NCBI GenBank assembly: GCA_012799135.1
Contig: JAAZLW010000138.1
Location: forward strand, 1-39,229
Length of the DNA stretch: 39,229 bases
Source of the DNA: Bacillota bacterium
GTDB lineage: Bacteria; Bacillota; Limnochordia; DTU087
Direction of reading: 5' to 3'
Of the stretch, positions 1 through 39,229 are shown in pieces. Under the pieces are notes generated by a model, which was given only the letters and a program-made list of their open reading frames with translations, searched no databases and was not told the origin of the DNA. Position 1 is the first letter of the stretch, and each line of letters starts with the position of its first letter. The position numbers and the translations under genes are program-made.

Positions 1-38
1 GGTTTAGCCTCCATACTGAAAGTGTAGGGGTTGTCGGT

Positions 39-2192
39 ATGTGGGTTGCCAGGTATACCCGCTGGCTGTTAGGTCTGGCTGCTGATCTGCCTGTTTTACT
101 TTTCCTTTTGGCAGGCTATCTGTGTCTACGGGGAATCATAGAGCAAGCGGTTTTCACCCGGTTTGTGGTCGGCACGACTATCTTGGTGATTGTACTTCTG
201 ATCATACTGCATTTGCAGACCACGGACATAGGGGCAATGCCTTACATACAGCTTTCTGACCCATGGACAGCACGCCCTTCCGGAGCTGGTCTGGTTGGTC
301 AGATCCTTACAGGTATATGCCTTCGGGCCTTGGGCCTGGCGGGTACTTATGTGTTTACCATCGCCTTTTTGCTGATCGCTGCCATCTTGCTCTTGGATGT
401 ACCTTTATCGAAGTCTATCCTCGGGGCTGGGCGATGGCTCGGCCGTGGCTTGGGTTCACTTTGGCAGAGCCTCAGGCGTATATGGGTTGATGCTCTTTCG
501 CTAGTTCGTTCCTGGAAACACCCAACATCGGCGGACAGTACCGCCGGTGGGGGCAAAAGCGTATCACTAAAAGATAACCAACCCTCAGCTCCCCAGACAA
601 GGAGAACAAAGGCTAAGGTAAGTAACCAGGGCCAAGAGGGGTTTATCCAGGAAGTGGCGGTAACTCAAGACGATGGGTTCGAGCATCGGGAGGTTAAGGG
701 AGAGACAGGTAGCAAAGAGGATATCCCTCAAGAGGTCTCTTTCCGGCAACCAAGACGGGTGGGCCCTTTTGTTTTGCCGGCCCTGGATTTGATTACCCCT
801 ACCCGTAGCCGCAGGTCGCGACGGCAAAGTAGTAATCAGACCAAGCTTCTGGAGGAGACTCTGGCCAGCTTTGGTATCGATGGCCGGGTGGTGGATATCA
901 GCCAAGGACCCACGGTCACCCGCTACGAGATTCAGCCACCTCCAGGGATCAAGGTGAGTAGGATCGTTGCTTTGGCTGACGATTTGGCTTTAGCCTTAGC
1001 GGCACCTGATGTGCGGATTGAAGCCCCGGTACCGGGGAAATCGGTTGTGGGGGTAGAGGTCCCGAATAAAGAACCCAGTGTTGTATACTTGCAGGATGTA
1101 TTGGTTAGCCCTGAATTTCAGAATCATCCTTCACCTTTGACCATGGCTTTGGGCAAAGATATCGCGGGCAACACGGTGGTTGCAGATTTGAGAAAGTTGC
1201 CTCACCTGCTTGTAGCAGGGGCAACCGGTTCCGGTAAGAGTGTATGTCTGAATACGATTATTGCTAGCTTTCTCTATAAGTCTTCACCTGAGGAAGTTCA
1301 GCTGCTAATGATCGATCCTAAGCGAGTAGAGCTGACCGTATATAACGGTATTCCCCATCTCGTTTCTCCGGTGGTTACTGACCCGAAAAAGGCTGCCACG
1401 GCTTTGCGTTGGGCGGTGAAGGAGATGGAACGGCGCTACGAGTTGTTTGCCGATGCCAGTGCCCGGAATATCGAATCCTATAATGAATGGATGGCGGATA
1501 ATCTCCGGCGCTATGGTGAAGGAGAGGTCTTGCCTTATATTGCCATCATTATCGATGAGTTGGCTGATTTGATGCTGGTGGCTGCCGCGGAAGTGGAAGA
1601 TGCGATCTGCCGTCTGGCCCAAATGGCGAGAGCTGCAGGTATGTGTCTGATCATCGCCACCCAGCGACCATCGGTAGATGTAATCACTGGCCTAATCAAG
1701 GCCAACATCCCATCGCGGATTGCCTTTGCGGTATCATCTCAAGTTGATTCCAGGACTATCCTGGATATGGCGGGGGCGGAAAGGCTGCTAGGGAAAGGTG
1801 ATATGTTGTACTTCCCCGTGGGGGCGACCAAGGCCATCAGGGCTCAAGGGGCTTTGATACTGGAAAGGGATATTGAGAAGTTAGTTGAATTCTGGGCCCA
1901 ACAAGCAGATCCTGATACCGAAGGGGAGAATATCGTCGAACTACAGGAGTCTATAGACAATGAGGTTGTGGTTGATGACGAACTCTTTGATGATGCTGTC
2001 CAGTTAGTGATCCATTCCGGACAAGCATCCATATCCATGTTACAGCGTCGGTTTCGGATTGGGTACTCCCGAGCCGCTCGGCTCATCGATACTATGGAGC
2101 TCAAGGGGATTGTCGGACCCCATCAGGGTAGCAAGCCCCGGGAAGTACTGATCGATGAATATGAAGTTGATGGGGGATCCCAGAGCATATGA
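39..2192 (+). CDS. ftsK: DNA translocase FtsK/SpoIIIE
   Basis: Membrane-anchored hexameric ATPase that pumps chromosomal DNA through the division or sporulation septum. The N-terminus has about four hydrophobic segments (residues ~10-125), followed by a polar linker. The FtsK alpha domain begins near LLEETLASFGIDGRVVDIS. The RecA-like motor has Walker A GATGSGKS (~394) and Walker B IIIDELADLM (~503). The C-terminus (~645-705) is the winged-helix gamma domain (SISMLQRRFRIGYSRAARLID) that reads KOPS/SRS-type sites. At 717 aa it is slightly shorter than many homologues. No in-frame stop lies between position 1 and the ATG, so a start upstream of the window cannot be excluded. rodZ follows after 27 bases. 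Family assignment is certain; the division versus sporulation role cannot be separated by sequence. Confidence 0.95.
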   Translation: MWVARYTRWLLGLAADLPVLLFLLAGYLCLRGIIEQAVFTRFVVGTTILVIVLLIILHLQTTDIGAMPYIQLSDPWTARPSGAGLVGQILTGICLRALGLAGTYVFTIAFLLIAAILLLDVPLSKSILGAGRWLGRGLGSLWQSLRRIWVDALSLVRSWKHPTSADSTAGGGKSVSLKDNQPSAPQTRRTKAKVSNQGQEGFIQEVAVTQDDGFEHREVKGETGSKEDIPQEVSFRQPRRVGPFVLPALDLITPTRSRRSRRQSSNQTKLLEETLASFGIDGRVVDISQGPTVTRYEIQPPPGIKVSRIVALADDLALALAAPDVRIEAPVPGKSVVGVEVPNKEPSVVYLQDVLVSPEFQNHPSPLTMALGKDIAGNTVVADLRKLPHLLVAGATGSGKSVCLNTIIASFLYKSSPEEVQLLMIDPKRVELTVYNGIPHLVSPVVTDPKKAATALRWAVKEMERRYELFADASARNIESYNEWMADNLRRYGEGEVLPYIAIIIDELADLMLVAAAEVEDAICRLAQMARAAGMCLIIATQRPSVDVITGLIKANIPSRIAFAVSSQVDSRTILDMAGAERLLGKGDMLYFPVGATKAIRAQGALILERDIEKLVEFWAQQADPDTEGENIVELQESIDNEVVVDDELFDDAVQLVIHSGQASISMLQRRFRIGYSRAARLIDTMELKGIVGPHQGSKPREVLIDEYEVDGGSQSI

Positions 2193-2219
2193 CTTTTTCT
2201 AGGAGAGAAGGGGTAGAGC

Positions 2220-3296
2220 GTGACTGAAGTGGGGCGAATGCTGGAGGAAGCCCGGTTAAGGAAGGGCATTACCCTGGATAAGGTAGAGGCTGATCTGAAG
2301 ATACGCAAGAGTTATCTTCTGGCTATGGAGTCGGGACGCTGGGAGGACCTTCCGGGCTATGCCTACGCTACCGGTTTTCTGCGTACCTATGGTGAATACC
2401 TGGGTCTCTCTGGTGATGATCTGGTTGAGGAGTATAAGTACTGGAGAGAAATCCAAGGGATTGATACGATCGCAGATGATACGCCGATAGGTGTCTTTAC
2501 TAGAGCCAAGGAGCTACAGACTGACACTGGAATCTTCCAACTGAGTGCGAAGGGACAAGGGAGGGCTCGTCGCCGTCGCAAAACCTATAGAGGCCTTGTC
2601 GTGATCATTATCCTGCTCCTAGCGCTGGCGGCCTATGTCTTCCTGACTTGGAGGCAGCCTTTTTCGGATACGAAAGGGGATTCAATGCCGCTGGAGCAAG
2701 TGCAGGGCGAAGTGTACGGAGAATTGGAGGAACCTGAACCAGCCAGTGAAGCTGAGTCCTTGCTCAAGACACCAAGCTTCCCGGCGGAAGGTTTGGATCC
2801 AGAGGGATTGACGGTAGACGAAGTACCGGCAGGGGATATGGAGCAGGCTATTGGTCTAGGAGAGACTCACGAACCAGAAGTAGACGCTACAATCCATCCT
2901 GAGGGAGAAGAGCGAGTAATCGAACCGGAATCGTTGGCAGAAGCTCCAATCCCGCCTACTGCTGACGTGACTGGGGTTGAGGTACAAGTTACCCTTCCTG
3001 AAGATGTTGTCCATCGCTTGCCTCCGGTGGAGGTGGAGGGCGATAGGTGGCCTCTCACCGTGGAGGCCATTGTCACCGGCCGATGCTGGGTTGAGGTGCG
3101 TGGTGACGGCGAGTTGCTGGCTTCTCGGACTCTGGAGGCAGGGGAGCATCATATCTGGAATGCCTTGGAGGAAATCAAGATACGTTTTGGTAATGCAGGT
3201 GTGGTAGAGCTGAAGCTCAATGGGAGAGAGCTTGGGCCGGCAGGGAAGGGAGTCTTGACCCGGGTCTTCACGCTAGAGATGGTTCAACAGGACTAG
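2220..3296 (+). CDS. rodZ: RodZ-like helix-turn-helix membrane protein (YmfM family)
   Basis: Cytoskeletal adaptor family that links MreB filaments to the membrane in cell-wall elongation. The N-terminal HTH_25 domain (residues ~1-75) has the typical RKGITLDKVEADLKIRKSYL and YATGFLRTYGEYLGL stretches. A basic patch (GRARRRRKTYR) precedes one membrane helix (~125-146). An acidic, Glu/Pro-rich linker follows (~150-260). The C-terminal DUF4115 domain (~270-350) contains WVEVRGDGELLASRTLEAGE. The start is GTG behind AGGAGAGAAGGGG (2201-2213). In Bacilli ymfM lies just before pgsA; here it follows ftsK and is separated from rimO-pgsA by about 22 kb. Confidence 0.9.
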   Translation: MTEVGRMLEEARLRKGITLDKVEADLKIRKSYLLAMESGRWEDLPGYAYATGFLRTYGEYLGLSGDDLVEEYKYWREIQGIDTIADDTPIGVFTRAKELQTDTGIFQLSAKGQGRARRRRKTYRGLVVIIILLLALAAYVFLTWRQPFSDTKGDSMPLEQVQGEVYGELEEPEPASEAESLLKTPSFPAEGLDPEGLTVDEVPAGDMEQAIGLGETHEPEVDATIHPEGEERVIEPESLAEAPIPPTADVTGVEVQVTLPEDVVHRLPPVEVEGDRWPLTVEAIVTGRCWVEVRGDGELLASRTLEAGEHHIWNALEEIKIRFGNAGVVELKLNGRELGPAGKGVLTRVFTLEMVQQD

Positions 3297-3328
3297 GTGT
3301 CTGGTAGCTGGAGGGGGAGTAGAAGTCA

Positions 3329-6070
3329 GTGATGAGGCGGCTGATTCTGATTTTGCTGGCTATAGGGCTCATCCTTGTAGGCGTGAGCCCATGGGGAATT
3401 CGCCTTTACACGGATTGGCTATGGTTTGAGCATATGGGGTACGGGTTCGTGTTCGGGGCTCGGCTGGCCTGGATGTGGGCAGTAAGGCTCGGTCTGGGTC
3501 TGGTATTTTCCATTTTCCTTTTCGCCAATTTCAAGGCGACTCACTGGGCCTTTGAGCGGCCATTCCAGGAAGGTCAGACATATGAACCACCGCTCTTCGA
3601 TGGCCGGCGTATCCGCCGTAGTCTCCATTTGGTGAGCCTCCTTCTGGGATTTGCCATCACCTCTGGCCTAGCGATGAACTGGGAAGTGGTCACAAGGTTC
3701 GTCAACCGTACGCCTTTCGGCTCTGTAGATCCCGTGTTTCAGAAAGATATCGGCTTCTATGTTTTTTCATTGCCCTTTTTTGAGCAGCTTTATCTACCTT
3801 TACAGGGACTCTTTGTCATAACCTTTATCATCGTGGGTTTGTCATATGTCGTTACTCGGGTCGTAAGCATTGTGAACGGAAGGTGTGTCCTGGCCTCACG
3901 GGCCAGAGTTCACCTATCGTTGCTTTTGGCATTGATCCTTGCCCTCAAGGCGGGTAACTATCTTCTGGGGATGTACCAACTGGTCTATTCACCACGGGGA
4001 GCTGTGTTTGGGGCTAGTTATACAGATGTACATACCCAAATACTGGCCGCTAAGGTCTTGGCTATCACTATGGGGCTGGTAGCGATATCCGTTGTTTGGA
4101 ATGCTTTTCAGCCCCGGCTTCGCTGGATAGTCAGCGGCGTTATCTTGCTGGTAGTCGAGTCTGTGCTTTTGGGTAGTGTCTATCCCAATCTGGTACAGCG
4201 GTATGTGGTGGAACCCAACGAATTGGCCAAGGAAGAGCGCTTCATCGCTTATAATATCGAAGCGACTCGGCAGGCCTTCGGTTTAGATAACATCTTGGAG
4301 CAGGAATTTGTGCCCCGAGATGAACTGCCACCCAAATCAGCTCTGCAGACTGAGACTGTAGAGAATATTCGGCTATGGGACTGGCGACCTCTGATTGAGA
4401 CCTATAGCCAACTTCAAGAGTTTAGACTGTATTATGATTTTGCTCGGGTGGATACAGACCGGTACTTGGTTGACGGAGAATATCGTCAAGTAATGCTGGC
4501 TCCCAGGGAGCTAGCTATTGAACAATTGCAGAACCGTTCCTGGGTAAATGAGCGATTGCAGTATACACACGGTTATGGGATTGTGATGAGTCCTGTAAAT
4601 CGGGTGACAACCGAGGGTTTGCCGGACCTTTGGGTATATGACATTCCCCCCAAGAGTAAGCTTGGGGATACTCTGGAGGTGACAAGGCCTGAGATCTACT
4701 ATGGTGAGCTGACCAATCATTACGTGTTCGTACAGACACAGGTACCAGAATTCGATTACCCCCGAGGTGATCAGAACGCAGAGGTCTTTTACCAGGGCAG
4801 TGGCGGAGTGCCAATGGGATCGTTGAGGCGGCGCTTGCTATTTGCTGCGCGATTTGGCGATAGTAAAATCCTTTGGTCCCAAAGCTTTACTAAGAACAGC
4901 CGTGTCATGTACTACCGAAACATCCAAGAAAGGGTCCACAAGCTCGCTCCCTTTTTGCGTTATGATCAGGAGCCTTATATGGTGGTGGCCGATGGCCGGC
5001 TTTATTGGATGTTAGATGCCTATACCACCTCTGATCGCTATCCCTACGTTAAACCCGTCTCCGGTTGGGGCAACTATGTCCGCAACTCGGTAAAAGTGGT
5101 AATAGACGCCTACAATGGCACCGTTGATTTCTATGTTCTCAGAGAAGATGATCCCTTAGTTAATACCTTGGGGAAAATCTATCCCGGGTTATTCCAACCG
5201 TTCTCCGCTATGCCGGCAGCCCTCAGGGCTCATATACGCTATCCGGAGGAGTTATTCTTGTTACAAGCCCGTATCTATGCCACTTATCATATGGGCAATC
5301 CCCGGGTTTTCTATAACCGCGAGGATCTGTGGAGTCTACCCCAGGAGATCTATGGAGATGAAAAAATCGAAATGCAGGCCTACTACACCATAATGGAGCT
5401 GCCGGACCGGGCGGTGGATTCTGGCCGAGAGTCGCAAGCCGAGTTTATCTTGATGCTGCCGTTTACACCTGCGCAGAAGGCCAATATGGTGGCCTGGCTG
5501 GCAGCCCGTAATGATGGGGAGCATTATGGCCAGTTAGTACTACATAAATTTCCTAAGCAGAAGCTGACCTACGGTCCTATGCAGATTGAAGCCAGAATCG
5601 ATCAAGATGCTGAGATCTCGCGTCAGTTGGCCTTGTGGGATCAAAAAGGCTCTCGGGTGGTAAGGGGAAATCTCTTGGTACTACCTTTGGGTGAGTCGAT
5701 TCTCTATGTGGAGCCTCTCTACTTACAAGCCGAGCAGGGAGAGTTGCCGGAGCTGCGGCGGGTAATTGTCTCCCTCGGAGGTAAGATCGTTATGGCCGAG
5801 AGCCTGCAGGAGGCCTTGTGGTGGCTATTCAATGAAGGAATATCACCATCGTCTCTAGAGCCGGCAATCGAGGGAACACCGATGCTGAATTACCCCGAAG
5901 GGGAGAGTTCGTTATCAACGGTGGAACTAAAGGCTCGGCAGGCTTTGCAGTTGTTGGAAGAGGCGCACTTAGCTAGCCGGAACGGCGATTGGGCACGCTA
6001 TGGTGAACTACTCGACGAACTGGAAGGGTTACTCCGAGAATTGGCTGATGTTGAACAGACTCGGGACTAG
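3329..6070 (+). CDS. UPF0182 family large membrane protein
   Basis: A 913-residue protein of the UPF0182 family, whose function is not known. The first ~300 residues hold about seven hydrophobic helices, starting with LILILLAIGLILVGVSPWGI and ending with VSGVILLVVESVLLGSVYP. A long, probably extracytoplasmic domain follows, rich in aromatic residues and carrying family-like stretches such as ERFIAYNIEATRQAFGL and DEPLVNTLGKIYPGLF-type sequence. The last ~70 residues are charged and likely helical (LLEEAHLASRNGDWARYGEL). The start is GTG (ATG is the next codon) behind GGAGGGGGAG (3310-3319). It follows rodZ by 32 bases, so probably co-transcribed. No catalytic motif was recognised. Confidence 0.88.
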   Translation: MMRRLILILLAIGLILVGVSPWGIRLYTDWLWFEHMGYGFVFGARLAWMWAVRLGLGLVFSIFLFANFKATHWAFERPFQEGQTYEPPLFDGRRIRRSLHLVSLLLGFAITSGLAMNWEVVTRFVNRTPFGSVDPVFQKDIGFYVFSLPFFEQLYLPLQGLFVITFIIVGLSYVVTRVVSIVNGRCVLASRARVHLSLLLALILALKAGNYLLGMYQLVYSPRGAVFGASYTDVHTQILAAKVLAITMGLVAISVVWNAFQPRLRWIVSGVILLVVESVLLGSVYPNLVQRYVVEPNELAKEERFIAYNIEATRQAFGLDNILEQEFVPRDELPPKSALQTETVENIRLWDWRPLIETYSQLQEFRLYYDFARVDTDRYLVDGEYRQVMLAPRELAIEQLQNRSWVNERLQYTHGYGIVMSPVNRVTTEGLPDLWVYDIPPKSKLGDTLEVTRPEIYYGELTNHYVFVQTQVPEFDYPRGDQNAEVFYQGSGGVPMGSLRRRLLFAARFGDSKILWSQSFTKNSRVMYYRNIQERVHKLAPFLRYDQEPYMVVADGRLYWMLDAYTTSDRYPYVKPVSGWGNYVRNSVKVVIDAYNGTVDFYVLREDDPLVNTLGKIYPGLFQPFSAMPAALRAHIRYPEELFLLQARIYATYHMGNPRVFYNREDLWSLPQEIYGDEKIEMQAYYTIMELPDRAVDSGRESQAEFILMLPFTPAQKANMVAWLAARNDGEHYGQLVLHKFPKQKLTYGPMQIEARIDQDAEISRQLALWDQKGSRVVRGNLLVLPLGESILYVEPLYLQAEQGELPELRRVIVSLGGKIVMAESLQEALWWLFNEGISPSSLEPAIEGTPMLNYPEGESSLSTVELKARQALQLLEEAHLASRNGDWARYGELLDELEGLLRELADVEQTRD

Positions 6071-6184
6071 GCTCACGGGAGCTAATGGCTTTTTGCCCTA
6101 AAATTGACAAGTCCTTCGGCATAATGGCAGACTTGCGGAATATCTTGCCGATACCGCGAATATCTATTATGGCGAAGGGGGTTG

Positions 6185-7033
6185 ATGGTTTTGGCTCGTA
6201 GAGCTTGGAGAACTCGCCAGAAAAACGGTCCGGGTCTTTTGTTTATCCTCGTTGCTTTGGTGGTTGTGGCGGCTGCAGGCGCAAAGTATCTAGGACTTTA
6301 TGCTCCCCAGCAGCCGACCTTAGCTCCCCAGCGGGTGGCGACAGATGTGGGTGTGCCGGTGTCAACAGGGTCGCAGGCAAGTGTGGGACACCAGGAACCG
6401 GTGACGGTACTGGTATTTCACTCCCACACAAGCGAGAACTACTCGCCCAGCCCGTCCCATGACAAGAATGGTAAGGGAGAAATCCTGCAAGTGGGGGCTG
6501 AATTCTGCCAGGCCATTAGTGAAAAAGGTATCAAGGCCATTCATCTCAAAGGAACCTATGATACGCCAGCATATAGTGAAGCCTTCAGGAAGGCCGGAGA
6601 AGCTGTGGCCAAAACACTGGCTGACAATCCGAATATCAAGGCAGTTATTGATATTCACCGGGATGGTTTGCCCAAGAGCAAGGACAAAGATTATACCACT
6701 GCCATCGTGGGTGGGCAAAGGGTGGGCAAAATCCTATTTGTGGTTGGGGATGTGGCTAATCCGAATCACAATGGCAATATGGCTTTTGCGGAGGCGGCGA
6801 AAGCCCGCTTGGAGGCCCTGTATGGTGGGGTAAGCCGAGGAGTCAGGGTTCAGCACCGTAATGTGAATGGTAATCTACACTCCAATACACTGGTTTCCTA
6901 TCTGGGAGACTATCATGGCAATTCGCTGGCAGAAGCTAAGGCTTCAGCCCGAATTCTTGCCGATGTGGTGGCAGCGGTATTGCTGGAACAGGCCCGGGAG
7001 GGTATGTTGGTATTGCCTACAACAACTCCTTGA
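6185..7033 (+). CDS. spoIIP: Stage II sporulation protein P (SpoIIP)
   Basis: Peptidoglycan amidase/endopeptidase that works with SpoIID and SpoIIM to thin septal wall so that the mother-cell membrane can engulf the forespore. One N-terminal membrane helix (GLLFILVALVVVAAAGAKYL) anchors it outside the membrane. Family motifs are present: VLVFHSHTSENYSPS (~77), DIHRDG (~156, metal-site region), GNMAFAEAAKARLE, and the C-terminal YLGDYHGNSLAEAKAS. Length (~282 aa) is in the lower range of the family. ATG 6185 is preferred to TTG 6182 because the purine-rich GGCGAAGGGGG sits directly upstream. The gap from UPF0182 is 114 bases. A strong terminator follows, so the gene ends a transcription unit. 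Confidence 0.92.
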   Translation: MVLARRAWRTRQKNGPGLLFILVALVVVAAAGAKYLGLYAPQQPTLAPQRVATDVGVPVSTGSQASVGHQEPVTVLVFHSHTSENYSPSPSHDKNGKGEILQVGAEFCQAISEKGIKAIHLKGTYDTPAYSEAFRKAGEAVAKTLADNPNIKAVIDIHRDGLPKSKDKDYTTAIVGGQRVGKILFVVGDVANPNHNGNMAFAEAAKARLEALYGGVSRGVRVQHRNVNGNLHSNTLVSYLGDYHGNSLAEAKASARILADVVAAVLLEQAREGMLVLPTTTP

Positions 7034-7125
7034 GATGACACAACCCCCTTCGCCGGGTGATGCAAGGCGTATAGTTGTTCGTAGAGAGGAAGACCGGCTA
7101 GGTACTGACTAAACGGATCTTAAGG

Positions 7126-7167
7126 CCCACCCCTGGATTCTAACGCCTTTGGGGTGGGAGTTTTTTT
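7126..7167 (+). terminator. Rho-independent terminator after spoIIP
   Basis: A perfect 8-bp stem CCCACCCC (7126-7133) / GGGGTGGG (7151-7158) with a 17-nt loop is followed by AG and seven T. It closes the ftsK-spoIIP stretch. The remaining sequence to the murC start holds no gene or convincing promoter that I can see. Confidence 0.88.
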
Positions 7168-7316
7168 GATGATGCCAAGGGAACCCGGCAGGATCATTGA
7201 AGGAGGATGGCGAACTGTTTGGGCTGGGCTGGCTAGGCTGAGCGAATTAGCTTGTCCGGCTAATAGCATCAGTGTGTTTGGGGGATATTAGTGGTAAGAC
7301 TGGAGGTGCTCCTGCC

Positions 7317-8765
7317 TTGGTACAGCAAATTCACATGATCGGGATTGGCGGAGCAGGAATGAGTGCCATCGCAACCGTACTACTGGAGATGGGGTATAAA
7401 GTCAGTGGCTCGGATCTGAAAGATTCGGATGTAGTCAGTTCTCTGCAAAGGGCAGGAGCCGATGTACGGATCGGCCATGCCGCTTGCCACGTAAAAGGGG
7501 CTGACATGGTAGTCTTTTCATCGGCAATACCCGAGTACAATCCTGAGATGCAAGAAGCCAAGCGGCTGGGCATACCTATACTTCATCGTTCGGAAATGTT
7601 GGGCCGTATTCTCAACCAGCATGATGGTATAGCCGTTGCCGGGGCTCATGGCAAAACCACGATAACCGGTATGATTGCCCATATCCTAAGTAGGTTGGGA
7701 CTCGATCCAACAGTATTGGCTGGCGGCGAAATGCAGAATCAATGTGTACATGCATGCTGGGGACGAGGTAGGTATGTGGTGGCCGAGGCTGATGAGAGTG
7801 ATGGTTCATTTCTGAGATATTACCCATATATAGCGGTGATCACTAGTGTAGAAGCCGATCATTTGGAGAACTATGGGGGGCGGACCGGTCACTTAGTAGC
7901 CAGCTATGAGGCTTTTCTAGCGAATATCAAGGATGATGGCACCCTTGTTATCAGCGGCCAAGCCTATGGCATTCTCAAGCACTCTGTAGACATGGCTGCG
8001 GAAAGGTTATCTGTGATTGTTTACGGCCTGAACCCGCGAACAGAATCCGGAGGCAGCTCTATGGAGGCCTGTAGTGCAGAAACCCACTGCAGTCAATACT
8101 ATTGGGCAGATGATATTTGCCTGTCTGGTGCAACTTCGAGGTTTTCCGTTTATCACCACGATCAACTCTTAGGAAGGGCTAGGTTGGTAGTACCAGGTAT
8201 CTATAATGTGGAGAACGCTCTGGCTGCCATTGCGGTAGCACGACAGGTGGGTCTGGAATTTGAGCAGGTAGTAGGTGCAATAGAGGGCTTTCATGGGGCT
8301 CACCGCCGCTTCGAGTGGGTGGGTGCCGGAGATGGGGTTGTGGTCTATGATGATTATGCTCACCATCCGACGGAGCTAAAGAAAACGCTGCAGGCGGCTA
8401 GAGAATTCGGGCGACGGGTAATCGCTATCTTTCAGCCACAGCGGTACAGTCGCACTCAACTCTTGATGGAGGAGTTTGGCCGCTCCTTTCAGGATGCTGA
8501 TTTGGTTGTGGTCACAGATATCTATGCACCACCACCGGAACAACCATTACCGGGGGTCTCTGCCGAGCGGTTAGCGAATCTGGTGGCTGAACATATTGGT
8601 CATGAGCGGGTGCTGTATGTCGGAGATAAGGATTTAGTTGCTGATACCTTGCTCCCATATCTGCGGAAAAACGATCTCGTGATTACCATGGGAGCCGGTG
8701 ATGTGTGGCAAGTCGCCCAGGCCCTAGTGAAGCGTGTACAGCAGAAGGATGTACAAAGCGTGTAG
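7317..8765 (+). CDS. murC: UDP-N-acetylmuramate--L-alanine ligase (MurC)
   Basis: Cytoplasmic ATP-dependent ligase that adds L-Ala to UDP-MurNAc, the first amino acid of the peptidoglycan stem. Visible motifs are the N-terminal Rossmann element HMIGIGGAGMSAIA, GSDLKDSD, the ATP loop AVAGAHGKTTITGMIAH (~109), EADESDGSFL, TSVEADHLENYG, VVYDDYAHHPTELKKTL (~345) and FQPQRYSRTQ. The ORF track starts at GTG 7272, but TTG 7317 has GGAGGTG (7302-7308) at 8 nt and places the Rossmann motif at the usual N-terminal position. This gives 482 aa, normal for MurC. The SNF2 helicase gene starts 28 bases downstream, so murC may head the helicase operon. Confidence 0.95.
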   Translation: MVQQIHMIGIGGAGMSAIATVLLEMGYKVSGSDLKDSDVVSSLQRAGADVRIGHAACHVKGADMVVFSSAIPEYNPEMQEAKRLGIPILHRSEMLGRILNQHDGIAVAGAHGKTTITGMIAHILSRLGLDPTVLAGGEMQNQCVHACWGRGRYVVAEADESDGSFLRYYPYIAVITSVEADHLENYGGRTGHLVASYEAFLANIKDDGTLVISGQAYGILKHSVDMAAERLSVIVYGLNPRTESGGSSMEACSAETHCSQYYWADDICLSGATSRFSVYHHDQLLGRARLVVPGIYNVENALAAIAVARQVGLEFEQVVGAIEGFHGAHRRFEWVGAGDGVVVYDDYAHHPTELKKTLQAAREFGRRVIAIFQPQRYSRTQLLMEEFGRSFQDADLVVVTDIYAPPPEQPLPGVSAERLANLVAEHIGHERVLYVGDKDLVADTLLPYLRKNDLVITMGAGDVWQVAQALVKRVQQKDVQSV

Positions 8766-8793
8766 CAGTCTGAGGGTGGTGGTGAGGTGAGGC

Positions 8794-10527
8794 TTGGAGA
8801 TCTTCTTTGATTTGTGGGGACTGGAACTCTTAGAGGAAGCTGCCCGGGGCCGACCTGTTCCCCTGCCCTGGCCCCTATTTCAGGGAGAAGACGGTAGGGT
8901 AGTCTGCCTGAGTAGACTAAAGCAGCTGGAGTCTTTAGATACACTGCCAAACCTACAGCTTTACCCTCACCAAAAAAAGGCTATCTTGCAGGTAGTTCGG
9001 CAAATGAGAGGCAGGGCCATTCTGGCTGATGAGGTTGGGCTGGGCAAGACCATCGAGGCCGGTGTCATCTTGCGAGAATACATGCATCGGGGCCTTGTGG
9101 AACGAGTTCTGATTCTCACACCACCGTCCTTGGTCAATCAGTGGCAGTCTGAGTTACAAGAGAAGCTGTGTCTGTCCTTTGCCGTCAATCAGCTGCCACA
9201 AGCATACAGTCAAGGGATAAGGCTGATTGTTTCAATAGATGCCGCCAAGCGGGCCGAGCATGCAGCTAAGATTCAGTCAGTTTTTTGGGATATGGTAATT
9301 GTCGATGAAGCTCACAGGCTGAAAAACCGTACCACCCTTGCCTGGAAGTTTGTCAATCAGATTCAAAAGACTTACCTTTTACTTCTCACCGCGACACCTA
9401 TTCAAAATGACCTGCGGGAGCTCTATAACCTAGTAACCTTACTTTGGCCTGGGAAACTGCAGACCTACACACAGTTCAAACAGGCATTCATGCTAGATCG
9501 GCATACTCCGAAGAACATCGGCGAGCTGCGTCGCAGACTGGGTGAGGTATTAGTTCGTTCTACCAGGAAAGCGACTGAGCTCCAATTCCCCGAAAGGCAG
9601 GTAAAAACGATTTACGTAAGCCCTTCCCTGGAAGAACATGAAGCGTATACTCTGCTCTGGCGACAACTACACCTAGCTTACATAAAGTTATCGACACAGG
9701 AGAAAAATATCCTACCCATGGTCGTGTTGCTGCGGGAACTATGTAGTTCTACACAGGCCGCGGGCGCTACTCTGGCCCGCCTGATGGCAAATAATCGATA
9801 TAAATACATTTCCGCTGAGGACGCTCACGAGGTCAGTCGGGTACTACAAGGCGTGATAAGTAGCAAATTGGAGTACCTGCTGCGGGCCATTGATCAAGAT
9901 AGCGAGAAGGCTATCATTTTCACCGAGTTCCGCTCTTCACAGGAGCAGATCGTCAGAAGCCTCAGGGAACAAGGTCTACAGGTAGTAGCCTATCATGGTG
10001 GACTCAGTCGCACCGCCAAGGATAGGATCATCGAGGTATTTCGACAAGATGCCCAAATCCTAGTTTCGACTGAGGCAGGTGGCGAAGGTCGCAATCTGCA
10101 ATTTTGCCGGAAAGTCATCAACTACGATTTGCCTTGGAATCCCATGCGTTTGGAGCAGCGTATTGGTAGGGTACACCGCTTAGGGCAAACCCAGGATGTA
10201 CAGGTAGTTAATCTGGTCCTGGAAAATACTATTGAAGTGCACATTCTATATCTATTGGAGAAGAAAATACGCATGTTTGAGCAGGTAGTCGGGGAATTGG
10301 ATTTGATTTTACCGGTGACGGGCAGATCCTTGGAAGTGGAACTGGCCCATGTGCTTTTGAGCAGTGATAGTGAAGCAGTGCTGGCCCGGCAGATCGAAGC
10401 TCTCGGCACCCAGCTGTGGATTAGCCGTTGCCGATATGAAAAGGCGAAAGAGCTCAACTATGCTATTTTGGACGGGGATTCTCAGTCGGAGATTCCATTA
10501 CCTGCCGCAAAAGGGAGCGGGCAATAA
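8794..10527 (+). CDS. SNF2-family DEAD/DEAH helicase (copy A)
   Basis: Swi2/Snf2-type superfamily 2 ATPase, expected to translocate on double-stranded nucleic acid and displace bound proteins. Motifs in order: ILADEVGLGKTIEAG (motif I, ~77), IVDEAHRLKN (motif II, DEAH, ~170), LLLTATPIQND (motif III, ~198), STEAGGEGRNLQ (motif V, ~425) and QRIGRVHRLGQT (motif VI, ~455). At 577 aa it is close to a bare motor of the YqhH type without large accessory domains. TTG start with GGTGAGGTG (8781-8789). It is a clear paralogue of the minus-strand SNF2 gene at 15346-17151, sharing long stretches such as TPIQNDLRELYNL. The partner gene begins just after its stop codon. Target unknown. Confidence 0.92.
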   Translation: MEIFFDLWGLELLEEAARGRPVPLPWPLFQGEDGRVVCLSRLKQLESLDTLPNLQLYPHQKKAILQVVRQMRGRAILADEVGLGKTIEAGVILREYMHRGLVERVLILTPPSLVNQWQSELQEKLCLSFAVNQLPQAYSQGIRLIVSIDAAKRAEHAAKIQSVFWDMVIVDEAHRLKNRTTLAWKFVNQIQKTYLLLLTATPIQNDLRELYNLVTLLWPGKLQTYTQFKQAFMLDRHTPKNIGELRRRLGEVLVRSTRKATELQFPERQVKTIYVSPSLEEHEAYTLLWRQLHLAYIKLSTQEKNILPMVVLLRELCSSTQAAGATLARLMANNRYKYISAEDAHEVSRVLQGVISSKLEYLLRAIDQDSEKAIIFTEFRSSQEQIVRSLREQGLQVVAYHGGLSRTAKDRIIEVFRQDAQILVSTEAGGEGRNLQFCRKVINYDLPWNPMRLEQRIGRVHRLGQTQDVQVVNLVLENTIEVHILYLLEKKIRMFEQVVGELDLILPVTGRSLEVELAHVLLSSDSEAVLARQIEALGTQLWISRCRYEKAKELNYAILDGDSQSEIPLPAAKGSGQ

Positions 10528-10531
10528 GTTG

Positions 10532-11758
10532 ATGATTAACCATCCCTCGGAGCTCAGCAGCACTCAACTCATTTTCTGGGACCAGTACTGCTCTGAACGG
10601 GCCGAGCGACAAGCTCAAGAATTGTGGGCGAGGAGCAAGGCTTTTCCTATGAAAAGGCGTTTTCTCTACAAACGACAGGTACTGCTTAGCTTTCGTATTA
10701 CATTCATGACCGACATAAGCACAACCAGCCTTTGGTCAATCTTGGTAGACCCTTGTGGCGAGCAGCCTATGCCGGTAGTGGATCTAAGTGGAGGCTTAGT
10801 CTTGCCCCGAGTGTGGCCCATCATTCCCAGCCCTCGGCTTTCAGAAAGAAGAGTTCAAAGACCTAAGGGTAGAGGTAGAACAGAAGCTCCGAATAGGTGG
10901 CAATCCCGGGCAGCTCACCAAAAGCAGTTCGCCTTAGACAGCGGAGACTACGAGTTATACCGGCTGTACATGAAGGCCTGTCGCTACTTGGAGAGCAGGC
11001 TGCCAAAGGCTATGCAAACCATCGAGCTCGGGGCCCGAACCCGGTATAAGCGGGAAAAAGAGCGACTCAAGGAATACTATCACCAACTGAGTCAGGAAGC
11101 CATGTATCCTCTGCGTAAGCTTTTCCGGAGGTTGGCGGTGGTTTCGGTTAGGGCGGATCTAGCCCGTTCACCTGAGACATATGCAGCCTATGCAGAACAG
11201 ATCACTAAAGTCAAGCAAGAAATTGAAACCGTGGAAACCAGGTATCAGGAGCACCTAGAAGAGATTCGGCAGGATATGAACTGGCGCCTGGAAGAGCTAG
11301 AGGCCCGTTACGCGACTCGAGTACAGGTATCGCTCATCGGTATTGTCTGTATCTGGGCTCCCTATGTGGAGTTTACCTTTCATGTACCGGCCCTGGCGGC
11401 TGAACGCACTTACTTATATAGCTGTATGGCCGATCGTTTTGCCGACACACTATGTGATACATGCGATCAGTTGGCTGACCGTCTCGCTATCTGCTCGTGT
11501 GGTAACGTCGTTTGTGAAGATTGCTACGGTCTTTGCCCTAATTGTGGCAATAGATTTTGTGCTGACTGTGCCCAGGCTACCTGCTATGCCTGTGGTAGCT
11601 TGATCTGTAGCCAGTGTTTGGAGACTTGTCCCCTGGCTACTGATGCTTCCATCCATCCTCACACTCAAGGGGAATCGATCGCCCCGGCCCTCTGTCGTCG
11701 ATGCCTGGAAAGCGACTGCAATGTATGTACTGTACTGGTCAGATATGGATGGCAATAG
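10532..11758 (+). CDS. SNF2-helicase partner with coiled coil and Cys-rich zinc-ribbon tail
   Basis: I know no named family for the whole protein. The ORF track extends to 10364 inside the helicase gene. The likely start is ATG 10532 (or TTG 10529), just after the helicase stop, with GGGAGCGGG upstream. From ~130 to ~260 it is charged and helical (ARTRYKREKERLKEYYHQL, EIETVETRYQEHLEEIRQDM). The segment LEELEARYATRVQVSLIGI then IWAPYVEFTFHV matches the same region of the minus-strand partner (14314-15318). The last ~90 residues are packed with Cys pairs (CDTC, CEDC, CPNC, CADC, CYAC, CSQC, CRRC, CNVC), like serial zinc ribbons. A role as DNA- or protein-binding adaptor for the helicase is inferred from context only. 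Confidence 0.75.
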   Translation: MINHPSELSSTQLIFWDQYCSERAERQAQELWARSKAFPMKRRFLYKRQVLLSFRITFMTDISTTSLWSILVDPCGEQPMPVVDLSGGLVLPRVWPIIPSPRLSERRVQRPKGRGRTEAPNRWQSRAAHQKQFALDSGDYELYRLYMKACRYLESRLPKAMQTIELGARTRYKREKERLKEYYHQLSQEAMYPLRKLFRRLAVVSVRADLARSPETYAAYAEQITKVKQEIETVETRYQEHLEEIRQDMNWRLEELEARYATRVQVSLIGIVCIWAPYVEFTFHVPALAAERTYLYSCMADRFADTLCDTCDQLADRLAICSCGNVVCEDCYGLCPNCGNRFCADCAQATCYACGSLICSQCLETCPLATDASIHPHTQGESIAPALCRRCLESDCNVCTVLVRYGWQ

Positions 11759-11793
11759 CACCAGGCAGGTAAGAATGGAGCCGATAGCGAATC

Positions 11794-11814
11794 CTTGCAT
11801 GTGATCACGGCAAG
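11794..11814. other. Inverted repeat upstream of the mrfA-like gene
   Basis: In the 82-base gap between the zinc-ribbon partner and the mrfA-like gene, CTTGC (11794-11798) and GCAAG (11810-11814) flank a central TGATCA. It could be an operator, but it is short, slightly asymmetric, and no promoter pair is obvious around it. Confidence 0.25.
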
Positions 11815-11840
11815 CTTCTAGAGGGATGGGGTGGGAGTGA

Positions 11841-14294
11841 ATGAAGGTCGAGCTCTTCGTGCAAGAGCTGTTGAATGGGAGGGATTATCGGGGTCAAGCA
11901 GTGGCTGTCCGACGACTGCCTGCCCGCAAGGCTATTTACGGTGAGCCAAAGGATGGCATATTGCCTGAACTGAAAGTAGCCTTGACCCAAATGGGAATTG
12001 AACAGCTCTATACTCACCAAGCCACGGCCGTCGATACTGTTCGGGCAGGCAGGAATGCTGTGATCGTCACATCTACAGCCAGTGGCAAGACCATATGCTA
12101 CAACCTGCCGGTTCTGGAGGCTTTGCTCCAGGATCCCACCAGTAAAGCTCTCTACGTGTTTCCCACTAAGGCTCTTGCCCAAGATCAGTTGCAGGGGCTG
12201 CTGCGCTGGCAGTCACTGATCCCGTCTTTGCCTCTGGCAGCTGGTACATATGATGGCGATACACCCAGGGACCTCAGGCGCAAGCTACGGGAACAGGGAA
12301 ATATCATCTTGACCAATCCAGACATGCTCCATGGAGCTATTTTGCCGCATCATCCCAGCTGGGGTCATTTCTTTGCCAATCTGCGGTTTATTGTGGTTGA
12401 TGAGATCCATACTTATCGCGGCATATTTGGTAGTAATGTGGCCAATGTGCTGAGAAGGATGGGGAGAATCTGTCGCCACTATCGGGCTAATCCGCAGTTC
12501 ATCTGCTGTTCCGCTACCATTGCCAACCCGACTGAGTTGGCCCAACAGTTGACCGGCCAAGAGATGACCTTAATAGATAACGATGGGTCGCCCAAAGGCC
12601 AGAAGCATTTCCTGCTATGGAATCCACCTATCTTGTCTGATGGCTTAGAGCGGCGCAGCTCCAATAGTGAGGCTAAAGAACTGATGGTGCGTCTGTTACG
12701 GCAGCGTATCCAAACTATCACGTTCACTAGGGCGCGGGTAGTAGCTGAGTTGATTTATCGGTATGTACGGGAGGAATTGCAGAAGTATGGGAGTGGCCTG
12801 GCCAGTTCTGTAAGAGCCTATCGCGGTGGCTATCTGCCCGAGGAGCGTCGGGCTATTGAGAAGCAACTCTTCTCTGGTGAGCTGCTGGGTGTGAGCTGTA
12901 CCAATGCTCTAGAGTTGGGGATTGATATAGGAAGTCTGGATGCGTGTCTAATTGTAGGTTTTCCCGGGACAATTGCCAGTGTATGGCAGCAGGCTGGCCG
13001 GGCCGGTCGACAAACTGACGACTCTTTGGTTGTTTTGATCGGACACAATAATCCCATTGATCAGTACCTCATGCAACATCCCGATTATTTCTTCGGGCAG
13101 ACTCCGGAAAATGCAATTATCGATCCAGATAATCCCTATATAGTACTAGGTCATCTGAGGGCGGCTGCCTTTGAACTGCCTATCCGGGTAGATGAGGAGA
13201 CTGATTTCGGTCCTTTGGCACCGGCTCTTTTGGATATTCTCGGTGAAGATCGTCAGTTGATGTACCGTGGTGACCGTTGGTTCTGGACGGGCCGTGGTTA
13301 TCCGGCAGATGATGTTAATCTACGGAATATGACTGAGAATATGTATACCATAGTAGATACTACAGAGGGGACCAGCGTGATTGGTAGTACCGATGAACTC
13401 AGTGCTTTCATGCAGCTGCACACAGAAGCCATATATATCCATGAAGGTGATACGTATTTTGTCTCTGAGCTAAATCTCACCGAGAAAGTTGCCTATGTGC
13501 ACAGAGCGGAACTAGACTACTATACACAAGCGATCACTGACCGGCGGGTACAGGTGCAAGAAGTGGAAATTGAGAAGGAACAAGTACAGGCCAAGGTGTG
13601 GTTCGGAGAAGTAAGCGTGACCTATATTACCTATATGTTCAAGAAGATTAAGTTCTATGGCCAGGATAGTATAGGTTTTGGCAAAGTATCTTTACCGCCC
13701 AGTACCCTGGAGACTTGTGCTTTCTGGCTTTCTCCGGCACTAGATACCTTAGCTCGGGTAAGACAGTGGGGCCGCAACCCTCAAGATGGCCTCTTGGGTA
13801 TCGCCAATGTTATTACAGCCGTGCTGCCCCTCTATGCCATGTGTGATTCTATGGATATAGGTTCGGTAGTTGATTCCAGTAATACCGGTGTACCTACAGT
13901 CTTTGTTTTTGATCGGTTCCCCGGCGGAATTGGCTATGCAGCTAAAGGCTATGAGTTGATTGATGAGATTCTGGAGGCGTGTTTGCAGCTAATCAAGGAA
14001 TGCAGTTGCAGTGGAGGTTGTCCCTCTTGTGTTGGTTCACCTCTACCTCCTTATGCAGCTACAGATCCGGATAGTGATGTAAAAGGGACCATCCCTGATA
14101 AGGAAGCTGCCCTACTAATCCTGCATGATCTCTTGGGGAAAGAACCGTATGTTCCTATCGCTTCTCCTAGAGGCCTGATGGAACCAGAGGTCGCCACCGC
14201 CTCAGAAGTGATCCGCCCTCCTTCACCACCTCTACCGGAACGAGTAGAGTTGAGGATTAGGCAACAGATTCAGAAACTGAATGCCAAGAAGTGA
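11841..14294 (+). CDS. mrfA: DEXH helicase with DUF1998 domain, MrfA/YprA-like
   Basis: Superfamily 2 helicase resembling Bacillus MrfA (YprA), which acts with the exonuclease MrfB in mitomycin C adduct repair. Motif I is TSTASGKT (~76), motif II VVDEIH (~187), motif III CSATIANP, with GVSCTNALELGIDIG and QQAGRAGRQ (motif VI, ~383) in the second RecA lobe. The C-terminal DUF1998 domain has the four-Cys cluster CSCSGGCPSC (~721). Full length at 817 aa. ATG start with GGTGGGAG upstream. It sits between two SNF2/partner modules and converges with the second one, leaving a 19-base gap. No MrfB-like nuclease is in the window. Family is secure; orthology to MrfA is probable. Confidence 0.85.
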   Translation: MKVELFVQELLNGRDYRGQAVAVRRLPARKAIYGEPKDGILPELKVALTQMGIEQLYTHQATAVDTVRAGRNAVIVTSTASGKTICYNLPVLEALLQDPTSKALYVFPTKALAQDQLQGLLRWQSLIPSLPLAAGTYDGDTPRDLRRKLREQGNIILTNPDMLHGAILPHHPSWGHFFANLRFIVVDEIHTYRGIFGSNVANVLRRMGRICRHYRANPQFICCSATIANPTELAQQLTGQEMTLIDNDGSPKGQKHFLLWNPPILSDGLERRSSNSEAKELMVRLLRQRIQTITFTRARVVAELIYRYVREELQKYGSGLASSVRAYRGGYLPEERRAIEKQLFSGELLGVSCTNALELGIDIGSLDACLIVGFPGTIASVWQQAGRAGRQTDDSLVVLIGHNNPIDQYLMQHPDYFFGQTPENAIIDPDNPYIVLGHLRAAAFELPIRVDEETDFGPLAPALLDILGEDRQLMYRGDRWFWTGRGYPADDVNLRNMTENMYTIVDTTEGTSVIGSTDELSAFMQLHTEAIYIHEGDTYFVSELNLTEKVAYVHRAELDYYTQAITDRRVQVQEVEIEKEQVQAKVWFGEVSVTYITYMFKKIKFYGQDSIGFGKVSLPPSTLETCAFWLSPALDTLARVRQWGRNPQDGLLGIANVITAVLPLYAMCDSMDIGSVVDSSNTGVPTVFVFDRFPGGIGYAAKGYELIDEILEACLQLIKECSCSGGCPSCVGSPLPPYAATDPDSDVKGTIPDKEAALLILHDLLGKEPYVPIASPRGLMEPEVATASEVIRPPSPPLPERVELRIRQQIQKLNAKK

Positions 14295-14313
14295 GCAGAG
14301 CCATGGACTAGTG

Positions 14314-15318
14314 CTAGTATACTGCTTGACCGGATATTGGGTCATATCTGAGACAGAGAGTTTTCTTGCCGATCACCACTAAATAGGAAATCATTGGTAT
14401 ATAAATAAGAGCCGTGGCAAAAGGACTGGCCAGTACCCTTGGTTGTGAGCGGCATTTGAGCTCCAGGATCCGCTTGTCTTGCTCAAAGAGCAGCAACTCG
14501 TTGGTGGTTTCCCCAGCCAGACGGTCCTCATAGTAGCTAGCCAGAGCCTGTATTTCGTGTTCTAGCTGCCTGGTAGCGGTCATAGCCCAGGTGGGGTCCT
14601 CTTGGGCTAAGAGGCATCGGATCTGATCAGACATGATCTTATAGGCAGTCTTGAACCCCAATCGACGTTTGGCCTGATTGAGGAATGGCAGTGGGTTATG
14701 ATCGAGACGGCATCCTGATAGATTCCGATAGTATCCTGATTCCAGGTTGCCTGTTACTAGATTGACAGTAAGATCAATAACCTTGTGTCTTGTCATCTGC
14801 TGAGTGCGATAGCTGAGGCGCCAGTGTGATAGCAGATGGGGTTCGTAGATCAATTGCCCGATCTCTGTCTCCGGTTCCTCAGTCAGATTAGCTTCCAGAA
14901 AGCCTGGTATTTCCACTACGTATTGGCGGCAGACTTTAGCTTCATGTCTCGCGATCTCTAAGAACCTGTCCCAACGATAGCTTCCCGGGACAAACAGCTC
15001 TGCATCCTCGTGCGCCAGGGCTAGCTCCTGGGAGAGAGCCAACTTGCACGTATAGCCAGAAGTGCGAAGTCCGTCTAGACGACTGGCTATCTCATCACTT
15101 AGGTGGAGAACAGCAATACCTGCTTGTGTCCAGTGGAACTTGATACCAAGGTGCTGGCAGAATTGCTCCAGAAAAGCGCGCAGCCTCGGTAGAACACTTA
15201 CCGACGGCAGAGCCGGCGAGATGTCCGGTTGTGTCTGTACCTGTCTAGGTGTAATGGATGGGCCGACAACAAATTGAATGTGAATACTCCTCCTTTTGGC
15301 AATCGCAGAGAGTCCCAT
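14314..15318 (-). CDS. YqhG-like partner protein of SNF2 helicase (copy B module)
   Basis: Uncharacterised protein directly downstream of an SNF2 helicase, the same arrangement as yqhG next to yqhH in Bacillus. The N-terminal part (LRAFLEQFCQHLGIKFHW) and LSYRTQQMTRHKVIDLTVNLVTG look like a YqhG-type fold, but I assign this from memory and context. The second half has a helical region (TRQLEHEIQALASYYEDRL) followed by LELKCRSQPRVLASPF and a hydrophobic IYIPMISYLVVI. The same order occurs in the plus-strand zinc-ribbon partner. No Cys-rich tail is present. ATG 15318 has no SD, while AAAAGGAGGAG inside the frame (15297-15287) points to a later start at an ATT codon. Function unknown. Confidence 0.7.
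   Translation of the reverse strand: MGLSAIAKRRSIHIQFVVGPSITPRQVQTQPDISPALPSVSVLPRLRAFLEQFCQHLGIKFHWTQAGIAVLHLSDEIASRLDGLRTSGYTCKLALSQELALAHEDAELFVPGSYRWDRFLEIARHEAKVCRQYVVEIPGFLEANLTEEPETEIGQLIYEPHLLSHWRLSYRTQQMTRHKVIDLTVNLVTGNLESGYYRNLSGCRLDHNPLPFLNQAKRRLGFKTAYKIMSDQIRCLLAQEDPTWAMTATRQLEHEIQALASYYEDRLAGETTNELLLFEQDKRILELKCRSQPRVLASPFATALIYIPMISYLVVIGKKTLCLRYDPISGQAVY
15287..15297 (-). promoter_or_regulatory. Strong SD inside the YqhG-like frame
   Basis: AAAAGGAGGAG on the minus strand lies 21 bases inside the ORF that begins at ATG 15318. The only codons at a normal distance are ATT at 15285 and ATT at 15279 (9 nt from AGGAGG), both in frame. No ATG, GTG or TTG follows in frame nearby. It may mark a rare ATT start, or be a chance purine run. 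Confidence 0.45.
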
Positions 15319-15345
15319 GGCACTAACATACCGTAACTCGGACCA

Positions 15346-17151
15346 TCAGGGCAGTAGATCCAAGATAGTCGGTTCCCTCTGCCGGATTCGTGCTTTCAAG
15401 ATAGTCTCACCGAGATGATCGAATTCCCGGGCCAGATCCTTGTCGGTTTCTGAGCGGACAAAGATATTGATCAGGTGGCTCTCAAAGGATCTATCCAGCT
15501 GGAGATGGGTGAGTATAGCATCCAGTTCACCGACGACCAACTCGAACATATTGATTTTCTCATGTAAAAGCTTTAGGATATGCTCTTCAATGGTTCCTTG
15601 GGTGGCAAAGTTAAACACATACACATCCTTAGTTTGGCCCAATCGATGTACTCGTCCAATCCTTTGCTCCAGCCGCATGGGGTTCCAAGGGAGGTCGAAA
15701 TTAATCACGTTATTGCAGTATTGGAGGTTTATTCCTTCACCGCCAGATTCGGTGCTGACCAGCACATCGCCATACCGGCGGAACAGGAACTTGGTAAACT
15801 CTTTGCGGTTGGCAGATAAGCTACCATCAAAGGTGACGACACCTAAGCCCGCTGCCTCCAGGTGTTTCTTGATGAATGCCTGAGTACCCCGATATTCCGT
15901 AAAGACAATGACTTTTCCCTCAAGGACTTGAAGTAATTCCAGGAGTTGGCGTATTTTGGCACTTGTTTCAATATGTACCGCTTGCTCCAGAAGTGCGAGT
16001 AGCTCTGTTTCTGTCTCCGGTGAGGCCTTTTCAGTCAGCTTCTTCAGAGTCAGGGCCGCTGCCCAGGCGCTGCTACATACCTCCCTTAGCAAGGTGATAT
16101 AAGGTAGAATTGTACGTCTCTCTGCCAGGGATCTTCGCATCTGTCGCCGAATAAAAGCATTTACCGATAGGTAGAGCTGTGCTTCAGCTTCATTGAGTTC
16201 GACCGGTACCGAACGTACTATTCTCTCGGTGAATTGAATGGTGCCTGTACCGCGACGATTTCTGATCATTACCTGGCCCAAGAGAGAGCGCAGGGCCTCC
16301 GTATCCCGAGGAGTACGCTTATCTGCCACAAAGCGTCGCTTAAAGGCGGCATACGTTCCTAGTTGCCCTGGCTTTAGGAGAGTAATCAGGTTGTATAGCT
16401 CCCTTAGGTCATTTTGCACCGGTGTTGCAGTCAGCATCAGGAAGTACTGTTTGTGGATGTTATTCACAAATCGCCAGTTTTGAGTCCTTGAGTTCTTGAG
16501 TTTATGCGCTTCATCGACAATCAAGAGATCCCAGTCAATAGCCAGTACCTGAGAAAGGTGGGGCTCTCGCTTAGCTGTATCGATGGATGCCACGATACAG
16601 TCACATCTGGCCCAATCGTATTGGCTGCGGTGTAGGGCGACGGAGATTCGGAATTTCTCCCGCAATTCCTCAAACCACTGCCAACATAACGCGGCGGGTG
16701 TCAGGATTAGGACTTTCCGCACTAATCCTCTGAGCGTGTACTCCTTGAGAATCATGCCGGCTTCAATCGTCTTGCCAAGTCCCACCTCATCGGCTAGAAT
16801 TGCCCTGCCTCCCATGTCTTGAATCACCTTGCGGGTTGTCTCCAGCTGATGGGGATACGGGATTACTCCTACAGATTCCCAATGGGAGGCGAGATGTACC
16901 GGGCAAATGAGGTTGGCCAGATCAGAAATGCTGGAAAGGTCTTCACCCAGACGAGCGAGCTCTTGCCATTCCCAATCGGCATACTCTCGCCGCCGGAAGC
17001 TAGTGATGATTTCCCGTAAGGCAGATTGACTAAACTGAACCGACAGGCAGTCATTGACCGCTAGCGGTTCAGAGAATGTCTCGATTTCCGCGGCAAAGGG
17101 GAAAAAACCCAGCTGGTTCTTCAGTAGAGGGACGGTAATGCGGATCTCCAT
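15346..17151 (-). CDS. SNF2-family DEAD/DEAH helicase (copy B)
   Basis: Second Swi2/Snf2 ATPase of the island, about 601 aa. Motif I ILADEVGLGKTIEAGMIL (~117), motif II IVDEAHKLKN (~207), motif III LMLTATPVQNDLRELYNL, motif V STESGGEGINLQYC and motif VI QRIGRVHRLGQTKD (~490) are intact. Extended collinear similarity to copy A shows duplication of one module. It has about 35 extra residues before motif I. The ORF track starts at TTG 17169, but ATG 17151 has AGGAGG 7 nt upstream and is preferred. The YqhG-like gene follows 27 bases after its stop. A protein-displacing or remodelling role is known for the family; the target is unknown. Confidence 0.92.
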   Translation of the reverse strand: MEIRITVPLLKNQLGFFPFAAEIETFSEPLAVNDCLSVQFSQSALREIITSFRRREYADWEWQELARLGEDLSSISDLANLICPVHLASHWESVGVIPYPHQLETTRKVIQDMGGRAILADEVGLGKTIEAGMILKEYTLRGLVRKVLILTPAALCWQWFEELREKFRISVALHRSQYDWARCDCIVASIDTAKREPHLSQVLAIDWDLLIVDEAHKLKNSRTQNWRFVNNIHKQYFLMLTATPVQNDLRELYNLITLLKPGQLGTYAAFKRRFVADKRTPRDTEALRSLLGQVMIRNRRGTGTIQFTERIVRSVPVELNEAEAQLYLSVNAFIRRQMRRSLAERRTILPYITLLREVCSSAWAAALTLKKLTEKASPETETELLALLEQAVHIETSAKIRQLLELLQVLEGKVIVFTEYRGTQAFIKKHLEAAGLGVVTFDGSLSANRKEFTKFLFRRYGDVLVSTESGGEGINLQYCNNVINFDLPWNPMRLEQRIGRVHRLGQTKDVYVFNFATQGTIEEHILKLLHEKINMFELVVGELDAILTHLQLDRSFESHLINIFVRSETDKDLAREFDHLGETILKARIRQREPTILDLLP

Positions 17152-17353
17152 GCCATACCTCCTGGCCAATGTCCCAATCGGGTCTTAGTTTGTCCACTGG
17201 CAGACTAGATTATCTTCTCTGTTCCTAACTACCGGCGATAACGGTGGGTAGGAATCTGAAGCTTTAGAGAGAAGTAGCATATTGGGATTGATTTCCTTCA
17301 GAAGGGGATATTTACCGGGCCCTAATTAATCAACTATTGGGGAGGTATCCTAA

Positions 17354-18517
17354 TTGAAGCAGATCAATATTGGTTTGATTGGGTACAAGTTCATGGGAAA
17401 AGCCCATAGCCACGCGTACAAGGATGTTGGGATGTTTTTTGATCTGCCGGCACAGCCGGTGATGAAGGCTTTGTGCGGACGAGATGAGGCAGGAGTCAAA
17501 GAGGCGGCTGCCAAGTTTGGATGGGAATCCTACGAGACTTCATGGGAGGCTTTGCTCCAAAGAGAGGATATCGATCTAGTAGACATTACAGCCCCTAGCA
17601 ATGTTCATCGGGAGATAGTGGAAGCGGCAGCCCAAGCAGGCAAACATGTTTTCTGCGAGAAACCACTGGCACTGAATCTGGAAGACTCCATCGCCATGTG
17701 GCGGGCAGTGGAAAAGGCCGGTGTTAAGCACATGGTTGGTTTCAACTATCGACGGGCGCCGGCCGTTCAGTTGGCTAAGCGATTGATTGATGAAGGTGCC
17801 ATTGGCCAGATTCGACACTTCCGGGGCACCTATTTGCAGGATTTCATCGTGGACCCCGATTTCCCATTGGTTTGGCGTCTGCAGCGAGAAATAGCGGGTT
17901 CTGGTCCCTTGGGTGATTTAGCTTCCCATGTGATCGACCTTGCCCATTTTTTGGTGGGGGACATAGCGGAAGTCGTTGGTATGGAAAAGACTTTCATCAA
18001 GGAGCGGCCAGTGCCGAGTTCGATGACAGGGCTTAGTGCCACCAGCACCGGTAGTGCTATGGAGAAGGTCACTGTGGAGGATGCATCCAATTTCTTGTTC
18101 CAGTTTGATAACGGAGCCCTAGGTAGTCTGGAAGCGAGCCGCATGTGTCCAGGCCACAAAAACGATCTGACCTTTGAGATCAATGGCAGTGAAGGTTCTG
18201 TGTGTTTTGGCTTGGAGAGGATGAATGAACTACGGTTCTTCTCCCGCAGCGACGCATCCCATGCCCAGGGATTCCGCACTATACAGGTGACTGAGCCGGA
18301 GCATGCCTATCTGGAAGCCTGGTGGCCACCTGGACATATCATCGGCTATGAGCATACTTTTGTTCATGAAGTGAAAGACCTAATCGAGGCCATTATCGCA
18401 GATAGGATGCCGCAACCCAGTTTTGCTGATGGCGCCAAGTGCCAAGCCGTAGTTGACGCAGTTATTGAATCAGCCAAGACTCGCCGTTGGATCAAGGTGC
18501 CAAAGGTGCGTCTATAA
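17354..18517 (+). CDS. Gfo/Idh/MocA family oxidoreductase
   Basis: NAD(P)-dependent sugar or inositol-type dehydrogenase family. The N-terminal Rossmann fold begins NIGLIGYKFMGKAHSHAY, a common variant of the glycine motif. CEKPLALN (~96) carries the catalytic-region EKP lysine, and GDLASHVIDLAHFLVGDI (~190) holds the family Asp/His pair. The C-terminal alpha/beta domain is complete; 387 aa is normal for this family. TTG start with GGGGAGGT (17339-17346). It is transcribed away from SNF2 copy B across a 200-base gap and is followed by a terminator, so it is monocistronic. With no transporter or sugar-pathway neighbour, the substrate cannot be named. Confidence 0.9.
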   Translation: MKQINIGLIGYKFMGKAHSHAYKDVGMFFDLPAQPVMKALCGRDEAGVKEAAAKFGWESYETSWEALLQREDIDLVDITAPSNVHREIVEAAAQAGKHVFCEKPLALNLEDSIAMWRAVEKAGVKHMVGFNYRRAPAVQLAKRLIDEGAIGQIRHFRGTYLQDFIVDPDFPLVWRLQREIAGSGPLGDLASHVIDLAHFLVGDIAEVVGMEKTFIKERPVPSSMTGLSATSTGSAMEKVTVEDASNFLFQFDNGALGSLEASRMCPGHKNDLTFEINGSEGSVCFGLERMNELRFFSRSDASHAQGFRTIQVTEPEHAYLEAWWPPGHIIGYEHTFVHEVKDLIEAIIADRMPQPSFADGAKCQAVVDAVIESAKTRRWIKVPKVRL

Positions 18518-18546
18518 GCTGTGGCCTTGGAAAGGTGAGGAGAGTT

Positions 18547-18587
18547 CCAGAGGGATGGAGAACAGCTCCTTCCCTCTGGCCTTTCTA
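18547..18587 (+). terminator. Terminator after the Gfo/Idh gene
   Basis: CCAGAGGG (18547-18554) pairs perfectly with CCCTCTGG (18572-18579), with an inner GGAG/CTCC extension, followed by the pyrimidine run CCTTTCT. It is modest in T content but well placed 30 bases after the stop codon. Confidence 0.7.
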
Positions 18588-18608
18588 CCCTCTCCAGCGC
18601 GAATACGC

Positions 18609-18637
18609 TAGACAAGAGCCTAGGGCTGATGTATAAT
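18609..18637 (+). promoter_or_regulatory. SigmaA promoter of tRNA-Ala
   Basis: TAGACA (18609-18614), a 17-nt spacer and a perfect TATAAT (18632-18637). Transcription would begin about 6-7 bases before the tRNA 5' end. Confidence 0.85.
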
Positions 18638-18650
18638 GGAAAATGTCCTA

Positions 18651-18726
18651 GGGCCTGTAGCTCAGTTGGGAGAGCGCCGCGTTCGCAACGCGGAGGCCGA
18701 GGGTTCGAATCCCTTCGGGTCCACCA
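18651..18726 (+). tRNA. tRNA-Ala (anticodon CGC)
   Basis: A complete 76-nt cloverleaf with encoded CCA. Acceptor GGGCCTG pairs with CGGGTCC and includes the G3:U70 wobble pair that defines alanine tRNAs. D arm GCTC/GAGC, anticodon stem CCGCG/CGCGG, loop TTCGCAA with anticodon CGC at 18684-18686 (reads GCG), and T arm around GGTTCGAATCC. It has its own promoter and terminator and stands alone. The antisense ORF over it (RRDSNPRPPRCERGALPTEL) is the well-known artefact of translating tRNA on the wrong strand. Confidence 0.97.
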
Positions 18727-18744
18727 TAGAGTTAGACAGGAATA

Positions 18745-18783
18745 GATGCCATGCGTTGAAAGCCGCATGGCATCTGCCTTTTT
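18745..18783 (+). terminator. Terminator of tRNA-Ala transcript
   Basis: A perfect 11-bp stem GATGCCATGCG / CGCATGGCATC (18745-18755 / 18764-18774) with an 8-nt loop, then TGCC and five T. One of the strongest hairpins in the window. Confidence 0.92.
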
Positions 18784-18875
18784 ACTGGAACATCGCATTG
18801 GTCTGGTGAGATTTCCAAATCAAGGGCAGGAGTATAGTTGAAGGCTAAAGAAAATCACCACCAGAGGTGAAGGTT

Positions 18876-20117
18876 GTGAATTGGTGGAAACTATACCTGC
18901 TCATCCTGTTGATGATGGCCCTCTTTTTCCCGGCAAGAGGTATTCATATCGCCTTTTATGCTTTGGCCATAGTGTATTGGGGTGGTGGTTGGCTGTTAAG
19001 GTATGCCTTCCAGCGGATGGAGGTTACCCGCTCTACCGAGCGCACCAGGCTTTTCCTGGGCGAAACAGCACAGATAGCGGTTACCTTCCGCAATCATACC
19101 TTGATTCCCTTAGCTTGGCTTTCTGGATACGAGCACTTACCGGTAGCACTGGAAGCAGGTCGAGCTAAGCGGTGGGTAGTATCCTTGGGGCCGTTGGCTA
19201 CAGCTATTGGTAGCTATTCGATCAGTGGGTCTCAAAGGGGACTATATACTGTGGGGCCTCTGGAGATGACTGTGGGAGAGCCCTTGGGTTTGCATCAATT
19301 TTCCGATATCATTCAATCCTATCATGATATAGTGGTATACCCCCGGATTTTCGCCCTCAAAGAACTGGGATTGCCCTCCAAACTGCCTTATGGGAATATG
19401 CGTACTCGGCAGCCGATTTTCCCAGACCCTGCCCGGTTAGCCGGAGTTCGACAATATCAAGATGGTGATAGTCGCCAATCAATTCATTGGAAGCTGACTG
19501 CCCGAACGGGAGAGTTGCAGGTAAAGCAGTTTCAACACACCGTGGCGGTTGATACGGTGATTTTCCTAAATCTTGACGAAGCGGACTATCTCGTCCATAG
19601 TCTCTACGTCGAGAGTGAATTAGCGATCGAAACAGGCGCGAGTCTGGCTAATTATCTGGCACGATCAGGAGAAACCATCGGGTTGGTCTCCAATGCGCAT
19701 TTGCGGCAACAGAGAGCTGAAGTCGGGCTCAATGAGCCAAAGGAAGCCGCTCTGGCTGAGCTGCCCGCAACGCAACCGACTGTAAGGCTGTTGCCCCGAA
19801 AGGGTATGGCTCAACTGATGCGGATTCTGGAAGCTTTAGCTGCTGCTGAATGTCGTTCGGGACTACCTTTTCCAGAGCTTCTCTCCAATGAGGCGAGGAA
19901 TCTAGCCTGGGGTACAACTCTGCTGGTCGTGACACCCATTGATTCGCCAGAACTAATTGAGGTAGCTCTGGCCTTATTGCGCCTGGGGTACCAACTCTCG
20001 ATCTTTGTGGTAGGTCGTACAGTTCAGCACCCTCAACTATTGTATCGCTCCTCACAAGCCAATCTGCAGCTATTTCGGGTAACCAAAGGCGAGACTATAA
20101 CCTGGGGGATCAGATAG
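18876..20117 (+). CDS. DUF58 domain protein
   Basis: Membrane-associated protein of the DUF58 family, usually encoded with a MoxR ATPase and a DUF4129/transglutaminase protein. Two N-terminal hydrophobic helices (LYLLILLMMALFF, IAFYALAIVYWGGGWLL) precede a beta-rich region. The DUF58 signature is DGDSRQSIHWKLTARTGELQVKQF. A von Willebrand-like fold probably follows (VDTVIFLNLDEADY). The track starts at GTG 18867, which lies inside AGAGGTGA; GTG 18876, 5 nt after that SD, is the better start (413 aa). It heads a DUF58 - DUF4129 - MoxR operon. Cell-envelope or complex-assembly functions are proposed for such clusters; nothing more specific is visible. Confidence 0.87.
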   Translation: MNWWKLYLLILLMMALFFPARGIHIAFYALAIVYWGGGWLLRYAFQRMEVTRSTERTRLFLGETAQIAVTFRNHTLIPLAWLSGYEHLPVALEAGRAKRWVVSLGPLATAIGSYSISGSQRGLYTVGPLEMTVGEPLGLHQFSDIIQSYHDIVVYPRIFALKELGLPSKLPYGNMRTRQPIFPDPARLAGVRQYQDGDSRQSIHWKLTARTGELQVKQFQHTVAVDTVIFLNLDEADYLVHSLYVESELAIETGASLANYLARSGETIGLVSNAHLRQQRAEVGLNEPKEAALAELPATQPTVRLLPRKGMAQLMRILEALAAAECRSGLPFPELLSNEARNLAWGTTLLVVTPIDSPELIEVALALLRLGYQLSIFVVGRTVQHPQLLYRSSQANLQLFRVTKGETITWGIR

Positions 20118-20205
20118 AATAGGATCCTTTAGGGACTTGCGATGTGGAAAAGCACCAAGAGCACCTTGAAGCTGTAGACAAACCGGCGGAGAAAGAAGGG
20201 GCAAA

Positions 20206-21852
20206 ATGCAAGAGAAACATAGCGATGCCGATATAGATAGAATACTCAAATTGGTCAGGCAGCAGGGCCATTGGCTGGAGAGATTCATTCTCCCTGGGCT
20301 AGCCGGTATCTTTACGATTAGCCTATTGGTATTGGCCCGGCAGTACCTGGCTGTTCTTGCTCCTAGGATTACTGTACCCGGTTGGGTAATGATGGTAGGG
20401 GCGATTGCGGCCATCGAAAGCATCTATGCTGCCGGCTTTCATTTGCGGATGCGAACTCCGATGAGCTTGCGAATTGCCGAATTTGCTGTGGTGCTGGGTT
20501 TGGTATATGCAGGGCTGCGGGCCGGGGGAGTAGGACACGAAGCGCCTTTTTTCTCCTCGGTGATCTGGCGTGATCCGCAGATCCTTGTACCACTACTACT
20601 GGTGGCAGGTGCTTGGACTTTGGCAAGAGGCTATGGTCAGACTTTTGTATGGTTAGGAGACATAGCCAGGGAAGTGGGTGACCAGGGAGCTGCCACCTTT
20701 TCCTGGGAAACCGAATCCTATCTCTCAGATTTCCAGGTTAGTAGTGGGCGGGCCCGGGCAGTTGGTTACTTTACCCGCAGATTCCTGTTCTATGTCTGCC
20801 TAGCTTGTCTGTGTAAGGCGGTAATCATTGAAAGTTTTTCAGACAGGCTAGGACCCTTGGTGCATTGGAATAGTATGACTAACGTAGCTACAGTAAGTCT
20901 GCTGGCTTCGGGTATGTTGCTACAAGCCTGTGTGTACCTTTATCGTTTGCGGGTAATCTGGCAAGAAGTGGGGGTGCCGGTGTGTGCTGATTTGCCGCGT
21001 CAGTGGCTATGGAGCAGTCTGGTATCTGTCGGTCTGGTGCTTGTGGTTGCAGTCGTTCTCCCAGCAGGGCTATCACCCCTGAATTTCAGTGACACCATGG
21101 AGATGCTGGCTCGGTGGATGGGGGCAGGGATGGAATTCTCTTTGCCTCAGTCACATCATGATGGTGGCACTGGATATCTATCACCAGCGGCCAGGATGGG
21201 CCCTCCAGAGGTCGGTACGTTCAGCTGGTTGGTAGCCATCCTGTATTTTGCCATGTCGGCTATACTAGTTCTCTTGGCAGTCGGAGCCATAGCTGCGTTG
21301 ATCGGTTTAGTGCTCTTAACGTTCTTCAAGGGCGAGTGGGAGAAGCTGCATGGATTAGCTCGGTTCCCGATCTATATCTACCTTTGGCTGAGGGAGACTG
21401 CCAGGCAGTTAATCAGTTTGCTTGCTGCCGGTGCCAGAAGAGGCCAGCAGCTTTACCGCAGACTGAAAGAAGCAAGACCGACATTGCCGATCGGTAAGGA
21501 TACCGAAAAAATGTTGTCGGAAAGGATGCCTCCTTCAGCTGCTGCACTATATATTCGCCACTTATATGCTTTACTCATAGAAGCTACCGGTCGGTATGGC
21601 CTAGGGCCTCATACCGGTCAAACAGCTCTGGAGTATTCTGTAGGTCTGGGCAGCCGGCTAGATGGGGCCCAGGAAGAGCTGGAATTACTGACTGACTATT
21701 ATCTACAGGCTCGATACAGTAGGTATGGTTTTTCTGCGGGGATTCGGCCGGTTGTCGACAGTCTCTGGAAGAGCGTCATGGCAGCCGTCGACAGGTGGCG
21801 GGAGAAAGAAGTTGCCGAAACAAGCGAGGGCGATGCTGACGAGATTAACTGA
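20206..21852 (+). CDS. DUF4129 polytopic membrane protein
   Basis: A 548-residue protein with about eight membrane helices (from RFILPGLAGIFTISLLVLA to LVLLTFF near ~360) and a cytoplasmic C-terminal DUF4129 domain, recognisable by LYIRHLYALL, TGQTALEYSVGLGSRLD and ELELLTDYYLQARYSRYGFS. In related clusters this domain closes a transglutaminase-like protein. No transglutaminase Cys-His-Asp core is evident here, so only the membrane and DUF4129 parts remain. ATG start with AAGGGG upstream. Its stop overlaps the next start in TGATG, indicating translational coupling with the MoxR gene. Role unknown beyond the cluster association. Confidence 0.8.
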   Translation: MQEKHSDADIDRILKLVRQQGHWLERFILPGLAGIFTISLLVLARQYLAVLAPRITVPGWVMMVGAIAAIESIYAAGFHLRMRTPMSLRIAEFAVVLGLVYAGLRAGGVGHEAPFFSSVIWRDPQILVPLLLVAGAWTLARGYGQTFVWLGDIAREVGDQGAATFSWETESYLSDFQVSSGRARAVGYFTRRFLFYVCLACLCKAVIIESFSDRLGPLVHWNSMTNVATVSLLASGMLLQACVYLYRLRVIWQEVGVPVCADLPRQWLWSSLVSVGLVLVVAVVLPAGLSPLNFSDTMEMLARWMGAGMEFSLPQSHHDGGTGYLSPAARMGPPEVGTFSWLVAILYFAMSAILVLLAVGAIAALIGLVLLTFFKGEWEKLHGLARFPIYIYLWLRETARQLISLLAAGARRGQQLYRRLKEARPTLPIGKDTEKMLSERMPPSAAALYIRHLYALLIEATGRYGLGPHTGQTALEYSVGLGSRLDGAQEELELLTDYYLQARYSRYGFSAGIRPVVDSLWKSVMAAVDRWREKEVAETSEGDADEIN

Positions 21853-22877
21853 TGTGCAGGAAACGGAAGGGAGTGTGCTGGGATTTGAGAGATGAAGCAC
21901 GTGGTGCAACCACATTAGATGTCGAAGCTGTAGCTTCACTTTGTCAACAGATCACAAGGAATGTAGGCCAGGTCATAGTCGGTAAAGCCGATGCTGTGGA
22001 ATTGATGCTCCTGGCTCTGCTCAGTGAAGGCCATGTGTTGGTTGAAGATGTGCCAGGTGTGGGCAAGACTATTCTGGCTCGGGCGATGGCCATATCCTTG
22101 GGGTGTAGTTTTGGGCGGATTCAATGTACTCCTGATCTCCTGCCTTCAGATGTGACCGGTGTTTCAGTCTATGATCCATCAAGTGGGCAATTTGTCTTCC
22201 GCCCTGGCCCGGTAGTGTCACAGATCCTGCTGGCTGATGAGATCAACCGAGCTACACCTAGAACCCAATCGAGCTTGCTGGAGTGCATGGCAGAAGGTCA
22301 GATCACTGTTGATGGCAAGACACGGCGCCTGCCCCGGCCCTTTCTGGTCATGGCTACTCAAAATCCGATCGAGTATGAAGGCACTTTTCCCCTACCTGAG
22401 GCACAGTTGGATCGGTTCTTTCTACGGCTTAAGCTGGGGTATCCCGACGAAACAGAGGAGAGTGAGATCCTCCTACGTCTGCAATATGATCATCCTATCG
22501 ATGCGATCGAGGCTTGCACCGAGCCGGAGACTTTCGTTAGAATGCAAGAGGCCATCAAGGGGATCTATGTTGAGGATTCGGTAAGGGAGTACATTGTCCG
22601 ACTGACCGGAGCAACTCGCCGCCATAGTGATGTGGTCCTAGGAGCAAGCCCCCGAGGTTCGTTGGCTCTGTTTCGGGCAGGCCAAGCCTTGGCAGCATTG
22701 CGGGGTCGTGATTACGTCCTCCCGGATGACATAAAACATGTGGCGATTCCAGTATTAGGTCATCGTCTAATTCTGAAGCCAGAAAGCCAGTTGAGGGGTA
22801 GAGCTCCCGAACACGTAATTCAGGAGCTTCTCCATTCGACAGCTGTTAAGTTCGAAGAGATAGACAATGGAACCTAA
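21852..22877 (+). CDS. MoxR family AAA+ ATPase
   Basis: AAA+ chaperone-like ATPase that activates or assembles partner proteins, often those with von Willebrand/DUF58-type domains. Walker A is VPGVGKTILARAMA, Walker B ILLADEINRATPRTQSSLLE, sensor 1 VMATQNPIEYEGTFPLPEAQ followed by LDRFFLRL, and sensor 2 lies around ASPRGSLALFRAGQALAAL. Length (341 aa) is normal, with a short polar N-terminal extension that may be mis-called. The start overlaps the preceding stop and lacks a clear SD, consistent with coupling. It is last in its operon and converges, with only 7 bases between, on the minus-strand NuoM-like gene. Confidence 0.93.
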   Translation: MCRKRKGVCWDLRDEARGATTLDVEAVASLCQQITRNVGQVIVGKADAVELMLLALLSEGHVLVEDVPGVGKTILARAMAISLGCSFGRIQCTPDLLPSDVTGVSVYDPSSGQFVFRPGPVVSQILLADEINRATPRTQSSLLECMAEGQITVDGKTRRLPRPFLVMATQNPIEYEGTFPLPEAQLDRFFLRLKLGYPDETEESEILLRLQYDHPIDAIEACTEPETFVRMQEAIKGIYVEDSVREYIVRLTGATRRHSDVVLGASPRGSLALFRAGQALAALRGRDYVLPDDIKHVAIPVLGHRLILKPESQLRGRAPEHVIQELLHSTAVKFEEIDNGT

Positions 22878-22884
22878 TTGGCCA

Positions 22885-24327
22885 TCAATTCAGTAGGGGC
22901 ATGATCTGTGTGATGGCAGGCTCGATTACCCCGAGAATCAGCTCACAGCCGCAGCCCAGCAAGAGACTCCCACTCAAGAGCAAGATGGCCGTCATCTTAG
23001 TTCCCAGTGGAGGCGACCGAAAAGTCCTACAGGAGTCAGTGGGTTGGGTGGGTTCCTTTCGGTGGGGCCCCTGCATGATGCCGGCTAGGAACCTAGCATA
23101 ATCAATGGCGATGAAAAAGAGGGCGACGATGATCGCCAAAGACACTCGGGGAAAGCCGCCAGAGGCTGTAGAAAATACAAGCAAGAGGCCAATGAAACCA
23201 GGAAAACCCGGTAGACGTAGTTGTTGAGCAGCTTCCAAACCATAAAGGACTAAAGGCCATCCTTGGAGACTAGTCTGGCCAGATGTCAAGTGAGTCAATG
23301 TGAGAGAGAAGGCCATAGCCGTCCCGAGGGCCAGGAGAGTATAAAGGGAACCGGTGAACGCCTCCATGGTGTTGGAGGCCATCCCCAGAAGCGCAATCCC
23401 TGTATATACCATACTCTGATAGGCCGCCTTCTGATTACGCTCCTCGGCGCCTAAGGCTGCCAATGCGCCGAAAATCAGGTTGACTGCTCCTGCCGCAGCC
23501 AGAACCAGTGTGAAGGCTATCATTGCATCAGGTAAGAGCATCAGGGCAAAGCGCAAGAGGGTATAGACTCCTAGTGGCATAAAACCCCCCATAAGGAGTA
23601 TCCCGGCAGATACAGGCAAATGGCCAATAGTCAGTCTCAACCATATTTGAAAAGGGAAAATAGGAATTCGCAGGGCACACCCGACAAAGATGGCTAGAAA
23701 AACCCACCATTGCGTATTCGGATCCAAATGGGTGATGATGGTATTGGCTAGGTCTTCAGCGGCTAAGGCCGGAGTATCAATCGAGGAGGAGAGGATCAGA
23801 AGACCAACTCCTAGAGCCACAATACTGACTAGGCCAGATAGCAAGTAGGAGCGAGCTGCGGTTAGTTTCTCGGGTTTAGTGGATGGCTCCATCAATAAGT
23901 ATATGGGTACCGTTGTCGCTGCCCAAAACATGAGGAAGAGTACATAGTCCTGTGCCAGAAACCCACCGATGAGGGTAGCTTCCCAGATTAGGAGTAGCAT
24001 GGATTTCTTTTTCAGATTCTCCCCCGGTACCGGCGGGATCAGGTTGACTACAACAGTGAGAAACGTCACCATGGTGATGAATGGAAGGTTAACACCATCG
24101 AGTCTCAATGCATAAGAAACACCTAACGAAGGTATCCATTCTTTTCTTTCCAGGATCGAGAGGATTGGCTCTTGGGCTGAGAACATGGGCCAGGTCAGCA
24201 ATACCATGATCAAAGGCACAAGCGAGACCGCTATGTTTAGCTTATAGAGGAGTTTTTGATTATCCTTCGGTATGAATATCAGCAGTAAAGCTGCGACCCC
24301 CGGGAAAAGCATTAGTGTCGTTAACAC
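22885..24327 (-). CDS. NuoM/MrpD-like antiporter-fold protein lacking proton-path residues
   Basis: Polytopic protein (480 aa, about 13 helices) of the NADH-quinone oxidoreductase subunit M / Mrp antiporter family. The alignment is anchored by DYVLFLMFWAATTVPIYLLM, IPIFPFQIWL and LPGFPGFIG. Compared with E. coli NuoM from memory, the key Glu144 is Ala136, Lys234 is Arg220, Lys265 is Pro251, Glu407 is Leu381, and the two conserved His are Tyr308 and Leu334. The usual HxWLPDAH is QIWLRLTI. Proton pumping by the normal route therefore looks impossible, though the fold is kept. GTG start, AGGAGGT at 7 nt. It follows a small membrane protein gene; no other complex I gene is in the window. Confidence 0.8.
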   Translation of the reverse strand: MLTTLMLFPGVAALLLIFIPKDNQKLLYKLNIAVSLVPLIMVLLTWPMFSAQEPILSILERKEWIPSLGVSYALRLDGVNLPFITMVTFLTVVVNLIPPVPGENLKKKSMLLLIWEATLIGGFLAQDYVLFLMFWAATTVPIYLLMEPSTKPEKLTAARSYLLSGLVSIVALGVGLLILSSSIDTPALAAEDLANTIITHLDPNTQWWVFLAIFVGCALRIPIFPFQIWLRLTIGHLPVSAGILLMGGFMPLGVYTLLRFALMLLPDAMIAFTLVLAAAGAVNLIFGALAALGAEERNQKAAYQSMVYTGIALLGMASNTMEAFTGSLYTLLALGTAMAFSLTLTHLTSGQTSLQGWPLVLYGLEAAQQLRLPGFPGFIGLLLVFSTASGGFPRVSLAIIVALFFIAIDYARFLAGIMQGPHRKEPTQPTDSCRTFRSPPLGTKMTAILLLSGSLLLGCGCELILGVIEPAITQIMPLLN

Positions 24328-24393
24328 AGGGATGACCTCCTGTCATTCTGCAAAATATACACAAAGTGAGCAAGCCGATCTGGGCAAAACACC

Positions 24394-24783
24394 TCACTTC
24401 TTGAAAATGAACCGATACAGGCTTTTGGGGGCTGTATGGGCTGCCAAGAGATACTGCTCGAGATCTCGGTAAAGCTGGATTAAGTGGGTCTCAAACTCAA
24501 TACAGGCAGCGCCAAGAGTATCTAGAGAGGTTATAAATAGATCCACTGCTCCCAGGCCGGTTTTCTTATCCCAGTCAAAGACAACCTTGCCCATACGAGG
24601 CAAGACCACAAGTGGATGCCACACTGTGTGTTTGGTTTGGGCGCCTCGGAACCAACGGTAAAAGAGGTAAACCACGACCATGAGCGAGGTGATGATGCCC
24701 ATAGTTCGCATCGGGTTTGAGGTAAATGACCAATACGTATGGGCAAGAATTGCATCAGTGTTGATTTGCCACAGGACCCGCAT
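24394..24783 (-). CDS. Small membrane protein upstream of NuoM-like gene, possibly NuoL C-terminus-like
   Basis: About 129 aa from ATG 24783, which has AAAGGAG 6 nt upstream; the track start at 24819 has none. One membrane helix (MRTMGIITSLMVVVYLFY) is followed by RWFRGAQTK and an amphipathic region (DKKTGLGAVDLFITSLDTLG, then FETHLIQLYRDLEQYLL). The pattern of a final membrane helix, VDG-like turn, long helix and QTG/QxY-like end recalls the C-terminus of NuoL-type subunits, but this is a weak, by-eye resemblance. It is probably co-transcribed with the NuoM-like gene 66 bases downstream, and the two products may interact. Confidence 0.65.
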   Translation of the reverse strand: MRVLWQINTDAILAHTYWSFTSNPMRTMGIITSLMVVVYLFYRWFRGAQTKHTVWHPLVVLPRMGKVVFDWDKKTGLGAVDLFITSLDTLGAACIEFETHLIQLYRDLEQYLLAAHTAPKSLYRFIFKK

Positions 24784-24856
24784 AACGTCTCCTTTCTCGT
24801 GCAATGCCGGATTTGTCACTGCCTATTAGTAGATGGTTCACCAGAAGCCGTCTTAT

Positions 24857-24872
24857 CCCTGCTAGAGCAGGG
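24857..24872. other. Perfect hairpin CCCTGC-TAGA-GCAGGG
   Basis: A 6-bp perfect stem with a tetraloop in the 230-base gap between the divergent small membrane protein gene and rimO. On the plus strand it is followed by GCCTCTTTGTTT, a poor T-tract. Function uncertain; no promoter could be assigned in this gap on either strand. Confidence 0.35.
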
Positions 24873-24952
24873 GCCTCTTTGTTTGGCGGTCATCAGGAGT
24901 ATACCTGACTGTGCAGGAGTTTGTCGAAACTAGCAGAAGTAGTTAGGGCACC

Positions 24953-24987
24953 AAATCCACCGTTATCTGCTATGGGCTGGTGGATTT
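24953..24987 (+). other. Inverted repeat in rimO leader
   Basis: AAATCCACC (24953-24961) and GGTGGATTT (24979-24987) form a perfect 9-bp stem with a 17-nt loop, ending 26 bases before the proposed rimO TTG start. No T-tract follows, so it is not a normal terminator. It may be a leader structure or protein-binding site. Confidence 0.4.
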
Positions 24988-25013
24988 TGGCCAAAGAAAC
25001 GGGTGAGAGCTGA

Positions 25014-26408
25014 TTGACAGAGGGAAATACTTTACGGGATGAGGCTCGCAAAGCACCGATGCAAGCTTTAAGAGTAGGCATGATCTCTTTAGGCTGTGCC
25101 AAGAACCTCGTTGATAGTGAGCTAATGTTAGGCAGCCTACAAGAGGCTGGCTATGAGATAACCCCTCTGCCTGGAGAGGCCGAGGTGATTATCATTAATA
25201 CCTGCGGGTTTATCGGGCCCGCCAAGGAAGAGTCCATTGATACCATTCTGGAAATGGCTGAGTATAAACAGCATGGCCGATGTCGAGCCCTGATCGTCAC
25301 AGGATGTCTTAGCCAGAGGTATAGCCAGGAATTGATGCAGGAGATGCCGGAAATCGATGGTATGCTAGGGACCGGTGAGCTAGATCGACTGCCAGAGCTA
25401 CTTCGGGCTGTGTTGCAGGGTAAGCGACCCATTTTTGTAGGACAGCCCGGGTTCAACTATGACGCCCAACAGCCCCGGCTGGTGACAACCCCTCCCCATA
25501 GTGTATATGTAAAGATCGCCGAAGGATGCAGCCACAACTGTGCCTATTGCGTGATTCCCGCAATTAGGGGACCCTATCGAAGCAGACCCATGGCCAGTGT
25601 CTTAGCGGAAGCTGAGGAACTTGCCATCCGTGGCGCCAAGGAGCTGATTCTGATCGCTCAAGATGCCAGTGCTTACGGCAAGGATCTACCCGGCCACCCC
25701 GGCCTGTCAGAGTTGCTGGATGGATTATCTGAGCTGCCGGGGATACAGTGGCTGCGAGTTTTGTATACATACCCCACCACTTTTTCACCTCGCTTGATCG
25801 AGGAGTTTGCCCAAAATCCCAAGGTTTGTCACTATGTGGATCTGCCTTTGCAGCATGCCTGCAATGATACACTGATCAGGATGGGAAGAGGCCCAGTAGC
25901 CAAAGCGCAAAGGCGTCTCGTCCAAGAGCTGCGTCGGGCTATGCCAGATGTGGCTTTGAGGAGCTCGTTTATTGTGGGCTTCCCCGGCGAAACGGAAGCG
26001 GAGTTTCAGGAGTTGCTAGATTTTCTGGAGGAAATCAGATTTGACCATGTGGGCATTTTTGCCTTTTCTCCGGAAGAAGGTTCTCGGGCTGCGAAACTGC
26101 CAAACCAGATACCCGAGTCAGTCAAAGAAGAGCGGCATCGGCAAGCCATGCTACTACAGCAACAGATCACACGAGAAAAAAACAAAGCCCATGTCGGCAA
26201 AGTATACCAAGTCCTGATCGATGGACCTTCAGAAGAGACAGAGCTAGTCTTAGTTGCCCGTTCCCAGTATCAAGCACCTGATGTGGATGGCGTGATCTAT
26301 CTAGGTAACCGTTGGCTCCCGGCAGGGGAGTTGGCACGGGCTCGGATTACCGAGAGTTATACTTATGACTTGGTGGCAGAGATCTTGGATGAAGGGAGTG
26401 AGGGATGA
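25014..26408 (+). CDS. rimO: Ribosomal protein S12 methylthiotransferase RimO
   Basis: Radical SAM enzyme that methylthiolates the conserved Asp of ribosomal protein S12. The N-terminal UPF0004 domain carries the three cluster cysteines in ISLGCAKNLVDSE, INTCGFIGPAKEE and VTGCLSQRY; the SLGCAKNLVDSE form is typical of RimO rather than MiaB. The radical SAM CxxxCxxC motif is EGCSHNCAYCVIP (~171). A TRAM-like domain closes the protein. The track uses TTG 25014, with only a GGGTGAGAG-like SD; ATG 25059 (MQALRVGMISLGC) is an alternative. The last bases overlap pgsA, indicating a rimO-pgsA operon. Confidence 0.94.
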   Translation: MTEGNTLRDEARKAPMQALRVGMISLGCAKNLVDSELMLGSLQEAGYEITPLPGEAEVIIINTCGFIGPAKEESIDTILEMAEYKQHGRCRALIVTGCLSQRYSQELMQEMPEIDGMLGTGELDRLPELLRAVLQGKRPIFVGQPGFNYDAQQPRLVTTPPHSVYVKIAEGCSHNCAYCVIPAIRGPYRSRPMASVLAEAEELAIRGAKELILIAQDASAYGKDLPGHPGLSELLDGLSELPGIQWLRVLYTYPTTFSPRLIEEFAQNPKVCHYVDLPLQHACNDTLIRMGRGPVAKAQRRLVQELRRAMPDVALRSSFIVGFPGETEAEFQELLDFLEEIRFDHVGIFAFSPEEGSRAAKLPNQIPESVKEERHRQAMLLQQQITREKNKAHVGKVYQVLIDGPSEETELVLVARSQYQAPDVDGVIYLGNRWLPAGELARARITESYTYDLVAEILDEGSEG

Positions 26409-26926
26409 TGCGGCGATTGACCCTAGCGACAGCCATCACCTTTATACGGATTTTGCTCATCCCTGTTTTCATGTTTTTGGTTTCCAGTTCACTACCCTAT
26501 GGTGACACTGCTGCTGCCGTAATCTTCGCGATTGCAGCCCTTACTGACAGCCTGGATGGATATGCAGCCAGGATTCGCAAGGAGGTCACCCGCTTTGGGC
26601 AATTGGTAGATCCTTTGGCCGACAAGCTCTTGGTAACAGCTGCCTTGTTCACCTTGGTGGAAATGGGACGGGTTTCATCTTGGATTGCTGTTCTGATTGT
26701 TGGTCGCGAATTTGCCGTATCCGGGTTGAGGATCGTAGCCGCGGTAGAAGGTATCGTCATTGCTGCCAGCCCCTTGGCCAAGGTGAAAACGACCCTGCAG
26801 ATGGTCGCTATCGTGGCTCTACTCCTGCAATGGCCCTTTGGGTTAGTGTTAATGTGGATAGCTACTGTGGTCACCTTCCTTTCCGGGTTGGACTATTTCT
26901 ACCGCGCCCGCGGCCTATTTGGCTAA
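26405..26926 (+). CDS. pgsA: CDP-diacylglycerol--glycerol-3-phosphate 3-phosphatidyltransferase
   Basis: Integral membrane enzyme making phosphatidylglycerophosphate, the first step to phosphatidylglycerol and cardiolipin. The CDP-alcohol phosphotransferase motif is intact: DGYAARIRKEVTRFGQLVDP followed by LADKL (~48-72), giving D-G-x2-A-R-x8-G-x3-D-x3-D. Several hydrophobic helices; 173 aa is slightly short but normal for small PgsA proteins. ATG 26405 (or 26408) overlaps the rimO stop, with GGGAGTGAGGG upstream, so translation is coupled. Confidence 0.93.
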   Translation: MMRRLTLATAITFIRILLIPVFMFLVSSSLPYGDTAAAVIFAIAALTDSLDGYAARIRKEVTRFGQLVDPLADKLLVTAALFTLVEMGRVSSWIAVLIVGREFAVSGLRIVAAVEGIVIAASPLAKVKTTLQMVAIVALLLQWPFGLVLMWIATVVTFLSGLDYFYRARGLFG

Positions 26927-27042
26927 CCTCACCTTCACCGAAGCATCGTTCCCGGCTGACTTTCGTTTGGTCGCAAAGCTTCACTGCCCGGTTTTAGTCC
27001 CTCTGGTAGGTATTACATGTCTTCAGGCCCCTGTCCCCATGT

Positions 27043-27048
27043 TATAAT
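27043..27048 (+). promoter_or_regulatory. Possible -10 element before the 180-aa gene
   Basis: A perfect TATAAT lies 24 bases before ATG 27073. The expected -35 position reads TCTTCA, a weak match (3 of 6), so the promoter is only tentative. Confidence 0.4.
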
Positions 27049-27072
27049 GGCTTACAGGTGGGAGGGGGCACT

Positions 27073-27615
27073 ATGGGGAAGATCCGAATTCCGGTTGTGA
27101 TCATGATTTTTGCGATTTCACTGACCCTGCTACTGCTCGGTCAGCATTTTATCTTTAGGAAACATAATCTTAGCAGTCTAGAAGCTGAGTTCATGGATAT
27201 CTCAGGAGTAAAGGCCGCTCGGGTTAACTCCGGCCCCGACGGTCTTAACGTGGTTGTGGGTCTGGAGAATACAATTGAACTAAAAACACTACATGACCAG
27301 ATGGTGAGATTGGCGAAACAGGCGGGGATACCGGCAGACCGGATTACTATCCAAGATGCAAGGGGCCCGATTCTTTCACAAGCGCTATATGCTATTCACT
27401 ACTCCGTAGAGGAAGGGATTGCTACGGGCCACTTTCAGCTGATGGCAGGGACTGTTAGTGAAGAGCTGGCTAGGCGCGATATAGAGGATTTCAAGATCTG
27501 GGTGGAACCCGGATTTGTGTACTTGGAGATGCACTATGGGCCGGAACATCTTTACCAGGTGTTTCCTCGCCAGGGTTTGGAAGTAGTGCGGGGGAGCACC
27601 GTTGAGGAAGGGTGA
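27073..27615 (+). CDS. Hypothetical membrane-anchored protein coupled to FtsH-like protease
   Basis: Unrecognised protein of about 180 aa. An N-terminal signal-anchor (IPVVIMIFAISLTLLLLGQHF) is followed by a soluble domain with alternating strands and helices (FMDISGVKAARVNSGPDGLN; LHDQMVRLAKQAGIPADRIT), which looks like a small alpha/beta fold. No catalytic motif is seen. The track starts at GTG 27058; ATG 27073 has GGAGGGGG (27061-27068) at the right distance and is preferred. Its TGA overlaps the GTG that opens the protease frame, so the two are probably co-translated and the product may be an adaptor, substrate or regulator of the protease. Confidence 0.75.
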   Translation: MGKIRIPVVIMIFAISLTLLLLGQHFIFRKHNLSSLEAEFMDISGVKAARVNSGPDGLNVVVGLENTIELKTLHDQMVRLAKQAGIPADRITIQDARGPILSQALYAIHYSVEEGIATGHFQLMAGTVSEELARRDIEDFKIWVEPGFVYLEMHYGPEHLYQVFPRQGLEVVRGSTVEEG

Positions 27616-29111
27616 GGGCCGTGGAGACTTATTGGAAAGAGGCAGCACTAGGAACAGGAGTGGCTGTATTTATAGCTTTAGGGATCTGGGGTGTGGATGT
27701 CACTCCCGTTGCAGTGCTGGCTGGACTGGTTATCCTACTGCAGATGATGTTCACTGGTCGTCTTGCCGGTAGCCGCAAGCTCGAGACCCTGACTCTGGAT
27801 GGACGCAATCCTGCAGAACCTATCGTTACCTTTGATGATATCGGTGGGCAAGAAACCGCCAAACGAGAGCTCCTGGAGGCTTTGGAGTTCATCAATAATC
27901 AAGAAAAATGTCTGAGATTAGGTATTCGCCCCCTGAAGGGCATTCTGCTTGTGGGTCCCCCGGGAACCGGCAAGACCTTACTGGCCAAAGCGGCTGCCAG
28001 TTTCACTGATTCTGCCTTCGTAGCGGCTAGCGGCTCGTCATTTGTGGAGATGTATGCCGGGGTCGGAGCTCAAAGAATACGTAAGGTTTTTTCTACGGGT
28101 AGACAGGTGGCTAGAGAGCAAGGAAAGAACGGTGCAATAGTCTTTATCGATGAGATCGAGGTAATAGGTGGGAAACGGGGTCGTCACAGCAGCCATTTGG
28201 AGTATGACCAGACCCTGAATCAGCTATTGGTTGAAATGGATGGTATCAACACCACAGGGGTGCGAGTATTGGTAGTAGGAGCTACTAACCGCGCCGATCT
28301 ACTGGATCCGGCCTTGGTCCGCCCAGGTCGATTTGATCGGGTCGTCCGTGTGGACCTACCGGATAAAGAGGGACGGTTGCACATACTCCGGATTCATGCC
28401 CGGAACAAACCTTTGGCGGCCAATGTGGATTTGGAGAAAATCGCCGGTGAAACCTTTGGTTTCTCTGGTGCTCACTTAGAGAGTCTGCTCAATGAAGCAG
28501 CAATCAATGCTCTGCGCAGCTCATCCAGCCAAATTCGGAACCAAGATATCCGGGATGCCCTGGAAAAAGTGATGCTGGGAGAGAAATTAGATCGCAAACC
28601 TTTAGAGGAGGAGCGGCGCAGGATTGCGTACCACGAGACCGGCCATGCTTTGGTCAGTGAATGCATCCGCGCAGGCTCAGTCTCTTCTCTGACGGTAATC
28701 CCCAGAGGACAAGCCTTGGGCTATATGCGCCAAGCCCCTGAGGGTGATAAGTACCTATATAGCAAACAGCAGCTGCTGGATCAAATCGCCATTGCCTTGG
28801 GTGGGGCCATAATGGAGGAAATGTTTTTTGGAAGCCGTAGCACTGGCTCCAAAGGTGATTTTGATCAGGCAGTGGAGGCCGCCTATCAGATTATCTTTGG
28901 AGGTATGTCCGCTTTGGGCATAGTCAGTAAGCAACACGTGCTACCTGAAGACGTAAATGGTGAAGTCCACGCCATTATCAGTGGGCAAGAGAAACGTGTT
29001 CGAGAGTTTCTCAAATGCCATCAGGCAGTAGCTGAAGCGTTGGCAGATGAGCTTTTGAAGGAAGAGAAGCTGTCAGGCACCCGTGTTCGGGAGCTTCTTA
29101 GAGCCGGCTAA
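27612..29111 (+). CDS. Short FtsH-like AAA+ zinc metalloprotease
   Basis: ATP-dependent membrane protease paralogue, 499 aa against about 600-650 for standard FtsH. The N-terminus is only a hydrophobic hairpin (GVAVFIALGIWG; VAVLAGLVILLQMMF) and lacks the usual extracytoplasmic domain. The AAA module is intact: VGPPGTGKTLLAKA (~115), IVFIDEIEVIGGKRG, and the second region of homology NRADLLDPALVRPGRFDR. The protease has HETGH (~341) and the third zinc ligand in KGDFDQAVEAA (~415). GTG 27612 overlaps the previous stop; GTG 27621 is an alternative. It should be proteolytically active by motif. It is coupled to an unknown membrane protein. Confidence 0.88.
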   Translation: MRAVETYWKEAALGTGVAVFIALGIWGVDVTPVAVLAGLVILLQMMFTGRLAGSRKLETLTLDGRNPAEPIVTFDDIGGQETAKRELLEALEFINNQEKCLRLGIRPLKGILLVGPPGTGKTLLAKAAASFTDSAFVAASGSSFVEMYAGVGAQRIRKVFSTGRQVAREQGKNGAIVFIDEIEVIGGKRGRHSSHLEYDQTLNQLLVEMDGINTTGVRVLVVGATNRADLLDPALVRPGRFDRVVRVDLPDKEGRLHILRIHARNKPLAANVDLEKIAGETFGFSGAHLESLLNEAAINALRSSSSQIRNQDIRDALEKVMLGEKLDRKPLEEERRRIAYHETGHALVSECIRAGSVSSLTVIPRGQALGYMRQAPEGDKYLYSKQQLLDQIAIALGGAIMEEMFFGSRSTGSKGDFDQAVEAAYQIIFGGMSALGIVSKQHVLPEDVNGEVHAIISGQEKRVREFLKCHQAVAEALADELLKEEKLSGTRVRELLRAG

Positions 29112-29180
29112 GCTAGTTATCCAATCTTGTGGGCGGCCAGGTCAGCCTATATGGAAGAATAACTTACCCCTAACCTATGG

Positions 29181-29209
29181 TTGACTGTCAGTTGCCAGAA
29201 TGTGATAAT
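29181..29209 (+). promoter_or_regulatory. SigmaA promoter of the Rrf2 gene
   Basis: TTGACT (29181-29186), a 17-nt spacer and GATAAT (29204-29209). The ORF track's start codon for the Rrf2 frame is in fact this -35 box, which supports a later start. The leader would be about 100-130 nt, room for autoregulatory binding. Confidence 0.7.
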
Positions 29210-29342
29210 AGTAACAAAAGGATGCATATCTGGTAGCTACCGGGGATACTGGCAATCACCGCGCCTATCCCTACAGCAGGAAGGGGGAGAGCGGCTTTCG
29301 ATACCGTGTAGCATATCTATGCGGGATGAGGCCGCTATTTAT

Positions 29343-29777
29343 GTGGCGATTACCAAGAAGGCGGAATATGCGATAACTATTCTTCTGGATCTGGCTTTTC
29401 AGCCCAGTGACAGGTTTACGACAGCTCGGGAGATTGCTGAACGGCAGGGGATTCCCGATACGTTTGTGCCCCAAATCGTCTCTATGTTAAGTCGAGTGGG
29501 ATGGCTGGAGGCGATCCGGGGTCCAGGAGGAGGAGTCAGACTAGACGTTGACCCAGAAGAGCTAAGTGTACTGGAAGTGATCGAAGCAATCGATGGCCCT
29601 ATTACCATAACCCGCTGTTTGCTGGATGATAACACAACCTGTAGCAACCGACCGCTCTGCCCATTACACAATGTTTGGGTAGAGGCTCAAGCGGCTATGT
29701 TGAAAGTATTAGATGACACGACCATTTCTGATCTGGTAGAATCTAAGCAAGCACTGGTGGATAGAACCGGAGCTTAG
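29343..29777 (+). CDS. Rrf2 family transcriptional regulator with three Cys
   Basis: Winged-helix regulator of the IscR/NsrR/CymR family. It begins like typical members (AITKKAEYAITILLDLAFQP), with the wing region GWLEAIRGPGGGVRLD and the dimerisation helix near the end. Three cysteines in RCLLDDNTTCSNRPLCPLH give C-x7-C-x5-C, close to the spacing that holds a [2Fe-2S] cluster in IscR and NsrR, so redox, Fe-S or NO sensing is likely. The start is uncertain: GTG 29343 gives a family-like N-terminus (144 aa), and ATG 29319 is possible. No iscS or nifS follows, so the target is not given by context. The nearest downstream genes are two small Cys-containing proteins on the other strand. Confidence 0.87.
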   Translation: MAITKKAEYAITILLDLAFQPSDRFTTAREIAERQGIPDTFVPQIVSMLSRVGWLEAIRGPGGGVRLDVDPEELSVLEVIEAIDGPITITRCLLDDNTTCSNRPLCPLHNVWVEAQAAMLKVLDDTTISDLVESKQALVDRTGA

Positions 29778-29965
29778 TGGTATCTGTTGCGGTGAACATA
29801 GATGCAGCAGCTCCCATCTCGCCAGTAGACACACCAATCGCAGCGGTAGTATTCCGAAGACATGGCAGTGTTTAGCCAGGAGATTCCATAGCCTTGAGCG
29901 GTCGAGATGGGCTCATATTCAGTGCAGTGGGACGCTATACGGTGGAGTGTTATTTCGTCGCCCAC
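29774..29965 (-). CDS. Small Cys-rich protein, 63 aa
   Basis: Unrecognised. GTG 29965 has TGAGGTGA 5 nt upstream, better than the track's GTG 29974, which lies inside that SD. The C-terminal end is rich in Cys and aromatic residues: YYRCDWCVYWRDGSCCIYVH (C-x2-C-x6-CC), like a small metal-binding knuckle. Its stop touches the end of the convergent Rrf2 gene. It lies 45 bases beyond a bidirectional terminator, and I found no separate promoter, so it may be reached by read-through. A real gene is likely but not certain. Confidence 0.5.
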   Translation of the reverse strand: MGDEITLHRIASHCTEYEPISTAQGYGISWLNTAMSSEYYRCDWCVYWRDGSCCIYVHRNRYH

Positions 29966-30009
29966 CTGTTTCACCTCACGATCTTGCTAATATTTTGTCC
30001 ACCGCATAG

Positions 30010-30049
30010 AAAAATACCCTCTCACATGTCTTAGTGGCAGGGTATTTTT
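30010..30049. terminator. Bidirectional Rho-independent terminator
   Basis: A perfect 11-bp stem AAAAATACCCT (30010-30020) / AGGGTATTTTT (30039-30049) with an 18-nt loop. The T-run on either strand lets it stop Rrf2 read-through from the left and the 57-aa gene transcript from the right. Confidence 0.88.
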
Positions 30050-30115
30050 GGTCTGCGAGCATTCTTCTGTTATGTTAACTAGTCTAACGGAGCGGATAAC
30101 CATGTATAATTGTCA

Positions 30116-30289
30116 CTAACTGCAATTTTGTCGTAAGGCGAAAGCCGGTAAGGGTTTCTTCTTGTAGTCAAAGGCAAGACGCCGTTGTGCTTTGAAGCAA
30201 AGGACACCTTGGTTATGATAGCCGCCAAAATACGAACACGTGAGGCAGCGACTGGGGCTGATTTGCAGATTGCGCTTGGGACATGTCAC
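30116..30289 (-). CDS. Small CxxC protein, 57 aa
   Basis: Unrecognised, but with strong gene signals. GTG 30289 has GGGAGGT 7 nt upstream, a near-consensus promoter lies about 120 bases further up, and a perfect terminator lies 66 bases past the stop. The protein opens MTCPKRNLQISPSRCLTCSY and continues GGYHNQGVLCF, giving C-x11-C-x2-C-x11-C, a plausible four-Cys zinc or Fe-S site. The tail is basic and ends in Cys. The track start at GTG 30298 lies within the SD. It may be a small metal-binding or redox protein; adjacency to an Fe-S-type Rrf2 regulator is suggestive only. Confidence 0.65.
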   Translation of the reverse strand: MTCPKRNLQISPSRCLTCSYFGGYHNQGVLCFKAQRRLAFDYKKKPLPAFALRQNCS

Positions 30290-30359
30290 GTCTTTCACCT
30301 CCCGATGACGCGTTACAAGCTAGCTGTTGAGGACATACTGCCTAATCATTGCAGCTCAT

Positions 30360-30399
30360 CGGGACAAGACCTGACCCACCTATTCATACTGTTGTCCCG
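30360..30399 (-). other. Hairpin in the leader of the 57-aa gene
   Basis: CGGGACAA (30360-30367) and TTGTCCCG (30392-30399) form a perfect 8-bp stem with a 24-nt loop. It lies just downstream of the minus-strand transcription start, in a leader of about 115 nt. No T-tract follows on the minus strand, so it is a leader structure or operator rather than a terminator. Confidence 0.5.
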
Positions 30400-30412
30400 C
30401 ACGTCACTTTGA

Positions 30413-30441
30413 ATTATACTTATCTTAAACATGGGAGTCAA
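30413..30441 (-). promoter_or_regulatory. Near-consensus sigmaA promoter (minus strand)
   Basis: On the minus strand TTGACT (30441-30436), a 17-nt spacer and TATAAT (30418-30413). Transcription would start near 30406 and read into the 57-aa Cys protein gene. Confidence 0.85.
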
Positions 30442-30657
30442 GGCATCTAGGTGAAGTAACATAAGTTTTACAGATAAGGATACGATTTACTCGGTGTGGC
30501 GCCTCCGATCTTTGTGATGAAAGGATACCAGGTATAGTTGCAGAATTATGACGTGAACGAGTGATGAAGTGGGCGTTGAACCGATAGCTAGACCAATTGT
30601 GAAGGGAGAGAAGGCACATGCCCAGGCAAGGCACCTGGGAGATGTGACTGATTACAA
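30442..30657 (+). other. Non-coding region before cinA
   Basis: No credible ORF on either strand. It contains a TATAGT (30533-30538) with only a weak -35, and a perfect hairpin CCCAGG/CCTGGG (30621-30626 / 30634-30639) whose right arm overlaps GGGAG, the nearest SD-like sequence to the cinA GTG start. Confidence 0.5.
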
Positions 30658-31917
30658 GTGTTGGCAGAACTAATCATGGTTGGAACTGAGCTCCTTTTGG
30701 GAGAGATAGTGGATACAAACTCGGCTTACATGGCCCAGCAGTTGGCCGAGTTGGGTATAGATCTATACTATGTTACACGGGTTGGAGATAACCGCGGTAG
30801 GATTGCTGGATTGGTTCAGCAGGCCTATCAGAGGGCCGATTTGGTCATTATCGCTGGCGGACTGGGGCCTACGACAGATGATCTCACTAAGGAAGCGGTA
30901 GCAGATGCTTTTGGGCTGGGGATGGAGTTGTGTCCCGGAGCTTTGGCCGCCATTGAAAAGCGGTTTGATCTCCTCCAGATCAGTATGTCGGATAATAACA
31001 GAAAGCAAGCCTATCTACCGGCCGGAGCTGAGGCACTGCCAAACCCCAAGGGCACGGCCCCTGGTGTACTTCTGGAGCCCGACAAAAGAAAGGCAGTGAT
31101 CATGTTACCGGGGGTCCCGGTGGAGCTGAGAGCTATCATGAATGAATCTGTCATTCCGTACATCAAGGAACGTTTGGGCGAAAAGGGAGTCGGCATTATA
31201 TACTCCCGGGTTTTGAGATTCTATGGACTGGGGGAGTCAAACCTAGAAAGCATGATTCAAGACATCATCGAAGTGCAAAGCAATCCTACCATCGCTCCCT
31301 ATGCTGGAAGTGGGGAAGTGCGATTGCGAATAACTGCCAAGGCAGCCAGTGAAGCCGAAGCAGTCGCCTTAATTGAGCCTGTGGAGAAACAGCTCGTTGC
31401 TCGCCTGGGCGCCTATTTCTATGGCTATGGCGATGAAGGGATGGAGACTGTGGTGGCTAGGCTCTTGCTTTCTCAAGGACAGACCGTGGCCTTGGCGGAA
31501 TCATGTACCGGTGGCCTAATTTCCCATAAGCTGACCAATGTCCCCGGTAGCTCCGAATACTATATGCAGGGAGCGGTAACTTACAGTAATCTGGCTAAGG
31601 AGTCGATTCTAGGAGTTGACCCCAGCCTCTTGGTCCGATACGGTGCAGTAAGTGACGAGGTGGCCAGAGCCATGGCAGCCGGAGTCAGACAATGGGCGGG
31701 AACCGATATCGGTTTGTCTGTTACCGGTATCGCGGGGCCAGGGGGAGGTACAGAGAAGAAGCCCGTTGGCTTGGTCTTTGTCGGCCTAAGCCATGCTGGA
31801 GGCATAGAGGCTTACAGGCACCAATTTGTGGGTGATCGATTGCAGGTAAAAGAACGAGCCGCGTTAGCAGCATTGGATATTCTCCGGCAGCATCTGCTTG
31901 GGAGTGTTACTCAGTAG
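30658..31917 (+). CDS. cinA: CinA family protein (competence/damage-inducible, PncC-like C-domain)
   Basis: Two-domain protein: an N-terminal MoCF-like (COG1058) domain (AELIMVGTELLLGEIVDTNS; IIAGGLGPTTDDLTKEAVAD) and a C-terminal CinA/PncC domain (VALAESCTGGLISHKLTNVP; VTGIAGPGGGTEKKPVGLVF) of the nicotinamide mononucleotide deamidase type. Length 419 aa is normal. The GTG start matches the usual N-terminus of the family but lacks a good SD at normal distance; a hairpin covers the nearest SD-like stretch. As in Bacillus and many Clostridia it directly precedes recA, here with its own SOS promoter between. Confidence 0.94.
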   Translation: MLAELIMVGTELLLGEIVDTNSAYMAQQLAELGIDLYYVTRVGDNRGRIAGLVQQAYQRADLVIIAGGLGPTTDDLTKEAVADAFGLGMELCPGALAAIEKRFDLLQISMSDNNRKQAYLPAGAEALPNPKGTAPGVLLEPDKRKAVIMLPGVPVELRAIMNESVIPYIKERLGEKGVGIIYSRVLRFYGLGESNLESMIQDIIEVQSNPTIAPYAGSGEVRLRITAKAASEAEAVALIEPVEKQLVARLGAYFYGYGDEGMETVVARLLLSQGQTVALAESCTGGLISHKLTNVPGSSEYYMQGAVTYSNLAKESILGVDPSLLVRYGAVSDEVARAMAAGVRQWAGTDIGLSVTGIAGPGGGTEKKPVGLVFVGLSHAGGIEAYRHQFVGDRLQVKERAALAALDILRQHLLGSVTQ

Positions 31918-32092
31918 CGGCCTGCTCAAGGCAGCTAGGTAAAGAGGATTGATTCAGGTTGTGTCGAAATCTAGAACAGTCCTACATCTAGGTTATTGAC
32001 TGCTTGCTATCACCAGCCGATGAATTGCCATGTCGACAGACGACATACCACCTTGATCCCAAGCTTGGTGGTGGATTACTGCCATATTTGGC

Positions 32093-32122
32093 TTGTCTTG
32101 CATGGCTTCCGTATGATATACT
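32093..32122 (+). promoter_or_regulatory. recA promoter
   Basis: TTGTCT (32093-32098), an 18-nt spacer and TATACT (32117-32122), with transcription starting near 32130 at the LexA box. TTGGCT-18-TATGAT (32088-32117) is an overlapping alternative. Confidence 0.6.
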
Positions 32123-32129
32123 CAGGGTG

Positions 32130-32143
32130 CGAACAATTGTTTG
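32130..32143. promoter_or_regulatory. LexA (SOS) box of recA
   Basis: CGAACAATTGTTTG matches the Gram-positive SOS box CGAACRNRYGTTYC at 12 of 14 positions and is nearly palindromic. It covers the expected transcription start of recA, so bound LexA would block initiation. Confidence 0.85.
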
Positions 32144-32170
32144 GGAACAAATGATGAGAGGAGTGCGCGC

Positions 32171-33211
32171 ATGTCAGAAAAGCTCAAAGCTCTGGACATG
32201 GCTTTGCATCAGATAGAGAAGCAGTTTGGCAAGGGTTCGATCATGCGATTAGGCGAGGCTAAAGCTACTGACATACAGGTCATATCTACCGGTTCTTTAG
32301 CTTTGGATCTAGCTTTAGGGGTAGGGGGTGTCCCGAGGGGTCGGGTGATTGAGATTTTTGGACCCGAGTCTTCGGGAAAGACTACTTTGGCCTTACACAT
32401 TGTCGCCGAGGCTCAAAAGACCGGCGGCATTGCGGCGTTCATCGATGTTGAGCATGCTCAAGATCCTTCATATGCTAAGAGACTCGGAGTAGATATCGAC
32501 AATCTCCTGATTTCGCAACCAGATAATGCGGAACAGGCTTTGGAGATTGCCGAAGCCTTAGTGAGAAGCGGTGCGGTTGACGTGGTGGTGATCGATTCAG
32601 TGGCTGCTCTTGTCCCTAGAGCCGAGATTGAAGGCGAGATGGGTGATGCCCATGTAGGTTTGCAGGCACGGTTGATGTCACAAGCCCTGCGCAAGTTGAC
32701 CGGAGCTATCAGTAAGTCAAGAACCACTGTTGTTTTCACGAACCAGATCAGAGAAAAAGTCGGTATCATGTTTGGCAATCCGGAGACAACTCCTGGTGGC
32801 CGAGCGTTGAAATTCTATGCCTCAATTCGGATGGATATTAGACGCATTGAGACTCTCAAGCAGGGCAGTGAGATGGTCGGCAGTCGCACCCGAGTCAGGG
32901 TAGTTAAGAATAAAGTGGCACCACCCTTTAGAGAAGCGGAATTTGATATTATGTATGGGGAAGGGATTTCCCGAGAGGGAGATATTCTGGATATTGGAGC
33001 CAACTTGGAGATTGTCAACAAGAGTGGAGCCTGGTATTCCTATGGTGATCTGCGTCTAGGTCAGGGCCGGGAAAACGCGAAAGAGTTCCTTAGGCAGAAT
33101 CCTGATCTAGCCCTGGAGATTGAGACTAGAGTCAAAGAGGCGGTTGGCTTGGCGACGGATAAGTCTGATAATGAGAAGAAACATGACTCCCAGGAATCGG
33201 GCAAGGAGTGA
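32171..33211 (+). CDS. recA: Recombinase RecA
   Basis: ATP-dependent strand-exchange protein and co-protease for LexA. The N-terminus [20 protein letters not shown] is classical. Walker [10 protein letters not shown], Walker [13 protein letters not shown], the loop region [20 protein letters not shown] and [20 protein letters not shown] are intact. True start ATG 32171 with AGAGGAG upstream (346 aa); the track's TTG 32141 lies inside the LexA box and is wrong. recX follows 7 bases downstream by its best start, so recA-recX is an SOS operon. Confidence 0.98.
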
Positions 33212-33218
33212 CGGAGCT

Positions 33219-33719
33219 TTGGGTACAGCGAGTTCCGGCGAGGATCCCTTAACCATAGATATCACCAAGGCCAAGCAGCAAGCTCTTTACTATCTGAAGT
33301 TCCGCTCTCGTTCCAGTGCGGAGATGCGAAGGTACCTAAATCGCAAGGGCTATCAAGCAGCAATCCAGGAAGCAGTGGTGAGTTGGTTGCAGGAACTAGG
33401 ATATGTAGATGATCTGCAGTTTGCCCTGCAATGGATCGAGAACCGCTGTCGGACCAACCCGATGGGCGAGCGTCGTCTCGTTCAAGAGCTGCGGCAAAAA
33501 GGCATTCCGCAACCCATTATCGACCAGGCCATGGTGGGTTTTCGAGAATCTGTAGATGAAACGGCACTGGCCTGCAAACTAGCGACTAAGCAGGTGAGGG
33601 TCTATCGAGGAGATAATACTGATGCAATCAAACGTAAACTGGCTGGGTTCTTAGGGCGGCGGGGATTTCACCCGGGTGATATCCGTTCTGCCATTGACCA
33701 AGTGCTGAGCAAGGAGTAG
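33219..33719 (+). CDS. recX: Regulatory protein RecX
   Basis: Modulator of RecA filaments. The three-helix repeats are visible: ALYYLKFRSRSSAEMRRYLN, WLQELGYVDDLQFALQWIEN, MGERRLVQELRQKGIPQPII, and a last repeat ending GFHPGDIRSAIDQVL. The track begins at 33120 inside recA. TTG 33219 has AAGGAG (33203-33208) at 10 nt, gives 166 aa without overlap, and is preferred; ATG 33183 is the alternative. Confidence 0.9.
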   Translation: MGTASSGEDPLTIDITKAKQQALYYLKFRSRSSAEMRRYLNRKGYQAAIQEAVVSWLQELGYVDDLQFALQWIENRCRTNPMGERRLVQELRQKGIPQPIIDQAMVGFRESVDETALACKLATKQVRVYRGDNTDAIKRKLAGFLGRRGFHPGDIRSAIDQVLSKE

Positions 33720-33770
33720 GGTTTTAGTCAACGTAACAGGGATCCCGGCTCTGCTGGCTCTGCGCGTTCC

Positions 33771-33799
33771 TTGACAGCGATCCCAAAACAGGCTAAAAT
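33771..33799 (+). promoter_or_regulatory. Strong sigmaA promoter of rny
   Basis: A perfect TTGACA (33771-33776), 17-nt spacer and TAAAAT (33794-33799). Transcription would start near 33806, leaving a leader of about 110 nt. Confidence 0.88.
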
Positions 33800-33848
33800 T
33801 ACACTGTGGAGCACATGTCTAAGGACATTTCCTGGTAGCACTTAATTA

Positions 33849-33873
33849 GCCGAGTCTCTACTCGGCTTTCTTT
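33849..33873 (+). terminator. Terminator-like hairpin in the rny leader
   Basis: GCCGAGT (33849-33855) / ACTCGGC (33860-33866) with a CTCT loop, then TTTCTTT. It lies between the rny promoter and the rny start, with a small ATGTC/GACAT hairpin (33815-33828) before it. It may be an attenuator or end a short leader RNA. Confidence 0.65.
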
Positions 33874-33907
33874 ACAAAAACTTGAGCAGTGAATACCGTA
33901 GTGGGAG

Positions 33908-35446
33908 GTGACAGCGATTATTCTTGTTTACTTTGTGCTAATAGCTGCCGTCGCTTTTGGCGCCGGTTATTTTATGCGTAAATATCTGGCGGAAGCGAAA
34001 ATCACTTCAGCTGAGGAAGCGGCTCATCGCATTCTGCAAGATGCCGAAAGAGAAGCCGAAGCCAAGCATCGAGAGATGATGCTGGAGGCCAAGGAAGAGG
34101 CCCACAAGCTAAGAGCCGAGCTGGAGCGAGAACATCGTGAGCGGCGGAATGAACTACAGCAACAGGAGCGGCGTCTCATGCAGAAAGAAGAGGCTATCGA
34201 CCGCCGCTCGGAGAATATCGATAGAAAAGAAACAGGTTTGGAGAAGGAAAGAAAGGAACTGGCCGAAAGCCAGGAAGCGGTAGAGCGAATCTTGGCAAAA
34301 CAGCAGGCCGAGTTACAGAGAATCTCTGAGCTCTCTATGGATGAAGCTAAGCAGCTTATTCTCCGCCAGGTGGAAGAAGCCGTAAGGCACGAGACTGCCA
34401 TGATGATCAAGGATATAGAGACTCAGGCGAAGGAAGAAGCAGAAAAGCGGTCCCGTGAAGTTCTCTCTTTAGCTATTCAACGTTGTGCAGCTGATCATGT
34501 AGCCGAGTCCACTGTGTCTGTAGTGAATTTGCCTAATGATGAAATGAAGGGGCGAATCATCGGGCGTGAGGGACGTAATATCCGCACATTGGAGACATTA
34601 ACCGGCATTGATTTAATTATTGATGATACACCGGAAGCGGTGATCCTATCAGGGTTCGACCCGGTGAGGCGGGAGATCGCCCGCATTGCCCTGGAGAAGT
34701 TGGTGGCAGATGGACGTATCCACCCGGCTCGCATAGAGGAAATGGTAGAAAAAGCTCAGCGAGAAGTGGAAGCGGTGATCAGAGAAGAAGGCGAACAAGC
34801 TACCTTCGAAACCAGTGTTCATGGGCTTCACCCCGAACTAGTGAGGCTCTTAGGACGATTGCGATTCCGCAGTAGCTATGGGCAGAATGTGCTCAAACAT
34901 TCTATTGAAGTGGCCCATTTGGCTGCTATGATGGCGGCAGAGCTAGGTGCTGATGAGAAACTGGCCAGAAGGGCAGGGTTACTGCATGATATTGGTAAAG
35001 CAGTAGACCACGAGGTGGAAGGCACTCACATTCAGATAGGTATGGAACTCCTCAAGCGCTATAAGGAGTCACCGGAGGTTATCCATGCGATGCAATGTCA
35101 CCATGGAGACTATGAACCGGAAAGCATAGAAGCTGTACTGGTGGCTGCAGCAGATTCAGTATCTGCCGCCAGGCCCGGTGCCAGGCGTGAGACTTTAGAG
35201 TCTTATATCAAGCGACTGGAGAGACTGGAAAGCATTGCTGATTCCTTCGAAGGCGTGGAGAAGGCCTATGCCATTCAGGCCGGTCGGGAAATACGGATCA
35301 TGGTCAAGCCGGAACGGATCGATGATGGTGAGTCGGTCTGGATCGCTCGGGAGATTGCTAAGCGCATCGAGAGTGAGCTGGAATATCCCGGTCAAATCAA
35401 GGTCACTGTTATCCGGGAAACGCGAGCCATAGAATACGCCAAATAG
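33908..35446 (+). CDS. rny: Ribonuclease Y
   Basis: Membrane-anchored endoribonuclease that starts mRNA decay. An N-terminal membrane helix ([20 protein letters not shown]) leads to a long coiled coil (~25-200), a KH domain ([20 protein letters not shown]) and an HD domain ([40 protein letters not shown]). 512 aa is normal. The track's GTG 33908 lies inside GGGAGGTGA, itself a near-perfect SD. The codon at proper distance is ATT 33917, giving [11 protein letters not shown], so an ATT start is plausible. It has its own promoter and leader hairpin and is followed by a GC-rich hairpin. In many Bacillota ymdB follows rny; here an unknown gene does. Confidence 0.96.
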
Positions 35447-35456
35447 ATAGTCTCTG

Positions 35457-35480
35457 AGGCCTGGCGAATGCCGGGCCTTT
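35457..35480 (+). terminator. Hairpin after rny
   Basis: AGGCCTGGC (35457-35465) / GCCGGGCCT (35470-35478) with a GAAT loop forms a 9-bp stem (one G-U pair), followed by only a short T-run (TTTGTC). Probably a weak terminator allowing some read-through. Confidence 0.6.
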
Positions 35481-35518
35481 GTCAATTCCGCTGCCGGTTG
35501 AGTTTAGTGGGGGCCTTT

Positions 35519-36064
35519 GTGCATGAGGTGAGTGCTTTGCTGCAACACGAAGAGTATCTTTCGACAAATCACGGTAATCTATTGGCCTCAATTCTGGTCC
35601 GTTACCCCCAGATTGGCACTCTACAGGTGCTACCCCATTCCCGTTGCATGCGTTTTGGTTTTTTTGTGAAAGGGCCGTCTGATTCCGAGCCTTTCCTTGA
35701 GTTTTCGAAGTGTTTATCCGATAGCATTGAGGCTCTCGTTTTTCTGGCTGGAAAACAGCTGGCAGTGCTCGATATGCAGGTGTCTCGGTATGAGGATTTT
35801 TCTCTGCTGGAGCTCGCTCGAGATATGAGTAGTCTTAGCCTTCAAGAGATCTCTTTGATTGTTTCTTTACTGGAGGAGCACTTTGGAGAAGGCCTTGTTT
35901 GCAGTGCCGAAGATACAGAAGAGGATCTGACTTGGTATGATGACTTCATTCAACATGTCTTGGAGGATATCAACAACGATACTCCCCTGCAGGAGCTAAT
36001 TGGGTTTCGGGAGGGTGGCAGAATCTTGGTGTTTAATAAGTCCCATGCCTCGAGTAATAGCTGA
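35519..36064 (+). CDS. Hypothetical protein between rny and spoVS
   Basis: Unrecognised protein of about 181 aa. The track start (ATG 35468) falls in the loop of the rny terminator hairpin. GTG 35519 (MHEVSALLQHEEYLS) with a G-rich stretch upstream, or GTG 35528, is more likely. No membrane helix. It is acidic toward the C-terminus (SAEDTEEDLTWYDDFIQHVL) and contains MRFGFFVKGPSDSEPFLEFS and LLELARDMSSLSLQEISLIV, suggesting an alpha/beta domain and a helical one. It occupies the place where ymdB commonly sits. No catalytic motif seen. Confidence 0.65.
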   Translation: MHEVSALLQHEEYLSTNHGNLLASILVRYPQIGTLQVLPHSRCMRFGFFVKGPSDSEPFLEFSKCLSDSIEALVFLAGKQLAVLDMQVSRYEDFSLLELARDMSSLSLQEISLIVSLLEEHFGEGLVCSAEDTEEDLTWYDDFIQHVLEDINNDTPLQELIGFREGGRILVFNKSHASSNS

Positions 36065-36123
36065 CTTTATGTGATGCCGGAGAAAATAATGTCTATAATA
36101 TTAAACAAATTTTGCATGAAGAG

Positions 36124-36157
36124 AAAGGAATTGGCACTTCGGCAGTTAATATATAAT
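36124..36157 (+). promoter_or_regulatory. Candidate sporulation-type promoter of spoVS
   Basis: AAAGGAATT (36124-36132) fits the sigmaH -35 consensus RNAGGAWWW exactly, but the -10 region (around GTTAATAT) is a poor match. A sigmaA reading, TTGGCA (36131-36136), 15-nt spacer, TATAAT (36152-36157), is also possible. spoVS is sigmaH-dependent in Bacillus subtilis. Confidence 0.45.
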
Positions 36158-36215
36158 GTAACAGCAGCAAACTACGGCATGAATCGCAATTTCGCCAAGG
36201 AGGCTAAGGACTGAA

Positions 36216-36470
36216 GTGCTTAAAGTATCATCAAGATCTAACCCAAATTCTGTAGCTGGAGCTTTAGCAGGTGTTTTGCGAGAGCGGGGCACTGCGGAGA
36301 TGCAAGCCATTGGTGCCGGTGCAATAAACCAGGCGGTAAAAGCGGTGGCCATCGCCCGAGGCTTTGTCGCCCCGAGTGGTGTGGATCTCATCTGCATTCC
36401 CGCGTTTACTGACATCGAGATCGATGGTGAAGAGCGGACGGCGATAAAGATCATAGTGGAACCCCGTTAG
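36216..36470 (+). CDS. spoVS: Stage V sporulation protein S
   Basis: Small Alba-like nucleic-acid-binding protein, among the most conserved sporulation proteins; in Bacillus it affects septation and coat assembly. The sequence NSVAGALAGVLRERG through AIGAGAINQAVKAVAIARGF and GVDLICIPAFTDIEIDGEER is near identical to other SpoVS proteins from memory. GTG 36216 has TAAGGA at 5 nt. Homologues usually begin MEVLKVS; here the matching Met codon is ACT (ACT GAA GTG), so initiation seems moved two codons downstream. Followed by a strong terminator. Confidence 0.96.
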   Translation: MLKVSSRSNPNSVAGALAGVLRERGTAEMQAIGAGAINQAVKAVAIARGFVAPSGVDLICIPAFTDIEIDGEERTAIKIIVEPR

Positions 36471-36505
36471 GCTGCTACGTAGTACATGGTTACTCGACTG
36501 ACTTG

Positions 36506-36546
36506 CCTGCCCGGGCATTGGGCTCCCAATGTGGGCAGGTTTTTTT
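36506..36546 (+). terminator. Terminator after spoVS
   Basis: Outer stem CCTGCCC / GGGCAGG (36506-36512 / 36533-36539) and inner stem CATTGGG / CCCAATG, followed by seven T. Strong intrinsic terminator. Confidence 0.92.
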
Positions 36547-36606
36547 GTCTTGAAACTGCTAGACATATGCAATGCATAGGAGATTAACACAATAGGAGGC
36601 ATGGAA

Positions 36607-37620
36607 ATGACCAATAATGATGTACGGTGGTACCATGAGGTACTGCTAGTAGATGCTCACAATGACACTCTGTCCAGGATGAAGGAGGCGGGGATTGATT
36701 TCTGTCAGAGACAAGATTGCACCCACACCGACTTACCCCGACTTATGGAAACAGGTGTGAATCTGCAAGTCCTGGCGGTGTTCGCGCCACCGAATCCCAA
36801 CAAGACAGTGACCTTACAGAAAATCCTATCTTATGTAGAGTATGCTCTTCAGTGCCAAGAGAACGATTCCCGTTTGTTCATAGTCGAAACCAAAGATGAT
36901 CTGATGAATCTAAAGTCAGATGCAGGCAAGTTGGGGGTCATCCTTGGAGTCGAAGGAGGCGATTGTCTCAGTGGGGAGCTATGGACCCTGCGGTTTCTCT
37001 TTCGGCTGGGTGTACGGCTCCTAACACTGACTTGGAGTAACAGAAATGCTCTGGCTGACGGGATTTGGGAGGCAGAGAGTAAGGGTGGGCTCACTAGCTT
37101 CGGACGTCAGGTTGTCCGGGAGATGGAACAACTAGGAATGATCATTGATGTTTCGCATCTAGCCCCGGCCGGTTTTTGGGATGTCTCCAAGTTGGTTAAC
37201 GGTCCCTTTATAGCTTCACACTCTAATGCAGCTGCTCTCTGTCAGCATCCCAGGAATCTCACCGATGAGCAGGCTCGGTGTATCGCCGATCACGGTGGTG
37301 TTATTGGGGTGAATTTCTGTCAACCCCATTTGACAGATGACAAAACTGCCAATCTAGATGATGTCATTGATCACATCGAGCATTTCTGGAGGGTGGCCGG
37401 TGAAGATCACGTTGGGTTAGGCAGTGATTATGACGGGATCGATACTCCCCCTGAGGGGCTGGAGGACGTAACGTGTTTACCTTTGCTGATTGAGGAGCTG
37501 GAGAAGCGGGGCCATTCAGCCAGGCGGATTGAGAAATTCATGGGGCTGAATCTCCTACGGGTCTTTGCCACGATCCTACCTTGCTCGAGCAAGACCGCTG
37601 CCAAAACCGTAGAGTGGTAA
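36607..37620 (+). CDS. Membrane dipeptidase (peptidase M19)
   Basis: Zinc-dependent dipeptidase of the M19/renal dipeptidase family. Metal-site motifs: VDAHNDT (HxD, ~17), GVEGGD (bridging Glu), IIDVSHLAPAGFWD and IASHSNAAALCQHPRNLTDE (His ligands), then HVGLGSDYDGID (Asp). 337 aa is typical. The track's ATG 36601 is only one base from AGGAGG; ATG 36607, 7 nt from it, is the better start. It lies between spoVS and dodecin as a separate unit after the spoVS terminator. Substrates may be D,L-dipeptides from wall turnover; no context proof. Confidence 0.93.
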   Translation: MTNNDVRWYHEVLLVDAHNDTLSRMKEAGIDFCQRQDCTHTDLPRLMETGVNLQVLAVFAPPNPNKTVTLQKILSYVEYALQCQENDSRLFIVETKDDLMNLKSDAGKLGVILGVEGGDCLSGELWTLRFLFRLGVRLLTLTWSNRNALADGIWEAESKGGLTSFGRQVVREMEQLGMIIDVSHLAPAGFWDVSKLVNGPFIASHSNAAALCQHPRNLTDEQARCIADHGGVIGVNFCQPHLTDDKTANLDDVIDHIEHFWRVAGEDHVGLGSDYDGIDTPPEGLEDVTCLPLLIEELEKRGHSARRIEKFMGLNLLRVFATILPCSSKTAAKTVEW

Positions 37621-37713
37621 GCTCTGGAGAGTGTTAGGTATGAAAAACGGTTTAATGTACAATAATATCTTCGAGAGTACGGCCCGGTTCGACCGGGGAA
37701 AGGAGGCGCGTAC

Positions 37714-37923
37714 GTGGCTGTTGTTAAGGTGGTAGAACTGGTAGGCGAGTCTACTACTGGGTGGGAGGATGCAGTACAAACAGCTGTAAAGCAAGCCTCT
37801 CAAACCATTAGGAACATAAGTGGTGTCCATGTAAAGAACATAACCGGGACGGTAGATGCTGACGGAAACATCGTAGAATTCAAAGCCAATGTCGAACTAG
37901 CATTTGCAGTGGATGGAACGTAA
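37714..37923 (+). CDS. Dodecin family protein
   Basis: A 69-residue dodecin, the hollow dodecameric protein that stores flavins or CoA. Sequence landmarks: VKVVELVGESTTGWEDAVQT (with the Trp used for flavin stacking), AVKQASQTIRNISGVHVKNI, and the C-terminal strand FKANVELAFAVDG. GTG start with AAAGGAGG 7 nt upstream. Fits the family length exactly. A weak -10-like TACAAT lies at 37658-37663. Confidence 0.95.
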   Translation: MAVVKVVELVGESTTGWEDAVQTAVKQASQTIRNISGVHVKNITGTVDADGNIVEFKANVELAFAVDGT

Positions 37924-37980
37924 CCGGAACCACCCAATGCTGACGGGGGAATCGGTTACCGGTGAAAAGAGGTGATGGGG

Positions 37981-38313
37981 ATGGATTGGGTAGGTGCAGT
38001 TGTGCGTTTCATCGTATCAGCGCTAGTGCTGATGCTGGTGGGGTATATCTTGCCAGGTTTTAAGACTATGGGGTTTCTTAATGCCCTATTGGCAGCAGTA
38101 GTCATTGCTGCTATAGGATGGGTTATCGAAGCCACGCTAGGCAAGGAAGTCTCTCCCTATGGCCGGGGGATTGTGGGGTTCTTAGTATCAGCGGTGGTAA
38201 TCTGGGCAGCCCAGTTTGTCGTTCCAGGGATGCAAGTCTCAATTCTTGGGGCCCTGCTGGCGGCTTTCGTAATCGGGATCATCGATCTGTTTGTTCCTAC
38301 AACAGTAAGATAG
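37981..38313 (+). CDS. Phage-holin-IV-like / YvlD-type membrane protein
   Basis: A 110-residue hydrophobic protein with four helices (FIVSALVLMLVGYILPGF; ALLAAVVIAAIGWVI; GIVGFLVSAVVIWAAQFVVP; ALLAAFVIGIIDLFVP) typical of the Phage_holin_4_2/YvlD family, which in chromosomes is a membrane protein of unknown role rather than a lysis holin. ATG 37981 has AGAGGTGA 5 nt upstream, better than the track's GTG 37972. It lies 57 bases after dodecin and is followed by a terminator, so the two may be co-transcribed. Confidence 0.85.
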   Translation: MDWVGAVVRFIVSALVLMLVGYILPGFKTMGFLNALLAAVVIAAIGWVIEATLGKEVSPYGRGIVGFLVSAVVIWAAQFVVPGMQVSILGALLAAFVIGIIDLFVPTTVR

Positions 38314-38366
38314 GCAGTTCCAGAACATGATTTGGAGGCCGATCCGGAGTGTTACTGATGGCCTTC

Positions 38367-38400
38367 GGTAAGCGCCCTAGAGGGGCGCTTACCTAGTTTT
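38367..38400 (+). terminator. Terminator before spoVAF
   Basis: A perfect 11-bp stem GGTAAGCGCCC / GGGCGCTTACC (38367-38377 / 38383-38393) with a TAGAG loop, followed by TAGTTTT. Ends the dodecin-YvlD unit. Confidence 0.85.
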
Positions 38401-38488
38401 ACCACTAAGTTGCATAAACGATCCGGATCTGACGCATGATCGTAGTAATCGCAGACCAGAGAGCCTAAGTGGGTCAAACGCAAGTGGG

Positions 38489-39229
38489 GTGTTTCGGAGT
38501 TTGAAAGTCCAGAAGAATCTGAGCGCCAATTTGGATATTCTCCAGCAAAAGCTGGGTATAGGTATCAGCTTTGACGTCATTTTGCGGGAGATCAAAGTAG
38601 GTCACAAAGATGCGGCTCTCTTGTTCCTTGATGGTTTTGTCCAAGACAAGACCACTCAGACTGTGATCTCTGCACTTCTTCGAGTAACACCATCCGAAAT
38701 CGTACCTAACACGGTGAAGAAGCTGATAGAAGAGCAAATACCCTATTTCGAAGTCTCGACGGCGGACAACCTTGATGAAGTAATCAAAGAGGTCTTGTCG
38801 GGTCCAATGGCCTTGCTGCTTGATGGCGTAAGCAAAGCTTTGATCATCGATGTACGCCAATATCCGAGCCGAAGTATAGAGGAACCAGATTTGGAGCGGG
38901 TCACCAGAGGTGCTCGCGATGGTTTCGTGGAGACAGGTTTGTTCAATGTTAACCTGATCCGCCGCCGCTTACGGGATCCGGGGCTTAGGTTTGAGGCAAT
39001 GCAGATTGGTCAGCGCTCCCCGACTGATGTCTTCGTTGGCTACATAAACGACATCGTCGATCCTAAGCTGCTGGCGGAACTAAAACGGCGTCTAAAGATG
39101 ATCGATGCCTCCACTCTGCCCATGGGAAGCAAAAGTCTGGAAGAATACCTGTTTGGTACGAAGATAAACCCCTTTCCCGTAGTCCGTTATACTGAACGAC
39201 CCGATGTAGTTGCAGCCCACTTACTGGAA
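38489..39229 (+). CDS. spoVAF: Spore germination protein SpoVAF/GerA type (5' part, truncated by window)
   Basis: Open frame absent from the ORF track because it runs past the right edge; 247 codons are visible. Read from the sequence: LGIGISFDVILREIKVGHKD, GPMALLLDGVSKALIIDVRQ, YPSRSIEEPDLERVTRGARD, GFVETGLFNVNLIRRRLRDP and VRYTERPDVVAAHLLE, the conserved soluble domain of GerAA/SpoVAF proteins. The first in-frame start is GTG 38489; its SD is weak and TTG 38501 is possible. The hydrophobic half should lie beyond the window. SpoVAF and GerA proteins sit in the spore inner membrane and take part in germination and ion or dipicolinate release. SpoVAF rather than a receptor A subunit is my preference from the EEPDLERVTRGARDGFVET form. 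Confidence 0.87.
   Translation, partial: MFRSLKVQKNLSANLDILQQKLGIGISFDVILREIKVGHKDAALLFLDGFVQDKTTQTVISALLRVTPSEIVPNTVKKLIEEQIPYFEVSTADNLDEVIKEVLSGPMALLLDGVSKALIIDVRQYPSRSIEEPDLERVTRGARDGFVETGLFNVNLIRRRLRDPGLRFEAMQIGQRSPTDVFVGYINDIVDPKLLAELKRRLKMIDASTLPMGSKSLEEYLFGTKINPFPVVRYTERPDVVAAHLLE

Follow-up and report, generated by a model that had tools for sequence, protein, structure and literature searches.

A NuoM-derived protein without a proton path, apparently maintained at the former nuo locus after the loss of complex I

The window, the whole stretch of 39,229 nucleotides that was analysed (contig C9 of a 3.1 Mb assembly in 362 contigs), encodes a full-length relative of the complex I subunit NuoM, here called NuoM', in which the residues of the proton path have been replaced. 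Our main reading, to which a probability of about 0.6 is assigned, is that nuoM' and a small gene upstream of it, nuoL', are an in-place remnant of a nuo operon, and that NuoM' has been kept as a passive, proton-tight, stand-alone scaffold in the membrane. Slightly better than even odds are given to the wider claim of a stranded NuoM that has lost its proton path, has acquired a new function (as a scaffold, or as a channel built on newly conserved charges) and is retained in two families, probably belonging to two orders.

The nuoM' frame runs on the minus strand from a GTG at 24327 to a stop codon ending at 22885, whereas many stops interrupt the plus strand over 22885-24327. A preliminary description of this DNA had reported an intact frame of 480 codons, which was confirmed from start to stop, with a Shine-Dalgarno sequence of its own:

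22885-24327, minus strand: nuoM', NuoM-derived protein of 480 residues without the proton-path residues
24336-24340, minus strand: Shine-Dalgarno sequence GGAGG of nuoM', read from the sequence

A Pfam profile search matched NuoM' to PF00361, and its top NCBIfam match was the NuoM model TIGR01972 (NDH_I_M; E value 1.5e-56), at a score of 192.1 bits that lies below the curated cut-off of 263.8. Identity to the NuoM proteins of the same class is about 30%. A phylogenetic tree separated NuoM together with NuoM' from NuoL, NuoN and Mrp proteins with support of 100/100, the placement of two distant copies, in an order-mate (G011) and in a class-mate outside the order (G014), being uncertain owing to their very long branches. 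The AlphaFold2 model of NuoM' (pLDDT 82, pTM 0.86) found its best matches in the PDB among NuoM/ND4 structures, with TM-scores of 0.8-0.88, and, like NuoM, shows breaks in TM7 and TM12. The model thus predicts that the NuoM fold has been retained, in agreement with the earlier observation that the helices and their spacing are kept.

No match to NuoH (PF00146) or NuoD (PF00346) was obtained in any of the 11 genomes of the family, all of them MAGs and two rated 100% complete, nor in the order-mate G011; both proteins were above the cut-off in 18 of the 61 genomes searched. The preliminary description had proposed checking whether the genome holds a separate nuo or mrp cluster, and the answer is that NuoH and NuoD are missing from it and an Mrp operon is present. 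Its three other PF00361 proteins (on C287), considered as a canonical nuo cluster, were rejected as such because they form this Mrp operon, beside a SulP gene. This gene, for a SulP-type transporter, immediately precedes the operon (G000:C287, 4584-13591), as it does in G011, and together they may take up anions in a way coupled to sodium or protons.

Gene order places nuoM' at the position formerly held by the nuo operon. Among complex I-bearing class-mates, those with contigs that extend far enough show the operon either beside ftsH alone or in divergent orientation to a row made up of rimO, pgsA (not found in all), the gene of a 185-residue protein, and ftsH; in one of them (G015) a SNF2 helicase gene follows nuoN. 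The corresponding features of the window, assigned by gene order, are:

25014-26408, plus strand: rimO, ancestral left flank of the nuo operon
26405-26926, plus strand: pgsA-like CDP-alcohol phosphatidyltransferase gene, ancestral flank
27058-29111, plus strand: gene for a 185-residue protein and short ftsH, ancestral flank
15346-17169, minus strand: SNF2 helicase gene, ancestral right flank (gene order in G015 and G011)

In both the window and G011, where the SNF2 helicase gene is found just beyond nuoM', these flanks enclose two genes in the order nuoL-nuoM, indicating that the pair is a remnant of the operon left in place. On this gene order, nuoM' is identified as the positional remnant of nuoM in bacteria that no longer have complex I. 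The class-mate G014 has a NuoM' of 395 residues, with a gene of 214 residues upstream, about 5 kb from rimO. Among 73 genomes of the class, relic-type copies were found only in the 12 of this order and in G014. The relic extends to a second family and probably to a second order. Relic-bearing genomes grouped together with support of 100 in a tree of rimO and ftsH, within which G011 grouped weakly with G014 (support 31), and a single loss of complex I in the relic-bearing lineage is therefore the simplest history. A search of genome contigs with the single NuoM' sequence gave no match; the relatives were found by an alignment-based search and include the MAG 'Clostridiales bacterium DTU087', a name used in a biogas metagenome paper (PMC4736482). 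The relic-bearing bacteria are probably an anaerobic digester group of the class Limnochordia.

Three further observations concern the locus and its counterparts. The 185-residue protein (27058-27615, plus strand) is without a Pfam match and is encoded directly upstream of the short ftsH-like gene across the class. A cluster encoding a DUF58 protein, a DUF4129 membrane protein and a MoxR ATPase (18867-22877, plus strand) is convergent with nuoM' and ends 8 bp from its stop codon; it sits between the relic and the SNF2 helicase gene throughout the family, and is not present at the G011 locus. A second nuo cluster, in which nuoN comes directly after nuoL and nuoM is missing, occurs in several class-mates (G029:C10:174000-189500; G026:C1:3283000-3298500), and a complex I encoded there would carry just two antiporter-type subunits.

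The small gene upstream of nuoM' occupies the position that nuoL holds at the nuo locus, directly upstream of nuoM. Its features are:

24394-24783, minus strand: nuoL', 129 residues, probable shrunken NuoL (TM6 remnant and C-terminal helix), from gene order and family alignment
24789-24795, minus strand: Shine-Dalgarno sequence AAAGGAG of nuoL', read from the sequence
24898-24927, minus strand: promoter-like site upstream of nuoL' (10/12 matches, no more than chance expects)

The ATG at 24783 starts a gene that lies 66 bp upstream of nuoM', a longer reading frame starting at 24819 being possible, and a scan for promoters and terminators returned no more sites than expected by chance. Homologues of nuoL' are present in seven of the 11 family genomes; the relatives' versions, with lengths of 318, 303, 283, 154, 136 and 122 residues, all keep the reading frame. 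The gene has been wholly lost from G002, which shows that nuoL' and nuoM' are not an obligate unit. The long forms resemble TM3-TM6 of NuoL (GVMVANNLVFMLLFWQGVTWAGYLI compared with 27 residues of NuoL), although the likeness is weak by sequence: hhalign gave P=0.002 for NuoL over TM3-TM6, against 0.04 for the NuoM and Mrp controls and 0.69 for NuoN. Every version keeps the C-terminal 75 residues, for which dN/dS between pairs ranges from 0.2 to 0.9, with the smallest values among close relatives; used alone in hhalign, this part gave no profile match to NuoL. Searches of nuoL' against the Pfam and NCBIfam HMM libraries gave no meaningful match, and its AlphaFold2 model was poor (pLDDT 51). Position and residual likeness suggest that nuoL' is probably a nuoL eroding stepwise, lineage by lineage; of all parts of our account, this one is the weakest. 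At the G014 locus (C23, 3-1828), what precedes nuoM' appears by eye to be an N-terminal, not a C-terminal, piece of NuoL (LRVDSFSLACLVTILTIQVIGL).

NuoM' was aligned with E. coli NuoM (NC_000913), 11 complex I NuoM proteins of the same class and the ten same-family orthologues (the window included). In the window protein, E. coli E144 corresponds to A136, K173 to S160, K234 to R220, K265 to P251, H322 to Y308, H348 to L334 and E407 to L381, and the Asp/His pair of TM7 (columns 232 and 234) is also gone; the correspondences that had been proposed by eye for Glu144, Lys234, Lys265, both histidines and Glu407 were exactly reproduced. All seven E. coli residues listed, K173 included, are replaced in every same-family orthologue covering their columns (10/10), with Arg at 220 and Pro at 251 in all ten and Tyr at 308 in nine, the other having Cys. 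It had further been suggested that the proton-path residues were singled out for loss. Here the preliminary description was not supported, since 4 of 17 ionisable canonical-invariant columns were retained as against 39 of 108 other canonical-invariant columns (Fisher p=0.41), and targeted stripping of ionisable residues was rejected as unsupported. The best-kept canonical-invariant residues are glycine and proline (18/31). The loss is complete along the path but does not amount, statistically, to a targeted stripping. Charges within or near the membrane helices of NuoM' are E116, R220, R259, K300, R371, D409 and R412, and these may serve another conduction path.

Selection on nuoM' bears on whether the gene is a functionless relic, slowly decaying and intact only by chance. 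In the orthologue tree, omega was 0.175, and two subsets analysed separately gave 0.177 and 0.163. The neighbouring genes gave 0.073-0.18 and class NuoM 0.061, so that nuoM' is roughly three times less constrained than its counterparts in the class. This faster evolution is what a decaying gene would show, as are the very long branches of the G011 and G014 copies, the plain erosion of the neighbouring nuoL' and the divergence of the G002 copy, which exceeds that of all others in the family. However, the steadiness of omega in the two subsets argues against decay, and fixing omega at 1 on the same tree lowered the log-likelihood from -12429 to -13119, a cost of about 690 units. Pairwise dN/dS, which the preliminary description had advised measuring on homologues with the same substitutions, was 0.12-0.19, and no in-frame stop was found in any relative, at dS values between pairs that run from 0.5 to more than 1 (the copies of G006, G008 and G009, at contig edges, being covered only in part). 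The pseudogene signs of stops, frameshifts and an omega near 1 were thus absent from the nuoM' family, and in G007 nuoM' is intact where an Mrp gene is broken. The gene is intact and under purifying selection, as had been argued earlier from its open frame, and decay is considered very unlikely.

The same genomes bear on the remaining alternatives. NuoM' could serve as a spare subunit, either in the Mrp antiporter or in some other membrane complex such as Rnf: MrpD belongs to the same fold family, and these genomes contain Mrp as well as Rnf genes. The Mrp operon is, however, eroding in one genus of the family while NuoM' stays intact: MrpD1 of G007 (C47) is frame-broken, for which a sequencing error in the MAG is possible, and the second MrpD gene and the MrpA gene are missing from the Mrp locus of G005 (C101). 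No Mrp match was obtained in G008 and G009, both incomplete genomes. Moreover, nuoM' is unlinked to the mrp operon, which lies on another contig, and the tree does not place NuoM' with MrpD; a spare-subunit role is accordingly judged improbable. Lower still, and close to negligible, is the chance that nuoM' was acquired independently as an antiporter-type gene, for instance a DabB-like one, and is no relic of nuo. The low identity to class NuoM proteins and the score below the TIGR01972 cut-off would fit such an origin, but the exact ancestral flanks, the nuoL-nuoM order and the NuoM-specific position in the tree speak against it. The DabB-like form of this idea was rejected on finding no match to DabA (PF10070) in the genome. 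The main rival to a scaffold is a new transport function, in which NuoM' would now act on some other substrate, as a channel, a transporter or a binding protein, by way of E116, R220, K300, R371, D409 and R412. Purifying selection is clear, and K300, R371, D409 and R412 are invariant in the ten same-family orthologues and absent from class NuoM, as this explanation would lead one to expect. These new charges are nevertheless missing from the G011 and G014 copies, except for R412 in G014, and no substrate-linked gene is conserved beside nuoM', the moxR-DUF4129-DUF58 cluster not being found at the G011 locus. A transport function is therefore regarded as possible but doubtful. With no sign of a new partner gene or of a polar axis, NuoM' is most simply read as a passive scaffold, and this is taken as the default.

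For the scaffold reading, the following course of events may be proposed. An anaerobic lineage, probably within the Limnochordia, has lost complex I, with only two genes left between the ancestral flanks, and nuoM, though deprived of the ion-pair, middle-lysine, histidine and exit-glutamate residues, has remained full-length and selected. Isolated Nqo13, the counterpart of NuoM, conducts protons down the proton-motive force; its replacements K235M (middle Lys) and E377Q (terminal Glu) block conduction, and its authors state that antiporter modules on their own have to avoid dissipating that force (PMC11496545). A lone NuoM would likewise be expected to leak protons, to the harm of a cell dependent on Rnf and F-type ATP synthase; both are present in all 11 family genomes, so that such a leak would be costly. 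Without the electron-transfer arm, NuoM would become tolerable once proton-tight, through the changes Lys265 to Pro, Glu407 to Leu, His322 to Tyr and His348 to Leu. By the equivalence drawn in the present analysis, Nqo13 K235 and E377 are E. coli K265 and E407. Because these conduction-critical residues are gone and complex I is absent, we infer that NuoM' is non-pumping and proton-tight. Selection would then keep the 14-helix fold as a passive, non-conducting scaffold, perhaps stabilised by K300, R371, D409 and R412 and, in most genomes, by a NuoL-derived C-terminal helix. Of the earlier account, the intact frame and, by the inference just given (PMC11496545), the non-pumping role stand, with scaffold or channel as candidate roles; the singling out of residues is unsupported, and the nuo-operon origin and the probable nuoL neighbour had been missed.

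Compared with known systems, NuoM' resembles NuoM/ND4/Nqo13 in sequence family, in a predicted fold of 14 helices with breaks in TM7 and TM12, in chromosomal position and in having a nuoL-like gene upstream, but differs in its genome without complex I, in the loss of every proton-path residue and in its identity of only about 30%. The laboratory-dissected Nqo12 and Nqo13 (PMC11496545) are likewise lone NuoM-type subunits in a membrane, and the two positions at which conduction of Nqo13 was blocked match natural substitutions in NuoM'; those modules are artificial and conduct protons, whereas NuoM' is natural and predicted not to. MrpA and MrpD share the fold, and function without an electron-transfer arm is an Mrp feature, but Mrp keeps the Lys/Glu path within a multi-subunit operon, which this genome has separately. 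DabB of the DAB inorganic-carbon pump is also a complex I-type membrane protein outside complex I, but it couples to the membrane potential, while NuoM' is without an evident proton path in a genome without DabA. No stranded, vestigial or stand-alone non-pumping bacterial NuoM was found in the open-access literature, most subscription journals being outside that scope; the protein family and fold are already known, and a stand-alone NuoM maintained after complex I loss appears, within that literature, to be new. On the prevailing view, Mrp-type antiporter subunits were among the modules from which complex I was put together. NuoM' would represent the reverse, a subunit left behind and maintained without the complex or a proton path, and, as a NuoM fold freed from pumping, would offer a natural experiment that separates structural from proton-transfer positions. 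It is predicted that NuoM', unlike isolated Nqo13, should not leak protons in liposomes.
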